Shown here: one piece after another, positions 1 through 64,000 of the stretch
How the letters are laid out: every line of letters begins with the position of its first letter
Position numbering within the stretch: the stretch's first letter is position 1
NCBI GenBank assembly: GCA_945929965.1
Contig: CAMEOT010000001.1
Coordinates: 1 to 64,000, forward strand
Length of the DNA stretch: 64,000 nucleotides
Reading direction: 5' to 3'
Source: an uncultured Lachnospiraceae bacterium
GTDB taxonomy: Bacteria; Bacillota; Clostridia; Lachnospirales; Lachnospiraceae
The notes under the pieces: model-generated
The model's database searches: none
What the model saw: the letters and a program-made list of their open reading frames with translations, nothing else
What the model was told of the DNA's origin: nothing
Position numbers and translations under genes: made by a program

Positions 1-153
1 TCGGTACTTAGCGAGGGTACTTTCCTCGCTTATGTACCGTTACGCTCTGCGACAGGAGCGCATCGTACTAAAGTACGAGCGTGTCGCGTTTCTTATACCC
101 TGCCAAGGGCTACGGGATTATTTAATTAACTTTCAAGTCAAGTAATATTGTAT

Positions 154-187
154 TAAAAAACCTCAGCAGATTTCTCTACTGAGGTTT
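154..187 (-). terminator. Rho-independent terminator downstream of tRNA-Gln
   Basis: Stem AAACCTCAG...CTGAGGTTT followed on the minus strand by a T run (GAGGTTTTTTAATA). Confidence 0.8.
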
Positions 188-213
188 ACTTAGCAGGTCA
201 ACCCCTGCTTCGC

Positions 214-283
214 AGGGCTACAAGGATTCGAACCTTGAAATGACGGAGTCAGAGTCCGTTGCCTTACCGTTTGGCGATAGCCC
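214..283 (-). tRNA. tRNA-Gln (anticodon CTG)
   Basis: Minus-strand GGGCTATCGCCAAACGGTAAGGCAACGGACTCTGACTCCGTCATTTCAAGGTTCGAATCCTTGTAGCCC: cloverleaf arms, GGTTCGAATCC T-arm, anticodon loop CTCTGAC. Confidence 0.93.
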
Positions 284-388
284 TATGTCGTTTACTTGAT
301 GAAGTATACACTATCTGTTTCTATTTTGCAATACCTAATTTAAAAAATTTTAAAAAAAGTATATGAAATTAAAACAATTTTCGTAAAA

Positions 389-2071
389 TCACCTGGTAAA
401 CACTGCGATATAGGGGTAATCTTTCCTCTTCGTGGGCTGAAAATCTTCCATCAGCCAGTGCCAGATAAAGTTATCGCCTTCCTGCCGGATATCTCCGTAG
501 CTGCTTTCAAACACCACCACATCCGGATAACGTTCCGGATGGAGTTCCCAGTAATCCAACAGCCGCTCATCATAGATCATGGAGCAGATGGTATCGGGAG
601 AAGCCTGGGTATGTTCTCCCAACATGCAATAGAACTGAGAGGGTCCCACATAGAGTACTGTGCTGCCGTCCGGCACCGCCTCCTGCCATATTTCCATATT
701 ATTGTTGTAGCGGTATGCCGTCATATAGTCTGTGAGAATACCCGCCCGCAGACCTTTCCTGTTAATCCCCCGCACATTACGAATTACGGACGCATGGTAT
801 TCCTGAGATCCCAAAATCAGATACGTATAAGAAAACGCATTGCCCAATACCAGGCACAGGCACAGAACCTGCAGAGCCTTTTTCCCATATGCACTCGTCT
901 TCTGCCAATAGCCGCTTAAGACTGCCAGTCCTGCCTCCGCTCCCAGGATCAGATATGTATTTAGCAGCATCGGCTCCCAGTTAGACAACAAAAGTACCGC
1001 AAAATAGTTCACAAACACCAGCAGGATCCAGCGGAAGAAAAGTGTTTCCGCCCGGTCCTTCCGAAGGTAAATGTAGATACCTTCCAAAGATAATGCCATC
1101 AGAAGAAGCTGTGGATAGATGGCATTAAAAGAGCTGAACAGCCAGAATCCGATCTGAATCACAAATACGATCAGGAAAAACAGCATTCCCGGCGCACGGA
1201 GCAGTTCCGGAAGCTGCTTTTTCATCTTCTTTTCCACGAGCCATCGAATCAGTCCCGCAATAAGCAGAGCTGCCAGAAGGATCAGCAGGGTCTCTCCGAG
1301 ACTTTTTCCCCAGTCCAGCAATTTCTCTGCCGCGGAAGTCTGATGGGATCCTTCTCCCAGAATTTCTCCCACCATCTGCAGCATGGTCTGCGGCGTCATA
1401 TAAGTCAGCAGATATCCGAACATTGCCCCGGCACTCAGCACGCAGGGCAACAGATATGCCAGAACCTCCCTGCCTTTCCGCGCCGATTTACGCAGCAGCA
1501 GAAATCCCATACAACATAGGAAAACCAGCACCATGCTGGGATATGCCAGGACATCACAGGTCATGAAAATCCCTGAGAATACCAACCAACGCAGTCTGCC
1601 TTCTCCTGTCAGGTAGCGTACCATGCACAATATCATCAGCGCGAAGAACCAGTTGTGGAGATTAGAATATTCCGGAATAAAAATAGATTTCGGTGTCGTT
1701 ACGTAATATAAAAGTCCCATCAGCGCAGATACGGATGCATCCACCTGCGGTGCTGCCTTCCGGATCGTCTTATATAAGAAGACACTGACTCCTGCCTGGA
1801 TTGGGAAAAATACGACTCTCAAAAACAGATTCAGATAATTCACTCCGCCGGTCAGCCGTACAAACGGCGCAATAAACAATGCCGTGAAAATAGCAGAGGT
1901 CTGGTGGGGTTCCCACATATCCAGTAACAGCCGGTCACCCATGGCCAGCCGGTATCCCACCATGATACCGTACCCTTCATCCGTGTCCGCTCCGATGAAC
2001 AGATTTTTCAACGTATATGCAATTACCGCAAGAATGCAGATTGTTTTCCAAAATTTTTTATTTTTCATCAT
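389..2071 (-). CDS. Polytopic membrane protein, GT-C/glycosyltransferase-like
   Basis: 560 aa ORF, many hydrophobic segments, N-terminal D-E-G-Y loop typical of GT-C-like proteins. Confidence 0.6.
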   Translation of the reverse strand: MMKNKKFWKTICILAVIAYTLKNLFIGADTDEGYGIMVGYRLAMGDRLLLDMWEPHQTSAIFTALFIAPFVRLTGGVNYLNLFLRVVFFPIQAGVSVFLYKTIRKAAPQVDASVSALMGLLYYVTTPKSIFIPEYSNLHNWFFALMILCMVRYLTGEGRLRWLVFSGIFMTCDVLAYPSMVLVFLCCMGFLLLRKSARKGREVLAYLLPCVLSAGAMFGYLLTYMTPQTMLQMVGEILGEGSHQTSAAEKLLDWGKSLGETLLILLAALLIAGLIRWLVEKKMKKQLPELLRAPGMLFFLIVFVIQIGFWLFSSFNAIYPQLLLMALSLEGIYIYLRKDRAETLFFRWILLVFVNYFAVLLLSNWEPMLLNTYLILGAEAGLAVLSGYWQKTSAYGKKALQVLCLCLVLGNAFSYTYLILGSQEYHASVIRNVRGINRKGLRAGILTDYMTAYRYNNNMEIWQEAVPDGSTVLYVGPSQFYCMLGEHTQASPDTICSMIYDERLLDYWELHPERYPDVVVFESSYGDIRQEGDNFIWHWLMEDFQPTKRKDYPYIAVFTR

Positions 2072-2180
2072 GCCACTATCTTAACACAGCATTTTCTCCG
2101 CCGCAACAGAAACGAGGCTTACCGCCCATGCAGTAAGCCCCGCCTTATTCAACACAATGAGAGAAATGTATTATGGTATT

Positions 2181-4292
2181 TTATACTTCAAAAATCAGAT
2201 CACCATAGGTAGGTACCGGCCATACCTTCTTGTCAACCATCATCTCCAGTGCATCCACGGGAGTTCTCAGGTCATCCATTGCGGTATGTACCACATCTTT
2301 ATAGAAGAAAGCAAGCTTCTTGGGATCTTCGATGCCTGCTGCCTCTGCCAGCTTATCCTCCAGAGTGGTCTCGGCAGCCTGTGCCTCTGCCAGCTTCTCG
2401 GAGATGCTCTTCAGTACCGTGGTCTGTACGGTAGCATCAGCGCCTGCGCTCTTTACAGCCAGTACGGTATCAGCCAGGGTCTTGGTGTACTCCATAACTG
2501 CGGGAATGTACTGCTTCTTCGCCATATCTACCATGGTCAGAGCTTCGATATTGATGGTCTTGGAGTAGGTTTCGTACAGAACCTCCTCACGGGATCTTAA
2601 CTCCGCCTCGGTGAAGATACCGAACTTCTCGAACAGTTTGATGGACTTCTCGGTGGTTAGAGTCTCGGAAGCCTCTACCATGGACTTGATGTTGGGAAGT
2701 CCTCTTCTGGCTGCCTCTTCTACCCATTCCTCGGAATAACCGTTACCGTTGAAAATGATTCTCTGATGCTCGGTCAGATACTTCTTGATCAGATCATGAA
2801 CGGCAACATCGAAATCGTCTGCCTTCTCCAGAATGTCTGCTGCCTCGCAGAAAGCTTCTGCAACGATAGCATTCAGAGTGGTGTTGGGGCTAGCGATGGA
2901 ATCTGCACTACCTACCATACGGAACTCGAACTTGTTGCCGGTGAAAGCAAACGGTGAAGTTCTGTTACGGTCTGTTGCATCCTTATCCAGATCCGGCAGT
3001 GTGGATACGCCGGTCAGAAGCTTACCACCCTGGATAGAATGGGTTGCATCACCGGTCTCAACCAGCTGCTTTACCACATCCTCCAGCTGCTCACCCAGGA
3101 ATACGGAGATGATGGCAGGGGGTGCCTCGTTGGCTCCCAGTCTGTGATCGTTGCCGACATCGGATGCACTCTGACGAAGCAGATCTGCATGGGTATCTAC
3201 GGCTTTCAGAATACATGCCAGTACCAACAGGAACTGGATGTTCTCGTTAGGAGTGTCGCCGGGATCTAACAGGTTCACGCCATTATCAGTTCCCAGGGAC
3301 CAGTTGTTATGTTTACCGGAGCCGTTCACTCCGGCGAAAGGCTTCTCATGCAGCAGACAGGTCATTCCATGACGACCGGCTACTTTTTTCATCGTCTCCA
3401 TAACCAGCTGGTTATGATCTACTGCGATGTTAGCAGTCTCATAAATGGGTGCCAGTTCATGCTGTGCGGGAGCTACCTCGTTGTGCTGTGTCTTGGCGGT
3501 TACGCCCAGCTTCCACAGCTCAATATTCAGATCCTTCATGAAGGAACCGATTCTCTCGCGGATGGTACCAAAGTAATGATCCTCCAGTTCCTGTCCCTTG
3601 GGTGCGGGTGCACCGAACAGGGTGCGTCCTGCGAAGATCAGATCTTCACGCTTTAAGTATTTATCTCTGTCTACCAGGAAATATTCCTGCTCCGGTCCTA
3701 CACTTGCTACGACCTTGGTAGCTTCGGTATTGCCGAACAGTCTTACGATACGCAGTGCCTGGGTGCTGACAGCTTCCATGGAACGAAGCAGGGGTGTCTT
3801 CTTATCCAGTGCCTCACCCTTGTAAGAACAGAAAGCAGTGGGAATGCAAAGGATCACGCCGGTTGCATCTTCTTTCAGAAATGCAGGAGATGTGATATCC
3901 CATGCGGTATAGCCTCTTGCCTCAAAGGTTGCTCGTAAGCCTCCGGAGGGAAAGGAAGATGCATCGGGCTCGCCCTTGATCAGTTCCTTGCCGGAGAACT
4001 CCATGATCATCTTACCTGATTCATCGGGATGAGTTACGAATGCGTCATGCTTCTCAGCAGTGATACCGGTCAGAGGCTGGAACCAGTGAGTATAATGTGT
4101 TGCACCGTTCTCGATTGCCCAGTCCTTCATTGCTTTTGCCACAACATCTGCGGTAGCTAAAGACAGCTCTCCGCCATGATCAATGATCTTCTTCACTTCT
4201 TTGTAGACGCTCTTGGGTAATCTTTCCCTCATCTTACCCAGAGTGAATACCTTACTGCCAAAGATTTCTTCCACATTTAATACTTCACTCAT
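2181..4292 (-). CDS. glnN: Glutamine synthetase type III
   Basis: About 700 aa; motifs [42 protein letters not shown] typical of GSIII; SD GGAGGAAACGAAGATG before MSEVLNVEE. Confidence 0.96.
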   Translation of the reverse strand: MSEVLNVEEIFGSKVFTLGKMRERLPKSVYKEVKKIIDHGGELSLATADVVAKAMKDWAIENGATHYTHWFQPLTGITAEKHDAFVTHPDESGKMIMEFSGKELIKGEPDASSFPSGGLRATFEARGYTAWDITSPAFLKEDATGVILCIPTAFCSYKGEALDKKTPLLRSMEAVSTQALRIVRLFGNTEATKVVASVGPEQEYFLVDRDKYLKREDLIFAGRTLFGAPAPKGQELEDHYFGTIRERIGSFMKDLNIELWKLGVTAKTQHNEVAPAQHELAPIYETANIAVDHNQLVMETMKKVAGRHGMTCLLHEKPFAGVNGSGKHNNWSLGTDNGVNLLDPGDTPNENIQFLLVLACILKAVDTHADLLRQSASDVGNDHRLGANEAPPAIISVFLGEQLEDVVKQLVETGDATHSIQGGKLLTGVSTLPDLDKDATDRNRTSPFAFTGNKFEFRMVGSADSIASPNTTLNAIVAEAFCEAADILEKADDFDVAVHDLIKKYLTEHQRIIFNGNGYSEEWVEEAARRGLPNIKSMVEASETLTTEKSIKLFEKFGIFTEAELRSREEVLYETYSKTINIEALTMVDMAKKQYIPAVMEYTKTLADTVLAVKSAGADATVQTTVLKSISEKLAEAQAAETTLEDKLAEAAGIEDPKKLAFFYKDVVHTAMDDLRTPVDALEMMVDKKVWPVPTYGDLIFEV

Positions 4293-4417
4293 CTTCGTTT
4301 CCTCCTTATTTTTGCTATTTTTCATGCTTCCTGCGACTACACCGACACAGTTGCTATTCAGAACTCACATGTGCAAAATCGCATCTGCGATGCTTTCCGG
4401 GTGGCTCCAAATAGCAA

Positions 4418-4457
4418 CAAAAAAGGCGCTACACTCCTAGTGTAAACGCCTTCGTTT
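4418..4457 (-). promoter_or_regulatory. Leader terminator/attenuator hairpin with overlapping alternative hairpin upstream of glnN
   Basis: RNA sense AAGGCGTTTACACTAGGAGTGTAGCGCCTTTTTTG (stem plus U tract); 5' strand overlaps AAAC-GAAGGC-GTTT. Confidence 0.65.
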
Positions 4458-4505
4458 CGCATTGAAAAATATTAACTTGTGAGGATCGCTCCTCTATGGT
4501 TCATT

Positions 4506-4534
4506 ACTATACAACAGTTTTTTTTCGATTGCAA
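4506..4534 (-). promoter_or_regulatory. Sigma-A-like promoter of glnN
   Basis: TTGCAA-17 bp-TATAGT on the minus strand. Confidence 0.65.
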
Positions 4535-4587
4535 TACCCTTTTTGAAAAAAATTTATTATTGCATCCGAAACGACCTTTGAAACGTC

Positions 4588-6699
4588 CTATACCTCGAAA
4601 AGCAGATCCGCATAGGTCGGGAACGGCCAGTACTTTTTATCTACCAGCTTCTCCAGTTCATCCGCAGGTCTTCTCAGAGCGTTCATTGCCACCATGACTT
4701 TATCGTGATAGCAGAATGCCTGCTCCTTGCCTCTGGGCATGGCAGAAGCTTTCTTCTCCTCTTCTAACAGTGCCTCGGATGCCTTCTCCATCTCCGTCAG
4801 CTTCTGTGTGATCTGCTGCAGCATACGGGTAGGAACATACGTGTCTCCGCCGGCCTCTGTGATAGCGATCACAGCATCCGCCAAAGACTTGCTGTACTTC
4901 ATGACTGCGGGGATGATCTGCTTATTCGCCATATCCAACATGGTCAGCGCCTCGATATTGATGGTCTTCGCATAGGTCTCATACAGTACCTCCGCACGGG
5001 AGCGCAGCTCTGCTTCGGTGAAAATACCGAACTTTTCAAACAGATGGATCGCCTTGGGGGTGGTCAGGGTGTCTACTGCCGCCACCATGGAAGGAATGTT
5101 GGGCAATCCTCTTCTGGCTGCTTCTTCTTCCCATTCCTTGGCATAACCGTTGCCATTGAAAATAATTCTCTGATGCTCGGTCATATATTCCTTGATCAGA
5201 TCATGAACTGCCATATCGAAATCTTCCGCACCTTCCAGGCGGTCTGCTGCTTCGCAGAAAGCCTCTGCCACAATGGCATTCAGAGTGGTGTTGGGACTTC
5301 CGATGGAATCCTCGCTTCCCACCATACGGAACTCGAATTTATTACCGGTAAACGCGAAAGGTGACGTACGGTTTCTGTCCGTCGCATCCTTTACAAAATC
5401 AGGAAGCGTAGATACACCGGTACGGAGCATGCCGCCCTCTTTCAGATTATCCGCTTTACCGGTCTCTACCAGCTGTGACACGACATCCTCCAGCTGCTCA
5501 CCCAGGAAAATAGAGATGATAGCAGGAGGTGCCTCATAGCCACCCAGTCTGTGATCGTTGCCTACGTTGGACGCACTCTGGCGCAGCAGATCCGCATGGG
5601 TATCTACTGCCTTCATGATACATGCCAGCACTAATAAAAACTGAATATTTTCATTCGGGGTCTGTCCCGGCTCTAACAGATTCACACCGTTGTCCGTGGT
5701 GATAGACCAGTTATTATGCTTACCGGAACCGTTCACTCCGGCAAAAGGCTTCTCATGCAGCATACAGCGCAGGCCATGTTTGCCTGCCACACGCTTCAGT
5801 GTCTCCATTACCAGCTGGTTATGGTCCACTGCCACATTCGCGGATTCGTAGATGGGAGCCACTTCGTGCTGTGCGGGAGCTGCCTCATTATGCTGGGTCT
5901 TGGAAGTCACGCCCAATTTCCACAGCTCAATATTCACGTCATGCATAAATCCGCCGATACGCTCACGGATAACACCGAAATAATGGTCATCCATCTCCTG
6001 ACCCTTAGGTGCAGGGGCACCGAACAGGGTGCGTCCGGAGAAAATAATATCTTCACGCTGCAGCGCCTTGGCAGAATCCACCAGGAAATATTCCTGTTCT
6101 GCACCGACGGAAGGCAGTACCTTGGTTGCCTCTGTATTACCGAACAGACGTACAATGCGGATTGCCTGTTTGCTCAAAGCTTCCATGGAACGAAGTAACG
6201 GTGTCTTTTTATCCAGAGCTTCGCCCTTATAAGAACAGAAAGCAGTGGGGATACAAAGCGTCGGACCGGTTGCTGTCTCTTTGATAAATGCAGGAGAGGT
6301 AATATCCCATGTGGTATAACCTCTTGCCTCAAAAGTCGCACGCAAGCCCCCGGACGGGAAAGAAGATGCATCAGGCTCGCCCTTGATCAGTTCCTTACCG
6401 GAAAATTCCATGATCATACGGCCATCCTCATCGGGATGTGTTACAAAAGCATCGTGTTTTTCAGCGGTGATACCGGTCAACGGCTGGAACCAATGAGTAT
6501 AATGGGTTGCCCCGTTCTCGATCGCCCAGTCTTTCATTGCTGTTGCCACCACATCGGCAGTCGCCAGGGAAAGTTCTCCTCCCTGATCCATGACTTTCTT
6601 GACTTCTTTGTAAGTGCTCTTGGGGAGTCTCTCTTTCATTTTACCCAAAGTAAATACTTTGCTGGCGAAAAGCTCCTCTACATTTAATTCTTCGCGCAT
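4588..6699 (-). CDS. glnN: Glutamine synthetase type III (second tandem copy)
   Basis: Highly similar to the 2181-4292 product across its length; start [10 protein letters not shown]. Confidence 0.95.
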
Positions 6700-6771
6700 G
6701 TCCCTACTTCCCTTCGGTGTACTAATAATATCGATTACAGTGTACAACATGTGCGTTATAGTGGTCAATTA

Positions 6772-8262
6772 TTATTTTCGGGGTTTTATCGATAAGTTTT
6801 TCCAAAAATAATCTATGCTCAGAACTCCTCCCAACAGAATTCCGGGCATCTGATTATACAGCTGCCTGCCGCTGGCTTCCCAGAGCATCAGAAATACCAC
6901 AATGCCAAAAAAGCCCAACTGGCATATCATCAATAACGACGGCGGATTCTGTCCTCTGATAACATTTCTAAGGCTGAAAAGCATTCCGATCCACAAAAGT
7001 ACATACACGGACACCAGATAACAATAGCAGAGCTGGCTGGTTCTCCAGTAATAACTGCCCCAGGGAGAAAGCATTTCCCAGATCAGGGTTTGGTCGTTCT
7101 GCTCCACATTCAGGAAGGCACTGGCACCCAGATTGCCGTTTGCAAAATTATAGCTTGCCTTTTTTCTCAAATGCTCCACATTGAAAAAATCTGCCTTATT
7201 TTCCCGGATATATTCCACGCAGTATTGCTGTTTTTCTTCTTTGGTGGAAAATGTATACATCTGCTCCACAAGTTCCGTGTTATTGGTCCAGGAGCCGTCT
7301 TCCTTCATTCCCAATGCCACCCAGCTCATCACCGGATTTGCTGTAACTGCTGCTTTCCGCGTAACGTCATATGTATTTGCCCACAGCTGCAGTCCCACGC
7401 CAAACACAATCGCAGCTGCTGCATACTGCATGAGCACCCGCCGGTCTGCTTTTTCTCTCTGCCACAGCAGGATCATGGCACCGGCGATCAGCGGAATGAT
7501 CGCCGTGATCTTCCAGATAATCGCCAGTATCGTTGTCACTCCGGCAAGCACTGACCACAGGATTTTTCCCTTGTTTGTCTTGGTGCTTCCGGATTTTTTC
7601 AGAAGAGCCAAAGTCAGGATTCCCAGCCCGAAGCTCATGGAATCTGTATAAAACACTGAGACCATATCCCATAGCGGAAGCAGGAACGCAAAGGTAAGCA
7701 GTATAGGAAATCTCCATCTGCAGTCCCCCTTTTGCTCCGTCAGGTATCCGCATGCCCATACCACCAGCAGTACCAACAGTACATTTCGCAGCAATACGAA
7801 ATGAAACGGAGATATTCCAAGTAAGACCGCCACCCGGAACCATACCGAGAGCAGAAGCATCGGCTTCAGATTATTGGAATACGTCACAAAATAATCCGTA
7901 TATTCCAGGGTTCCGCCGGTCGCCAGGTTCATGGCATCCCGGTACACGTAAGTGTAGTCCACCAAAGTGTTCTCATTCCCCTGACGACTCAGAGATGTTA
8001 TGTATAACAGCACACCGAAGATTGCCAGGGCAAGCAGATATAGCGGCGTCCTTTTCCCGATCAGGGAATATATCTTATTCCATAACGCACCTGCCGCCAA
8101 TAAGACTATGACACATATGCCCACCCCCGGTATCATCTGCCGGGGAATCAGGTGATTCTGCGGATATCGGAATACCACGACGAGCAGAAGCGTCATTCCT
8201 GTCAGCATTACTGTATAGGCAAAAATAGTCAATGCTTTATGAATTTGGGCACTTTTCTTCAT
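6772..8262 (-). CDS. Polytopic membrane protein, GT-C/glycosyltransferase-like
   Basis: 496 aa, many transmembrane segments. Confidence 0.55.
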   Translation of the reverse strand: MKKSAQIHKALTIFAYTVMLTGMTLLLVVVFRYPQNHLIPRQMIPGVGICVIVLLAAGALWNKIYSLIGKRTPLYLLALAIFGVLLYITSLSRQGNENTLVDYTYVYRDAMNLATGGTLEYTDYFVTYSNNLKPMLLLSVWFRVAVLLGISPFHFVLLRNVLLVLLVVWACGYLTEQKGDCRWRFPILLTFAFLLPLWDMVSVFYTDSMSFGLGILTLALLKKSGSTKTNKGKILWSVLAGVTTILAIIWKITAIIPLIAGAMILLWQREKADRRVLMQYAAAAIVFGVGLQLWANTYDVTRKAAVTANPVMSWVALGMKEDGSWTNNTELVEQMYTFSTKEEKQQYCVEYIRENKADFFNVEHLRKKASYNFANGNLGASAFLNVEQNDQTLIWEMLSPWGSYYWRTSQLCYCYLVSVYVLLWIGMLFSLRNVIRGQNPPSLLMICQLGFFGIVVFLMLWEASGRQLYNQMPGILLGGVLSIDYFWKNLSIKPRK

Positions 8263-8288
8263 AAAGTGTCACCTCCGGTCGGCTTTTC

Positions 8289-9530
8289 TCATTCGTCGTT
8301 TCTCTGGCGCAGCAGATCGAACTTCTCGGGTGTCTCTGACAGCTTTATCCACAACACCTGTTTAGGATGGGGCGCGCTGTCCACACTTTCCCCATCTTCG
8401 GTGTACATGGCTTCCACCGTGACCGGTACGTTGGTGCCGTCTGGCTTCATGATCTCTATGGAGTCTCCCACGCAGAACTTGTTCCGCTGTTCGATCCGGC
8501 ACAGGGATTCTTTTACCGCTTCCACAATTCCCAGGTAAATGTACTCATTGACATAAGTGTTGTTATCATAGATCTGGGTGTTCTCATCCGGCTTGCCGAA
8601 ATAGAATCCTGTCGTAAACTGTCTGTAAGTACATTTGGAAATTTCCGCCTTATACCAGTCCATATTTTTCTCATACAGATCCGGATCGGCAAAATAGTCA
8701 TCAATAGCCTTCCGATAAGTTCTGGCAACGGTAGCCACATACAGTGCCGTCTTCATACGGCCTTCGATCTTCAGGCTGTCGATTCCCGCCTCCACCAGCT
8801 CCGGAATATGTTCGATCATGCACAGATCCTTGGAGTTGAAAATATAGGTTCCCCGCTCGTTCTCATAGACCGGCAGGTATTCTCCGGGTCTTGTCTCCTC
8901 CACCACCGCATATTTCCAGCGGCAGGGATGGGTACAGGCACCTCTGTTGGCATCTCTTCCGGTGAAGAAATTGCTCAGCAGGCATCTGCCTGAATAGGAA
9001 ATGCACATTGCCCCATGGACAAAGCTCTCAATTTCCATCTCCGCAGGGATTTTTTCTCGAATTCCTTTGATCTCTACCAGGGAAAGTTCTCTGGCAGATA
9101 CTACTCTTTTAGCTCCCAGTTTCCACCAGAACAGATAGGTTTCGTAATTCGTGTTATTCGCCTGTGTGGAAATGTGTACCTCCACCTGGGGCCATACTTC
9201 CTTGGCGATCATGAACATTCCGGGATCAGAAATGATCAGTGCGTCCGGCTGTTCCGGTTTCATATCCCGCAGCTCGGCAAAATATTTTCTGGCACCGTCA
9301 AGATCATAGTTGTGTGCCAGAATATTGGCGGTCACATAGACTTTCACGCCATGGGCGTGGGCGAAAGCCACTCCCTCCGCCATCTCTTCGCTGCTGAAAT
9401 TTTTCGCCTTGGCCCGCAGTCCGAATGCTTCTCCTCCGATATATACTGCATCTGCCCCGAACATTACTGCAGTCTTCAATACTTCCAGACTGCTGGCCGG
9501 GATCAAAAGTTCCGGTTTTTTATAATTCAT
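8289..9530 (-). CDS. U32 family peptidase-like protein (TrhP-type tRNA U34 hydroxylation protein)
   Basis: PELLIPASSLEVLKTAVMFGADAVYIGG, ESFVHGAMCISYSGRCLLSNFFTGRDANRGACTHPCRWKY, DSLKIEGRMK motifs of the U32 family. Confidence 0.93.
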   Translation of the reverse strand: MNYKKPELLIPASSLEVLKTAVMFGADAVYIGGEAFGLRAKAKNFSSEEMAEGVAFAHAHGVKVYVTANILAHNYDLDGARKYFAELRDMKPEQPDALIISDPGMFMIAKEVWPQVEVHISTQANNTNYETYLFWWKLGAKRVVSARELSLVEIKGIREKIPAEMEIESFVHGAMCISYSGRCLLSNFFTGRDANRGACTHPCRWKYAVVEETRPGEYLPVYENERGTYIFNSKDLCMIEHIPELVEAGIDSLKIEGRMKTALYVATVARTYRKAIDDYFADPDLYEKNMDWYKAEISKCTYRQFTTGFYFGKPDENTQIYDNNTYVNEYIYLGIVEAVKESLCRIEQRNKFCVGDSIEIMKPDGTNVPVTVEAMYTEDGESVDSAPHPKQVLWIKLSETPEKFDLLRQRNDE

Positions 9531-9547
9531 ATTCCTTCTCCCTCGTG

Positions 9548-11581
9548 TCAATTTTCGAAATGTACTTTGCACAAAGCCACATCTGCTACTCCTTCTTCCA
9601 GTCGGAAAAAGGAAAGGTACTCCACACTTATATCATATTTTTCGATATCTTCCTGATCGAATCCTGCACCGCCCCAGCTGATCATATAAATGGAATTTCC
9701 TTCCAGCTTGGAAAAGTCAACATCTTCATACCATAAAAATTTCGATTCCGGTAAATAGTACTTATAAATGGTATCATAGGTACTATAATTATAGATTACA
9801 TCCGCACCTTCCGGAATTTCCGAAAGTTTCTGCTGTGCATCCGTAATATACGGCACCGTCTCCATTTCTTTCGAATAAGTGATCATATAAGAAGACAGAC
9901 AGAGAATGCACATCCAGACACATAAGCATAACCAGGTCAGCATCCCTCGCATGGAATAAATCAACACAATAAATATCCATGCGAATAAAAGTGCATCCAG
10001 CATATAACGATTATGCCAGAAATGGTTCATTTTCTGTGAGATTCCCCAGCAGATCCACCATGTAAGAGGATAAATCCCCACAGTAAGTGTCAGAAAATCT
10101 CTTTTGTTTTTCTCTATTTTTTTCCAAAACAGAATCAACAATAATAATGCCGCAACATATGCCACTGCCGGAAGATACGCTGACCATTTAATATTGGTAT
10201 CAAATGACCATACGCATAATTTATTCAGATTCAGACTTGCTTTTAAATCATCCTCCGCCATACCTGTGCTGTCTCTCTGTAACATCTTCACAACCAGATA
10301 CAGTTGTGGAAGGTACAGTACCACAATCGCCGTACAGCAGCAGATCAATTTACGGAATGTCTTATTCTTCCAACAGGCAAGCATCAGATATACATAGATC
10401 AGGAACAGCGGAATTACCGCAAAATACTGGGTATAAATTGCCCCGAGTGTCACTGCTGCAAGACCTATCCAGTGCCCGATTCTGTTTCCGTTATCCAACG
10501 CAATCTCATACGCCAGTAATGCTGCTGCCAGTACGAAAAAGGTCATCCAGGAATACATTCTGACATTGATATTATAAAAGATAAAATCCGGTGCCAGTCC
10601 CAGCACAAGGATCGTCGGAATTGCTGCCTTCACGCCCCATCTTTTTTTCAATAAGGTGGCACATAAAATCATGGATGCCAGCATACCAGCCACGGACACC
10701 AGTTTATATACCATAATTTTATCGCCGAACAATATCGCAGCAATTTTCACAAACAGGAAATACAGTGGTGGATGATTGTCGATAGATTGTGCCTGGATCA
10801 CTCCCCAGAAAGAATTGTTTTTCACAATGTCCCAGGTATATGCTTCATCCCAGTCCACAGCCTGTGTAAAGCAGCTTCTCACCACCAGTGCCGTAACGAT
10901 AAGGATTTCCGCTGCCAAAATAATATTCTGGTATTTCTTCAGAAGCTCCTCTGCCTTTTTCAGCACGTTGTTTTCCTGCTTCTTCGTTATGATTTCCAGA
11001 ATGCAGCTTCCTGCCATTAGCACAAATGCCCACAGGCATAAAATATTTACAGCATTTAAAGGTTCTCCGTAGGTATAGCTTGTAACAGCCTGCCCCTCAT
11101 ACAGAACTCCGTCCACATACAGATTTTCGTTTCCGGCCGCACTGATTTCTCCGTCCGCAGTATACAGGAATCCGCTTTGTACCTGTTCCGCATTCTGTAC
11201 CTCCAGGCTCCATCGATATTCGTTCCCCTTCTTTAACCGGATCCCGGCATCTACATAGCAATATCTGTCACTATCTCCTGCCTCCAGCTGAACCGATCGC
11301 TCTGTGAGGACTTTTTCTTCTTTGTCCTTCAGTTGAAATACGGCATCACATTTTTCACCGGTAAAGTGTACTGCAAAGCCGACTTTGCGCAACACCGATT
11401 CTTGTGCAATAAAAGTCTGATCCATTTGTGTATTGTATAATTGTTCCTGATTGGTAAACAAATATGCCGTCGACCGGGTTTCGCATTTTGTATCCTTTCG
11501 CACCAGTGCAAACGGCCATACACAGAACATACACAGCAGCATCATAAAAGCAGCTGTCAGAATTCCCGCTTTTTTCTTCAT
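9548..11581 (-). CDS. Glycosyltransferase family 39-like membrane protein
   Basis: About 677 aa; VDWDEAYTWDIVKNNSFWGVIQAQSIDNHPPLYF matches GT39/ArnT-like first loop; multiple TM segments. Confidence 0.75.
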   Translation of the reverse strand: MKKKAGILTAAFMMLLCMFCVWPFALVRKDTKCETRSTAYLFTNQEQLYNTQMDQTFIAQESVLRKVGFAVHFTGEKCDAVFQLKDKEEKVLTERSVQLEAGDSDRYCYVDAGIRLKKGNEYRWSLEVQNAEQVQSGFLYTADGEISAAGNENLYVDGVLYEGQAVTSYTYGEPLNAVNILCLWAFVLMAGSCILEIITKKQENNVLKKAEELLKKYQNIILAAEILIVTALVVRSCFTQAVDWDEAYTWDIVKNNSFWGVIQAQSIDNHPPLYFLFVKIAAILFGDKIMVYKLVSVAGMLASMILCATLLKKRWGVKAAIPTILVLGLAPDFIFYNINVRMYSWMTFFVLAAALLAYEIALDNGNRIGHWIGLAAVTLGAIYTQYFAVIPLFLIYVYLMLACWKNKTFRKLICCCTAIVVLYLPQLYLVVKMLQRDSTGMAEDDLKASLNLNKLCVWSFDTNIKWSAYLPAVAYVAALLLLILFWKKIEKNKRDFLTLTVGIYPLTWWICWGISQKMNHFWHNRYMLDALLFAWIFIVLIYSMRGMLTWLCLCVWMCILCLSSYMITYSKEMETVPYITDAQQKLSEIPEGADVIYNYSTYDTIYKYYLPESKFLWYEDVDFSKLEGNSIYMISWGGAGFDQEDIEKYDISVEYLSFFRLEEGVADVALCKVHFEN

Positions 11582-11582
11582 C

Positions 11583-12245
11583 TTACCTGTTCTCCTCATT
11601 TCTTACTACTTTCGTACTCAACGTCACGCCATCCCCCACGGGCAGAATCACTGTCTCCAGTTCGGGATGATGTTTTAATTCGTATAAATATTCCCGCATT
11701 CTCGCATGGATCGTACGGTTGCGCCTGGTGACCGCAAATCGGGATTCTATGATATCTCCGTCCTGCAATACATTATCCGAGATCAGCAGACCTCCCGGAG
11801 ACAGAAGTCTCAGAATATCCGGCAGGAAATTGATATATTGCCCCTTGGCCGCATCCATGAAGATCACATCGTAAGTACCATCCAATTCTTTCAGTATCTC
11901 TGTGGCATCGCCTTCCAAAAGAGTGATTTTGTCTTCTCTTCCATATTTATCAAAATTTTCTCTGGCTATGGGAATTCGTTTTTCATATTTTTCTATGGTT
12001 GTGATATGGCAATCCGCCGGCGCATATTCACTCATAAGTAACGCAGAAAAGCCGATAGCAGTCCCGACTTCCAGGATGCTCTTCGGCTTTGTGTATGTCA
12101 GTAAAAATTTTAACAGGCTTTGCATAGATCTGCGTATGATCGGAACCTGCGTGTCCAACGCATATTTTTCAATTTCATTCAGCCATGCGGGATTCCCGAT
12201 GTCCAGAGAATCGATAAATGCGGACATTCTCTCGTCTATGATCAT
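11583..12245 (-). CDS. trmR: O-methyltransferase (TrmR-like, tRNA 5-hydroxyuridine methyltransferase)
   Basis: SAM fold: ILEVGTAIGFSALLMSEY, DVIFMDAAKGQYINFL, LISDNVLQDGDI. Confidence 0.85.
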   Translation of the reverse strand: MIIDERMSAFIDSLDIGNPAWLNEIEKYALDTQVPIIRRSMQSLLKFLLTYTKPKSILEVGTAIGFSALLMSEYAPADCHITTIEKYEKRIPIARENFDKYGREDKITLLEGDATEILKELDGTYDVIFMDAAKGQYINFLPDILRLLSPGGLLISDNVLQDGDIIESRFAVTRRNRTIHARMREYLYELKHHPELETVILPVGDGVTLSTKVVRNEENR

Positions 12246-12272
12246 AATACTCCCCGTTTCTATTGTCCGTTT

Positions 12273-12725
12273 TTATTGTGCAACGGTTTCCAGCGGTTGT
12301 GTCTCGCCGGTCAGTGCGCTGCCGTTATCTATGATCTCAACGGATTCTTCTTCCGTACTTTCCGTCTGTCCAGCCATGACTTCCATCATTTCCTCTGCGG
12401 TCATAGCAGTACTCAGTTCATAAGTTCCGGGTTTCCAATCCTTTTTATACTCAGATAACAGATACTGTAATGCGAACAGTCTGCCGTCTCGTACCAGTCC
12501 CTTTTCCTGCATGACCGTACCGATCTCCGTTGCGGACATATCGGAGGTCAGCGTCACCGTAACCTTACGGCCTTCTCCGGAGGAAACTGCCGGCTCTGTG
12601 AAAATACGATATCCGTAATCATAACATTTGGATACACCAGTATATACCATATATACTACGATCACCACAAACACTACTTTTAAGATTGCGCCCAAAACGG
12701 CGCCTGCTAAATTAGCTGCTTTCAT
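12273..12725 (-). CDS. MltG-like N-terminal protein without the transglycosylase domain
   Basis: 150 aa; N-terminal TM helix then MSATEIGTVMQEKGLVRDGRLFALQYLLSEYKKDWKPGTYELSTAMTAEEMMEVM, as in the YceG/MltG N-terminus. Confidence 0.7.
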   Translation of the reverse strand: MKAANLAGAVLGAILKVVFVVIVVYMVYTGVSKCYDYGYRIFTEPAVSSGEGRKVTVTLTSDMSATEIGTVMQEKGLVRDGRLFALQYLLSEYKKDWKPGTYELSTAMTAEEMMEVMAGQTESTEEESVEIIDNGSALTGETQPLETVAQ

Positions 12726-12748
12726 GTTGTTGTCCTTTCCTACTGGAA

Positions 12749-13084
12749 CTACTCGAACCTCATCTGATCGGTAACATAGAGACCGATCTCCTGCATCATA
12801 CGGCAGAAAGCAAGCTCCGCCGCCAGGAAATCAGATACCAGCGGATTCTCACGGAACGCTTCATTCTCTCTGGTGAACTGATCGATCTTGTCAAAATTGG
12901 TGTCCTTACTGGTCTGCAGTTCAAAGTTTCTGGTCCGGAAATCATCGATCTGCCGTTTCAGCTCCGGCTGCTCTTTGACACGCGCCAATTGCCTCTGATA
13001 TTCCAGATAGGCGTCCGTGTTCCGGATTGCGCCGACCAGTTGTTTCACTGCCTCGTTCACATTTTCGTCCGCTGTAATCTTCAT
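12749..13084 (-). CDS. YlbF/YmcA family regulator
   Basis: 111 aa alpha-helical protein; next to rnj. Confidence 0.75.
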   Translation of the reverse strand: MKITADENVNEAVKQLVGAIRNTDAYLEYQRQLARVKEQPELKRQIDDFRTRNFELQTSKDTNFDKIDQFTRENEAFRENPLVSDFLAAELAFCRMMQEIGLYVTDQMRFE

Positions 13085-13115
13085 CTGCTTACGACCTTTC
13101 CAGCAATCGCTAATA

Positions 13116-14807
13116 TTACACTTCCATAATGATCGGAAGGATCATGGGACGTCTCTTGGTCTTCTTCCATACATAATCACCGAGGACATCCTTGGTAGTA
13201 GTCTTCAGTTTGCCCCAATCCGTGATTCCCTTATCCAGGCATGCCTGCAGCGCATCATCCACGGTACGTCTTGCTTCCTCGATCAGTTCGTCGGATTCCT
13301 TCACATATACAAAACCTCTGGACACGATATCGGGGCCGGCTACCAGTTCACCGCTGGCTCTGTCCAGACTCATAACCACGATCATAATACCATCTTCTGC
13401 CAGGTGCTGTCTATCTCTCAACACTACATTTCCGACATCACCGACACCCAGACCGTCTACGAGGATCGCGCCTACGGGTACTCTGCCGCTGACCCTTGCC
13501 TGCTCCTCGCTGACTTCCAGTACATCGCCGGAGGACAGGATGAAAATATTGTCCTTGCTGATGCCAAGGTTCTCTGCGATCTTCGCCTGTGCTTTCAGAT
13601 GCTTGTATTCACCATGGACAGGAACTGCATACTTCGGATGGATCAGGGTATAGATCAGTTTGATCTCTTCCTGGCAGGCATGTCCGGATACATGGGCATC
13701 CTGGAAAATAACATCTGCGCCCTTACGTAACAGTTCGTTAATGATCTTCGTTACGGACTTCTCATTGCCCGGAATGGGATTCGAGGAGAAAATTACGGTA
13801 TCGCCGGCACCGATGGTGATCTTGCGGTGCATGTTGTTTGCCATACGGGACAGAGCTGCCATACTCTCGCCCTGGCTTCCGGTGGTGATGATGACCTGCT
13901 GCTCATCGGGATAGTTTTTCATCTGATCCAGATCCACCAGTGTATTTTCCGGAATATTAATGCATTCCAGCTTGATGGCAGTATCCAGAATATTCACCAT
14001 GCTTCTGCCTTCCACAGCCACTTTACGCCCAAATTTATATGCAGTATTGATGATCTGCTGCACGCGGTCTACGTTGGATGCAAACGTTGCCACGAAGATC
14101 CTGGTATTCTTATGTTCCTCAAACAAAGTATCAAAAGTCTTACCCACAGTCTTCTCGGAAGGAGTAAAACCGGGACGCTCTGCGTTGGTAGAATCACACA
14201 TCAGTGCCAGTACACCCTTTTTACCGATCTCGGCAAAACGCTGTAAGTCAATGGCATCACCGTATACCGGTGTGTAGTCCACCTTGAAGTCTCCGGTGTG
14301 CACCACGATACCGGCAGGGGAATAAATTGCCAGTGCTGCGGCATCTACGATGCTGTGATTCGTCTTGATGAATTCCACACGGAAATCACCCAGATTGATG
14401 GACTGACCGAACTTCACCACTTTGCGTTTGGTCTTCTTCATGAGATTATGCTCTGTCAGCTTGTTCTCAATGATCCCCATGGTCAGACGGGTTGCGTAGA
14501 TGGGCACATTGATATCACGCAACACATAGGGCAGTGCCCCGATATGATCCTCATGTCCATGAGTGATGACAAATCCCTTTACCTTATCGATATTATCCTT
14601 CAGATATGTTACATCGGGAATGACCAGATCGATTCCCAGCATATCATCCGCAGGGAAAGACAGTCCGCAGTCCACCACAATAATACTGTCCTCATACTGG
14701 AAGGCAGTAATGTTCATACCGATCTGCTCCAGACCGCCCAAAGGAATGATCTTCAGGCCTGAAGCGTTACTATTCTCTTTTTTCTTTTTCAACGAATTTA
14801 CCTCCAA
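13116..14807 (-). CDS. rnj: Ribonuclease J
   Basis: Metallo-beta-lactamase motif THGHEDHIGALPYVL, GDFKVDYTP, CDSTNAERPGFTPSE, VPVHGEYKHL. Confidence 0.96.
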   Translation of the reverse strand: MEVNSLKKKKENSNASGLKIIPLGGLEQIGMNITAFQYEDSIIVVDCGLSFPADDMLGIDLVIPDVTYLKDNIDKVKGFVITHGHEDHIGALPYVLRDINVPIYATRLTMGIIENKLTEHNLMKKTKRKVVKFGQSINLGDFRVEFIKTNHSIVDAAALAIYSPAGIVVHTGDFKVDYTPVYGDAIDLQRFAEIGKKGVLALMCDSTNAERPGFTPSEKTVGKTFDTLFEEHKNTRIFVATFASNVDRVQQIINTAYKFGRKVAVEGRSMVNILDTAIKLECINIPENTLVDLDQMKNYPDEQQVIITTGSQGESMAALSRMANNMHRKITIGAGDTVIFSSNPIPGNEKSVTKIINELLRKGADVIFQDAHVSGHACQEEIKLIYTLIHPKYAVPVHGEYKHLKAQAKIAENLGISKDNIFILSSGDVLEVSEEQARVSGRVPVGAILVDGLGVGDVGNVVLRDRQHLAEDGIMIVVMSLDRASGELVAGPDIVSRGFVYVKESDELIEEARRTVDDALQACLDKGITDWGKLKTTTKDVLGDYVWKKTKRRPMILPIIMEV

Positions 14808-15138
14808 ATTCTATACGTCTATACAACTGTTCTTAGTGTATGTATCCAGGCGTTAGAATGGATTGTTATGCTCTGCAAAGAAAGACCTGTGATTTACCTC
14901 CCGTTTTCACGGCTCTCTTCTCGAAAACTCCCGTGAAAATCAGATATCCCAGATCTTACGATTTCATCAAAATAACGGCTTTTTCTCATGCCCTTCGTGT
15001 ATTCCCTGTCACTTTTGGCATAAAATCCATTATATGTCGAAATCGGCAAAGCCTCCAATATCCCTCTCTGCCAATCATACAAATCATATATAAATATAAG
15101 ACCGTCCTTCTCGCAGGACCGCCTGTATTTATCTAAAA

Positions 15139-15402
15139 TTAAATTAAATCAATGTCCTCCAGCATATCCGCAAATACTCCGGATACTGCTTCCAGTTCTT
15201 CATCATCGGAGACTACATCATAGATGCTCTCTTCTTCTCCATCCTGAGACATATCCTTCAGGATCAGGGCATCTCCGTCTCCCTCTTCCACATCGGTTAC
15301 CAGGATGTAATTGTGTCCACCGATTCTGGTCTGTTCCAGTACATAAAATTCTACAGGTTCTTCGCCCTCCGGGCGAAATGTGATCTTTTCCAATTTACTC
15401 AT
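15139..15402 (-). CDS. DUF1292 domain protein
   Basis: 87 aa acidic protein directly downstream of ruvX, typical Firmicutes arrangement. Confidence 0.85.
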
Positions 15403-15842
15403 TCTGATTCCTTTTTCTTCTCATTGTTCCTGCGATCCAGATATCCCTGCAGGATCAGGGTTGCTGCGATCATATCCACGTAATCCTTGCGGTTCTCGCG
15501 ACGGATCCCCGCTTCCATCATTGCCTTGTCCGCAGCTACGGTAGTCAGTCTCTCATCCCAGAAATATACAGGCAGACCGGTCCTGCGTTCCAGCTTCTCC
15601 TTGAACTCTTTGGTCAGTTCCACGCGGACGCCTTCCGTATCGTTCATGTTCTTGGGAAGTCCCAGTACGATCTCTTCCACTTCATTCTCTACGATCAGTT
15701 CCTCGATGCGGGCTAATGTCTGCCGTAATTTATTCTCTTCCTTGCGGCGAATGATCTCTACTCCCTGCGCAGTTAAGAGCAGACTGTCGCTAATCGCCAC
15801 GCCCACGGTACGTGAGCCGAAATCCAAACCCATGATACGCAT
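15399..15842 (-). CDS. ruvX: Holliday junction resolvase RuvX (YqgF)
   Basis: [44 protein letters not shown]. Confidence 0.95.
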
Positions 15843-15865
15843 GTGGGGCCTCCTGATAGTTGTGA

Positions 15866-16129
15866 TTATTTCCAGTGTTTGGTCCTGATATACTCCGTGA
15901 GCAGTTCTTCTACCAATTCATCCCGTTCCACCTTCATGATCAGGCTGCGGGCATTCTTATGGCTGGTAATATAAGTGGGGTCTCCGCTCATAATATAACC
16001 GACAATCTGGTTCACCGGGTTGTATCCCTTCTCTGTCAGTGCCTCATATACGGTAGCAAGCACCAGCTTTACGCCGGTCTCAGGTTCTGTCTCTACCTTG
16101 AAGTATTGTGTATTTCCTAAGTCCTGCAT
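15866..16129 (-). CDS. IreB family regulatory phosphoprotein
   Basis: 87 aa; [37 protein letters not shown]. Confidence 0.92.
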
Positions 16130-16248
16130 ATGATCCTCTTATTCTGCCTTAATGCAATTTCTGTAACTATTCAGAGCCCCATTCGCAAAACCGCTGCCAT
16201 GCAGCTCTGAATAGTCGCATTTTTCCGTTATGCCTTATATTACCGCAT

Positions 16249-17709
16249 TTACTTTGAAAATTCAAGGGGTGATAGTAATAGGATTTCATCCGTCAAAAAA
16301 CCCTGTACCCTGCCGCATATCACGGTATTTGCAACATTTTTTTTATTTTCCTTCACAGAGACAGCCAGTTTGACATAATCTCTCGTGTGTCCCAGCAGAT
16401 ATTCCGTTCCGTCAATCTCCTTCGTCTCTTCCAACAGCACTTCCGCCTCCTGCCCCAGGTAATGTGCCCGAAACTGCTTCGACTGCTCCTTTTCCATTGC
16501 CAGAAGCTCTGCACTTCTGACTGTCTTTATCTGATCCGGTACCTGGTGAGGCATCACGGCCGCTCTGGTGCCTGCCCGTTTGGAATACTTGAAAATATGC
16601 ATCTCAAAGAATTGAATCCGGTCTAAAAATCCTACCGTCTGCGCAAACTCTTCCTCGGTCTCCCCGGGGAAGCCCACGATAACATCCGTAGTAATCGCCG
16701 GGTGATCGAATACCTTGCGGAGCAGTGCTACGCTTTCCGCATATTCTTCGGAAGTATACTTACGGTTCATACGGCGCAGTGTCGCATCACAGCCGCTCTG
16801 TAAGGACAAATGGAAATGGGGACACAGCTTTGGCAGTGCCGCCATTCTTGCTGCAGTCTCTTCTGTGACGATGCGGGGTTCCAGGGAACCGATTCGGATC
16901 CGCTCAATACCTTCAATATCATGGATCCGTTCCAGCAGATCGATCAGCTTACTGCTACCGGAATAATCTCTTCTCTCCTCATCTTCTTTTAATACGGAGA
17001 CACTTTCTCCCCGCTTCCAGGCTTCCTCGTCAAAATCAATGCCGTAGGAGCTGATATGGATACCTGTCAGTACGATCTCCCGGTAACCGTTCTTCGCCAT
17101 GCCGGTGATCTCCCGGATGATATCCTCCGCCCTGCGGCTGCGGACTCTGCCTCTGGCATAAGGGATAACGCAGTAAGAGCAGAACTGATTGCAGCCGTCC
17201 TGAATTTTAATATAGGCACGGGTGTGCTCTGCCGTCTGTTTCAGAGTCATTTCTTCGTATTCTGCGGTATGGTTAATATCAATGACAGTAGTGTCATGCA
17301 GAGTCTTGTCCACTCCATGTCCGATATTTTCTGCATTCTCCGCCACCGCATCTTCCTGTTCCAGATCCCGTAAATACTCCTCCAGAATGGATGCCAGATC
17401 CTTCTTGCGGTTGTTGCCGATCGCCAGATCAATGCAGGGATCCTGCTCCACATCTTCCCTTCCGGTCTGCACATAGCAGCCCACTGCCACTACCAGTGCT
17501 GCCGGATTTTTCTGTTTCGCGCGATGAAGCATCTGTCTGCTTTTCCGGTCTGCAATATTGGTAACCGTGCAGGTATTTACGATGTAAATATCCGCGATTT
17601 CATCAAATGGTACAATAGTATAACCTTTTTCTTGTAACATTTGTTGCATTACTTCTATTTCATAGGAATTAACCTTACATCCAAGGTTGTGTAATGCTAC
17701 ACTTTTCAT
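16249..17709 (-). CDS. mtaB: tRNA t6A37 methylthiotransferase MtaB
   Basis: LGCKVNSYEIE, VNTCTVTNIADRKSRQ, radical-SAM CNQFCSYCVIPYARGR, VGFPGETEEEF. Confidence 0.95.
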   Translation of the reverse strand: MKSVALHNLGCKVNSYEIEVMQQMLQEKGYTIVPFDEIADIYIVNTCTVTNIADRKSRQMLHRAKQKNPAALVVAVGCYVQTGREDVEQDPCIDLAIGNNRKKDLASILEEYLRDLEQEDAVAENAENIGHGVDKTLHDTTVIDINHTAEYEEMTLKQTAEHTRAYIKIQDGCNQFCSYCVIPYARGRVRSRRAEDIIREITGMAKNGYREIVLTGIHISSYGIDFDEEAWKRGESVSVLKEDEERRDYSGSSKLIDLLERIHDIEGIERIRIGSLEPRIVTEETAARMAALPKLCPHFHLSLQSGCDATLRRMNRKYTSEEYAESVALLRKVFDHPAITTDVIVGFPGETEEEFAQTVGFLDRIQFFEMHIFKYSKRAGTRAAVMPHQVPDQIKTVRSAELLAMEKEQSKQFRAHYLGQEAEVLLEETKEIDGTEYLLGHTRDYVKLAVSVKENKKNVANTVICGRVQGFLTDEILLLSPLEFSK

Positions 17710-17811
17710 AGGATTCCTCACTTTTTTTGTATTGTTTTCGTCTTGACTTTTGCTCGTTCAGCCATTAATATGAAGTCAGAAGGTATGACACACATTAAGG
17801 AGGTAGTCAAC

Positions 17812-18042
17812 ATGAAGACAGTTCAGATTTCTTTAAATTCTATTGATAAGGTAAAATCTTTCGTAAACGATATTACTAAGTTCGATTATGATTTCGATCT
17901 TGTATCCGGCAGATACGTAATTGATGCAAAGTCCATCATGGGTATCTTCAGTCTGGATCTTTCCAAGCCTATCGACCTGAACATCCATGCAGAGGATGGC
18001 GCCGATGAGGTTCTGGAAGTATTAAAGCCTTATCTGGTATAA
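17812..18042 (+). CDS. HPr-like phosphocarrier-fold protein without the His-15 motif
   Basis: 76 aa MKTVQISLNSIDKVKSF...YVIDAKSIMGIFSLDLSKP...; SD AAGGAGG; KSIMG Ser-46 region present, GIHARPA absent. Confidence 0.85.
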   Translation: MKTVQISLNSIDKVKSFVNDITKFDYDFDLVSGRYVIDAKSIMGIFSLDLSKPIDLNIHAEDGADEVLEVLKPYLV

Positions 18043-18080
18043 GTTACCGATTCGGGAATCCGAATACATAGTAAGACAGA

Positions 18081-18121
18081 GAACACCTTGAGAGACGCAA
18101 TCCTCTTGAGGTGTTTTTTAT
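18081..18121 (+). terminator. Rho-independent terminator of the HPr-like gene
   Basis: AACACCTTGAGAG...CTCTTGAGGTGTTTTTTA. Confidence 0.85.
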
Positions 18122-18193
18122 ATGCCGTTCCAAAAAAGTAACTATTCAGCACCTCTGTTTCTCCGGTTCTGAATAGTTACTCTGCATTCGCAC

Positions 18194-19375
18194 TTATGCT
18201 TCCGCAATGATCAGTTCTTTGGTCTCTAATGCGGTCTGCACCAGTTCGTCGATCTTCTCATCCAGATTGTGCTCATGTCTGCGGATCACCTTTACATTCG
18301 GCTTCGTCACAGGATGCTTTGCCACAAAGATAGTACAGCAGTCTTCATAGGGCAGAATGGAAGTCTCGTAAGTACCGATCTTCTCGGATACTTCTACGAT
18401 CTCCTGCTTATCGAATCCGATCAGCGGACGGTATACCGGCAGCTCACATACTTCATTGGTCGCGATCAGGGAATTCATGGTCTGGGATGCCACCTGTCCG
18501 ATACTCTCACCGGTGATCAATCCAAGGCACTCGGTCTCCTTTGCGATCTGCTCCGCAATACGCATCATATAACGGCGCATGATAATGGTCAGTTCCTCAT
18601 GAGGACATTTCTCGTAAATATATAACTGAATATCGGTAAAGTTGATCACATGCAGGTAGATCGGTCCGGTGTAACGGGCAACGATCTTCGCCAGATCCAC
18701 TACTTTCTGTTTTGCACGCTCGCTGGTGTAAGGCGGTGCATGGAAATATACCGCATCGATCTTGACACCTCTCTTGGCGATCATATAGCCTGCCACAGGG
18801 GAATCGATACCACCGGATAGTAATAACATTCCCTTGCCGCCGGTGCCTACGGGCATTCCTCCGGGACCGGGCAGGATCACGGAGTAGATATAGATTTCCT
18901 CACGGATCTCGATGTTCAACATGATGTCGGGATGGTGTACATCCACCTTCATATTTGGGTAAGCATGCAGAATGGCTTCGCCCATATCCATGTTGATGGT
19001 CATGGAATCCTTGGGGTAATTTTTCCGGGCACGTCTTGCTGCCACCTTGAAAGTCTGATTACAGTCCGGATATACCTTTGCAATGTAGTCGATCACAGTC
19101 TCGCACAGCTTCTCGAAGCCTTCATCCTGTACATGGACTACCGGGCAGATGCCGGAGATACCGAAGACTCTCTGCAGATGTGCCACGACTTCATCATAGT
19201 CGAATTCTGACTCTGCGTCTACGAAAATACGTCCCTGTGTCTTGTGTACCAGGAATTCTCCCTCACACTTTTTCAGAGCGTATTTAATCTGACGTACCAG
19301 AGCATCCTCGAACAGGTAGCGGTTTTTTCCCTTAATGCCGATCTCGGCATACTTTATCAAAAATGATGTAAACAC
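18194..19375 (-). CDS. thiI: tRNA 4-thiouridine synthase ThiI
   Basis: THUMP-type N-terminus, PP-loop LLLSGGIDSPVAGYMIAKRG, GESIGQVASQT. Confidence 0.96.
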   Translation of the reverse strand: MFTSFLIKYAEIGIKGKNRYLFEDALVRQIKYALKKCEGEFLVHKTQGRIFVDAESEFDYDEVVAHLQRVFGISGICPVVHVQDEGFEKLCETVIDYIAKVYPDCNQTFKVAARRARKNYPKDSMTINMDMGEAILHAYPNMKVDVHHPDIMLNIEIREEIYIYSVILPGPGGMPVGTGGKGMLLLSGGIDSPVAGYMIAKRGVKIDAVYFHAPPYTSERAKQKVVDLAKIVARYTGPIYLHVINFTDIQLYIYEKCPHEELTIIMRRYMMRIAEQIAKETECLGLITGESIGQVASQTMNSLIATNEVCELPVYRPLIGFDKQEIVEVSEKIGTYETSILPYEDCCTIFVAKHPVTKPNVKVIRRHEHNLDEKIDELVQTALETKELIIAEA

Positions 19376-19388
19376 TTTTTTTCCTTTC

Positions 19389-20558
19389 TTATCTGCGGCT
19401 GTATCTGCGTAACATAGGTACTATATTGTACAATGCCTGAAGGCAAACGTCAATCTCTTCTTCCGTGGTAAATACCGAAAAGCTGAAGCGTATGGTGGAA
19501 TCCAGCAGGGATTTATCCACTCCGATAGCTTTCAACGTAGCGGAAGGCTGCGGCTTATGCGCGGAACAGGCACTTCCTGCGGAGACATAGATTCCCTTGT
19601 CCTCCAGCGCATGCAGGAGTACTTCGCTTCTTACTCCGGCAAAGGACACACTGACGATATGGGCTGCTGTTCCCTCTCCGTAAGGAGCATCCGGCAGAAG
19701 GCCGTTAACCTTCACATGATCCAGTCTCTCCACACCTTCAATAAATCTTCTCTTGCAGGCACAAAGTCTCGCATGATCCTCATCAAAACGACTGTACAAC
19801 ATTTCCGCTGCTTTGGCAAGTCCGGCAATTCCCGGGACATTTTCCGTGCCGGATCGAAGGTTCTGCTGCTGACCGCCACCGAATACGATAGGCTGGATCT
19901 TCACCTTATCTCCTACATATAACAGTCCGACGCCTTTGGGGCCGTGGATTTTGTGTCCGCTGACGGACAACAGGTCAATGTGCATCTTTTTCGGATAGAT
20001 CCTGGACTTGCCGAATCCCTGTACCGCATCTACGTGAAATAAAGTGTCGGGGTTCATCTGTTTGATCAGCGCTCCGGCTTCCTCAATGGGCTGCAGGGCT
20101 CCGATCTCGTTATTTGTATGCATAATGGATACCAGAATGGTCTCCGGTGTCATGGCTCTGCGCAGGTCTTCCAGACGAATGCGTCCGCAGGAATCCACCG
20201 GCAGATACGTGACACGGTATCCCTGACTCTCCAGGTAACGCATGGTCTGCAGGATTGCAGGATGCTCTATCTGTGTTGTGATCAGATGGTTGCCCCTGCG
20301 GCAATTCGCCAGGGCGCAGCCGATCAATGCCATATTATCGGACTCTGTACCGCCGGAGGTGAACAACAGCTCTCTCTCCTCCACCTTCAGGATCCTTGCC
20401 AGAGTCTCCTTGGCATAACGGAGGTACTTCTCCGCCTCCACTCCCTTCATATGCAGGCTGGAGGGATTTCCGTAATCTTCACACATGATCTTCGTCATCA
20501 ACTCGGCTACTTCCGGAAAGGTTCTGGTGGTAGCGGAATTGTCCAAATAGACTTCCAT
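19389..20558 (-). CDS. Cysteine desulfurase (NifS/IscS-like)
   Basis: YLDNSATTRTFPEV, HVDAVQGFGK, SVSGHKIHGPKGVGLLY, SAGSACSAHKPQPS. Confidence 0.95.
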   Translation of the reverse strand: MEVYLDNSATTRTFPEVAELMTKIMCEDYGNPSSLHMKGVEAEKYLRYAKETLARILKVEERELLFTSGGTESDNMALIGCALANCRRGNHLITTQIEHPAILQTMRYLESQGYRVTYLPVDSCGRIRLEDLRRAMTPETILVSIMHTNNEIGALQPIEEAGALIKQMNPDTLFHVDAVQGFGKSRIYPKKMHIDLLSVSGHKIHGPKGVGLLYVGDKVKIQPIVFGGGQQQNLRSGTENVPGIAGLAKAAEMLYSRFDEDHARLCACKRRFIEGVERLDHVKVNGLLPDAPYGEGTAAHIVSVSFAGVRSEVLLHALEDKGIYVSAGSACSAHKPQPSATLKAIGVDKSLLDSTIRFSFSVFTTEEEIDVCLQALYNIVPMLRRYSRR

Positions 20559-20799
20559 TCTCTTCTTCTCCTTACTATCTGAGCAGCTTTTTGGCTGCAT
20601 CTATTCCATAACCGTTCTTCGTCCATAGTCACGCGCAAAATCATCTTTTTACTGTTTTGCATTTTACTTACAGGTGCCACTTTGCACAGGAAATATTACA
20701 AATGATTTCATTGCATGACGGTATCGGAACTTCTGAAACAGTTACTATCTTCTTATGATTAAAATATGCCGTTTGCCTGTGTCCCGTGCCGTCTGTATG

Positions 20800-21546
20800 C
20801 TATTTTTCCAGCTGATACATCAGCCATGCGATAGTCGTAAATCCGGCAGTCTCCGTCCGCAGGATCCGTTTGCCCAGGGTAATGGGTTGGATTCCGGCCT
20901 CTGTGGCGATCCGGATCTCCTCCGGGTCGAAGCCGCCTTCCGGACCGATAAAAATAGCGATCTGCTGCCCCGGCTCCACGCTTTCGATCAGCTGCTTCGT
21001 CTGTTCCATTCCCTCTGCCAGTTCATAGGGCACCAGCTTCAGATCCATTTGTGATGCCATTTTCACTGCCTGCGCGTAACTCATCACCGGAGCTACCGTT
21101 GGGATCACGCCCCGCTTGCTCTGTTTCGCCGCTGCCTCCGCAATGCCCTGCCAGCGCTTGATCTTTATGTCTGCCTTTTTCTCATCCAGCTTTACCACGC
21201 ACCGCTTCATGGCTACAGGAATCACCTGAAAAGCTCCCAGTTCCACTGCTTTTTGAATAATCAGTTCCATTTTATCTGCCTTGGGCAGCCCCTGGAACAG
21301 ATAGATCTTCGCCGGAAGTTCCACTCCGTCCTCTTTGATAAAACGGAGTTCCAGACGGACGCAGTCCTCCTCCAGTGCAAGGATCCCACAGCGATATTCT
21401 TTCCCGTCGATTCCGTTGCTGACCGCCACTTCCTCGCCGGGACGCATACGCAGTACATTTTTGATATGATTGACATCGGCTCCCCGGATGATGACACTTT
21501 TTCCTGCCACATCGATCTGATCCGGCTCTACAAAAAACTGATACAT
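20800..21546 (-). CDS. rsmE: 16S rRNA (uracil1498-N3)-methyltransferase
   Basis: IGPEGGFDPEEI and LGKRILRTETA motifs; next to prmA. Confidence 0.95.
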   Translation of the reverse strand: MYQFFVEPDQIDVAGKSVIIRGADVNHIKNVLRMRPGEEVAVSNGIDGKEYRCGILALEEDCVRLELRFIKEDGVELPAKIYLFQGLPKADKMELIIQKAVELGAFQVIPVAMKRCVVKLDEKKADIKIKRWQGIAEAAAKQSKRGVIPTVAPVMSYAQAVKMASQMDLKLVPYELAEGMEQTKQLIESVEPGQQIAIFIGPEGGFDPEEIRIATEAGIQPITLGKRILRTETAGFTTIAWLMYQLEK

Positions 21547-21559
21547 TGTTAAAAATCCT

Positions 21560-22546
21560 CTAATTTTTTCTTGCGGTAACGCTGACCCATTCTCCCTGAT
21601 AGGTTACTTCCAATACTTCCAGACCTGCTGCCTTCACTGCCTCTACCACGGTCTGTTCCTTGTCATCAATGATACCGGAGGTAATGTAGATACCTCCCTT
21701 TTTCAACTGGTGTACGATCACGGGAGTCAGGGGCACCAGTACATCTGCGAGAATATTGGCTACGACGATATCATAGCACTCATAGCCCACCTTGTCCTGC
21801 ACTTCTTTATCGGTAATGATATTGCCGATCATCATGTCGAACTGTGCGGGATCGATGCCGTTAACCTCGCAGTTCTGTGCTACTGCTTCCACCGCACAGA
21901 TATCCAGGTCGGTTCCCACAGCATGCTTTGCACCGAACATCAGGGACAGAATCGCCAGAATACCGCTTCCGGTCCCTACATCCAGAAGCTCCGTCTCGGA
22001 AGTAATGAACTTGCGAAGCTGACGGATACACAGTTGTGTGGTCTCATGCATACCGGTGCCGAATGCAGTACCAGGATCAATATGAAGCACCATTTTATCG
22101 GTGTCTTCCGGTTTGATATTTTCCCAGGAAGGAATGACCAGGATGTCATCAATATAGAACTGATGGAAATACTGCTTCCAGTTGTTGATCCAGTCAATAT
22201 CCTCGGTCTCATCCACGGCTACGGAACCTTCTCCGATATCCATGAACTGACGTAAATCTTCCAGTTCCCGCTTCACATCGGCAAGCACCGCCTCGGTAGT
22301 GGTCTTCTCACCGGCTACTTCCAGACTACCATCCTCTTTTTCCTCTACAAAAAAGCTCAAATAAGCAATGCCGTCATCCTCCGGTCCATCCGGCAGGATA
22401 TCTACGAACATCTGCTCCTTCTCCATGGCAGTCAGGGGCACTTTGTCCTCGATCTGTGCACCTTCCAGTCCCAGATCATACAGGGTGCTGATAATAATAT
22501 CTTCTGCTTCCGTCACGGTCTTTATTCTGAATTTTACCCACTTCAT
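21560..22546 (-). CDS. prmA: Ribosomal protein L11 methyltransferase
   Basis: DPGTAFGTGMHETTQLC, LLDVGTGSGILAI, VVANILADVL. Confidence 0.96.
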   Translation of the reverse strand: MKWVKFRIKTVTEAEDIIISTLYDLGLEGAQIEDKVPLTAMEKEQMFVDILPDGPEDDGIAYLSFFVEEKEDGSLEVAGEKTTTEAVLADVKRELEDLRQFMDIGEGSVAVDETEDIDWINNWKQYFHQFYIDDILVIPSWENIKPEDTDKMVLHIDPGTAFGTGMHETTQLCIRQLRKFITSETELLDVGTGSGILAILSLMFGAKHAVGTDLDICAVEAVAQNCEVNGIDPAQFDMMIGNIITDKEVQDKVGYECYDIVVANILADVLVPLTPVIVHQLKKGGIYITSGIIDDKEQTVVEAVKAAGLEVLEVTYQGEWVSVTARKN

Positions 22547-22616
22547 ATTGTGATTCCTTTCTGTTTTGGTTCTCTCAATCATTTACTTACAGCTCACAAA
22601 TTCATGCTATCGCACC

Positions 22617-24749
22617 CTATATCATGAGCCCTGTCTTTTCCTTGCTCTTCTCGATCCTATGGTTCAGCTTACGAAACGGCGGCTCCAACGCCAGTCCCAG
22701 CAACAGTGCAATGATCAGGAATAATGCCATTTTACCCACATTGATCCAATAGTCCACGCCGTACATTCCGGCGATGCATTCCTTAAAGGCTTTCATGCCG
22801 AACTGGAATGGCAGGAACGGATAGATCCACTGGAACACCTTCGGCAATGCTTCGATAGGAAAAGTTCCGCCGCTTCCCGCTACCTGGATGACCATGACCA
22901 CGATTGCCAGTGCTTCTCCCACGTTACCGAATGCAAAAGTCACGGAATACATGAAACAGCTGAATGCGGCACTCGCCACCGCTGCCGCCAGCCAGTATAA
23001 AAACTTATGCTGGCACTGGATCTCAATGTAGTAGAGATTGCCCAGGATCGTAAGCAGTGTCTGCGCTTGTCCTATGAGGAAAAACAGCAGATATCTGCCA
23101 AAATACCTCTCATGAGCCTTGTAATGATCCCCGGGATCAATCGGTTTCACCCCTACGTGAATGATGGCTACCAAAAATAACGCACCTACCCAGATTGCCA
23201 GGATCGTATAGAACGGCGATGCTGCCGAGCCGTAGTGATCCACCGGATAAACAGGCACCGTCTCAAGCTGCACCGGAGATGATACAAAGTCCGCAACAGC
23301 CGTAGGATCCGTCGCCATGGCACTTAAAATATCTTCATAAGAATCCGCTCCGGTGATCCGTTTTATATTATCCGCTATTTTATTCACCTTGTCCAGCAGT
23401 TCCTGGGCAATTACCAGTGAATCCTGCAAACTTACGTTGCCTTCCTGTAAAGTCTGCTGGTACTCTTTTAAAATATCGGAGATTTCATCCATATTCACAT
23501 CCGTGCCATTCATCATCGCTGCGACATTCAAAAATGCCTGCTGCATGGATTTACCGGTATCACGGAAAGAAGGTCTGACGTTGTTATTATAGTCACTTGC
23601 GAGGTTATCCAGCTGTTTGCTGCAGATCCGGATCTGTTCCCTCATCTGCGCCCGCAGGGTATTGATATCGGTATCTACCTGTCCTTTGCCATTCTGCAGT
23701 TGCTTCAGGTCCGCCTCAATATTTTTTAATGACTGTCTGATCTCCTGAATCTGCGCATCCTGCCCGGTTACCAGGCTTCCCAGAACATCCATATTTGCCT
23801 GCATACCCTGCACCAGTCCGATTGCCATGCCCAGTCCGGTGTCCGTGGTACTGCCTACGCTGTTACTATCCATCTGGGCTAACAGTCCGTCCGCATAGAT
23901 GGACAGGTACTGCAGTGCTTCCGTCACCATATTCATACTGCTGCTTACCATATCTCCCATAACGTCCACTGCATCCACGCTGGAATTGATCATGGTCTGC
24001 ATGCCGATCATGGTATTCCGCCCATTCTCCAGGATGTTGTCCATATCCGGCAGCATATTCTGGCTGGTGGACATGATCATTTCCGCCGAATTCATGATGC
24101 TTTGGAAGGACTGCAGCATGACCACATAATCCTGCAGCTGCTTCTGCACAGTATCCAGAGAGTCTGTCACACTGACCTGACCGTTTGCATTCACCATGGA
24201 AAGCGCATTGCCGGCTTTCATGACCGACTCCGCCACAGTACTGATGAACGTAGCATTTACCTGCTCCTGCACGGCATTTTTCGCCTTGCCTGTGATCTTG
24301 GGTGCAATGCCGTTCTTTTTCTCATTTTCATAATAATAGATCGTTGGATGATCCACTTCACCGTCTATAAATCCCAGCATTTCCTGTGTGAAAGTCTCCG
24401 GAATGATCAGTGCTGCATAATAGTCGCTGTTCTTCACGCCCTCCAGGGCTTCTTCCGTGGTCTCCGGGAATACCCAGCCGATGGTAGTATTCGCTTCCAG
24501 AGCTTCCAGCACACTGTCTCCCACATTCAGGGACAGACCCATGATCTCCGCTCCGGCATCATCCGAAGCGACTGCAACCTGCAACTGGCTGGTAGCCGCC
24601 GGTTCATAAGGATCCCAGTTGGAGAAAATATTGAACCAGGCATACAGTGCCGGCAGGATGCTTAATCCCATGACGATCACTACTGCCACTACATTATTGC
24701 TGATCCGACGGATGTCAGTGGTAAATATCTTCCAAATGTTACGCATATT
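22617..24749 (-). CDS. YhgE/Pip family membrane protein
   Basis: N-term LPALYAWFNIFSNWDPY; long helical extracellular domain; C-term SGGTFPIEALPKVFQWIYPFLPFQFGMKAF. Confidence 0.9.
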   Translation of the reverse strand, partial: NMRNIWKIFTTDIRRISNNVVAVVIVMGLSILPALYAWFNIFSNWDPYEPAATSQLQVAVASDDAGAEIMGLSLNVGDSVLEALEANTTIGWVFPETTEEALEGVKNSDYYAALIIPETFTQEMLGFIDGEVDHPTIYYYENEKKNGIAPKITGKAKNAVQEQVNATFISTVAESVMKAGNALSMVNANGQVSVTDSLDTVQKQLQDYVVMLQSFQSIMNSAEMIMSTSQNMLPDMDNILENGRNTMIGMQTMINSSVDAVDVMGDMVSSSMNMVTEALQYLSIYADGLLAQMDSNSVGSTTDTGLGMAIGLVQGMQANMDVLGSLVTGQDAQIQEIRQSLKNIEADLKQLQNGKGQVDTDINTLRAQMREQIRICSKQLDNLASDYNNNVRPSFRDTGKSMQQAFLNVAAMMNGTDVNMDEISDILKEYQQTLQEGNVSLQDSLVIAQELLDKVNKIADNIKRITGADSYEDILSAMATDPTAVADFVSSPVQLETVPVYPVDHYGSAASPFYTILAIWVGALFLVAIIHVGVKPIDPGDHYKAHERYFGRYLLFFLIGQAQTLLTILGNLYYIEIQCQHKFLYWLAAAVASAAFSCFMYSVTFAFGNVGEALAIVVMVIQVAGSGGTFPIEALPKVFQWIYPFLPFQFGMKAFKECIAGMYGVDYWINVGKMALFLIIALLLGLALEPPFRKLNHRIEKSKEKTGLMI

Positions 24750-24813
24750 ACTCTCCGTATCTTTCCGTAACCTGCAAACTTTGGTCCGCAGGCACAAATT
24801 TGCGTGTGAAAAT

Positions 24814-25230
24814 TTATTTTTCACACTCGCCATCCTCCCCGTCTTCTGCCTGTGTCTCCGCCGGGGAGTTCAGTCCCTCACCGATCATTTCACGGGTCTT
24901 GCGGATGATCTGTGCCGCTCTGTCGAAATCCGCAGGAGTCACTGCTTCGATCGTTCCCTCTTCTCCCTTCAGTTCCATGATCTTTTCCTGCAAGTTATAA
25001 TCCATATATTCCACAACGATCAGATAGATCGACAGGGCGAACAGTGACACGATCCACAGGATCAGGAAGATCACCTTGTTACTGCCGGTTAAAAATAACA
25101 GCGCCAGAAAAAAAAAGGGCACGATCCAGATGCACTTCAGACCGATCTTAATTCTTTTTCTGTTTTTTTCATGAAGGGTCTGCTCATAGTCCAGCACCTT
25201 CTGGAAAATCTCTTCGTAATCTCTTTCCAT
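24814..25230 (-). CDS. Small membrane protein of unknown function between two YhgE genes
   Basis: From MERDYEEIFQ; two TM segments; SD-like AGAAAGG. Confidence 0.7.
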   Translation of the reverse strand: MERDYEEIFQKVLDYEQTLHEKNRKRIKIGLKCIWIVPFFFLALLFLTGSNKVIFLILWIVSLFALSIYLIVVEYMDYNLQEKIMELKGEEGTIEAVTPADFDRAAQIIRKTREMIGEGLNSPAETQAEDGEDGECEK

Positions 25231-25371
25231 GAAATTTCCTTTCTGCTTTATTTTCTGCCTTACTTTCTGCCTATTTGGTACTTCATTCGCCCTATAAACA
25301 TTGCAAAATCTTCTTACGAATGCCAGCATTCGACGAATATTATGCAATGTTTACATGGCTCCAAATAGGCG

Positions 25372-27579
25372 TCACATGAGCTCAGTGTCTTCCATTCTCT
25401 CTTCCACAAAATGGTTCAGCTTCACAAATGGAATCCGGATCACCAGTCCGATGAGCAGCCCTTCCAGCATGAACAGAATCAACTTCGCCAGGGCTGCCAT
25501 ATAGGCGGTTCCATACATTCCTGCCAGTGCCTCACGCATTGCCGTGATCGCATAGGGGAATGGGAAGAAGATGTATATCTTTTGATAAATATCGGGAAGC
25601 AGTTCAATAGGGAACGTTCCGCTGGATCCCGCGATCTGCAGCACCATAACAATTACGCAGACAGCCTTACCCACATCCCCGAATGCCAACGTCAGGGAAT
25701 AGATCAGCAGGGAAAATGCAGTGGCGGTAAAACTTGCCGCCAGGAAAAACAGTCCCGGTTCCACAATATTTACTTTCAGCAGCCACAGATCTCCCGCCAC
25801 AATAATAGCAGCCTGGATCTGCGCCAGCAGTAAGAACAGAAGGTATCTGCCGAAATACAGCTGATAACTCTGTACGTTTTTAAGATTTTTCGGTGATGCC
25901 TTTACCTTCACCAGTGCCACCAAAATCGTAGATCCTACCCAGATCGCCAACGTAGAATAGAACGGTGTCATGGCAGAACCGTAGGTGGCTACCGGATACA
26001 TGGCTATGGTCTCCATCGTCACAGGAGATGCGAAATATGCTCCAAGGCTGTCAGGATCTCCTCCCAGGAAACGTACCAGAATATCCATCATTTCCTCTTC
26101 GGAGGCACCTTCCAGCTGTTCTGTCAGATCTGTCAGTTTTTGACTGATACCGTCTACTACGCCCTGGATCTGTCCCAGGCTCTCGCTGGTACCGTCTACC
26201 GCATCGCCGACGCCTTCCATAACTACACCTATATTCTGTACGGTACTGCTCAATGTATTTACCAGGTTGGTCACCTGATTCAGCGAATCTGACATATTTG
26301 TCAGGGCTTTCTGCATCTGGGGCACCAGATTGTTTTTATAGATGCCCTGCATATTACTCACGGAATTCTCACAGCTGTCAATGACATTCTTTAAATTATT
26401 CATGGCATTGTTGACATTGACCTTTGCTTTCTCTGCCGCCTGTTCATCGGTGGATTCCAGCACACTGCCTATGACTGTATTCATCATATCCAGTTCTTTC
26501 TGCATAGCCTTCAGCGCCTCGATGGCAGCATCCGTCGCTGCCGTATTGCCGCTTCCGCTACCGGTAGAAGCATTTCCGCCGGATACACTTCCCTGCACAC
26601 GCTGTTCAATCAGCGCTGCCAGCAGATTGTTGACCTGTCCGTTCAGGGTGTTGGTATCCCTTGCCACTTTATTCAGATCCTTCGTCATCTGTGCCGTATC
26701 GTCTGCGAGCTTGCTCTGATCCAGAATCTTTTTCATATCCTCCAGCGAAGTCTGTATGGTACTCATGGAGGTATCCACATTCGTGCTGAAATTCGACAGC
26801 GTATCTCTGGTGGATGACAGATTCTGACTGCTCTGGTTCAGGCTTGCCGTCGTTGCATCCAACTTCTTCTGCATTACGGGAATCTCATAATTCACATGGG
26901 TGATCGCCGCTTCCAGTCTGTCATTCCCCGCCCGGAAAGTATCGATCATCGTACTGTATTCCTTCAGGTTGTCATTCAGTTCTTCCAGATCGGCACAAAA
27001 TTCCTCCACATAGCTGTCTCCCTGCATCTGATCCGATACGGAATTACCCTCTTCGAAAATCGTGGTAGCTGCCACTTTGATAAAAGTCTCGTTAATAGTA
27101 TTCTGCAACGTACCGGCTACCGTATCTGTGATCTTGGTAGCAATAGCGTTGCTCTTCTGATTCTGGTAATAAATCAGTGACGGATTCTCAAAATCGTCGG
27201 AGAATACATTGTACATACTATATGTAAATTTATCCGTGATCACGATGGCGGCATAATATTTCCCCGCTTCCACGCCTTCCTGCGCTTCTTCCTCAGTATC
27301 TAAAAAGATCCATTTCACACTGGTGTTAGAATGTAGATTCTCCAACACGGATTCTCCCATGTTCACCACAGAGCCGTCCTTTCGCGTGTAATCCTTATCC
27401 AGAGACACCACCGCTACGGGGATTCCACCGGTATTGGCATAGGGATCCCAGTTGGCGAAAATATTAAACCATGCATACAGCGACGGTATCACGCACAGCC
27501 CGATGATGATGACCAGTGCAAAAGGCTGTTTCACTAGCTTTTTCAGATCTCCTGCGAAAATTTTCCAAATGTTTTTCAT
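25372..27579 (-). CDS. YhgE/Pip family membrane protein (second copy)
   Basis: Same architecture as 22617-24749; IPSLYAWFNIFANWDPYANTGG, SSGTFPIELLPDIYQKIYIFFPFPYAITAM. Confidence 0.9.
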   Translation of the reverse strand: MKNIWKIFAGDLKKLVKQPFALVIIIGLCVIPSLYAWFNIFANWDPYANTGGIPVAVVSLDKDYTRKDGSVVNMGESVLENLHSNTSVKWIFLDTEEEAQEGVEAGKYYAAIVITDKFTYSMYNVFSDDFENPSLIYYQNQKSNAIATKITDTVAGTLQNTINETFIKVAATTIFEEGNSVSDQMQGDSYVEEFCADLEELNDNLKEYSTMIDTFRAGNDRLEAAITHVNYEIPVMQKKLDATTASLNQSSQNLSSTRDTLSNFSTNVDTSMSTIQTSLEDMKKILDQSKLADDTAQMTKDLNKVARDTNTLNGQVNNLLAALIEQRVQGSVSGGNASTGSGSGNTAATDAAIEALKAMQKELDMMNTVIGSVLESTDEQAAEKAKVNVNNAMNNLKNVIDSCENSVSNMQGIYKNNLVPQMQKALTNMSDSLNQVTNLVNTLSSTVQNIGVVMEGVGDAVDGTSESLGQIQGVVDGISQKLTDLTEQLEGASEEEMMDILVRFLGGDPDSLGAYFASPVTMETIAMYPVATYGSAMTPFYSTLAIWVGSTILVALVKVKASPKNLKNVQSYQLYFGRYLLFLLLAQIQAAIIVAGDLWLLKVNIVEPGLFFLAASFTATAFSLLIYSLTLAFGDVGKAVCVIVMVLQIAGSSGTFPIELLPDIYQKIYIFFPFPYAITAMREALAGMYGTAYMAALAKLILFMLEGLLIGLVIRIPFVKLNHFVEERMEDTELM

Positions 27580-29204
27580 GCGATTTCTATCGACTCCTCA
27601 TCTGTATCCGTTCTATGTAGCTTCTCCTGCCCCTGTCCGGCTTCGCATATCCCCAGCAGTAGAAAAAAAAGTGGAGCATTCAGTACCTGCTGAAAACTGA
27701 TCAGAGAATGCATTCCGTAAGTAAAAAGCAGCATATTTGTCATGAAGTTTCCGCAATATTTTCGAAATGCGGTAAAAAATACAGCTGCATAAGCCACCAC
27801 CCCAAGTACTCCCATATTGATCAGTGTCGTAAGCCATTCATTATGAGCATTCGTAAAAATCGAGCCGGCAAAATAGCCTTTATCGAACAGTACCGTACCT
27901 CCGGGCAACACTTGTCCCAAATAGCCTGCAAAGCAATCCGGTCCGGCCCCCAACAACTTCTGTCTGAGATCTCCCTGGCAGAATCCCTGCCATGCCATCT
28001 GCCATAATCTTCCACGGCGATTACCCCATTCCGCGAAATTACTGCCCTGCTGTTTCAAAATATACCATATGACCGTACCTACAGCCAATACCAGACTGCC
28101 GTACAGCACTCCGACCCGTAACATCCTCTTTTTCTTATCCGGGAGAACATGATGCATCCCGCAAAATAACAGGCACACCGCTGCAAGCAAAAGCCATCCC
28201 TGCCCGGCAGCCAGCCGCTTGGCAATACCGTCCTGCAACAGGATGTCAAAGGTTCCCTGGGATTGCATCCCCTTTCCCCACAGTAACATTCCCACACAGG
28301 CGCCGGTCAGCAGGAAAAGCAGGGCTTCCCACAGCTTCGTTTTCTTCCGGCTACTCCAAAAGCACATCCACAGTGCCACACTTGCCACCATCACACCGCC
28401 GTCACTTCCCTGCAAAAACAGTAATATAACCACAAGAGTATTGCTGACTCCAAGCAACATCGACCTTCCTCTTCGCTCTTCTTCCACCGCCTGCAAAAAA
28501 AGTGCCAGTGATAAAGGAAACATCACACTGTAATACCCACTGAGCCAGTTATTATTCCCCAGTGTAGTGAGCATATGTGTATATTCCCAGTCTCCCACGA
28601 TATAACCCTTCAACAATCCCAATGGATCATAACCCAGTTTTTGGAGCAATCCTATGAGTGCCACTGTGACAGACGCTGTTTCTCCCAGATATAAAATACG
28701 GCTGCATTGTCCGCTGTACTTCGCTGCCAGCAGAAATCCGCCCACCATCAGGCAGATTGTGACAGCTCCCATGTACCATTCCTTCTCTCCCGTCCACGCA
28801 GTACTTCCATAAGGACTGCAGAGTGCAGAGACCACAGCGCAGGCGCCGTACAGGCAGACCGCTGTCACTACGATATGCTCCCTGCACCATACGATCATTT
28901 TTTCCCCGGTTTTTCTTATATACATACCAATATACATACCGAAACTAGCGCAGTTTTCCATCCGACAGCATTGTTCTATCCGTCTGTGTTTTTCCATCAG
29001 GTAGCTTTTTACCACAGCGATTATCTGTACCACCAGACAAATCCCTATACAGATCAAAGAGATATTGCGATATAAATAATATTTGCTATCACCCAATTTG
29101 TAATATCCATTCCCGGGAATATAGTACAGCGGCAATACTACCAAAATGGCAGCCATATAGATCTGACATACGATTTTCAGAAATTCCTCTTTCCGCTTCT
29201 CCAT
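27576..29204 (-). CDS. O-antigen ligase/polymerase-like membrane protein
   Basis: Many TM segments; FTNAHNEWLTTLINMGVLGVVAY resembles the Wzy/WaaL H-N-x-(Y/W)L motif. Confidence 0.75.
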   Translation of the reverse strand: MEKRKEEFLKIVCQIYMAAILVVLPLYYIPGNGYYKLGDSKYYLYRNISLICIGICLVVQIIAVVKSYLMEKHRRIEQCCRMENCASFGMYIGMYIRKTGEKMIVWCREHIVVTAVCLYGACAVVSALCSPYGSTAWTGEKEWYMGAVTICLMVGGFLLAAKYSGQCSRILYLGETASVTVALIGLLQKLGYDPLGLLKGYIVGDWEYTHMLTTLGNNNWLSGYYSVMFPLSLALFLQAVEEERRGRSMLLGVSNTLVVILLFLQGSDGGVMVASVALWMCFWSSRKKTKLWEALLFLLTGACVGMLLWGKGMQSQGTFDILLQDGIAKRLAAGQGWLLLAAVCLLFCGMHHVLPDKKKRMLRVGVLYGSLVLAVGTVIWYILKQQGSNFAEWGNRRGRLWQMAWQGFCQGDLRQKLLGAGPDCFAGYLGQVLPGGTVLFDKGYFAGSIFTNAHNEWLTTLINMGVLGVVAYAAVFFTAFRKYCGNFMTNMLLFTYGMHSLISFQQVLNAPLFFLLLGICEAGQGQEKLHRTDTDEESIEIA

Positions 29205-29322
29205 CCCCAGTAGGCTCCTTTGTATCACAAACTGCGTAGCTACTTGAATTGTAAGCGTTTCTCCCCCTTCTGTCAAACCGTTTACTCTTTACAAAATTGT
29301 GAAATTGTATATTAAATTGAGA

Positions 29323-29480
29323 GTTACGAGCCATGCAAAGTCAAAACAGAAACAGCGATCTGGGAGCTTGCTCACAAGTCGCTGTTTTTGTTTTTGACTT
29401 TATACGGCGACAGCCGTCAATGAAATAAATGTGGAGCGCTCTTTGCGACACATTTATGAATTGAGTGCATGGCTCGTAAC
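29323..29480. repeat. Nested inverted-repeat element (long hairpin)
   Basis: GTTACGAGCCATGCA...TGCATGGCTCGTAAC outer arms; inner AGTCAAAA-CAGAAACAGCGAT...TCGCTGTTTTTGTTTTTGACT. Confidence 0.85.
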
Positions 29481-29556
29481 GTAGGGTTGCCGTAGACCCC
29501 ACGAACGCCCGCGGCGAACGGAACATCACACCTTAATGTCGCGTCTCCAGGTGTGA

Positions 29557-29687
29557 ATTTTCTACGAAAAGTGATATAGCGGTTCTAATCCGTACGGGCA
29601 CGGCTCCAGTTGCCATCCATGGCAACGTCCGCCTGTCGCGAACGTCCTGTTCGCTCCACCCTGTCTTTCAGCACTTTTCAAGAAAAT
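29557..29687 (+). repeat. Left copy of structured inverted element flanking a tandem repeat
   Basis: ATTTTCTACGAAAAGTG...GTTGCCATCCATGGCAAC...GCGAACGTCCTGTTCGC...CACTTTTCAAGAAAAT; matches reverse complement of 30162-30296. Confidence 0.75.
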
Positions 29688-29796
29688 ATCAACACCCTCC
29701 GACAGACATCGCGGCATGACATTCCGTCCGCCGTGGGCGTTCTGTGTTTTGAAAATCCCATGAAAAAATATTAAGCCTATCTCATGTTACTGGTTT

Positions 29797-30085
29797 CTGT
29801 ATTCCTCCAAAGTCATTCACATACTTAATTCTTGTTTTCAAATTTTATACATGTGTTTTCTAAAGCGATTTACATACCTATTTTCCATTTTAGCCTATTG
29901 CGCATGTGTTTTCCCGGTTATCATACATGCCGGATCATTATTTTTTGCTTTAAGGCATGTATTTTCCGACTTGTTACACATATTTAATTTTGATTTTTGA
30001 ATTATTCGCATGTATTTCCTACTTTTTTTGTACATACTAAATCCTTGTTTTTAACTTCTGCACATGTATTCTCAAATGCTCTGCC
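29797..30085. repeat. Degenerate 53-bp tandem repeat, five full units plus a partial
   Basis: Units start CATAC/CATGC/CATAT at 29820, 29873, 29926, 29979, 30033; each has CATGT(G/A)TT 30 bp in. Confidence 0.85.
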
Positions 30086-30161
30086 TAAATAATTGGGATG
30101 TTTTTCATAACCCAGCAGAAAAGGACTGCTCCCCCGGCGTAGATGCGGCGGAGACTGTGAG

Positions 30162-30296
30162 ATTTTCTTGGAAAGTGGTTGAACCGCAGGGGCAATGCGA
30201 ACACGATGTTCGCGTTAGCCGATAAGTGCCATGGATGGCAACGTAAAGGCGGCCCCGTCATGATGAGAAGCACCTGGCCACTTTCCTTTAGAAAAT
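30162..30296 (-). repeat. Right (inverted) copy of structured element flanking the tandem repeat
   Basis: Reverse complement reads ATTTTCTAAAGGAAAGTGG...GTTGCCATCCATGGCA...GCGAACATCGTGTTCGC...CCACTTTCCAAGAAAAT. Confidence 0.75.
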
Positions 30297-30408
30297 CCAC
30301 AGTTGTAGCTAGCATCCGAGTCCGGGGCGGGCAGCCCATTCTGCGTGGATTTTAGAACAACTATTTCACTAACTTTCAAGTTAGTTTGGTGTAAAAACTC
30401 TAAAAACA

Positions 30409-30462
30409 ATGAATTCCGTACAAAAAAATTCCCAAATCCGGAATTTTTGTACGGAATTTCTT
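30409..30462 (-). terminator. Large inverted repeat, possible terminator of the heat-shock operon
   Basis: GAATTCCGTACAAAAAAATTCC-CAAATCC-GGAATTTTTGTACGGAATTTC. Confidence 0.5.
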
Positions 30463-30612
30463 CATTTTGCACGCTCAGCGAAAATAACGGCTTTTTGCAT
30501 GGCAAAATCTCATATTTTTGTATTTTTTTAGTAAAAAATAGGATTTTAAATACAGAGCTCTCCGCAATGAGCACGCTATTCATAAGATTGTCAGCAAAAG
30601 GCGCAGCCAATC

Positions 30613-31788
30613 TTATTTCCAAAATTTCTTTTTTTTACCATCCTTCGGCTCCTTGTTGTCTCCCTCTCCGCTTTCCGTTGTCTTCTTCACCGCATTCAGG
30701 GAATCTCCTGTCAGCGCATCAAACTGCTTTAACAGTTCCTTTGCCTCCGGTTTCAGCTTATCGGGAGTCTGTACCACCAGTGTTACATAATGGTCACCGC
30801 GAACGTCCTTGTTTCTCCAGGAAGGTACACCCTTGCCGCGGAGACGAATCTTCGTATCTGTCTGGGTTCCTGCCTTTACATCATAGACTACCTTACCGTC
30901 TACGGTATCGATCAATATTTCTCCGCCCAATGCAGCTACCGCAAAAGAGATCGGAACGGTAGAGAAGATATTGAAATCCTGTCTCTGGAAAATGGGGTGA
31001 CGGCCTACACGCACTTCTAACAACACATCACCTCTGGGACCGCCGTTAACACCGGGCTCTCCCAGACCGGGCTCACGAACAGCCTGACCGTTGTCAATAC
31101 CTGCGGGAATTACTACCTCATAACGTTTCTTCATCGGAATGTATCCGGTACCACGACAATCCGGACACTTCTCCTTGATCACCTTGCCGGTTCCCTGACA
31201 TTCGGGGCAAGTGTGTACTGTACGCATCGCGCCAAAGAGAGACTGTGAGTTATATACTACCTGACCCTTACCACCGCACTTTGTGCAGGTCTCCGGGCTG
31301 GTACCGGGCTTTGCTCCGGAACCGTTACAGGTCTTACAGGTCTCTTTTACCGTAGGCTCAATCTCCTTCTTACAGCCAAAAACAGCTTCTTCAAACGTAA
31401 TCTGAACACTGATGCGGACATCTGCGCCCTTCCTGGGGCCGTTATTTTGAGAATTTCTGCTTCTTCCGCCGCCAAAGAAATCTCCGAAAATATCACCGAA
31501 GATATCGCTGAAATCAGTTCCGCTGAAATCAAATCCACCGGCTCCGCCTGCACCACCGTCAAATGCCGCATGACCATACTGATCATACTGACGTCTCTTC
31601 TCGGGATCACTCAGCACGGCATAAGCCTCGGAAGCTTCTTTAAACTTCTGTTCTGCCTCCTTGTCTCCGGGGTTCATGTCGGGATGGTATTTTTTCGCCA
31701 GTACACGGTATGCTTTTTTGATTGCAGCATCATCTGCATTCTTATCTACACCGAGGACCTCGTAATAGTCTCTCTTTTGCTCTGCCAT
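30613..31788 (-). CDS. dnaJ: Chaperone DnaJ
   Basis: J-domain [22 protein letters not shown] with HPD; four CxxCxGxG-type zinc motifs. Confidence 0.97.
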
Positions 31789-31926
31789 TTTTGCACCTCT
31801 ATCACATAAATCTTAAGACGGTTGTGCACAGGGCACGCTTTCGCATACCCTGTGCCGCCTGTTATCACAATCACTGTTACACAGCATTTACTGTTATACC
31901 ACGGATTGCTCTGTTTGTGAAGTTAT

Positions 31927-33825
<1,899 letters not shown>

Positions 33826-33880
33826 TTATTCTCTGTTTTCATTTTATAGTTTCTATTTTCAAAAATATGTGATAATCAAA

Positions 33881-34522
33881 TTATTGAACAACGCCTACCA
33901 TGCTGTGTCTTACGACCATGTCATGGTATGTGTAACCCTTCTGAAGTTCCTGGGCTACTACACCGGATTCATACTCATCGCTCTCCACCTGCATCACTGC
34001 GTTATGAAGATTCGGATCAAATTCCTGTCCGACTGCCTCGATAGGTTTTACTCCGATGTTCTCAAGCTCTGTCATCAGCTGTTTGTAGATACGATTCATA
34101 CCGTCTACAAAAGGATCTTCTTTGGATTCCTCGGAAACCGTTGCCAGACCTCTTTCAAAATTATCTACTACCGGAAGGATCTTCTCGATCACACTCTTGG
34201 CACCGGTATCGAACATTGCCTGTTTCTCTTTATCGGTTCTCTTACGGAAGTTCTCGAACTCTGCCATCTGACGCTTTACTCTGTCTTCCAGCTGATCGAT
34301 CTTCTCCTTGTAGGAATCTTCCTTTTTGCTGAACTTTGCCTGCTTCTTTGCTGCCTTTTTGTCTTCCTTGCTCACGGGCTCCTCATTTTCTGTCTCTTCT
34401 TCCTTCAGCTCTTCGGCATCTGAAAGATCCTGTTCCATTTCTTCCTCTAATATTTCTTTTTCCTGATCTGCCATTCTTACTTTCCTTTCTGGAATCTGTC
34501 TATTCTTTGCGGTAAAGGTCAT
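33881..34522 (-). CDS. grpE: Nucleotide exchange factor GrpE
   Basis: AEFENFRKRTDKEK, GVKPIEAVGQEFDPNLHNAV, GYTYHDMVVRHSMV; between hrcA and dnaK. Confidence 0.96.
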   Translation of the reverse strand: MTFTAKNRQIPERKVRMADQEKEILEEEMEQDLSDAEELKEEETENEEPVSKEDKKAAKKQAKFSKKEDSYKEKIDQLEDRVKRQMAEFENFRKRTDKEKQAMFDTGAKSVIEKILPVVDNFERGLATVSEESKEDPFVDGMNRIYKQLMTELENIGVKPIEAVGQEFDPNLHNAVMQVESDEYESGVVAQELQKGYTYHDMVVRHSMVGVVQ

Positions 34523-35528
34523 CCAACTGGTTCTGTACGATTCTCAGCGTTCCGATGACCTTGTCATAATCCATTCTCTTGGGCCCTATGATTCCTATGG
34601 TTCCCTTCATGCCTTCGCCTAATTCATAAGTAGCTGTCACAACACTGCAGTCCTTCATGCCCTGCACCGGTGTCTCGTCTCCGATGTACACCTGAATACC
34701 TGTGCTACCCTCGTCTGCCAGGGATTCCTGGATCAGACCGCCTAACTGCTGCTTCTCCTCGAAAGCATTGATCAATTCACTTGCCTTGGACTGATCTGCC
34801 AGTTCCGGATACCGGAAAATGTTGTTCGCGCCACTGGTGTAAATCTCCAGGTCTTCGTCTGCTTTGATGGCATCTGCCACGGCATCGATCACCTCGCTGA
34901 CGATCTCACTGTGGATTCCGGCCTGCTGCTTCATCGCTGCGATCATCCCTAAGTTGATCTCCTCCATGGACAATCCATTAAGGTGTGTGTTCAACAGGAT
35001 ATTCAGCTTCAGCATTGTCTCATCATCCAGTTCCTGATTCACCGCCAGGATATTGTTCTTGATCACATTGCCTTCGGCGACGATGACTGCCAAAATCTGT
35101 CCGGCATCTACCTGGGACAGCTGGATGAACTTCAACTTGTTGTGATGTACCTGTGGAGCGCTGATCATGGTGGCGTACTGTGTGTTCTGAGCCAGAGTCT
35201 TAACTACCTGCTTTAACAGGTTCTCCAGCTTATCCTGTCTCTCTAAGAGCATATCCTTCATCTCATTGACTTCCTGCTCTCTGGTCGCCATCATGGTATC
35301 CACATAGAAGCGATATCCCTTATCAGACGGAATTCTTCCTGCGGAAGTGTGGGGCTGTATGATATAACCCATCTCCTCCAGATCTGACATCTCGTTCCGA
35401 ATGGTTGCCGAGCTTAAATTCAGATCCGTATATTTCGAAATGGTTCTGCTGCCTACCGGCTCTCCCGTTTCCAAGTAGTTCCGGATAATGGCTTGCAATA
35501 TAATTGTTTTTCTGTCATCCAATTGCAT
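34500..35528 (-). CDS. hrcA: Heat-inducible transcription repressor HrcA
   Basis: GEPVGSRTISKYTDLNLSSATIRNEMSDLEEMGYIIQPHTSAGRIPSDKGYR. Confidence 0.97.
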   Translation of the reverse strand: MQLDDRKTIILQAIIRNYLETGEPVGSRTISKYTDLNLSSATIRNEMSDLEEMGYIIQPHTSAGRIPSDKGYRFYVDTMMATREQEVNEMKDMLLERQDKLENLLKQVVKTLAQNTQYATMISAPQVHHNKLKFIQLSQVDAGQILAVIVAEGNVIKNNILAVNQELDDETMLKLNILLNTHLNGLSMEEINLGMIAAMKQQAGIHSEIVSEVIDAVADAIKADEDLEIYTSGANNIFRYPELADQSKASELINAFEEKQQLGGLIQESLADEGSTGIQVYIGDETPVQGMKDCSVVTATYELGEGMKGTIGIIGPKRMDYDKVIGTLRIVQNQLDDLYRKE

Positions 35529-35550
35529 TCCATCACTCCCTTTGGGATTA

Positions 35551-35577
35551 TTAGCACTCATCTAAAAGGAGTGCTAA
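35551..35577. promoter_or_regulatory. CIRCE operator (HrcA binding site)
   Basis: TTAGCACTC-N9-GAGTGCTAA, perfect match, upstream of hrcA. Confidence 0.98.
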
Positions 35578-35680
35578 CATCTTCTTACCCTAAAATATCA
35601 CTACCGGGTATTATTGTCAACCGATTTTCCGGAAAATAATTCTAAACAAATCTAAAGAAATCATAAAGACAGAACCGGCA

Positions 35681-37093
35681 CTATTCCAGTACCAGTCCTG
35701 TCTCTAAATATACGGGAAGAGCCCGTACAAATACCATATCTATTGTGCCTCCGATAATGATCAGGAAGCATACCGCAATGCCTGCGTTTACCAACCATCT
35801 CGGAAAAGTCCTGCCTCTGAAGCTGATTTCCGAAAGCTTCTGAATCCCTTTTATCATATAATACATTAACGGAAGCAGTGCCGGGAGCAGGTAACGTCCC
35901 TGGTTCTGATAATCTGTGGTATATGCATAATAAATTGTCAGAAAAACCGGCATGAAAATGCAATACAACATATTGATATGAAAGAACCATTCTCTTCCGG
36001 ATATTTTACGCCGCTTTTTATAACGGATCAGATACAGAAGCGCTCCCACAATGCCTGCTGCAAAAAATACTTTATATGCCCGGTACAGCCAGATGGAGCC
36101 ATATATGGACATGGAACCAAATGCCCCCACAAAGCTGTGGAACAGTCCGGACAAGGTATATCGTTCCCGGAACATTTCGAATACTGTATATCCCATGGAG
36201 TGATAGGTCTGCATCGTCAGGGGATTTACGCTCTCTATCGCATACTGTATTGCCATTTTTTCCCGGGTGGCAAGTCCTAACAGATCTCCGTCCAGTACTA
36301 TATAACTTCGAATGAACCACCATCCGATTCCTATCAGGACCACCGCCGCAATAAAGCAGCCGTATTTTAACATCTTCTTCCAGTCATAAGAATAACCGCC
36401 ACTCTCCTTTTTCTGTAAAAAGAACATTACAAACAGTAAAATGCAGCTTAAGATATATCCATAAGCATTATAATAAGAAAGTGCGCATAAAATAATACCT
36501 CCGCTCATCCACAGACTGTTCCGGACATTGATGCCGTCCCGGTAAACACAGATCAGCGCGTATACCATCATCGCCGTGGACAGCATGCAGCAGGAATCCG
36601 TATTCACATAGGTATGCATAAACAGTCCTTCCGGCAGATAGGTCACCGCGAAACAGAACAGCCAACGGAATCTGTCATCCTGAAATACTCTCTTCCCAAT
36701 AAAGTATACAACAACTGCCATCAACAGTCCGAAAGTCACATTCACCAGGCGTGCCGTGTACAGCAACGCGATCTCGGATTCCGTGAACAGGCTGACAAAA
36801 CGCATGATATACCCCTGTACAATATAAGGAAACACGTTATACAACGCATAAGAAAATCCATACGCCGGAATCCGCACTTCTTCCTCCAGTCCCGTGGGGA
36901 TTCTGCCGTATTTGCAGATAAACTGCGGAATCAGATATCTCGCATGCTCATCGGGCGGGTTACCGAACAGGGGCGGTGTATTGGCGAGGGGCTGCAGCAG
37001 GGCGATGGTAAGCGCCAGTGCCAGAAAGCCCAGCAGATATAATGTAAAAATAATCTTTTCTGATTTTTTCTGCATTCTGTCATCCTTTAACAT
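35681..37093 (-). CDS. Polytopic membrane protein, DUF2142/glycosyltransferase-like
   Basis: 470 aa; NPPDEHARYLIPQF N-terminal loop plus many TM segments. Confidence 0.65.
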   Translation of the reverse strand: MLKDDRMQKKSEKIIFTLYLLGFLALALTIALLQPLANTPPLFGNPPDEHARYLIPQFICKYGRIPTGLEEEVRIPAYGFSYALYNVFPYIVQGYIMRFVSLFTESEIALLYTARLVNVTFGLLMAVVVYFIGKRVFQDDRFRWLFCFAVTYLPEGLFMHTYVNTDSCCMLSTAMMVYALICVYRDGINVRNSLWMSGGIILCALSYYNAYGYILSCILLFVMFFLQKKESGGYSYDWKKMLKYGCFIAAVVLIGIGWWFIRSYIVLDGDLLGLATREKMAIQYAIESVNPLTMQTYHSMGYTVFEMFRERYTLSGLFHSFVGAFGSMSIYGSIWLYRAYKVFFAAGIVGALLYLIRYKKRRKISGREWFFHINMLYCIFMPVFLTIYYAYTTDYQNQGRYLLPALLPLMYYMIKGIQKLSEISFRGRTFPRWLVNAGIAVCFLIIIGGTIDMVFVRALPVYLETGLVLE

Positions 37094-37214
37094 TGTGATA
37101 ATAATGATACAAAGACCCCAAAGTGATTATTCAACTTTGGGGCCTGCTCACAAGTATTCTTACGAATGCAAGCATTCGACGTATACTTTGCTCATTTTAT
37201 CTGACTCTGGATAA

Positions 37215-37685
37215 TTATATGTAGAAGCTTCCGGTGGTCTCTTTGTTCATTACATAGTAAACCATGTTCTCTTCGGGTTTTACATATAATTCTACGCTGG
37301 TCAGATCAGCTGCCTTCTGCTTCAGATCGTATTTCCATACATCCTTTGCAATCTTCAGCAGATCTTCCTGAGAATAGGACTTGCCGCCGAACTGAACACT
37401 GATCTCGCTCTTTAACTCTGCCTTTTTTGCTGCGGGTTTCTTAGCGGGTGCTTTCTTAGCGGTTTCCTTTTTTGCTGTCTCTTTCTTAGCTGCGGGCTTT
37501 TTAACCTCTGCCTTTACAGGTGCTTTTACTTCGGCCTTTGCTACAGGTGCCTTCTCAGCTTCCTTCGCAGCGGTCTTGGTTTCTGTCTTAACTGGAGTTG
37601 TCGGTGCTGCTTTCTTCACTTCTGCCTTAGGCGCTTCCACTTTCGCTGCTGCTACTGGTGCTACAGTTTTCTTAACTATTGCCAT
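37215..37685 (-). CDS. DUF6465-like protein with Lys/Ala/Pro-rich (histone H1-like) N-terminus
   Basis: KKPAAKKETAKKETAKKAPAKKPAAKKAE tract then folded C-terminal domain. Confidence 0.75.
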   Translation of the reverse strand: MAIVKKTVAPVAAAKVEAPKAEVKKAAPTTPVKTETKTAAKEAEKAPVAKAEVKAPVKAEVKKPAAKKETAKKETAKKAPAKKPAAKKAELKSEISVQFGGKSYSQEDLLKIAKDVWKYDLKQKAADLTSVELYVKPEENMVYYVMNKETTGSFYI

Positions 37686-37803
37686 GTTACCGTCTCCCTT
37701 CTGTACGAATCATGTACAAAAAATATTTTCATTCTCCTCACAAGTACCGTATTCCGGCGCTCGATAAGGGTAGTGTATTCCATTTCCTTATAATTGTCAA
37801 CTG

Positions 37804-38715
37804 TTATGCGAATACAAGGAAGTACAGTAATACGATAATCCCCAGTACGATCCGGTACCATCCGAAGACCTTAAAGTCATGCTTTTTGATATATCCCATC
37901 AGGAAGCGAAGCACGAACAGGGATACAATAAAGGATACCACCGTACCGACCAGAAGGCAGGCAAGCTCCATTCCCGTGAATGCAAATCCAAACTTCAACA
38001 ATTTCAGAAGACTCGCTCCAAACATAACGGGAATCGCCAGAAAGAAGGTGAATTCCGCTGCCACTGTTCTCGATATTCCAATCATAATAGCTCCCAGGAT
38101 CGTAGCTCCGGAGCGGGAGGTTCCGGGCAGTGCCGCCGCTACAAGCTGGCACAGACCGATGATCAGTGCATCTCTGTAAGTCAGCTGAGACAATTTTGTT
38201 GTGGTAGGTACACGGTCCTTATTCCAATTCTCGATCACGATAAACAGTACGCCGACCACTACCAGCATTACAGCTACCACTATGGCCTGAATTGTAACAC
38301 CACTGCTTCCGATCTCTTTTTGGAAGGCTTCTCCCACCGCATCATCAAATAACAGACCGTATACGACTGCCGGGATACATGCCACAACGATCTTCACCCA
38401 CATCCAGAAAGCATCCATGCTCAGTGCCACATTTCCCACTGCGGGATCTTTTGCGGATTTTACAATGCCTCCCTTTTTCGGCTGCTTATTTTTCTTCAGG
38501 TAAAAGGGCCAGATCTTGTTCCAGAACAATACAACCACCGCTAAAATAGCTCCCAGCTGAATGACTACATCGAACATATCGAAAAAGCCTTCACTGGTCT
38601 GCTTAAAAGGGATCAGACGTTCCACCAGGATCAGATGTCCCGTGCTGCTGATCGGCAGCCACTCGGTAATACCTTCTACAATACCGTAAATAATTGCTTT
38701 GATAATTTCTAACAT
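37804..38715 (-). CDS. uppP: Undecaprenyl-diphosphatase
   Basis: GIVEGITEWLPISSTGHLIL and LPGTSRSGATILGAIMIGISR. Confidence 0.96.
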   Translation of the reverse strand: MLEIIKAIIYGIVEGITEWLPISSTGHLILVERLIPFKQTSEGFFDMFDVVIQLGAILAVVVLFWNKIWPFYLKKNKQPKKGGIVKSAKDPAVGNVALSMDAFWMWVKIVVACIPAVVYGLLFDDAVGEAFQKEIGSSGVTIQAIVVAVMLVVVGVLFIVIENWNKDRVPTTTKLSQLTYRDALIIGLCQLVAAALPGTSRSGATILGAIMIGISRTVAAEFTFFLAIPVMFGASLLKLLKFGFAFTGMELACLLVGTVVSFIVSLFVLRFLMGYIKKHDFKVFGWYRIVLGIIVLLYFLVFA

Positions 38716-38751
38716 TTCTTTTCTCTCTATACTTTCTTATATTTTTAGTAC

Positions 38752-39606
38752 TTACTTTTCCAGATATGCCAGCAGATCCTCGTAGCAGGCTTCTGCTTCC
38801 CGATAACCCTCTTCGTATAAGGCAATCAGTTTGTCTTTGTCCTTCTCGATCCGTCCCACATCACTCTTTTTATGAGGACGGATTACGAATGCCTGACCGC
38901 ATTTCTCCTGTCTTTCGATGTAGTCCAGGCACTCATTATAACGGATATGTCTGTCCGCCATGAGTTCATATACTTTAGGATATTTCAGATATCTGAGTTT
39001 TATGAGTCCTAACTGCGATGCGGAGGCGGGTTTTCTCACGAATCCCACTTCCTTGGTCATGACAACGATGTTTTTACGGTTGCCGTCCAGGATCGATTTC
39101 TCCAGAGGAATTGCATCGCTGATGCCACCGTCCAGATACAGCTTCCCATCTATTTTTACATTCCGTGCCACTAACGGCAGGGATGCGGAAGCACGGATCT
39201 TGTCAATATCTTTGCGGATATCACGGACACGCAGATACTCCGGCTGTCCCGTCTCGATGTTGGTCACCACGCTGTAAGCCTTGCCGGGATATTTTTCAAA
39301 TGTTTCATAGTCATACGGATACAGATATTCCGGGATCAGGTGATAACAGAAATCCACATTGAACAGATCTCCGCTGGTCAATAAGCTCTCCAGGCTGCAA
39401 TACCGTCTCGTATCCAGATAATCCACGCTGACACTCAGCGCCCGCCCCTTTTGTCTGGACAGATAGCTGCACATATGACACGCTCCGGCAGATACCCCAT
39501 AGATATGGGAGAAGTCAATTCCTTTTTCGGTAAAAAAGTCCAACACTCCGGCGGTATAGACACCCTTCATGCCACCGCCTTCCAATACCAGTCCTGCCTG
39601 ATACAT
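38752..39606 (-). CDS. Patatin-like phospholipase family protein
   Basis: LEGGGMKGVYTAGVLD, GVSAGA (GxSxG), YLDGGISDAIP (DGG). Confidence 0.93.
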   Translation of the reverse strand: MYQAGLVLEGGGMKGVYTAGVLDFFTEKGIDFSHIYGVSAGACHMCSYLSRQKGRALSVSVDYLDTRRYCSLESLLTSGDLFNVDFCYHLIPEYLYPYDYETFEKYPGKAYSVVTNIETGQPEYLRVRDIRKDIDKIRASASLPLVARNVKIDGKLYLDGGISDAIPLEKSILDGNRKNIVVMTKEVGFVRKPASASQLGLIKLRYLKYPKVYELMADRHIRYNECLDYIERQEKCGQAFVIRPHKKSDVGRIEKDKDKLIALYEEGYREAEACYEDLLAYLEK

Positions 39607-39607
39607 C

Positions 39608-40822
39608 TTACAATGACTCCTTTCCGTACTCAGTCTTTACAAATTTTCGAAAGGCTTCCAGAGATCTCTCTACCTTCTCCGTGTCCACACAGTAGGCCAT
39701 GCGGAAATATCCGGGTGCGCCAAAGCTGTCGCCCGGTACCAGAACGAGATCATATTTCAATGCTTTCTGGCTGAATACCTTGGCATCCTCTTCCAGCGCC
39801 TTCGGGAAAATGTAGAAGGTTCCGCCGGGCTTCACACAGGTGAATCCCAGGTCTAGCAGTTCTTTATAGAGGATGTTCATATTCGTCTCATACACCGACA
39901 GATCCGCTGTCTTGTCCAGTACCTGTGCCACTGCCAGCTGGATAATGGAAGGAGGACAGTTATGTCCGATACCGCGGGAGATCTGTCCGCACATATTGAT
40001 CATGGTCTCCGCATCCTCACATGCCGGGTTCACTGCCACATAACCGATACGTTCTCCCGGCAGGGACAGGGATTTGGAGAAGGAATAGCACATGATGGTA
40101 TTGTCATAAAAATAGGATACGCAGGGGCTGTCCACACCTTCAAACACGATCTCACGATAAGGTTCATCGGAGATCAGATAAATAATATGACCGTATTCCC
40201 GTGACTTTTCTCTCAGGATATCTGCCAGTCTCTGCAATGTCGGGGTGGAATATACCACACCGGAGGGGTTGTTGGGAGTATTGATCAGTACTGCCTTGAC
40301 TTTCTCCGTCAGCATCTCCTCAAACGCCTCAAAGTTGATCTGGAAATTCTCCAGATTGGGCGGAACCACCTTCAGTACCGCTCCGGTGAGATCCACATAA
40401 GGATGATATTCCGGGAAAAACGGCGCAAAAGTCAAGATCTCATCTCCCGGCTCCGTCACCAAGCGAAAAGCATGTGCCAGCGCTCCGGCCGCCCCGGATG
40501 CCATGAAAATATGCTCTTTGCGATAAGGCAGTCCGAACCTCTTCTCCAGGTTCTCCGCAATTGCCTCCCTGACACTTGTAATACCGAGGCTGGGACTGTA
40601 GCCGTGCAGTTCCAATGGTTCCTTCGTCGCCAGCATATGGATCATACGGTCGGTAAATTCTCTGGGAACCGGAACGGAAGGATTCCCCAGGCTGTAATCA
40701 AATACGTTCTCGTATCCGATCTCCTGTCCTCTTGCCGTAGCGAATTCCGAAAGCTGCCGGATCACTGATTTTCCCGACAGCATGTCTTTGTATTTCTGAA
40801 CTAACATACTACGCTCTCCCAT
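39608..40822 (-). CDS. Pyridoxal phosphate-dependent aminotransferase
   Basis: NTPNNPSGVVY, SDEPYREIVF, YSFSKSLSLPGERIGYV. Confidence 0.94.
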   Translation of the reverse strand: MGERSMLVQKYKDMLSGKSVIRQLSEFATARGQEIGYENVFDYSLGNPSVPVPREFTDRMIHMLATKEPLELHGYSPSLGITSVREAIAENLEKRFGLPYRKEHIFMASGAAGALAHAFRLVTEPGDEILTFAPFFPEYHPYVDLTGAVLKVVPPNLENFQINFEAFEEMLTEKVKAVLINTPNNPSGVVYSTPTLQRLADILREKSREYGHIIYLISDEPYREIVFEGVDSPCVSYFYDNTIMCYSFSKSLSLPGERIGYVAVNPACEDAETMINMCGQISRGIGHNCPPSIIQLAVAQVLDKTADLSVYETNMNILYKELLDLGFTCVKPGGTFYIFPKALEEDAKVFSQKALKYDLVLVPGDSFGAPGYFRMAYCVDTEKVERSLEAFRKFVKTEYGKESL

Positions 40823-40840
40823 CTGCGCTGTCTGCGCTGT

Positions 40841-42469
40841 TTATTTGATCTCTATAAACTTATCTCTGAACTTTTCCGTGGACAGACAGATGCCGTCTCT
40901 TCCACAGTTTTTTGCCTTATAGAGAAGATCATCCGCTCTGGAAGTGAAATCCCACTCTCTGTTATTTTCCACCGGGATTCTTGCAAAGACTCCCTGGCTG
41001 ATGGATACGTATTTACTGCATCTACTGCACTCATGCGGTATTTTTAACGCACGGACCTCTCTGAGAATGTCCTCTGAAATTCTCCGGATCTGCTCCGCCG
41101 TCATTCCGGTATATACGATCATAAATTCATCGCCACCGTATCTGGCGCAAAATACCTGTCCTGGAATCTGTATCTTTTGCAGAACTCCGGCAATGGCTTT
41201 CAGACACCGGTCTCCCATCAGATGACCGTAGTGATCATTGTACTCTTTGAAAAAATCAATATCCATAAGCTCCACACCCATGATCTCCTCTTCCGCATAG
41301 GCGTGTTCGAAGCAGCCGGTAAAATATTCATGCAGGTATGTCCGGTTGGCAAGTCCTGTCAGTTCATCATGCATTGCCAGATTCTCCAGTGCCTGATTGG
41401 AGGCCTGCATATTCTCCCAGTCCATGGTGACATTTTTCAGCCGATCCTGTAATTCCATGACATTGATCAGTGCCTGGCGATTTTCCTGCCGGAACTTCTC
41501 ATAGAGTTCAAAATACTTTCGGGTATATGCGATGTATTCCTGCATGTCTCCCCTGCTCAGAATGCTCTGAGACTTGAAAGGATACAGATCCAGATAAATA
41601 TTGTAATGCTCTTCCACATCTTTCTCATCTATGATGTGAATCAGTTGTTCCAGATATTTTCCGTCCGGTAAAAATGCAAGGATCCCCGCCAATATTACCA
41701 GATTATCCAGAATATCTTCAAACATATCGGGATCTTGCAGGTGTTTCAGGATATCTTCCGCAAGCTTTACCGCTTCCTCGTCATGTCCCTGCACCGCTTC
41801 ACAGGGGATCCGATACATCTCCACCGTTATGTGAGAGTAATAGGTGTCCGGCTCTCTGCGAAGAATCTCTTCAATGTCTTCCCATAATTTCAGAGCCTGT
41901 TCCTTATCCCCCTGATACAAATAGCAGCAACCGCATTCCACCATACAGTTGATCCTGTTATAATTCAGATAATAGTTGCTCTCCGAACGGTTGTAGCAGT
42001 CGATTGCCGTGCGGTAATGCTGGATTGCTTCCTGCCTCAGCCGCATTCTCACCAGTGTGTAGGCAATATTGCTCTCCGCCATTCCCTGTATGTAATAATA
42101 ATGATACTTTTCCGCGTACTGCAGACTGTTATAATACGAGCTGAGCGCCACCATCCGGTTATTTTTCCGGTCGGACGCTGCTCCCATCATATTGTAAGTC
42201 CGTGCCAGAAGTTCGTACATCTGAGAGTTTTTCAGATATCCCACGCTCTCCGTCAGACTCTGTATCGTGCTCTCATATTGCCCGTTCTGCCAGTAATATT
42301 CCGCCAGATAATACAGTCCGAGTCCCGCCAGCTTCTGGGATCCGGTGTCCGCCGCATATTCCAGCACCCTCTGGCAGGTCTCATTGTCCAGGCATTTGCC
42401 GTTCTCTCGCAGCTGTATCGTGTCGCTTATGAAATTTTGAACGGTCTGTGGTAAGCCCTTTAAATCCAT
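40841..42469 (-). CDS. TPR-containing diguanylate cyclase
   Basis: TPR-like N-terminal helices; C-terminal RYGGDEFMIVYTG (intact GGDEF). Confidence 0.92.
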   Translation of the reverse strand: MDLKGLPQTVQNFISDTIQLRENGKCLDNETCQRVLEYAADTGSQKLAGLGLYYLAEYYWQNGQYESTIQSLTESVGYLKNSQMYELLARTYNMMGAASDRKNNRMVALSSYYNSLQYAEKYHYYYIQGMAESNIAYTLVRMRLRQEAIQHYRTAIDCYNRSESNYYLNYNRINCMVECGCCYLYQGDKEQALKLWEDIEEILRREPDTYYSHITVEMYRIPCEAVQGHDEEAVKLAEDILKHLQDPDMFEDILDNLVILAGILAFLPDGKYLEQLIHIIDEKDVEEHYNIYLDLYPFKSQSILSRGDMQEYIAYTRKYFELYEKFRQENRQALINVMELQDRLKNVTMDWENMQASNQALENLAMHDELTGLANRTYLHEYFTGCFEHAYAEEEIMGVELMDIDFFKEYNDHYGHLMGDRCLKAIAGVLQKIQIPGQVFCARYGGDEFMIVYTGMTAEQIRRISEDILREVRALKIPHECSRCSKYVSISQGVFARIPVENNREWDFTSRADDLLYKAKNCGRDGICLSTEKFRDKFIEIK

Positions 42470-42652
42470 GCTGTTTCCTTTCCGGAATACCTAAGCTGTC
42501 TGTCGTCAGATCTCCTGCCGGAGATTCCTATGGGCAGTTATTGTGTTCTAATTAGTTATCATACCACAGTATTTTGACACTTTACAATATTGCACCGCTA
42601 AAAATGCACGCTATCCGGAAAAATTTAGGATTTGTTCAGATTTATTCCGTTA

Positions 42653-44272
<1,620 letters not shown>

Positions 44273-44293
44273 CTAATTATATGATATCTTCTG

Positions 44294-44671
44294 TTATCCC
44301 CGAAACGACCGGGTTGCCACTATATTGACACCTGTGTCAGCCACATTTTCCAAGATGATATCTCCTACATGGATGGGTGCCGCTACTGTGACATCTGCCA
44401 GAGCTTTCATGCAGTCATCAATCCTGCCTTTAGGAATATCGGAAGCTGTCTTCACGGATACCACAGCATCCGGATATCCTGTCACGCGTACGGTGGATGT
44501 CACAATACGCATAGGGTTGGTCACTTCCTTCTCTCCGTAGGCTGCGCCTCTGGGACATCGGTTACCGGTCACTGTGACACTACTGTCATCTGCTATAGTC
44601 ACGGTCAGAGCACACCCTACCGGACAGCAGATGCAGGTCAATTCTTTTTGTGTTGTATTCTTCTCTGCCAT
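44294..44671 (-). CDS. DUF1667 domain protein
   Basis: ELTCICCPVGCALTV cysteine motif; GNRCPRGAAYGEKE; adjacent to FAD oxidoreductases. Confidence 0.9.
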   Translation of the reverse strand: MAEKNTTQKELTCICCPVGCALTVTIADDSSVTVTGNRCPRGAAYGEKEVTNPMRIVTSTVRVTGYPDAVVSVKTASDIPKGRIDDCMKALADVTVAAPIHVGDIILENVADTGVNIVATRSFRG

Positions 44672-44675
44672 CGTC

Positions 44676-45674
44676 TCACCCTCTTTTCTGTCGGATATAT
44701 TCCACTGCGTAGTTTCCAGCCTTTTCCGCTTCTGCGGATACATGGTCTACCAGTTCATGGACATGGAGCACATTGCCGCAGGCGAAGACGCCGGGGATAC
44801 TGCACTCCAGATTCTCTCCCACTACCGGTCCTCCGGTCTTGCCGTCCATATCTGCTCCTAAGCCCCTGGTCAGTTCGTTCTCCGGGATCAGCCCGCAGGA
44901 TAACAACAGAGTATCGCAGGGAACCTCCCACTCGGATCCGGGAATGGGTTTCCCATTATCGTCCACTTTTGTCAGGGTCACTCCCTCTACACGGTCTCTG
45001 CCGTGAATCTGTGCCACGGTAGTATTCAGATACAGAGGGATGTTGAAATCATCCAGGCACTGGACAATGTTACGCTTCAGTCCACCGCTCTGGGGACGAA
45101 GCTCCGCCACGCACTGCACCTTGGCGCCTTCTAACACCATACGTCTCGCCATGATGAGTCCAATATCACCGGAGCCCAGGATGACTACATTCTTACCCGG
45201 CATACGTCCGCGGATGTTTACATAATACTGCGCAGTTCCGGCGCTGTAGATGCCTGCCGGTCTGCTGCCGGGGATATTTAACGCACCACGGGAACGCTCT
45301 CTGCAGCCCATCGCCAGGATCACGGTCTCTGTCTCGATCTCCAACAGACCGTCCTCTTTGTTCATGGCGGTGACTTTCTTGCGTCCATCGGAGCGCAGGG
45401 AAATATTTGTTACCATGGTATTCAGCATATAAGGGATTTTTGCTTCTTCTGCCATGTCAATATAGCGTTCCGCGTATTCCGGTCCGGTCAGCTCCTCTTT
45501 AAAAGTATGCAGTCCAAAACCGTTGTGGATACACTGGTTCAGAATACCTCCCAGTTCTCTGTCACGCTCTAAGATCAGTACTTTTTCACAGCCGGCCTTT
45601 CTCGCAGACAGCGCTGCTGCCAGTCCCGCGGGACCTCCTCCGATGATGACGATGTCTTCTGTACGTTTACTCAT
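44676..45674 (-). CDS. NAD(P)/FAD-dependent oxidoreductase
   Basis: VIIGGGPAGLAAALSARKAG, VVILGSGDIGLIMARRM, GVFACGNVLHVHELVD. Confidence 0.92.
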   Translation of the reverse strand: MSKRTEDIVIIGGGPAGLAAALSARKAGCEKVLILERDRELGGILNQCIHNGFGLHTFKEELTGPEYAERYIDMAEEAKIPYMLNTMVTNISLRSDGRKKVTAMNKEDGLLEIETETVILAMGCRERSRGALNIPGSRPAGIYSAGTAQYYVNIRGRMPGKNVVILGSGDIGLIMARRMVLEGAKVQCVAELRPQSGGLKRNIVQCLDDFNIPLYLNTTVAQIHGRDRVEGVTLTKVDDNGKPIPGSEWEVPCDTLLLSCGLIPENELTRGLGADMDGKTGGPVVGENLECSIPGVFACGNVLHVHELVDHVSAEAEKAGNYAVEYIRQKRG

Positions 45675-47226
45675 GGAGTGCCTCCTTTCCGCCAGGTTCC
45701 TGTGTCCTCTTCCATGTTCCGCCCTCTCCGGGTGCGGTGTCTTTATTTTTACCGGTCAGAATCTCTGAGCCGGTTCCTTCCTTAGTGATCTGTGCCGGAT
45801 CGAGATGCAGTTCTCTCGACAGGATTTCCAATGTCTTCGGGGAACAGAATCCCGCCTGGCATCTACCCATTCCGGCTCTGGTGCGGCGTTTGACACCATC
45901 CAATGTCGTCGCTCCCACTAGGCGGTGAATGGCTGACAGAATCTCTCCCTCCGTCACCAGTTCACAACGGCAGATCACGTTTGCAAAAGCGGGATTTTCC
46001 CGGATCAGCGCTTCTCTCTCCTCTTCCGTGGCAAGCGCCATGCTGGGGATTCCTTTTCTGGTGTCAACAAAATCCGCTTTACGTTCTGCAGGATAAATAT
46101 TTTCAACAATCTGTGCCACATACTCACCGATTGCCGGTGCACTGGTCAGTCCCGGTGATTCAATACCCGCCACATCGATGAACCCGGGATGCCCTGCTGC
46201 CTCTTCGATGAGGAAATCCGATTTTTCCGCAGGATCTTCGTGCACCAGATGAGCACGCAATCCAGCAAAAGAAGTGATCGTCTGTCTGCCGTCCAGGGCA
46301 TCCACGCTGTTGCTTCCCAGGTTCAAAACCTTCGCCAGTCCCTCTGCCGTGGTGTCCACATCCTGCTTATCCGGAATATCCTCCGCTGTCGGACCTACCA
46401 GCAGATTGCCATGGACAGTAGGAGTTACAAGGATACCTTTACCCATTTTGGAGGGCTGTTGGAAAATAGTGGAATTTACCAGATCACCACAATTTTTGTC
46501 CATCAGACGATACTCACCTCTGCGAGGCACGATGCGGATCTTCTCTTCACAGATCATGTTGTGGATTTCATCCGCATAGACACCTGCCGCATTGATGACG
46601 ATGGGAGCCTCGAATATCTCACCATCCACCTGCACCTGATACATCCGTCCTTCCTTCGCAGGCGGCTTCTCGGTCCATACCGGTCTCTGTTCCACGATGG
46701 CTGTCACCTTGTGGTCACGATAGAACTCTACGCCGTTTTCCGCCGCATTTTCTGCCAGCGCAATGTTCAGTCCGAAAGGACATACGATGCCGCCGGTGGG
46801 TGCATACAATGCTCTCACGATATTCCGGGAAATCGCCGGCTCCATAGCCCATACTTCCTCCGGAGACAGAAGCTTCAATTCCTTGACCCCATTCTCTATG
46901 CCACGTCTGTACAGTTCTTCCAGTCCGGGCATGCCGTCTTCTTCAAAGCACAGTACCAGGGAACCGTTCCTGCGAAACGGAAAGTCCAGCTTCTTCGACA
47001 GTTCCTCCATCATTTCGTTGCCCCGGACATTTAATTTTGCCTTAAGGGTTCCCGGCACCGCATCATACCCCGCATGCACAATGCCGCTGTTTGCCTTGGA
47101 AGTACCTTCGCAGACATCACTTTTCGCCTCCAGTACAGCGATCCTCAGCTTTCCCTTCGCCAGTTCCCTGGCGATGGCACAGCCACTGACTCCGGCGCCG
47201 ATGATGATCACATCATAATCCTTCAT
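45667..47226 (-). CDS. Glycerol-3-phosphate dehydrogenase-like FAD oxidoreductase (GlpA-type)
   Basis: VIIIGAGVSGCAIARELAK; C-terminal BFD-like [2Fe-2S] VICRCELVTEGEI...RTRAGMGRCQAGFC. Confidence 0.88.
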   Translation of the reverse strand: MKDYDVIIIGAGVSGCAIARELAKGKLRIAVLEAKSDVCEGTSKANSGIVHAGYDAVPGTLKAKLNVRGNEMMEELSKKLDFPFRRNGSLVLCFEEDGMPGLEELYRRGIENGVKELKLLSPEEVWAMEPAISRNIVRALYAPTGGIVCPFGLNIALAENAAENGVEFYRDHKVTAIVEQRPVWTEKPPAKEGRMYQVQVDGEIFEAPIVINAAGVYADEIHNMICEEKIRIVPRRGEYRLMDKNCGDLVNSTIFQQPSKMGKGILVTPTVHGNLLVGPTAEDIPDKQDVDTTAEGLAKVLNLGSNSVDALDGRQTITSFAGLRAHLVHEDPAEKSDFLIEEAAGHPGFIDVAGIESPGLTSAPAIGEYVAQIVENIYPAERKADFVDTRKGIPSMALATEEEREALIRENPAFANVICRCELVTEGEILSAIHRLVGATTLDGVKRRTRAGMGRCQAGFCSPKTLEILSRELHLDPAQITKEGTGSEILTGKNKDTAPGEGGTWKRTQEPGGKEALHE

Positions 47227-47263
47227 AACCTCGCCCTGCCTTTCCTATATTTACATTAATATT

Positions 47264-47316
47264 TGAATGTTCACTTTTACCTTCTGAATATCCGTTTTCT
47301 CTTTATGAATGTCCAT
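47264..47316 (-). promoter_or_regulatory. Three 21-bp phased direct repeats upstream of the glp operon (candidate operators)
   Basis: TGAATGTTCAC, TGAATATCCGT, TGAATGTCCAT starting at 47264, 47285, 47306. Confidence 0.55.
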
Positions 47317-47416
47317 TTTTTTATTTGTCGAAAATGTTTCTTTGATATCTATTTTACCATATCCCACAGGAAAACACGACCGAAAACTAGCAACACTCTG
47401 TGTAAAATGTAGTCGA

Positions 47417-47450
47417 AAAAACCGGACAGTGATCGCTCACCATCCGGTCT
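47417..47450 (-). terminator. Rho-independent terminator of the mal operon (copy 1 of a repeated terminator)
   Basis: ACCGGA-CA-GTGA-TCGC-TCAC-CA-TCCGGT with A run on + (U run on minus RNA). Confidence 0.85.
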
Positions 47451-47462
47451 CTTATTATTGTT

Positions 47463-49190
47463 CTATTTTTCTTCTATAATCGCATATCCCATACTTCTAA
47501 GCTTTCCAGCTTCATAGGATTCACTCAAAAGCACGCTGCCCTTTCCCAAATACTCCCGCAGATCAATCGTTGTACTACCATTATTGAGACAGACTGTAAT
47601 CTTGTGATCTCCCCAGGTTCTCTGATAGATATATCCTCCGTCATGATCCATATATCGCAGAGTGTAATCTCCATAGATCAGCTCCTCATGTTCTTTACGA
47701 ATAGCAATCAGCCGGGAAAAGAAATCATCCTCTCCATCCTGCACCTTTTCCCAGGGCATGGGCCCCCGCAGTGTTGTCTCGCTACTGCCGTCCATTCCCA
47801 GTTCATCCCCATAAAATACGCAGGGGATTCCGGGAGAGGTAAACAGGAACACCTCTGCCAGCCGGAATCTTCGCAGGTCTCCCTCGCAGTACGACAGGAA
47901 CCGGTTGACATCATGGCTGTCTAACAGGTTTAACTGCCCACGCAGCATTCCGGTACGATATCGCAGTAGCATCTTCACGATACGATCATGAAATTCCTCT
48001 GCGGAAATTTTCCGAAGGGCAAAGAAATCACGACAGTTCTTCCGGAAATCATAATTCATGGTGGAATCAAACATATCTCCGTTCAGCCAGGTCTCCGAGC
48101 TCTCCCATATCTCCCCTATCATAACACTCTCCGGATTTTCCTCATGAGCAGCCCTATGGAAATCTCTCCAAAATCCCCGATCCACTTCATTTGCCACATC
48201 CAGACGCCAGCCATCCACCTTAAATTCCCGAATCCAATAACGGCATACTTCCATAAAATAAGCTCTTTCCTCCGGATTAGAAGAATTCAGCTTCGGCATC
48301 TTCCGCTCATAAGCGAAACAACTGTATGTCGGCTTTTCTTCTTCCGTTGCCGGGCGTATCACCGGAAACTGCAGCTGATAAAACCAGTTGACATATTCGG
48401 AGCTTTCTCCTTTTTCCACCACATCGCTAAACTGCGGGAAATACCAGCTGCAATGGTTGAACACACCGTCAATGACAATGTGCATTCCTCTGTTGTGAAT
48501 ATCCTGCACCAATTCCCGGAACTCTTCGTCCGTTCCCATATTGGGGGACACATGAAAATAGTCTAGCAGGTCGTATTTATGATACTCTCCCGCCGTGAAT
48601 ACCGGGTTCAGGTAGATACAGTTGAATCCCAGCTTCTGAATATAATCCAGATTCTCCCGGATCCCCTGTATGGTTCCGCCCAGACGGCTTTTCAACCGGA
48701 TGCCGTTCTGCCATTCCATTTCTTTTCCCTGTCCTACGATCTCGCGGTGTCCGCTGGCAAAGCTGTCCGGAAAAATATTGTAAACGATTGCCTCCCGGAA
48801 CCACTTCGGTTCCTCACAGATCTCTTCTCTGCGGATAAACGGATACTGGTAAAATTCGCTTCTCTCTACCGGAAGATATTTTGCGCAGATATCTGCATAA
48901 TAAAACCTCGTCTCTTCCGGGTCTTTCAATTCAAAATAGTAGCATACCCTGTCATACGGAGTCTCAAAAGTTGCATCATAATAGTCAAAATGCATATCCG
49001 ACAGTATCTTCTTCATATACACTGCCGTAAACACAATAGGATCACCGGGTTGTACGCGGTCTCCGTACCACAGAACACAATCTGTCAGATTATCCTTCGC
49101 CACCCGGATACGAATTGTAAGATTCATCTCACTGTTCGCAAATGCATACTGCGACAGCGGTATATGTAAAATTGCTTCTTGTAAAATCAT
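47463..49190 (-). CDS. GH13 alpha-amylase family (neopullulanase-like)
   Basis: DGVFNHCS, DGWRLDVANEVD, GEIWES, LLDSHDVNRF. Confidence 0.93.
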   Translation of the reverse strand: MILQEAILHIPLSQYAFANSEMNLTIRIRVAKDNLTDCVLWYGDRVQPGDPIVFTAVYMKKILSDMHFDYYDATFETPYDRVCYYFELKDPEETRFYYADICAKYLPVERSEFYQYPFIRREEICEEPKWFREAIVYNIFPDSFASGHREIVGQGKEMEWQNGIRLKSRLGGTIQGIRENLDYIQKLGFNCIYLNPVFTAGEYHKYDLLDYFHVSPNMGTDEEFRELVQDIHNRGMHIVIDGVFNHCSWYFPQFSDVVEKGESSEYVNWFYQLQFPVIRPATEEEKPTYSCFAYERKMPKLNSSNPEERAYFMEVCRYWIREFKVDGWRLDVANEVDRGFWRDFHRAAHEENPESVMIGEIWESSETWLNGDMFDSTMNYDFRKNCRDFFALRKISAEEFHDRIVKMLLRYRTGMLRGQLNLLDSHDVNRFLSYCEGDLRRFRLAEVFLFTSPGIPCVFYGDELGMDGSSETTLRGPMPWEKVQDGEDDFFSRLIAIRKEHEELIYGDYTLRYMDHDGGYIYQRTWGDHKITVCLNNGSTTIDLREYLGKGSVLLSESYEAGKLRSMGYAIIEEK

Positions 49191-49205
49191 AAGTTCCTCC
49201 TGCTT

Positions 49206-50051
49206 TTAACCTTTGACACCTCCCGAAGACAGTCCCGATACCATGTATTTCTGCACCAGGAAAAACAAAATCAATACAGGAAGTGTTGTCAGAATTGCCG
49301 CTGCCGAAAAAAGCGGCCAGTTGCGCGTATAGTCCGTAGCCTGCAGAGAATACAGCGCTACCGCCAGTGTGTTTTTCTCCGCGCCTGACAAAAAGACTGT
49401 GCTGAAAATATATTCATTCCACACATAGATCACCACCAAAACAGAAGAGATGATGATGCTTGGCCTTGCCAGCGGCATGACGATCTTCGTGATCAATTGT
49501 CTGTCATTCACACCATCAATTCTCGCTGCATCCTCGATAGCCTCAGGAATACTGTCAAAATATCCCTTCATATTCCAGAAAACAAAAATCGCCATACTTC
49601 CCGCATAGATAAATACCAATCCCATATAAGAATTCAACAGGTTCAGAGTCTTGATAATCCGATAAATTGCAAACATGGAGAGAATTGCCGGGAACGCATT
49701 TAACACCAGTAAAATATATAAAGTCCTCTTCCGTCCGACAAACCGCATTCTGGAAAATACATACGCAGCCGGCACAGCCACCAGCATAGTTAGCAGAACG
49801 GTCAGTGCGCTTAGCAAAAGACTGTTCACAAACCATCTCCCAAAAGGTCTCTCCGTCAGGATCGTAATATAGCTATCCATAGTGATTGTCTTCGGCAAAA
49901 TATGAAATTCTGTGGAAATAATACTGTTACTCCCACTGATAGATATGCTGAATGCATACAGGATAGGAATCAGTGTCAGGAAAGAAAGTAAAATGAATCC
50001 TATATTCAGCAATATCAGCTTTACTTTTTCTTTAATTTTTTTCCCTGTCAT
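49206..50051 (-). CDS. Maltose-type ABC transporter permease (MalG-like)
   Basis: EAIEDAARIDGVNDRQLITKIVMPLARP permease signature. Confidence 0.93.
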   Translation of the reverse strand: MTGKKIKEKVKLILLNIGFILLSFLTLIPILYAFSISISGSNSIISTEFHILPKTITMDSYITILTERPFGRWFVNSLLLSALTVLLTMLVAVPAAYVFSRMRFVGRKRTLYILLVLNAFPAILSMFAIYRIIKTLNLLNSYMGLVFIYAGSMAIFVFWNMKGYFDSIPEAIEDAARIDGVNDRQLITKIVMPLARPSIIISSVLVVIYVWNEYIFSTVFLSGAEKNTLAVALYSLQATDYTRNWPLFSAAAILTTLPVLILFFLVQKYMVSGLSSGGVKG

Positions 50052-50058
50052 ATTCCCC

Positions 50059-50949
50059 TCACTGTTCCGAGATTGAAAACTCTCTTCGGTTCATGGTCTT
50101 GTAAAGCACCAGTATAATCAAAAATACAATAAACGCCACAGCGGATGAATATCCATAGTTGCTGGTAATAAACGCTTTTTCATATACATAGGTGATTACC
50201 GTATTAATATCTGCACCAGTCTTCGAACCGGTCTGCATCGTCATCAGATACACAATGTCAAACTGCTTAAACGCCGTGAATGTAGCCATAATGATCACCG
50301 GCATCAGAATGGGAAGAATCTGCGGAATGGTCACATAGAAATGTTTTTTCCAAAATCCCGCACCATCTAATTCCGCACTTTCATAGATATTCCGGTCAAT
50401 ACTCTGCATGGCACCATCCATCATCGTGAACATATACGGAACTCCCAGCCACAGGTTCACCACCAGACAACTGATAAATGCCATACCGTTTGTGGACAGA
50501 AAATTTACCGGTTTGCCTCCAATCTGTTTCAGTATCTGATTAAACAGTCCGAATTCCGTATTAAAAATTCCCATACGCCATAACAGAATTGATACATATG
50601 CCGGCATCGCCCAGGGCACGATCAGCAGAGTCTTGTAGACCCTTCTCAGTTTTAATCCTTTCGCATTCAGCCCAACGGCAATGAAAAAGCCAAAGATCAA
50701 CTGTAATGCCATACTGGATACAGTCCATAATAGAGTCCGTAAAAAAGCAGGAAGAAATCCGGAATCAAAAGCCAGCAATGCCTTTTTATAATTGTCCAGT
50801 CCAACACAATGATAATCCTTCCAATGATAAATACTCATATTGGTAAAGGATATTTCTACGGTATACAATAAGGGCACGACAATCATCAACCCTACAATGA
50901 TCAGAAACGGCATACTGTAGAACCATGCTTTCTTCTTTCCTCGTTTCAT
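50059..50949 (-). CDS. Maltose-type ABC transporter permease (MalF-like)
   Basis: ESAELDGAGFWKKHFYVTIPQILPI permease signature; multiple TM segments. Confidence 0.93.
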   Translation of the reverse strand: MKRGKKKAWFYSMPFLIIVGLMIVVPLLYTVEISFTNMSIYHWKDYHCVGLDNYKKALLAFDSGFLPAFLRTLLWTVSSMALQLIFGFFIAVGLNAKGLKLRRVYKTLLIVPWAMPAYVSILLWRMGIFNTEFGLFNQILKQIGGKPVNFLSTNGMAFISCLVVNLWLGVPYMFTMMDGAMQSIDRNIYESAELDGAGFWKKHFYVTIPQILPILMPVIIMATFTAFKQFDIVYLMTMQTGSKTGADINTVITYVYEKAFITSNYGYSSAVAFIVFLIILVLYKTMNRREFSISEQ

Positions 50950-50986
50950 CCTGCTTTCACTCCTTACCTGTCATTACATCTGCAAA

Positions 50987-52237
50987 TTACTGCATTGCAG
51001 AAATCTGTTCCAAAGCTTCCTTCTGGTGTGCATCGCATGCCGTCTGCACATTCTCTCCACGCTTATTCACTGCTGCCAGCAGGTCATCTGTCACTGACCA
51101 CATCACATCCATTTCCGGAATGTTGGGCATAGGTACTACATTGTTTGCCATAGTCTTCAGTGCCATGATCATTTGGTCCTCTGATACAGATACATCTTCA
51201 TAAGCTTTACTGTTGGCAGGTGCACAGCTTGCGGCATTTGCCAGTGCCACACCGGTCTCCTTGGATCCAAGTACCTTCAACACTTCTGCCAACGCCTCCT
51301 TTTTCGTCTCTGCTGCATGCTTCAGTACATGAACGCCCTGTACTCCGGAAAAAGGTGTCAGAGATGTGCCGTTCGGCAGGACCGGCATCGGCGCAATTCC
51401 TAAGTCAATACCGGCTTCTTTGATACCCGGTACCAGCCAGGGACCTCCGATAGTACTTGCTGCTTTTCCTTCCGTAAACAGAGTTGTCACGGTATTATAC
51501 TCACCATCTGCCGGCATATATGACACAAACTGCTTATGATATTCCATAGCTTCTACCGTCTGGGGCAGATTCAATCCCGGCTCTCTGTTCTCATTGATCA
51601 GATAACCGCCAAAGCCCTGGATCCAGGCTGCTGCATTATAGGAAGTGGAATGCTGCTCGACAAATATATACTGATCTGCCGTGGTCTCATTCTTCATAAG
51701 TTCCAACAGTTCATCCGTGGTCTCCGGTGCAGTCTCCATCAGATCCTTATTGTACAGAAACAGCAATGCTTCATAGTACAACGGTAATTGATATTTGTCT
51801 CCCTGATACTCCCCGGCGCTTACCGTCATAGGAAGGAAATCCGCCAGATCATCCTCTGTCAACACATCGGTAATCGGAGACAGGATTCCCATCTGTGCAA
51901 AGGTACCTACTTTATCATGCGCCCACATAAACATATCCGGCGCACTTTCCGGATCGTCACCCACTAATTTTAAGGCATCCGACATATTTTCTTTTCTTTC
52001 AAAAGTGACTACAATCTCCGGTGCCAGTGCATCGACCTGCTTCTGTAACGTATCGGCAATAGTGGCATCCGCACAATGCCATACGGTAATATTCACCGGT
52101 TCTGTCGTCTGCATATTCTGATTTTCCGTTGTTGTGGTTACATTACTTTCTGTATTTACGGTTGCCTCTGATCCGCATCCGCTTAACATGGATACTACTA
52201 AAAGTGAACTTAGCAACATTGCAATTTTTTTCTTCAT
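50987..52237 (-). CDS. Extracellular sugar-binding lipoprotein (maltose/maltodextrin type)
   Basis: Lipobox MLSGCGSEA; WIQGFGGYLINE, GKAASTIGGPWLVPGIKEAGIDLGIAPMPVLPNG. Confidence 0.93.
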   Translation of the reverse strand: MKKKIAMLLSSLLVVSMLSGCGSEATVNTESNVTTTTENQNMQTTEPVNITVWHCADATIADTLQKQVDALAPEIVVTFERKENMSDALKLVGDDPESAPDMFMWAHDKVGTFAQMGILSPITDVLTEDDLADFLPMTVSAGEYQGDKYQLPLYYEALLFLYNKDLMETAPETTDELLELMKNETTADQYIFVEQHSTSYNAAAWIQGFGGYLINENREPGLNLPQTVEAMEYHKQFVSYMPADGEYNTVTTLFTEGKAASTIGGPWLVPGIKEAGIDLGIAPMPVLPNGTSLTPFSGVQGVHVLKHAAETKKEALAEVLKVLGSKETGVALANAASCAPANSKAYEDVSVSEDQMIMALKTMANNVVPMPNIPEMDVMWSVTDDLLAAVNKRGENVQTACDAHQKEALEQISAMQ

Positions 52238-52421
52238 AGCTTCCTCCTTTTGATAAAACGTTTTTCTACTTTTATAAAACACAGCGCTATGTTTAAAAAG
52301 TATTGAATCTTCTTTGCGAATTCGATATACTAAAAATAGCAGACCGCCTGCGAAATAGCAACGAAACAGCCCATAAAAAATGCACAAATTACGCAAACGT
52401 TTTACCAATGGAGGATCTCAG

Positions 52422-53450
52422 ATGGCAGCAACAATCAAGGATGTAGCCAAAAAAGCCAATGTATCTATTTCCACAGTCAGCCGAGTACTGAGCAATCAGA
52501 TGCACGTCTCTTCTTCCACTTATAAACGAATCCAGGATGCCGTAGCCGAATTGAATTACATTCCCAATTCTTCCGCGGTATCCCTGGTTAAAAAAAGCAG
52601 CACAACTGTCCTCTATGCTGACAGTTTTTACAAGGGACGCCCCTACGAGAATCCCCATATGTTCGACATTATCTCCGGTTCATCCCATGAATTACGCAAA
52701 AAAGGATATTTTCTCGGCTTATTGGATCTAGATTGTTCCAAAGAAAAAGCCGAAGAGCAGATCATCAACGCCATACAATCTAAAAAAGCAGATGGCATTC
52801 TGATCAACGGTTATTACGTAACTCCTGCAATTGAGAAAATACTATTAGCCACTGATTTCCCACATATCTGTATCGGAAAACCCTCTTTCGACTCCATGCT
52901 GTCTTGGATTGACACAAATCATTCTCTGTCTTCCAATCTGGCAATCACTCACCTGGTCTCTCTCGGGCATAAAAAAATCGCCTTCGTCGGCGGTTCTGAC
53001 AAAGACAATATTTACAGAGATCGTTTTCTGGGATATCGGCTGTCTCTCGAGCGCAACAATCTCTCACCCCGAGATGCCTATGTCATCCCTACTTCTTGCA
53101 ATCTGGAAGAAATCATCCAACATACCACGGAGCTTCTGCGACTACCGGAACCTCCCGACAGCATTCTGTGCTTTAACAGTCTTATCGCCGTCGGCGTCAT
53201 CCAGGCAATCCGTCAGTTCCACCTGCGCATTCCGGAGGACATTTCTATTGTCTCCTTCGACAATTACCCGTATGCACCTCTGATCACACCATCTCTGACT
53301 GTCGTGGATATTGATATGTACAGTCTTGGCACCCGTGCCGGAGCATCTCTGCTGAAAAAGATACAGAACCCGGAGATGCTGATCCAGACCTATACCGCCC
53401 TGCCACATTTGATTCAACGAGACAGCACGGTGTTACACAGTGAAACATAA
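52422..53450 (+). CDS. LacI family transcriptional regulator
   Basis: ATIKDVAKKANVSISTVSRVLSNQMHVSSSTYKRI; divergent from the mal operon. Confidence 0.95.
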   Translation: MAATIKDVAKKANVSISTVSRVLSNQMHVSSSTYKRIQDAVAELNYIPNSSAVSLVKKSSTTVLYADSFYKGRPYENPHMFDIISGSSHELRKKGYFLGLLDLDCSKEKAEEQIINAIQSKKADGILINGYYVTPAIEKILLATDFPHICIGKPSFDSMLSWIDTNHSLSSNLAITHLVSLGHKKIAFVGGSDKDNIYRDRFLGYRLSLERNNLSPRDAYVIPTSCNLEEIIQHTTELLRLPEPPDSILCFNSLIAVGVIQAIRQFHLRIPEDISIVSFDNYPYAPLITPSLTVVDIDMYSLGTRAGASLLKKIQNPEMLIQTYTALPHLIQRDSTVLHSET

Positions 53451-53476
53451 TATCCCTTATATTTTTTCCGCTAGTT

Positions 53477-53566
53477 CTACAAGGCCTGCTGTAATTTTGC
53501 TGACGCATTATCTTCTCTGTAACCCCTGCTCTTTTCCTGCTCAATCTGCTTTCGTATAGAAATCAT
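53477..53566 (-). pseudogene. Remnant N-terminus of an AbiEii-like nucleotidyltransferase toxin
   Basis: ATG directly after the AbiEi-like stop: MISIRKQIEQEKSRGYREDNASAKLQQAL*, then lost. Confidence 0.5.
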
Positions 53567-54034
53567 TTATAAAATCTCCAATCTGATAGTTTCCATCACC
53601 ATGTTTGTCTTTGGCAGTTCATATGCATATTCCATAATTTGTGTCATGTCCATTTTATGGATCGGCTTTCTATAGTTACTTATTATTTCTTTGTATAGAT
53701 CAAAAGAAAATTTGCGCTTATTACGTATTAATTCAATCAGCAGTCTCTCTTCATTATAGTTTCACCCGTACATCTTCAATTTTTCTATTACTTTTGGGCG
53801 TTGCGACATAATAATGATCCGGTATGGTGTCGGTCAGTCCATAATAATAAAATGCGCTGTTAAGTGTCAGTATTGCATTCGGATATTTTTTCATGATGAT
53901 CTCTAATTCCGGCACATACCTATCCTCTGAATAGAGACCCTTTTCTGTTATAAATAGATGACCTTCCTGTATGTTTTTTTAATTTGATAATCTGTACCAT
54001 ATTTTTCCAGACATTCATGATATGATAATAACAT
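53567..54034 (-). pseudogene. Disrupted AbiEi-like antitoxin
   Basis: MLLSYHECLEKYGTDYQIKKT (frameshift) EGHLFITEKGLYSEDRYVPELEIIMKKYPNAILTLNSAFYYYGLTDTIPDHYYVATPKSNRKIEDVRVKL* (stop) YNEERLLIELIRNKRKFSFDLYKEIISNYRKPIHKMDMTQIMEYAYELPKTNMVMETIRLEIL*. Confidence 0.75.
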
Positions 54035-54225
54035 ATTCCCCTCCTGGTTTTAGCTATTGTAGGTAAAATATATTTTTTACCTGTTTCTATTTCAATATCA
54101 TCATAACTTATTATATTTGTCCCTATTTACCTTTGTGTGTCTAATATCAAGACAGTATAATTATACATTTCACGAATTGCGTATGCAATTAGAAAATCAA
54201 GTAGTCCAAATTCAAATACAATCCT

Positions 54226-54262
54226 AAGAGGCTTTTCAGATAATCTGGAGAGCCTTTTTATA
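54226..54262 (+). terminator. Terminator-like hairpin
   Basis: AGAGGCTTTTCAGATAATCTGGAGAGCCTTTTTAT. Confidence 0.6.
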
Positions 54263-54520
54263 TTTTTAGAAACGTTAAGTTATTATTTTGTTCTTGTGTC
54301 TATAAATATTATAATGTCTATACTTCATGTAGTTGTACATTTAAGGCAATGAATACACATCTTAGGTAATGTCTATGAACCATTTTTTCAACACCTCAAT
54401 ATAGAAAATATAATTTATTTTTGAAAGGAACATTTTATGGAAAGCAAATCACAGACATTAGTTTGGCTGTAGTGTTTTTTATCAACATGTGTTAGACTAC
54501 TGTTATACAAAATCGGAATT

Positions 54521-54991
54521 GTGGAGGATGTGGGTATTATAAAAAAAGTTAAATTGATATGTACAATTGTCGTTAGTGTACTATTTATTTCTATAGCGGG
54601 CTTTATGTTCTCCATCCCTGTTGTCAATGACTGCGTTGCGAATAAAACGGCGAAGTATGTCGAAAGAATAGAATTACCAAACAATACGCATTATATTGAA
54701 ACATTTGCAAAAGCGGGAAAATTAATCGGCAATGGAAACGGTATGCAGTATATCGGTGGGATATTGATTAAAAGCGAATTATCATTGCAAGAGCTGAAAT
54801 CGTATTATTCTCAATATGCAACAAATGACTGGGAGTGTATAGTGGAAAAGCAGACAGACAAGCAGATATCGTTTATTGAACATGGGACTATTTCGTTTAA
54901 TAGTGACATAAACGGCGATAACTATTATGTGGTATATTCATGGAGAAGTACTAATTCGATTTTTAGTGAATTGGATTTAAGGGGGCACTAA
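54521..54991 (+). CDS. Hypothetical membrane-anchored protein
   Basis: 156 aa with one N-terminal TM segment; GTG/ATG starts and SD-like GGAGG nearby. Confidence 0.6.
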   Translation: MEDVGIIKKVKLICTIVVSVLFISIAGFMFSIPVVNDCVANKTAKYVERIELPNNTHYIETFAKAGKLIGNGNGMQYIGGILIKSELSLQELKSYYSQYATNDWECIVEKQTDKQISFIEHGTISFNSDINGDNYYVVYSWRSTNSIFSELDLRGH

Positions 54992-55036
54992 GCAGAGTAA
55001 ATCGACAAATTCAAGTTTGTAACGGAGGTATTTGCT

Positions 55037-55183
55037 ATGAAAGGAATTAAGATTGAGTTATTGGGGATTGCAACAATACTTTTAGGAATTGCTGTGACAA
55101 CAAATAATTTCTTTGGATATGTCCTAGGTTTTCTTGGATTTGGCATCGCTGTAGCTGGCTGTTTTCTAAAAGATAAGCACTAA
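55037..55183 (+). CDS. Small membrane protein, 48 aa (absent from ORF track)
   Basis: SD ACGGAGG then MKGIKIELLGIATILLGIAVTTNNFFGYVLGFLGFGIAVAGCFLKDKH*. Confidence 0.65.
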   Translation: MKGIKIELLGIATILLGIAVTTNNFFGYVLGFLGFGIAVAGCFLKDKH

Positions 55184-55211
55184 TAACTTCAAGTTTGTCA
55201 ATTACAGGTGA

Positions 55212-55256
55212 CATTGAAAGAGACAGCCCATTCAAGGTGCTGGCTCTTTCAAAAAT
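55212..55256 (+). terminator. Rho-independent terminator
   Basis: GAAAGAGACAGC...GCTGGCTCTTTCAAAAATT. Confidence 0.7.
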
Positions 55257-55446
55257 TCCATTCTAATAAATTGCACGACAACTTATCAAAAAATAAGCTT
55301 CCCATTAGCAAAAAATGAATAGAAAATGTATAAGAGTAGCAAAAACGAATAATTATAAGGGATTATGCATTAGACACACATTTGTAAAAAGGGAGTTATA
55401 TTTTTAAAGTATTTATAGGTATTTTTTATTTTTTACCTATTATTTT

Positions 55447-55480
55447 AAAAACCAGACAGCGATCGCTCACCATCCGGTCT
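55447..55480 (-). terminator. Rho-independent terminator (copy 2 of the 47417-47450 sequence)
   Basis: AAAAACCAGACAGCGATCGCTCACCATCCGGTCT; two differences from copy 1. Confidence 0.75.
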
Positions 55481-55584
55481 TTACTATCCTATCTTTCTTA
55501 CTGTCTGTCCGCAAGTTTTATGGTTTTCATCAGTGTATTCTCCAGCACACCTGCCGGACAGTCATCGCTATCCGGCTTAACTTT

Positions 55585-56406
55585 TTACAGCAATGTATTC
55601 AGATCCACCAGGGTTCCGCCCTCGATCTCCACGCACTTGTCACTGTTCAACTGCAGCCATACGCTGCAGGCATTGGGGTTATATACCTTTTCGTAATCCG
55701 CAGAGAACTGTAAACGTTTCGCTGCATCCATATAATCAATGATCTCAATATTGGTGGCGTACCAGATGTCGTCTCTGCCGCCCATATATTTGCAGAAGTT
55801 CTCGATCACATCCCAGTTGTCATTATTATCGAACTCGTAGCTGTGTCCCCAGACATACATCAGCTTCAGGTACTGGCTCTTCTTGAAATCAGCAAAAAAT
55901 TCCGCATACTCCATCAGCTTCGGGTCATTATGATGGCAGGTAGCATGCCACTCCAACGGATCCTTCGGCAGTGCAAAATCCGGAACCGTCTCTACCACTC
56001 TGGCATAAGCCACGCCCAGCTGACGATACAGCTGCTTGATCTCCTCGCTGTAAGAACCGTTGGGATACGCATGTCCCCTGACGATCTGCCCCGTCCATTT
56101 TTCCAGGCCTTTCCGATCCTCCAGTAGTTCCTGTGCCACTTCCACTAACGGACATCTCTCGATGGTGGGGTGGGTCATGGTATGGGTTGCGATCTCATGT
56201 CCCGCATACAGCCCTTTCATTTCTTCAAAAGTCATGCGGGGGCGTTCTCCCACCAGCCCATAATTCAGATTAAACGTTCCCTTGATACCATATTTATTAA
56301 AAATGTCGATCAGGCGTCTGTCCTGTACCTTACCGTCATCATAACTCATCGTCAATGCTTTGGCTTTTCCGCCGGGAAAACAAGTATATACTTTCATCTT
56401 TTCCAT
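55585..56406 (-). CDS. Polysaccharide deacetylase family protein
   Basis: LTMSYDDGKVQDRRLIDIFNKYGIKGTFNLNYG, EIATHTMTHPTI (NodB motifs). Confidence 0.92.
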   Translation of the reverse strand: MEKMKVYTCFPGGKAKALTMSYDDGKVQDRRLIDIFNKYGIKGTFNLNYGLVGERPRMTFEEMKGLYAGHEIATHTMTHPTIERCPLVEVAQELLEDRKGLEKWTGQIVRGHAYPNGSYSEEIKQLYRQLGVAYARVVETVPDFALPKDPLEWHATCHHNDPKLMEYAEFFADFKKSQYLKLMYVWGHSYEFDNNDNWDVIENFCKYMGGRDDIWYATNIEIIDYMDAAKRLQFSADYEKVYNPNACSVWLQLNSDKCVEIEGGTLVDLNTLL

Positions 56407-56625
56407 CCTTTTCTACTGTAATTTCTATTGTGGTTTAAAAAATATGGTGATTTTCAACCCACATGTTTTCATCATATTACGACTGGAACAATTTTGCAAC
56501 TGATAAGAATCCGGCATTAACCCTCTTTATCGTGCAAAACTTTCCATTGCCTTCCTTTCATTCATCCTTTAATATAGTAAAGTATACAACCAATAAACGA
56601 ATTACAATGAGAAGGGAGCATATTT

Positions 56626-57657
56626 ATGAAAAAATTCAACTCCTTCCGTAATCGCCAGAACGGCTTTGAAGATTTAGGTTCCGGCACCGCGGAAGCAGCA
56701 AAAACGAAGAAAAGCTGGTGGAAAGTCCCCGGCATCATTCTTGTGATTCTGGTAATCGCGATTTTTACTTTTAATTCCACTTACCAGATCCGTGAACAGG
56801 AGCAGGCGGTTCTGATCACTTTAGGTCAAGCCAAAGCGGTAACGGATCCCGGACTTCATTTTAAGATACCGTTCATCCAACAGGTTCGCAAAGTAAATAC
56901 CACCATTCAGGGATTTTCCCTTGGATATGATTTAGATTCCAATTCTTCGGAAACCGATGATTCTCTCATGATCACTTCCGACTATAATTTTGTCAACGTC
57001 GATTTCTTCGTAGAGTATCGTTTCAGTGACCCGGTAAAAGCAGTCTATGCTTCCAAAGATCCCGTGCTGATCCTGCGTAACATCAGCCAGAGCTGTATTC
57101 GTACCGTGATCGGCAGTTATCCGGTGGACGATGTCCTGACTACCGGAAAAAATGAAATTCAGGCCGCCATCAAAGAAATGATTCTGGAGCGTCTGAGCGA
57201 ACAGGATATCGGTATCCAACTGGTAAATATCACGATCCAGGATTCCGAGCCGCCTACCTCCGAAGTCATGGAAGCTTTCAAGGCTGTGGAAACCGCCAAG
57301 CAGGGGAAAGAAACCGCTCTGAACAATGCCAATAAATACCGCAATGAACAGCTTCCTCTGGCGCAGGCACAGGCAGACGGTATCATTAAGGACGCCGAAG
57401 CACAAAAGACCGAGCGCATCAATGAGGCTACTGCACAGGTTGCACGTTTTAACGCTATGTACGAGGAATATATCAAGAACCCGGCCGTCACCAAACAGCG
57501 TATGTTCTACGAGACCATGGAAGAAGTCCTGCCGGATCTCAAGGTAGTCATCGAAAGCCCCAACGGCAATACACAGACCTTCTACCCTTTGGAATCTTTC
57601 ACAGGTACGACAACCGGTTCTTCCACGGAAAACAGTACCTCTGAAACCGCACAATAA
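56626..57657 (+). CDS. hflK: Prohibitin/SPFH protein HflK-like
   Basis: TM segment then YQIREQEQAVLITLGQAKAVTDPGLHFKIPFIQQVRKVNT. Confidence 0.9.
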   Translation: MKKFNSFRNRQNGFEDLGSGTAEAAKTKKSWWKVPGIILVILVIAIFTFNSTYQIREQEQAVLITLGQAKAVTDPGLHFKIPFIQQVRKVNTTIQGFSLGYDLDSNSSETDDSLMITSDYNFVNVDFFVEYRFSDPVKAVYASKDPVLILRNISQSCIRTVIGSYPVDDVLTTGKNEIQAAIKEMILERLSEQDIGIQLVNITIQDSEPPTSEVMEAFKAVETAKQGKETALNNANKYRNEQLPLAQAQADGIIKDAEAQKTERINEATAQVARFNAMYEEYIKNPAVTKQRMFYETMEEVLPDLKVVIESPNGNTQTFYPLESFTGTTTGSSTENSTSETAQ

Positions 57658-57688
57658 TCATTGTCTACAGAAAGGCAGTTTTAATAAT

Positions 57689-58558
57689 ATGAAAAAATTA
57701 AAAAATATATCTCTGATTCTATTGGTACTGGTGCTGCTGATCATCGGATCCTCCAGCATTGTCGTTACCAACGAAAACGAATACAGTCTGATCCGACAGT
57801 TCGGTAAAGTAGACCATGTAGTGAGTACCGCAGGTGTTACCTTTAAGGTTCCTTTTGTACAGAGCGTCGATAAGCTCCCAAAGGAGATCCTGCTCTATGA
57901 TCTGTCTTCCTCCGATGTCATCACCAGCGATAAGAAGACTATGATCTGCGACAGCTACATTTTATGGCGGATTAATGATCCTCTGAAGTTCGCCCAGACG
58001 CTGAATTCTTCCATCTCCAACGCGGAGAGCCGTCTGGACACCATTGTATATAACTCTACGAAAAATATTATCAGCAGCACGACCCAGAATGATGTGATCT
58101 CCGGTCGTGACGGAGAACTGGCTGCTGCCATCATGAACAACATCGGAAACACCACCGAACAATACGGTATTGAGCTGCTTTCTTTTGAAACCAAACAGCT
58201 GGACCTGCCCAGTGACAACAAAGCTGCTGTGTACGAGCGTATGATCTCCGAACGCGAAAATATCTCTGCCACCTACACTGCTGAGGGAAGTTCCGAAGCA
58301 CAGAAGATTCGCAACACCACTGACAAGGAAGTCAATGTGCTCCTGTCGGAAGCCAATAAAAACGCGGAAATTCTCATTGCGGAGGGAGAAGCGGAATACA
58401 TGCGTATTCTGTCAGAGGCCTATGCCGATGAATCCAAGCAGGATTTCTATTCCTTCGTCAGAAGTCTGGATGCCCTGAAAGCTTCCATGACCGGTGATAA
58501 TAAAACCGTGATCCTGTCCCCGGACTCTCCGATCGCGCAGATTTTCTACGGAAGATAA
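57689..58558 (+). CDS. hflC: Prohibitin/SPFH protein HflC-like
   Basis: IVVTNENEYSLIRQFGKVDHVVSTAGVTFKVPFVQSVDKLPKEILLYDL; AEGEAEYMRILSEAY. Confidence 0.92.
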   Translation: MKKLKNISLILLVLVLLIIGSSSIVVTNENEYSLIRQFGKVDHVVSTAGVTFKVPFVQSVDKLPKEILLYDLSSSDVITSDKKTMICDSYILWRINDPLKFAQTLNSSISNAESRLDTIVYNSTKNIISSTTQNDVISGRDGELAAAIMNNIGNTTEQYGIELLSFETKQLDLPSDNKAAVYERMISERENISATYTAEGSSEAQKIRNTTDKEVNVLLSEANKNAEILIAEGEAEYMRILSEAYADESKQDFYSFVRSLDALKASMTGDNKTVILSPDSPIAQIFYGR

Positions 58559-58561
58559 CGT

Positions 58562-58607
58562 GAAAGCCGGCGTCTGCAATATTCTTGCAGGCACCGGCTT
58601 TTTTTAT
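58562..58607. terminator. Terminator between convergent hflC and aldo/keto reductase genes
   Basis: AAAGCCGG-CGTCTGC...GCAGGCA-CCGGCTTTTTTTAT. Confidence 0.85.
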
Positions 58608-59593
58608 GCCAGAATCTCTTCAATCTTACGTCTTTCTTCATCGCTGAAGGAGGTTGCATGTGCAATTCCAATATTATCCAGGATCTGTGAAGGCTTGGAA
58701 GCTCCAATCAGAACACTGGTAATATCCCCATCCCTTAAGATCCAGGACAGTGCCATCTGTGCCAGTGTCTGTCCTCTCTGGGCTGCCAGTTCATTCAGAG
58801 CACGTACTTTTGTAAGAGTCTCCTCGGATACGGCTGCTTCCTTCAGGAATCTGCCATCGGTACGGATACGGCTGTCCTCAGGGATTCCGTGGAGATAACG
58901 GTCAGTCAGAAGTCCCTGTGCCAGAGGGCTGAAAGTAATGATACCGATACCGTGGGCTGCCGCATAATCCTTCAATCCATCCTTTTCAATATCTCTTACA
59001 AACATGGAATATTTTCTCTGATTAATAATGAAAGGAGTACCCAGCTCCCTGAACAGTTCTGCTGCCGCAATGGTCTGCTCCTTATTATAATTGGAGATTC
59101 CCACGTACAATGCCTTACCGGATCTGACGATACCGTCCAGTGCCCGCACGGTCTCCTCCAACGGTGTATTGGGATCCGGTCTGTGATGATAATAAATATC
59201 CACGTAATCCAGTCCCATACGTTTCAAGCTCTGATCCAGGCTGGCTACGAGATACTTTTTGCTGCCCCAGTTACCGTAAGGTCCGGGCCACATATCATAT
59301 CCGGCTTTCGTGGAGATGACCAGCTCATCACGATACACACCCAGATCCTTTTTTAGGATACGGCCGAAATTCTCTTCTGCCGCACCGTATACCGGTCCGT
59401 AGTTGTTCGCCAGATCAAAATGGGTGATGCCATGGTCAAAAGCGGTATGACACATGTCCAGCATATTGTCGAAATTCCCATTGGATCCGAAATTGTGCCA
59501 TAATCCCAGAGAGACTGCCGGAAGCAGTAATCCGCTGTCACCGCAGCGATTATATTTCATTTCTTCATATCTTTTTTCATCTGCCTGATACAT
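58604..59593 (-). CDS. Aldo/keto reductase (YghZ-like)
   Basis: THFDLANNYGPVYGAAEENFGRIL, STKAGYDMWPGPYGNWGSKKYLVASLDQSLKRMGLDYVDIYYHHRPDP. Confidence 0.95.
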   Translation of the reverse strand: MYQADEKRYEEMKYNRCGDSGLLLPAVSLGLWHNFGSNGNFDNMLDMCHTAFDHGITHFDLANNYGPVYGAAEENFGRILKKDLGVYRDELVISTKAGYDMWPGPYGNWGSKKYLVASLDQSLKRMGLDYVDIYYHHRPDPNTPLEETVRALDGIVRSGKALYVGISNYNKEQTIAAAELFRELGTPFIINQRKYSMFVRDIEKDGLKDYAAAHGIGIITFSPLAQGLLTDRYLHGIPEDSRIRTDGRFLKEAAVSEETLTKVRALNELAAQRGQTLAQMALSWILRDGDITSVLIGASKPSQILDNIGIAHATSFSDEERRKIEEILA

Positions 59594-59776
59594 TTAAATA
59601 ACCTCCTTCTTTTCTATGCCCTGCAACATTTGTGCCTAAGGCACAAATTTGCGTGTGAAAAATGCATTTTCACACTAGCCTCCTTGTTTGAAATACCTAT
59701 TGTAGACACTATTATAAGTTTATTTTCATCCCGTTTCTATGCAAATTTTATAGAATAAAGTGCAATATCTTACGAA

Positions 59777-61147
59777 TTATCTCTTACGTCCCACGATCTT
59801 CAGACGGCTGAAAAACAGGTAATACACAATAAAAGCGATACTGGTCACCGTCCAGGTCAGCGGATAGCTGAATACAATGGTGAGAATATCATTTTTCAGA
59901 GGTACGGCTGTCAGAATCCACACCACACGCAGCACACAGATTCCAAGACAGCAGATGATCATGGGAAGCCAGCTGTCACCGATACCGCGCAGGGTGCCGG
60001 ATAAAATTTCAATGGCAATGTAGGTAAAATACGTAGGTACCAAAAAGTGCAGAATCTGCTCTCCGATCACTACCACCTGTGCATCCGTGGTAAACAGCTG
60101 ATAACAGATCGATGCATAATTATAGAGGATCACGGACAACAGTACAGTTGCTCCGGCTGTAATTCCCATACAGGTACGGACGCCCTTGTGTACACGGTCC
60201 ATTTTCCCCGCACCGTAATTCTGCCCTACAAAGGTGGTAATCGATATGCCAAAGGCATTGACGATCATCCAGAACAGGCTGTCGATCTTGCTGTAGGCCG
60301 TCCATGCCGCTACCGTATCCGTTCCCAGTGCATTCACGCTGGACTGGATCAGAATGTTGGACGAAGTATACATCACCGACTGCAGTCCTGCCGGAAGTCC
60401 GATCCGGATGATTCTACGGAACATTCTTCCGTCAAAGCGAATCTTTTTCAGTTCCAGACGATGCATGTCACGGGTACGCATCAATACCCACAATACCAAT
60501 ACGGCACTGAGTGCCTGTGACAGAATCGTCGCCAGTGCAGCTCCTGCCACACCCATGCGCAATACGATGACAAACAAAATATCCAGCACAATATTGGTCA
60601 GGCAGCTGGCGATTAGGAAATACAGTGGTCTCTTAGAATCACCCACGGCTCGCAGAATACCGGCGCCCATATTGTAGATCAGGTTCCCGATGACTCCCAG
60701 GAAATAGATCCGGATATAGGTCGTCGCCGGTCCTAAGATATCCTCGGGTGTAGCCATCATCCGCAGTGCCCAGGGTGCCGCCGTAATACCAAGGATCATC
60801 ACACCGACTCCGGCTGCCAGGCTGAAGGCAATGGAGGTGTGTACGGCATAGCCTACCATTTCGGCACGTTTTGCTCCGTAATACTGGGAGATGATAACTG
60901 TGGCTCCGCTGGACAATCCCACGAAGAATCCGACTAACAACTGGATCAGTGTGCCGGTACCGCCGCCTACTGCCGACAGGGCTTCTTTTCCGACAAAACG
61001 CCCTACGATCACGGCATCCGCCGCATTATATAATTGCTGAAAAAAAGTTCCGAATAAAATCGGGAAAAAGAACAGGAGCAGCTGTTGCCAGATGACTCCC
61101 GTTACGATCTTGTTCTCTTTCTGTATAGTATCTTCCATAGTTTCCAT
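59777..61147 (-). CDS. MATE family efflux transporter
   Basis: FFPILFGTFFQQLYNAADAVIVGRFVGKEALSAVGG and about 12 TM segments. Confidence 0.95.
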   Translation of the reverse strand: METMEDTIQKENKIVTGVIWQQLLLFFFPILFGTFFQQLYNAADAVIVGRFVGKEALSAVGGGTGTLIQLLVGFFVGLSSGATVIISQYYGAKRAEMVGYAVHTSIAFSLAAGVGVMILGITAAPWALRMMATPEDILGPATTYIRIYFLGVIGNLIYNMGAGILRAVGDSKRPLYFLIASCLTNIVLDILFVIVLRMGVAGAALATILSQALSAVLVLWVLMRTRDMHRLELKKIRFDGRMFRRIIRIGLPAGLQSVMYTSSNILIQSSVNALGTDTVAAWTAYSKIDSLFWMIVNAFGISITTFVGQNYGAGKMDRVHKGVRTCMGITAGATVLLSVILYNYASICYQLFTTDAQVVVIGEQILHFLVPTYFTYIAIEILSGTLRGIGDSWLPMIICCLGICVLRVVWILTAVPLKNDILTIVFSYPLTWTVTSIAFIVYYLFFSRLKIVGRKR

Positions 61148-61226
61148 ATCCTCTGTAATTCTGTGTTATTACGATGATAGTATCATTTCCACAGAACCTT
61201 TTCAAGAGGACAATCTTATCCACAGT

Positions 61227-61262
61227 TCAGGGCAGGAAAAACCCCGGGTGGTGGAAGCACCC
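61227..61262 (-). terminator. Rho-independent terminator downstream of amt
   Basis: Minus strand ACCCCGGGTGCTTCCACCACCCGGGGTTTTT. Confidence 0.85.
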
Positions 61263-61355
61263 GGGGTCCTTGTCTGCACCCGGATGAGTCGCAGCATCCG
61301 GGCACAGCACTCTGTATATACCAAATTGAGGGATTAGATAAAAGCTAAGTTAAAG

Positions 61356-63107
61356 TTATTCGACATCTTGTAATGCCGCAAAATCTTCTTCGCCGGTACG
61401 AACTTTTACTACCTTGTCTACGTTGTATACGAAGATCTTGCCATCACCGATATGTCCGGTGTACAGAGCCTTCTTGGCAGCCTCGATGACTGCGCTTACG
61501 GGAATCTTGCTGACAATAACTTCTACCTTAACCTTAGGCAGAAGGGTTGCATCCATCTCGACTCCACGATACATCTCGCCGGCACCCTTCTGGATACCAC
61601 AACCCATAACCTGTGTCATGGTCATACCGGTTACACCCAGATCATTCAGTGCCTTCTTCAGAGCCTCAAATCTTGCAAGCTTTGCAATAACAACTACTTT
61701 GTAGATACCGGTTGCAGGAATTGCTGCCGGAGTTGTCTCTACCTTCACTGCGGCATCCTTCATGGTGGCGGATGCTGCGTCATAATCACTTACGCCAAGG
61801 CTGGTGTTTTCATTTACCTCCATGGTCATAGTGTTGGAAATATCCATAATGCTGAAGCCTGCATATGCGGAAGGAAGACCATGCTCACAGGAATCCAGAC
61901 CAACGATCTCTTCTTCCTCAGATACACGTAAGCCTACAGTAGCCTTGATGATCAGGAATGCAATGGTAATGGTTACTGCAGTCCATGCTGCTACACTTAC
62001 AAAACCTAACAGTTGTAAACCAAGCTGCTTGAATCCACCGCCATAGAACAAACCTACAACACTGTCGTTGCCGGGTGCGGAAGTGGTTGCGAACAAACCG
62101 GTTGCAATGGTACCCCAGATACCGTTCAGGCAATGTACTGCAACTGCACCTACGGGATCATCAATATGAAGCTTGTAATCCAGAAGCCATACACCGAATA
62201 CTACCAGAAGTCCGGCTACCGCACCGATTACGATAGCACCGAAGCAATCAGTTACATCACAAGGAGCGGTAATAGCTACCAGACCTGCCAGAGATGCATT
62301 CAGACACATAGATACATCGGGCTTGCCATATTTGATCCAGGTAAATACCATACATACTACAGTTGCGATTGCGGGAGCTACGGTTGTGGTGAGGAATACG
62401 GAACCTAACTGCTCTACAGAAGTACAAGCTGCACCGTTGAATCCATACCAGCCAAGCCACAGAATGAATACACCAAGACATCCGATCGGAAGGTTATGTC
62501 CGGGGAATGCATTTACTTTTACGATCTTACCACTCTTATCCTTATCAAACTTACCGATACGGGGTCCTAACAGTTTTGCACCGATCAGTGCGGAAATACC
62601 ACCAACCATGTGGATTGCACAGGATCCTGCGAAATCATGGAAGCCAAGCTGTGCCAGCCAGCCGCCGCCCCAGATCCAGTGAGCTTCGATGGGATAAATC
62701 AAAGCGGAGATCACACCGGAATAAATACAGTAGGATAAGAACTTGGTTCTCTCTGCCATAGCACCGGATACGATGGTAGCTGTGGTAGCACAGAACACCA
62801 GGTTAAATACGAAATTTGAATAATCAAAATTGTCGTATGCGGTGAAGATGTCCAGACCGGGCTTACCGATCAGACCTACCATATCCTCACCAAGTAACAG
62901 TCCAAAGCCGATCAGAATAAATACTACAGTACCGATACAGAAATCCATCAGATTCTTCATCAGGATATTACCGGCATTCTTGGCTCTGGTAAATCCGGTC
63001 TCCACCATTGCGAATCCGGCCTGCATCCAGAACACCAAAGCCGCACCGATCAGAAACCAGACTGCAAATAATTGACCGTCTACTGCGCTTAAGATTTCTT
63101 CTGTCAT
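61356..63107 (-). CDS. amt: Ammonium transporter with C-terminal PII (GlnB/GlnK) domain
   Basis: Amt core WMQAGFAMVETGFTRAKNAGNILMKN...; C-term YKVVVIAKLARFEALKKALNDLGVTGMTMTQVMGCGIQKGAGEMYRGVEMD...TGHIGDGKIFVYNVDKVVKVRTGE. Confidence 0.96.
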   Translation of the reverse strand: MTEEILSAVDGQLFAVWFLIGAALVFWMQAGFAMVETGFTRAKNAGNILMKNLMDFCIGTVVFILIGFGLLLGEDMVGLIGKPGLDIFTAYDNFDYSNFVFNLVFCATTATIVSGAMAERTKFLSYCIYSGVISALIYPIEAHWIWGGGWLAQLGFHDFAGSCAIHMVGGISALIGAKLLGPRIGKFDKDKSGKIVKVNAFPGHNLPIGCLGVFILWLGWYGFNGAACTSVEQLGSVFLTTTVAPAIATVVCMVFTWIKYGKPDVSMCLNASLAGLVAITAPCDVTDCFGAIVIGAVAGLLVVFGVWLLDYKLHIDDPVGAVAVHCLNGIWGTIATGLFATTSAPGNDSVVGLFYGGGFKQLGLQLLGFVSVAAWTAVTITIAFLIIKATVGLRVSEEEEIVGLDSCEHGLPSAYAGFSIMDISNTMTMEVNENTSLGVSDYDAASATMKDAAVKVETTPAAIPATGIYKVVVIAKLARFEALKKALNDLGVTGMTMTQVMGCGIQKGAGEMYRGVEMDATLLPKVKVEVIVSKIPVSAVIEAAKKALYTGHIGDGKIFVYNVDKVVKVRTGEEDFAALQDVE

Positions 63108-63200
63108 AACATTTTCCTCCTCGTTTGCAAAAATAAATGCGATACTATGAGCCCTCCCTCGAAGCCCCATCGCATCGCATTTTTATCGCTATAACAAAAT

Positions 63201-63235
63201 AGGCACTACAGATATCTTCTGTAGCGCCTTTGCTA
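63201..63235 (-). promoter_or_regulatory. Leader hairpin upstream of amt, similar to the glnN leader
   Basis: RNA sense TAGC-AAAGGC-GCTA overlapping GGCGCTACAGA-AGATA-TCTGTAGTGCC followed by TATTTTGTT. Confidence 0.6.
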
Positions 63236-63242
63236 TGGTGAG

Positions 63243-63271
63243 AGTATAGCACCATGATTTTAGAGTGTCAA
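63243..63271 (-). promoter_or_regulatory. Sigma-A promoter of amt
   Basis: TTGACA-17 bp-TATACT on the minus strand. Confidence 0.85.
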
Positions 63272-63458
63272 CCCGTTTTTTATAATTTTTTATATTTTTT
63301 ACAGTTCAGCCATGAACATATCGAGAACCAAAATCATGCCAGCATGATTTTGTGAACGAATATGTTCATGTGATGAGCGCCGATTTATGAGCAAAGTCAG
63401 TCACGAGGTGACGGAAAGCGTGATAACGCGACTTTGCGAATGGTGCGGGCTGGACTGT

Positions 63459-63986
63459 CTACAGCTCCAGCAGAAGCCGCTCGTATGTCGTTCCATCCCA
63501 CATGACCTGATCTATCTTACGAAATCCCAGTTTTTCTGCCAAATGCAGTGACACTGTATTCTCCGGCATCACTAACATCTGCACCCGCTCAAATCCCAGT
63601 TCTTTCTTCCCGTATTGTAACAATGCCCCGCATACTTCCGTGGCATACCCCTGCCTCTGCCATGGAACACCGATGACGAAGCCCAGCTCTGGATCCTCGT
63701 AACCCTCACGGTTGGAAAAGCCTGCTCTTCCGATCACCTGCCCGGTAACTCTGTCATAGATCGTCCATACTCCATAATTGTAAAAGTAATACATATTTTC
63801 CGTATAATCTTTCAGATAAGCTTCCTCCTGCGCCCGCTCCGGATACAGCCCCTCTGTGTATCGCGTCACGGAAGGCTCCGCATAGATCTCATAAAGGGCA
63901 TCCAGATCCTCCGCACAGGTCTCTCTGATCAGGCAGCGCTCTGTGGTCAGAATATCCCATGGGATCCCCACATATCTACGATACAC
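63459..63986 (-). CDS. GNAT family N-acetyltransferase (RimJ/RimL-like)
   Basis: TERCLIRETCAEDLDALYEIYAEPSV, GFVIGVPWQRQGYATEVCGALLQYGKKELGFERVQMLVMPENTVSLHLAEKLGF. Confidence 0.93.
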   Translation of the reverse strand: MYRRYVGIPWDILTTERCLIRETCAEDLDALYEIYAEPSVTRYTEGLYPERAQEEAYLKDYTENMYYFYNYGVWTIYDRVTGQVIGRAGFSNREGYEDPELGFVIGVPWQRQGYATEVCGALLQYGKKELGFERVQMLVMPENTVSLHLAEKLGFRKIDQVMWDGTTYERLLLEL

Positions 63987-64000
63987 CTTCTCCAGGTATT

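Follow-up and report, generated by a model that had tools for sequence, protein, structure and literature searches.

The glnN locus and its leader

The stretch of DNA considered here (the window) comprises 64,000 nucleotides from the draft genome of a Lachnospiraceae bacterium (3.04 Mb in 62 contigs, 99.9% complete). The minus strand of this window contains a tandem pair of type III glutamine synthetase genes, namely, an upstream glnN copy (4588..6699), recognized by Pfam and probably starting at the ATG at position 6699, with the longest ORF extending to 6768, and a second glnN copy (2181..4292), assigned on the basis of the Pfam domains GSIII_N, Gln-synt_C and Gln-synt_C-ter. The leader addressed here sits between the two and precedes the second copy, the gene proposed to be regulated. 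Elsewhere in the window, two TwoAYGGAY RNA motifs (RF01731) are found on opposite strands and pointing apart, at 29542-29704 (-) and 30146-30311 (+).

Examination of the minus-strand sequence upstream of the second glnN revealed a -35 box (TTGCAA; 4529..4534) and, after a spacer of 17 nt, a -10 box (TATAGT; 4506..4511). Such promoters are consensus calls, and transcription is expected to start near 4499, as judged by the usual spacing from the -10 box; the initial annotation had proposed the same promoter, with a start near 4498. Promoters of this type (TTGCA-17-TATnnT) are conserved among same-genus glnN leaders. Downstream of the predicted start, three elements, read on the minus strand, lie where they had originally been placed, namely, an accessory hairpin, P1 (4481..4494), a hairpin, P2 (4444..4457), corresponding to AAAC-GAAGGC-GUUU with a hexaloop at 4448-4453 closed by a C:G pair, and an intrinsic terminator (4419..4452), detected by folding, with AAGGCGUUUACAC...GUGUAGCGCCUU as its arms (4452-4440 and 4434-4423) and a U tract reaching 4419. 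P2 is the proposed antiterminator and recognition site, as supported by the covariance model, pair counts and gene-selected test described below. Its 3' strand is shared with the terminator as the 5' strand of the latter, such that P2 and the terminator are mutually exclusive, confirming an overlap noted at the outset.

The leader folds with an energy of -28 kcal/mol, as compared to -16.6 +/- 2.7 kcal/mol for shuffled sequences (z = -4.25). The terminator accounts for -14.9 kcal/mol, whereas P2 comes to +0.4 kcal/mol with a hexaloop or to -1.6 kcal/mol with a tetraloop, given that the loop of P2 in the window can close via G1-C6. With the terminator being far stronger, P2 would prevail only with the help of a protein. 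Such an arrangement is that of a leader whose default state is off.

P2 contains one G4 hexaloop and a stem of 3 bp or longer, in line with the minimal single-hexaloop definition (Walshe et al., 2022). When compared to the dual-hexaloop definition (Ramesh et al., 2012), P2 presents the exclusivity with a terminator, G4 and the C:G closing pair, yet carries G rather than A at loop position 1. The initial annotation had considered this G an imperfect match. The G is indeed present, although it is a minor issue, as 22 of the 81 members of the family carry G1; A1, moreover, makes no direct contact in the crystal structure of EutV bound to RNA (PMC8934654).

The only ANTAR protein of the genome

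As originally stated, no ANTAR protein is encoded within the window. An ANTAR regulator, the absence of which from the genome was to count against ANTAR control, was sought and found elsewhere, with the genome encoding exactly one ANTAR protein, a NitR-like protein of 182 residues. Its gene lies directly after glnA, and an ANTAR protein beside glnA is what a NitR-type ANTAR regulon calls for. The name NitR, used here for this NitR-like protein, is borrowed from the ANTAR protein of C. saccharobutylicum, which PMC6316151 (citing Stutz 2007) reports to act by antitermination, inducing GS/GOGAT genes upon nitrogen limitation. In genomes G049 and G056, ANTAR genes are found just upstream of glnN.

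NitR is 99% identical to NitR of Lachnospiraceae bacterium GAM79. In the AlphaFold model of the GAM79 protein (mean pLDDT 88), a long helix and an ANTAR bundle accompany a receiver-like domain. The best PDB matches of the model are EutV, Rv1626 and RNA-bound EutV, with AmiR-AmiC being matched as well. As read from an alignment of 31 NitR proteins, the positions of the phospho-accepting Asp and the conserved Lys are replaced. As such, NitR lacks the phosphorylatable receiver (Asp) of EutV/EutW-type regulators, although the fold is still receiver-like, and its state is probably set by a ligand or by a partner protein rather than by a kinase. Among those EutV residues that contact RNA, K149, E160 and M172 are kept in NitR, while position 164 (Y164 in EutV) is occupied by His or another aromatic residue; R142, R168, R175 and R177 are not retained in NitR of the window genome.

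A family of terminator-overlapping hexaloop hairpins

The glnN leaders of relatives share a GAAC/GUUC or AAAC/GUUU stem and a purine-rich hexaloop overlapping a terminator. When 67 glnN upstream regions were chosen by gene alone, a terminator-overlapping R1/G4 hexaloop hairpin was detected in 31, as compared to 3 of 335 shuffled sequences (~1%) and 5 of 67 regions read on the opposite strand. Many of the regions in which the hairpin was not found precede second glnN copies or come from genomes lacking an ANTAR gene, and no P2-type motif was detected by this test upstream of the 4588..6699 copy in the window. When loops were scored by size with no sequence filter, G1-C6 loops also count as tetraloops.

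A covariance model comprising P2 and the terminator (model R1) was built from 34 leaders and later refined for a class-wide search. Over 81 sites, the loop consensus is R-A-N-G-R-N with a C:G closing pair; G4 and the closing pair appear in 81/81 sites, partly by construction, with A1 in 59 and G1 in 22. Because the first members were chosen partly by an R1/G4 filter that the model inherits, the invariance of the loop is partly built in and the 100% occurrence of G4 cannot be counted as independent evidence, unlike the gene-selected test and the association with ANTAR genes. The P2 stem covaries, with 64 cells being changed on both sides, as compared to 26 +/- 4 upon shuffling (none of 500 shuffles as high). 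In earlier SELEX experiments, NasR selected a C:G closing pair and A1/G4 (PMC7496416).

When the model was used to search the genome outside the window as well, two credible sites were obtained, namely, the glnN leader (E 8.5e-5) and the leader of an ABC transporter (E 0.003). The latter, on contig 28, consists of TTGACA-17-TATAAG, about 9 nt, AAAAC-AAAGGC-GUUUU and then a terminator, and precedes genes encoding an amino-acid ABC ATPase and a binding protein, i.e., a glutamine-type ABC transporter (glnQ operon). A Clostridiales-1 RNA (RF01699; L099:2878-3027 (-)) lies in the same stretch as this operon. Weaker matches (E 0.6-4) were rejected, as a promoter, P2 or a plausible gene was missing. 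The hexaloop motif is absent from the glnA-nitR leader of the window genome. The flagellin terminator that precedes glnA does have a hexaloop close by (L002, about 12650), but the two were judged to overlap by chance and the site was discarded. The glnA-nitR leaders of both this genome and GAM79, which lack a hexaloop, contain a hairpin, UUUUUCACGG...CCGUGGAAAA, close to the ribosome-binding site (L002:11500-11720 (-) and L249:1250-1640).

One hexaloop rather than two

Dual-hexaloop ANTAR leaders at nitrogen genes, including those encoding glutamine synthetase, were reported in 2012 (PMC3369931, PMC3369936), and it was proposed in the initial annotation that the glnN leader presents this architecture, with P1 drawn as GAGG-AGCGAU-CCUC, i.e., as a hexaloop with A1 and G4. 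Were this a classical dual-hexaloop leader, NitR would have to engage P1 (AGCGAU) and then P2. While P1 can be so drawn from the window sequence, the hairpin is better described as GAGGA-GCGA-UCCUC, with a GNRA-type tetraloop, on the basis of closing-pair covariation and energies: five base pairs and the GCGA tetraloop yield -5.8 kcal/mol, as compared to -3.9 kcal/mol for four base pairs and a hexaloop. In a hand-picked alignment of just six same-genus leaders, in which P1 is a short hairpin, hexaloop positions 1 and 6 change together so as to keep pairing (AU, GC, CG and UA), leaving the tetraloops GCGA, GCAA, GAGA, GGAA, GGAG and CAGA. In the leader at L008, loop position 4 is A. P1 in the window is closed by G:C rather than by C:G, and is separated from P2 by a linker of 23 nt, beyond the published range of about 5-12 nt; in the eut system, where linkers are of 5-12 nt, induction is already impaired at 14 nt. 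Neither the upstream second hexaloop nor the short linker of the dual-hexaloop definition (Ramesh et al., 2012) is thus found in the window. P1 also varies among the longer same-genus leaders, is missing or different in relatives, and is not found in the L006 and L023 leaders. P1 may serve to assist folding or to shield the 5' end, although this is a guess. An element resembling CACAT-A/C-GGTATNTTR is shared by the long glnN leaders of the genus (L007, L010, L018, L022 and others), directly 5' of P2.

The same picture emerges across sites. Of the 74 sites with a recognizable promoter, 48 have 5-21 nt between the -10 box and the start of P2, too little to accommodate a P1, such that the transcript starts with, or nearly with, P2; in glnA-nitR leaders, the distance is 4-7 nt in 14 of the 15 measured. 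A canonical hexaloop no more than 45 nt upstream of P2 was seen in three of 108 sites, corresponding to two true duals, at glnN (L121) and amtB (L202), and one tandem attenuator. A further true dual-hexaloop leader precedes a eutVW-like ANTAR regulator-kinase operon in genome G056 (L039 (-) 940-1030); since both of its hairpins were found, the method is able to see duals. In the same genome, the nitR-glnN leader contains one A1/G4 hexaloop, preceded by a further hexaloop in which position 4 is U. Downstream of P2, a second hexaloop occurs in seven of 108 sites, as compared to 1.8 expected by chance, with some of these being tandem attenuators. In 26 long leaders, A1/G4 hexaloops number 8, as compared to 3.1 in shuffled sequences; this excess was rejected as reflecting duals, as it comprises P1 of the window, tandem sites, one true dual and unrelated hairpins. 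Accordingly, although true dual hexaloops exist in the related data, a classical dual-hexaloop arrangement at the window glnN, with most sites offering no counterpart of P1, is quite unlikely.

The motif accompanies ANTAR genes and nitrogen assimilation genes

To address distribution, 293 genomes of class members, each at least 90% complete, were sampled, 156 with an ANTAR gene and 137 without. The motif was detected in 67 of the former and in six of the latter (p = 8e-16, a value inflated by shared ancestry, as the genomes are not phylogenetically independent). Physical linkage and gene context are not tied to ancestry in the same manner: an ANTAR gene is found no more than 12 kb away from 28 of 99 sites, when 0.85 would be expected. 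For some of the six exceptions, a sister species does carry an ANTAR gene; missing draft sequence and chance hits are both possible explanations.

In 60 relatives, sites precede glnN, glnA-nitR, amtB, P-II, gltB, pyrG, purF, glnQ, nifH and other genes. Of the 29 best class sites, 22 precede glnN, glnA, parts of gltB, amtB, glnQ or purF, while 72 of 81 near sites match one of 13 gene types, for which some reference genes were drawn from the hits themselves. Upstream of the glnA-nitR operon, a model hit was obtained in 16 of 36 named Lachnospiraceae loci. The targets are thus those of nitrogen assimilation, as expected of a NitR-type regulon. In genome G037 (L188, L087 (-)), a hexaloop leader precedes an apparent gatCAB operon (encoding a glutamine-using tRNA amidotransferase), with the gene assignment being made by reading, and in genome G004 (L186:301-400, L152), two tandem hexaloop-terminators precede a gene encoding a circularly permuted ATP-grasp protein.

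As the architecture of the leader alone does not name the regulator, the attenuator could respond to something other than NitR, be it a metabolite riboswitch, a T-box or another RNA-binding protein. However, an Rfam search of the leader at gathering and relaxed thresholds returned nothing credible, with no glutamine riboswitch, T-box or other family being matched, many leaders comprise little more than P2 and the terminator, and the motif tracks ANTAR genes class-wide, making such a sensor very unlikely. That the terminator is an ordinary, unregulated one serving the upstream glnN copy is scarcely credible, since, although it starts about 135 nt past the stop codon of that gene, a conserved promoter lies in between, P2-terminator units are also found behind the promoters of many unrelated genes, P2 covaries and the motif co-occurs with ANTAR genes.

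Discussion

It is proposed, with a probability of about 0.82, that the glnN leader is an attenuator controlled by the only ANTAR protein of the genome, the NitR-like protein, via one recognition hexaloop. The original notion of an ANTAR-type attenuator at a nitrogen gene is thus upheld, given the lone ANTAR gene beside glnA and the co-occurrence and physical linkage of motif and ANTAR genes, while the dual hairpin is not. The mutual exclusivity of the folds, the conservation of P2, the lack of a second hexaloop, the co-occurrence with ANTAR genes and the nature of the target genes all come from sequence comparison. By default, RNA polymerase would make about 80 nt and stop at the terminator. 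Active NitR, presumably under nitrogen limitation, would bind and hold the weak P2, with its C:G closing pair, A2, G4 and the purine at position 5; as the 3' strand of P2 is the 5' part of the terminator, the latter could not form and glnN would be transcribed. The binding by NitR, the direction of control and the nitrogen signal are what we infer from this layout. In the window genome, the same protein would also govern the glutamine-type ABC transporter, while in relatives its reach would extend to the ammonium and glutamine assimilation genes in general, in many cases with glnA-nitR among them.

As in the EutV system (PMC3369931, PMC8934654), a G4 hexaloop is found, with its 3' strand in an intrinsic terminator, together with an ANTAR regulator of the same fold. 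Unlike the EutV dual-hexaloop leaders, one hexaloop is seen here, often at the 5' end of the RNA, G1 is allowed and the receiver is degenerate. NasR, AmiR and NasT are likewise ANTAR proteins with non-phosphorylated sensing parts that act on nitrogen genes, yet their leaders differ from the glnN leader in having two-hairpin sites and in answering to other signals. NitR of C. saccharobutylicum, as described in PMC6316151 (citing Stutz 2007), is similarly an ANTAR protein linked to nitrogen genes and antitermination; relative to that description, the RNA site and a wider gene set are defined here by sequence comparison.

The accepted model invokes two hexaloops at fixed spacing, and both hairpins are needed in vivo in the eut system (PMC3369931). 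By contrast, the 2022 crystal structure of EutV shows a dimer holding just one hexaloop, the minimal binding site, even though both are still necessary for eut antitermination (PMC8934654); for NasR, binding to a single hairpin is weaker by about 12-fold (PMC7496416). In the literature searched, mostly outside subscription journals, no natural single-hexaloop attenuators at nitrogen genes were found. It is likely that the leaders described here represent a widespread class of ANTAR leaders in Clostridia, with a single hexaloop at or near +1, through which a phosphorylation-free NitR controls assimilation genes and often its own operon. In such a class, a second hexaloop would be no general requirement. 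A natural, widely distributed single-hexaloop class would hence provide a direct test of which arrangement is the rule. Most of these sites would escape a search that requires two hairpins, while the single-hexaloop class would make a nitrogen regulon readable in Clostridia of the gut and the environment.

Follow-up and report, generated by a model that had tools for sequence, protein, structure and literature searches.

A non-coding locus beside dnaJ in a Lachnospiraceae genome is probably a copy of a palindromic mosaic repeat family

Organization of the locus between the Wzy-like gene and dnaJ

What occupies the 1.3 kb that separates a Wzy-like ORF from dnaJ in the uncultured Lachnospiraceae genome analyzed here (G000; 3.04 Mb, 62 contigs, 99.9% complete)? 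The window, a stretch of 64,000 nucleotides, had been predicted from its letters to hold at this position no convincing ORF, and a pair of inverted structured blocks around a 53-bp tandem array. As predicted, the ORF listing gives only short mechanical ORFs in this interval. The location of the block was also right, although its limits were drawn too narrowly: repeat-derived DNA spans 29313-30612, and the two hairpins run about 40 bp further outward than described, with full limits of ~29502-29744 and ~30114-30345. A third hairpin at 29331-29472, absent from that description, resembles Clostridiales-1 RNA below threshold. Our main reading, to which we give a probability of roughly 0.6, is that 29313-30612 belongs, as one copy, to a family of non-autonomous palindromic mosaic repeats in Lachnospiraceae, similar to BIME/REP elements and to MITEs. 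The features of the locus are as follows.

27576-29276, minus strand: Wzy-like ORF, bordering the locus
29313-30383: complete mosaic element of 1071 bp (1.07 kb), bounded by TIR-like ends
29313-29326, plus strand: left TIR-like end, TAAATTGAGAGTTA (end pattern)
29327-29480, plus strand: C1 module, a long hairpin (CGAGCCATGC...GCATGGCTCG) resembling Clostridiales-1 RNA
29502-29744, minus strand: A module, full-length TwoAYGGAY hairpin with extended outer stem, in which GAACGCCCGCGG... and ...CCGTGGGCGTTC pair
29542-29704, minus strand: RF01731 TwoAYGGAY core, copy A (94.6 bits, E 2.7e-15)
29798-30076: degenerate tandem array, period 53 bp, ~5 copies (relaxed TRF)
30114-30345, plus strand: B module, full-length TwoAYGGAY hairpin with extended, paired outer stem
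30146-30311, plus strand: RF01731 TwoAYGGAY core, copy B (90.7 bits, E 2.1e-14), loop 1 ACACGATGT
30370-30383, minus strand: right TIR-like end, TAACTTGAAAGTTA (end pattern)
30384-30612: E module (TTTGGTGTAAA...AATTCCGTAC...), part of a neighboring element and reaching to the dnaJ stop codon
30613-31788, minus strand: dnaJ, bordering the locus

The window element reads end, C1, A, array, B, end (29313-30383) and is followed by the E module up to dnaJ. There is no stop codon at its left end, and the adjoining E module finishes at the dnaJ stop. By blastn within G000, the C1-module stretch recurs with 100% identity at C9:67978-68198 and with 98% within contig C44, and copies of the B module with 95-96% identity lie on contigs C33 and C55. 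The unit formed by A, the array and B recurs inverted at C11:70479-71273 of the same genome. The E module (30384-30612) shows 82-84% identity to modules within four elements (L127, L128, L129 and L139) of a relative with a complete genome, Lachnospiraceae bacterium GAM79 (AP018536.1; G006).

The inverted hairpins are TwoAYGGAY modules with extended stems

Both cores match positions 1-168 of the TwoAYGGAY model (Rfam RF01731) in full, with 94.6 and 90.7 bits against a gathering score of 43 (cmscan). The matches lie on opposite strands, with hairpins A (minus) and B (plus) facing outward and flanking the A+T-rich array, and blastn aligns the two blocks as inverted copies with 71% identity, which confirms the inverted pair of structured blocks. 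Because both blocks score far above the RF01731 threshold, the hairpins do not belong to an unknown class of RNA, and the earlier view that no known class could be recognized fails for them. Rfam does not account for the block as a whole: RF01731 covers neither the mosaic with its TIR-like ends nor the array, and the stem extensions and the placement at stop codons also lie outside it. TwoAYGGAY was found in 2010 by comparative genomics and was listed as probably RNA and probably not cis-regulatory (PMC2864571); covariation studies have lengthened an annotated helix (PMC7657543; PMC11701678). TwoAYGGAY has been described as a stand-alone motif, whereas here it forms one module inside a mosaic repeat with TIR-like ends.

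The Rfam model ends inside the stem, which continues for ~40 more base pairs in these copies. In almost all copies, the 30 bases to the left of the Rfam core pair with the 30 bases to its right; beyond ~45-60 bases, pairing fades in most. When 37 TwoAYGGAY copies with mutually dissimilar flanks were chosen, true left-right duplexes averaged -46.1 kcal/mol vs. -14.6 kcal/mol for mispaired flanks, and 36 of the 37 fell under the 5th percentile of the mispaired flanks. Since dissimilar flanks still pair within each copy, the sequence of the outer stem is free to vary while its pairing is kept, which bears out the earlier suggestion that structure is strongly constrained.

The loops (CAYGGATG) are the most conserved part of TwoAYGGAY copies across divergent genomes. 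Loop 2 is retained in both window copies; loop 1 reads ACAGGACGT in A and ACACGATGT, without GGA, in B. One G of loop 1 is mostly lost in the G000 and GAM79 copies, and the mean number of GGA loops per copy is 1.1 in G000, against 2 in most other genomes. The C1 hairpin (29331-29472) fits the whole Clostridiales-1 model (RF01699) in outline, but its 34.8 bits are under the gathering score of 48, and other C1-type copies score 29.5-30.4 bits.

TwoAYGGAY also occurs outside any TIR element, at one locus common to both species (L004, C1:133503-133667 in G000; L125 in GAM79), where the two species differ by paired A-U to G-C changes in the outer stem. Five other Lachnospiraceae genomes (G010, G034, G045, G049 and G062) carry it as dispersed repeats of 160-330 bp with different ends (L195-L234), for example GTAACAGTTCAGCC in G049 and G062; short tandem arrays of other kinds adjoin some of these, for instance one of 27 bp x 11 at L217. 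A pattern match in Sporolactobacillus (L253) proved on checking not to be a TwoAYGGAY.

Strand signals and a possible role in CsrA binding

On the Rfam strand, the ratio of G-U to A-C stem mismatches is 92:32 in G000 and 68:20 in GAM79, the direction that selection on an RNA strand would give. The asymmetry is gone or reversed when the other genomes are pooled (144:187), and the better-folding strand varies from genome to genome. Because the strand signals are mixed and copies from one genome cannot be counted as independent, we do not call the selected molecule RNA or DNA.

The G-U excess in G000 and GAM79 is one of several observations that would fit a different reading, in which each hairpin is a CsrA-titrating sRNA gene like CsrB/RsmZ, multiplied in the genome, the surrounding repeat being incidental. 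CAYGGATG-type loops resemble known CsrA targets, and their conservation across divergent genomes is in line with such a role. RF01731 belongs to Rfam clan CL00106, CsrA is found in 18 of the 20 TwoAYGGAY genomes, with three CsrA-domain genes in G000, and CsrA binding was proposed some time after the motif was discovered (PMC4333381). CsrA is, however, equally common in genomes without TwoAYGGAY (76/98), and GGA has gone from loop 1 in most copies of the two species that show the strand asymmetry. Promoter-like sites are moreover depleted in the elements (15 vs. 25.2 expected), and none was found in the window block. Together with the loss or reversal of the asymmetry in other genomes, this makes the sRNA reading rather unlikely in our judgment. 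The three CsrA-domain genes of G000 (C4:135059, C1:264908 and C48:10181) comprise one typical gene and two that are longer and more divergent.

Period of the tandem-array cores

Within 29750-30110 the self-match at lag 53 is 0.471, above the largest self-match at any lag (0.430) in 1000 first-order Markov resamplings. Relaxed TRF gives a period of 53 x 5.2 at ~29798-30076, and a default TRF run reported no 53-bp array in the window locus. The array is thus real, though degenerate. Given the RF01731 matches and an array that beats the resamplings, the original prediction described the locus correctly, and the class of its hairpins is a known one.

Arrays inside the G000 and GAM79 elements have periods of 51, 52 or 53 bp throughout, and their units form at least three families without detectable mutual similarity. 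The cores of L001 and L055 show no 51-53-bp period, and the sample of arrays is small. As ~52.5 bp corresponds to five turns of B-DNA, the period may, in this small sample, reflect DNA phasing. Elsewhere in the window, a Lys/Ala/Pro-rich ORF (37215-37685, minus strand) contains a 45-bp tandem repeat at 37407-37515.

A family of elements with shared ends

Comparing copies side by side uncovered shared inverted ends, TAA(A/C)TTGA(G/A)AGTTA, with 52 exact matches in G000 vs. 1 for the reversed control. The exact pattern has 11 matches in GAM79 and does not rise above background in the remaining 116 genomes. Most GAM79 ends have their own letters, TAA(A/C)TGGAAAGTTAG, and 28 pairs of related ends were found there, one pairing being doubtful. 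Multiple genomic copies, which the original prediction had named as a supporting sign, are present: G000 holds 16 TwoAYGGAY copies, and blast with the window block as query gives 73 matches there, self-match counted. Complete elements measure 421-1220 bp (median 520, n=36) and hold no transposase. Between like ends lie varying hairpin modules (C1, A, B, D and E) and cores, so that the copies are mosaics, patchworks of long hairpins round a core that is often a 51-53-bp array. No published description of this TIR-bounded mosaic arrangement was found in the literature searched, and a family of patchwork repeats that directly follows genes in certain gut bacteria is apparently undescribed.

Many G000 contigs stop 40-64 bases within an element (for example C5:42-55, C6:42-55, C44:40-53 and C21:51-64). 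The repeats themselves thus interrupt the assembly, and more copies must exist than were counted. Four GenBank "Bacteriophage sp." records also match elements of this family. MT838359.1, MT839589.1 and MT837314.1 (L266-L268) are unannotated UNVERIFIED scaffolds holding such elements, with long ORFs of ABC transporter, ClpX-like and MATE-like type; carriage by phage was rejected, as these three, the scaffolds examined out of the four that match, look like bacterial chromosome fragments. The plasmid sequences searched gave no match to the elements.

Placement at gene ends and comparison with GAM79

The terminal TAA of the elements is the exact in-frame stop for 19 of 45 distinct ends in G000, counting open frames of at least 100 codons, and every other offset occurs at most twice. 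The corresponding count in GAM79, for frames of at least 90 codons and with one of the 28 pairings doubtful, is 25/56, and four GAM79 elements have both ends at the stops of convergent genes. Across the wider genome set, 20 TwoAYGGAY copies lie between convergent and 8 between divergent genes. The Rfam strand is the reading-in strand in 23/54 copies, so there is no preferred orientation. With this count and no conserved neighbor, a cis-regulatory element or 3'-UTR regulator of fixed orientation (the Rfam type is cis-regulatory) was rejected. Fold stability tracking the transcribed strand was likewise discarded (28/54 only), as was a single conserved host locus, since neighbors differ among genomes and G000 and GAM79 share only the one locus outside the elements mentioned above.

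Sites are largely shared between the two species while their content is not. Among the 38 G000 flanks with a GAM79 counterpart, 31 adjoin an element there and 7 do not, and in most cases the first module beside the shared flank differs; the wzy-dnaJ junction of GAM79 carries a D module only. A strain from the human gut carries another element at one site: on its contig, the DNA flanking the element is 96% and 94% identical to the ends of two G000 contigs, and the module at either end of the element is a different one. Because most sites are common to both species, recent transposition is less evident than turnover of content. The flanks T03/T04 and T20/T21, each joined by an element in G000, lie apart in GAM79, which suggests, from the sequence comparison, recombination between element copies.

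The shared sites could also be explained by immobile 3'-end structures (terminators or mRNA stabilizers) that are vertically inherited and homogenized in each species by gene conversion, the apparent insertions being losses elsewhere. The 31/38 common sites, the species-specific end letters and the excess of convergent over divergent gene pairs (20:8) would all agree with this. However, several element-free GAM79 sites (T14, T26, T31 and T40) have kept the position of the stop codon, in T31 as TGA, a pattern not easily taken for a loss. The end pattern is at background in the 116 other relatives, orientation shows no bias toward the genes reading in, and terminator-like sites in the elements are few (3 vs. 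1.7 expected). We therefore regard immobile structures as unlikely and retain the mobile mosaic repeat as our preferred reading.

Mobility and likeness to known repeat systems

Among the classes proposed for the block by the original prediction, a non-autonomous mobile element fits best, with TIR-like ends and mosaic copies free of transposase. MITEs, which include Correia, RUP and ERIC, are short, non-coding elements with TIR-like ends and many copies. The elements described here are likewise short, non-coding and multicopy with terminal inverted repeats, and the TA inside their ends would fit a TA target. They differ from MITEs in that their interior is modular and exchanged and no parent transposase was found.

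The likeness to BIME/REP elements lies in palindromic units arranged as mosaics, in extragenic positions near 3' ends and between convergent or co-directional genes. The units are, however, 5-10 times longer (150-250 bp rather than 20-40 bp) and the ends TIR-like. Mobilization by a Y1 (RAYT) transposase would account for the palindromes, the mosaic arrangement and the placement at 3' ends, and the termini of GTAG REPs have been reported to supply TAG stops (PMC3733652). Y1_Tnp (PF01797) had no match in G000, in spite of its 99.9% completeness, nor in G010, G034 or G045, and this contradicts RAYT mobilization unless the enzyme was lost recently; we hold it to be highly improbable. IS630-type DDE_3 had no match in G000 either, and current IS630-type mobilization there was rejected; no transposase lies between the paired ends examined in the complete GAM79 genome.

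Mycobacterial MIRU are similar in outline, being intergenic repeats of ~53 bp that overlap the stop codons of flanking genes; they are not known to have long branched hairpins such as those of the present elements.

For the preferred mosaic repeat, we propose that new copies would arise by insertion at TA/TAA sites through a putative trans-acting enzyme, entering first at the 3' ends of genes. Existing copies would later trade modules and ends through ectopic recombination or gene conversion. Such recombination may sometimes rearrange the chromosome. A TA duplication could lie within the TAA found at each end, and insertion at the TA of a TAA would preserve a stop codon; simple TA insertion does not explain convergent gene pairs with both stops inside the ends. 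Once transcribed, the hairpins may provide structure at 3' ends and, through the conserved CAYGGATG loops, a binding site for a protein, for which CsrA has been proposed in the literature.

A broader proposal, which we put forward tentatively and with less than even confidence, is that these elements form a new mosaic class, combining insertion at TAA stops, kept sites, modules swapped between strains, 51-53-bp cores and Rfam RNAs as pieces. TwoAYGGAY, and possibly Clostridiales-1, would then be pieces of elements rather than stand-alone RNAs. Palindrome correction at the DNA level would maintain stem pairing as much as selection on RNA, and cores unrelated in sequence would be held at 51-53 bp, about five turns of DNA.

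Implications

The element family accounts for many of the assembly breaks in G000 and points to recombination hot spots. There are sites at which neighboring gene ends hold their position and the intervening non-coding element has been exchanged for another, so gene conversion and re-insertion can be tested against each other in strain collections. An orphan Rfam family is now placed inside a repeat element and its structure extended, and this setting yields testable predictions on the spread of TwoAYGGAY.

Follow-up and report, generated by a model that had tools for sequence, protein, structure and literature searches.

NitR of Clostridium saccharobutylicum is a glnA-linked ANTAR regulator of clostridia, and we know of no single-hexaloop regulon associated with it. 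Further points of comparison come from Bacillus subtilis pyrG, which is controlled by CTP through start-site or slippage (reiterative) attenuation, and from the cyanobacterial glnA RNA, a riboswitch-type leader of a glutamine gene. Antitermination of eutP by EutV needs two hairpins, P1 and P2, and EutV binds the pair far better (PMC3369931), which counts against reading any leader with one hairpin as an ANTAR target. Published searches for ANTAR targets required two stems, and the dual hairpin was called essential in eutP. A 2022 paper on the EutV structure proposed one hexaloop as the minimal binding site, with two kept for antitermination. Our search of the openly accessible literature for ANTAR in Lachnospiraceae and for single-hexaloop attenuators gave only this structure paper, which is weak evidence of absence.

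The amt leader (63271-63193, minus strand) lies 5' of an ammonium-transporter gene of a gut bacterium, in a window of 64 kb, the whole stretch of DNA that was analysed. The gene (61356..63107, minus strand; PF00909, PF00543) encodes an ammonium transporter with a fused C-terminal P-II domain (Amt-GlnK fusion). Its predicted promoter, TTGACA-17-TATACT (63243..63271, minus strand), has an extended -10 and 11/12 consensus matches, with TTGACA at 63271-63266, a 17-nt spacer, and TATACT at 63248-63243 preceded by TG; this position is common to most amt leaders of relatives. The sequence 3' of the promoter reads ACCATAGC-AAAGGC-GCTACAGAAGATATCTGTAGTGCC-TATTTTGTT, ending T-rich. The predicted transcript starts with UAGC[AAAGGC]GCUA, a putative antiterminator hairpin 1-4 nt past the predicted start site (TAGC[AAAGGC]GCTA, 63222..63235, minus strand; loop 63231-63226, arms TAGC 63235-63232 and GCTA 63225-63222), for which covariation was found. 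An intrinsic terminator including its T tract occupies 63193..63229 (minus strand; consensus structure and covariance-model match), with a stem of 12 pairs at 63229-63201 and a core of -17.4 kcal/mol compared to -3.0 kcal/mol for the hexaloop hairpin. The terminator reuses the AGGC of the hexaloop and the hexaloop 3' arm, so the two folds are mutually exclusive.

The amt -10 box lies within an inverted repeat, ATGGTG-CTATACTCT-CACCAT (63236-63256, minus strand), which was rejected as a P1 hairpin, its loop being 9 nt rather than 6; as far as seen, the repeat is not retained in relatives. Imperfect inverted repeats were also seen by eye in the interval from the GNAT gene to the amt promoter (63300-63440). 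Rfam searches of the whole window, and of both leaders under lax thresholds, yielded no relevant family, and neither amt nor glnN had a match at gathering score. Elsewhere in the window are two divergent TwoAYGGAY RNAs (RF01731; 29542-29704, minus strand, and 30146-30311, plus strand), with about 450 nt between them.

Further downstream, the amt leader holds a weaker hexaloop and terminator pair that was absent from the list of the first-pass annotation and is likely to make the leader a tandem attenuator. The candidate hairpin, CGATGC[GATGGG]GCTTCG with one U-U mismatch (63160..63177, minus strand; -4.4 kcal/mol), shares its 5' arm with a terminator-like hairpin of 16 pairs followed by ATTTTT (63135..63182, minus strand). 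This second hexaloop was present in 20/50 amt leaders of relatives, always with G at loop position 4 and with small variation in pairing.

A comparable arrangement precedes glnN2, a type III glutamine synthetase gene 3' of its leader (2181..4325, minus strand; PF12437, PF18318, PF00120). Two type III glutamine synthetase genes stand in tandem here (2181-6768, minus strand), with an attenuator only at the second; the first is almost leaderless. A promoter-like site, TTGCAA-17-TATAGT (4506..4534, minus strand; 9/12 consensus matches), is followed by the hairpin AAAC[GAAGGC]GTTT (4444..4457, minus strand) and an overlapping intrinsic terminator (4415..4453, minus strand; covariance-model match), so that the element (4463-4415) has a core in common with amt and an equivalent hexaloop-terminator relation. 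The first-pass annotation had proposed this common attenuator core, and the sequences bear it out: the closing stems can pair in each case (UAGC/GCUA and AAAC/GUUU), and the two loops share G at position 4 but differ at position 1, where amt has A and glnN has G. The covariance model matched exactly these two sites in the window, with E-values of 4e-9 and 2e-7, both of them members of its training set. That annotation had also pointed to a shared ACCAUAG at the predicted starts; the motif is real in both sequences, but it is absent from relatives and the similarity of the starts therefore carries no weight.

We aligned 33 leaders, consisting of 31 amt-bearing loci of the genus together with the glnN2 and glnQ-type leaders of this genome. 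The closing C-G pair and loop G4 were invariant and the three closing pairs held in 33/33, a set picked partly for having the stem, and 16 double-change cells were counted compared to 4.1 in shuffles. Because of this partial selection, a covariance model was built on the terminator fold alone, although its columns still take in the 5' flank at sequence level, and was searched against 61 genomes from the genus and 150 Lachnospiraceae genomes (approximately one per genus). Covariance-model matches were found in 51/61 and 112/150 genomes, respectively. With the stem filter omitted (116 matches in the genus, 86 in the family), pairing at stem pairs 2-4 exceeded 1000/1000 shuffles, and covariation at pairs 2, 3, and 4 arose via several pair types in both sets. 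The alternative hairpin that the first-pass annotation had expected relatives to preserve is thus retained. Of the family matches inspected, 87/89 had three or more stem pairs, and one of the two exceptions had probably been cut wrongly close to the end of a contig. Among accepted elements, loop position 4 was G in all and position 2 was A in nearly all, while position 1 was A in most and G in a minority that includes glnN2. The element lies beyond chance because relatives keep it with compensatory changes, and it carries several published features of an ANTAR target: an A1/G4 hexaloop in amt (AAAGGC), a stem of at least 3 bp kept by pairing, and overlap with a terminator that excludes it. Searching for the core as a simple DNA string, AAGGCG...GCCTTTT, did no better than its reversed control; the 5' arm is required.

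Assigned by sequence motifs, nitrogen or glutamine genes directly follow 152 of the 185 distinct accepted elements: amt, glnK, glnN (three sequence types), glnA, gltB, asnB, purF, pyrG, carA, glnQ (glutamine-type ABC), and an amino-acid binding protein gene. When nine representatives were put to NCBIfam, 8/9 were identified. Targets met only once include genes for an AGCS symporter and a urea/branched-chain permease. This distribution supports the earlier suggestion that ammonium uptake and assimilation are co-regulated at the RNA level. In the source genome, elements precede amt, glnN2, and a glnQ-type ABC operon (G000:C28:5746-5797). Several relatives also carry one 5' of glnA; glnA of the source genome lacks it, a point against the involvement of an ANTAR protein. 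Elements inside operons that lack a strong promoter (L006, L007, L013, L014, and L017) keep the same loop. In a genome of another family (G288, locus L397), a single TAAGC[AAAGGC]GCTTTT lies upstream of a gene that, judged by eye, is nifH-like.

The source genome encodes one ANTAR protein, of 182 aa, directly 3' of glnA (G000:C4:124623-125171, L002:4624-5172, minus strand), and the same arrangement was found in 56/60 loci; the first-pass annotation had named no such partner for the two leaders. Its PDB matches include EutV (6wsh), 1s8n, AmiR, and the nitrate regulatory protein 4akk, among others. Taking EutV residue numbers with our own offset of 2, the equivalents of K149, E160, and M172 are invariant in 57/57 ANTAR proteins. 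Counting against RNA recognition of the EutV type, the equivalent of Tyr164 is His or Phe, and several RNA-contacting positive residues of EutV (R142, R175, and R177) are not retained. Nearly all 57 have Ser or Gly in place of the phospho-acceptor D54, and the protein of the source genome gave no match to the Pfam receiver domain, consistent with a pseudo-receiver. In the gap between glnA and the ANTAR gene of the source genome (L002:5172-5288, minus strand), we noted GCGGA[AACGGG]TCGC with a short hairpin and TTTTTT behind it, so that the ANTAR gene may itself be under a bulged hexaloop attenuator.

An ANTAR protein was found in 136/150 family genomes, usually as a single copy. Element matches occurred in 109/136 genomes with the protein compared to 3/14 without it (p=1.6e-5), where the matches inspected in ANTAR-positive genomes were the higher-scoring ones. 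Only one match in the ANTAR-negative genomes combined a proper stem with a nitrogen gene, and a laxer search of all 14 returned mostly ordinary stemless terminators. The clear exception, and a point against the ANTAR reading, is the amt leader of G156 (98% complete, no ANTAR detected; L359/L383), with AGC[GAAGGG]GCT and a proper stem: either the ANTAR gene was missed or the element is a relic.

The co-occurrence of element and ANTAR gene, together with the regulon and the covariation, leads us to interpret the amt and glnN leaders as ANTAR-type transcription attenuators with a single hexaloop at the 5' end and without P1, a reading to which we assign a probability of roughly 0.78. By default, the nascent RNA would fold into the intrinsic terminator, and transcription would end approximately 45 nt past the amt start. 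When glutamine or ammonium is short, active glnA-linked ANTAR protein would bind the hexaloop hairpin (R1 A2 N3 G4) that arises from the initial ~20 nt, and the bound hairpin would withhold the GGCG segment from the terminator, allowing RNA polymerase to read into the gene. One hexaloop at the extreme 5' end would then suffice, with no P1 recruiting hairpin. A more ambitious version, which we consider doubtful, would have a family-wide glutamine regulon run through this single, first-transcribed hexaloop, with P1 dispensable, the start site built into the switch, and the neighbouring glutamine synthetase signalling to the pseudo-receiver ANTAR protein.

Precedent favors a canonical dual-hairpin target, in which the true start would lie further upstream and a P1 hexaloop would have been missed: the ANTAR targets in PMC3369931 and PMC8164766 are all dual, and EutV needs P1. 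We nevertheless consider this unlikely, given where the promoters lie. In 137/184 elements, where about 13 are expected, the distance from the end of a consensus -10 box to loop position 1 is 8-20 nt (69/98 in the genus compared to 6.1 in shuffles, 68/86 in the family compared to 6.9, and 42/49 compared to 2.2 for amt only), which places the predicted RNA start at or just before the hexaloop 5' arm. No P1 lies within ~5-12 nt upstream of P2 in the amt leader, which has no room for it; the first-pass annotation had said so of amt, and the same is the rule across Lachnospiraceae. Upstream A-N-N-G hexaloop hairpins occurred in 6/99 genus and 3/87 family elements, with 2.5 and 1.9 expected, and so not clearly above chance; of the six candidates, two represent the leading copy within tandem elements, and another two correspond to a hairpin of glnN2, in the source genome and a near relative. 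Yet the same scan recovered textbook P1-P2 pairs before amt in two other families, with the P1 hairpins GGTGC[AGTGCT]GCACC in G237 and GCC[ATTGAA]GGC in G263. The glnN2 hairpin (4481..4494, minus strand) can form GAGG[AGCGAT]CCTC, GAGG[AGCGAU]CCUC in the RNA, and so speaks for a dual target; it can also form GAGGA[GCGA]TCCTC, and we rejected it as P1. Its hexaloop form is limited to this genome and that one near-identical relative, leaders of other relatives have a GNRA tetraloop or no hairpin at the site, and its distance to P2 is 23 nt, compared to 5-12 nt in eut. As a further control, we looked for dual hairpins of eut in family genomes with two ANTAR proteins, and no eut operon was recognized in the stretches of G107 and G119 examined; in G107, both ANTAR copies are glnA-linked. 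Outside Lachnospiraceae, single promoter-near elements were found in a few glnN leaders (G359, G399, and G215).

Two explanations that dispense with the ANTAR protein appear still less probable, and we give each of them only a slight chance. The choice of start site, or slippage, could decide whether the 5' arm pairs and blocks the terminator, and the facts that the first nucleotides themselves form this arm and that pyrG is among the regulated genes fit such protein-free control. A free hairpin of -3.0 kcal/mol set against a terminator of -17.4 kcal/mol would, however, need a partner; moreover, loop A2 and G4 are conserved beyond pairing, the intra-operon elements keep their loop without a strong promoter, and the element tracks the ANTAR gene. 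Such a partner could instead be another RNA-binding protein or a small ligand such as glutamine, with ANTAR co-occurring for other reasons. Binding of the hexaloop by ANTAR is our inference, the receiver has lost its phospho-acceptor Asp, and G156 retains its amt element, all of which leave space for a different reader. Against it, the signature published for ANTAR is a hexaloop with an overlapping terminator, the ANTAR gene belongs to a glnA operon and in several relatives that operon bears the element, a 14-nt hairpin would be very small for a ligand aptamer, and no Rfam family matched.

Collectively, these findings favor the ANTAR-type attenuator with one start-site-proximal hairpin, which on sequence grounds is real and conserved and of which we found no prior description. 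Natural one-hexaloop attenuators found family-wide make the question of the minimal site directly testable. The data also suggest that dual-hairpin searches overlooked a nitrogen regulon of a major group of gut bacteria, one that would span ammonium uptake, glutamine synthetase genes of several kinds, glutamate synthase, and glutamine amidotransferases.

Among known systems, NitR resembles the putative regulator in that the ANTAR gene lies directly 3' of a type I glutamine synthetase gene, a likeness of description rather than of sequence. The cyanobacterial glnA RNA and B. subtilis pyrG share with these leaders the attenuation of glutamine-related genes, whereas here we found a conserved, protein-type hexaloop, no aptamer-sized domain, and no Rfam match. 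EutV/eutP of Enterococcus faecalis, NasR/nasF of Klebsiella, and AmiR/amiE of Pseudomonas have in common with our elements a G4 hexaloop, a stem of at least 3 bp, and terminator overlap (PMC3369931, PMC8934654). As in these dual-hairpin systems, the genome encodes an ANTAR protein and the elements precede nitrogen genes, in line with what has been reported of ammonium transporters, P-II, and glutamine synthetase (PMC3369931, PMC8934654). Loop position 1, A in the published consensus, is A or G here. In contrast to EutV, NasR, and AmiR targets, there is one hexaloop rather than two, at the predicted 5' end of the transcript, and the likely regulator has a receiver without a phospho-acceptor and is linked to glnA instead of being tied to a sensor kinase or ligand-binding partner.
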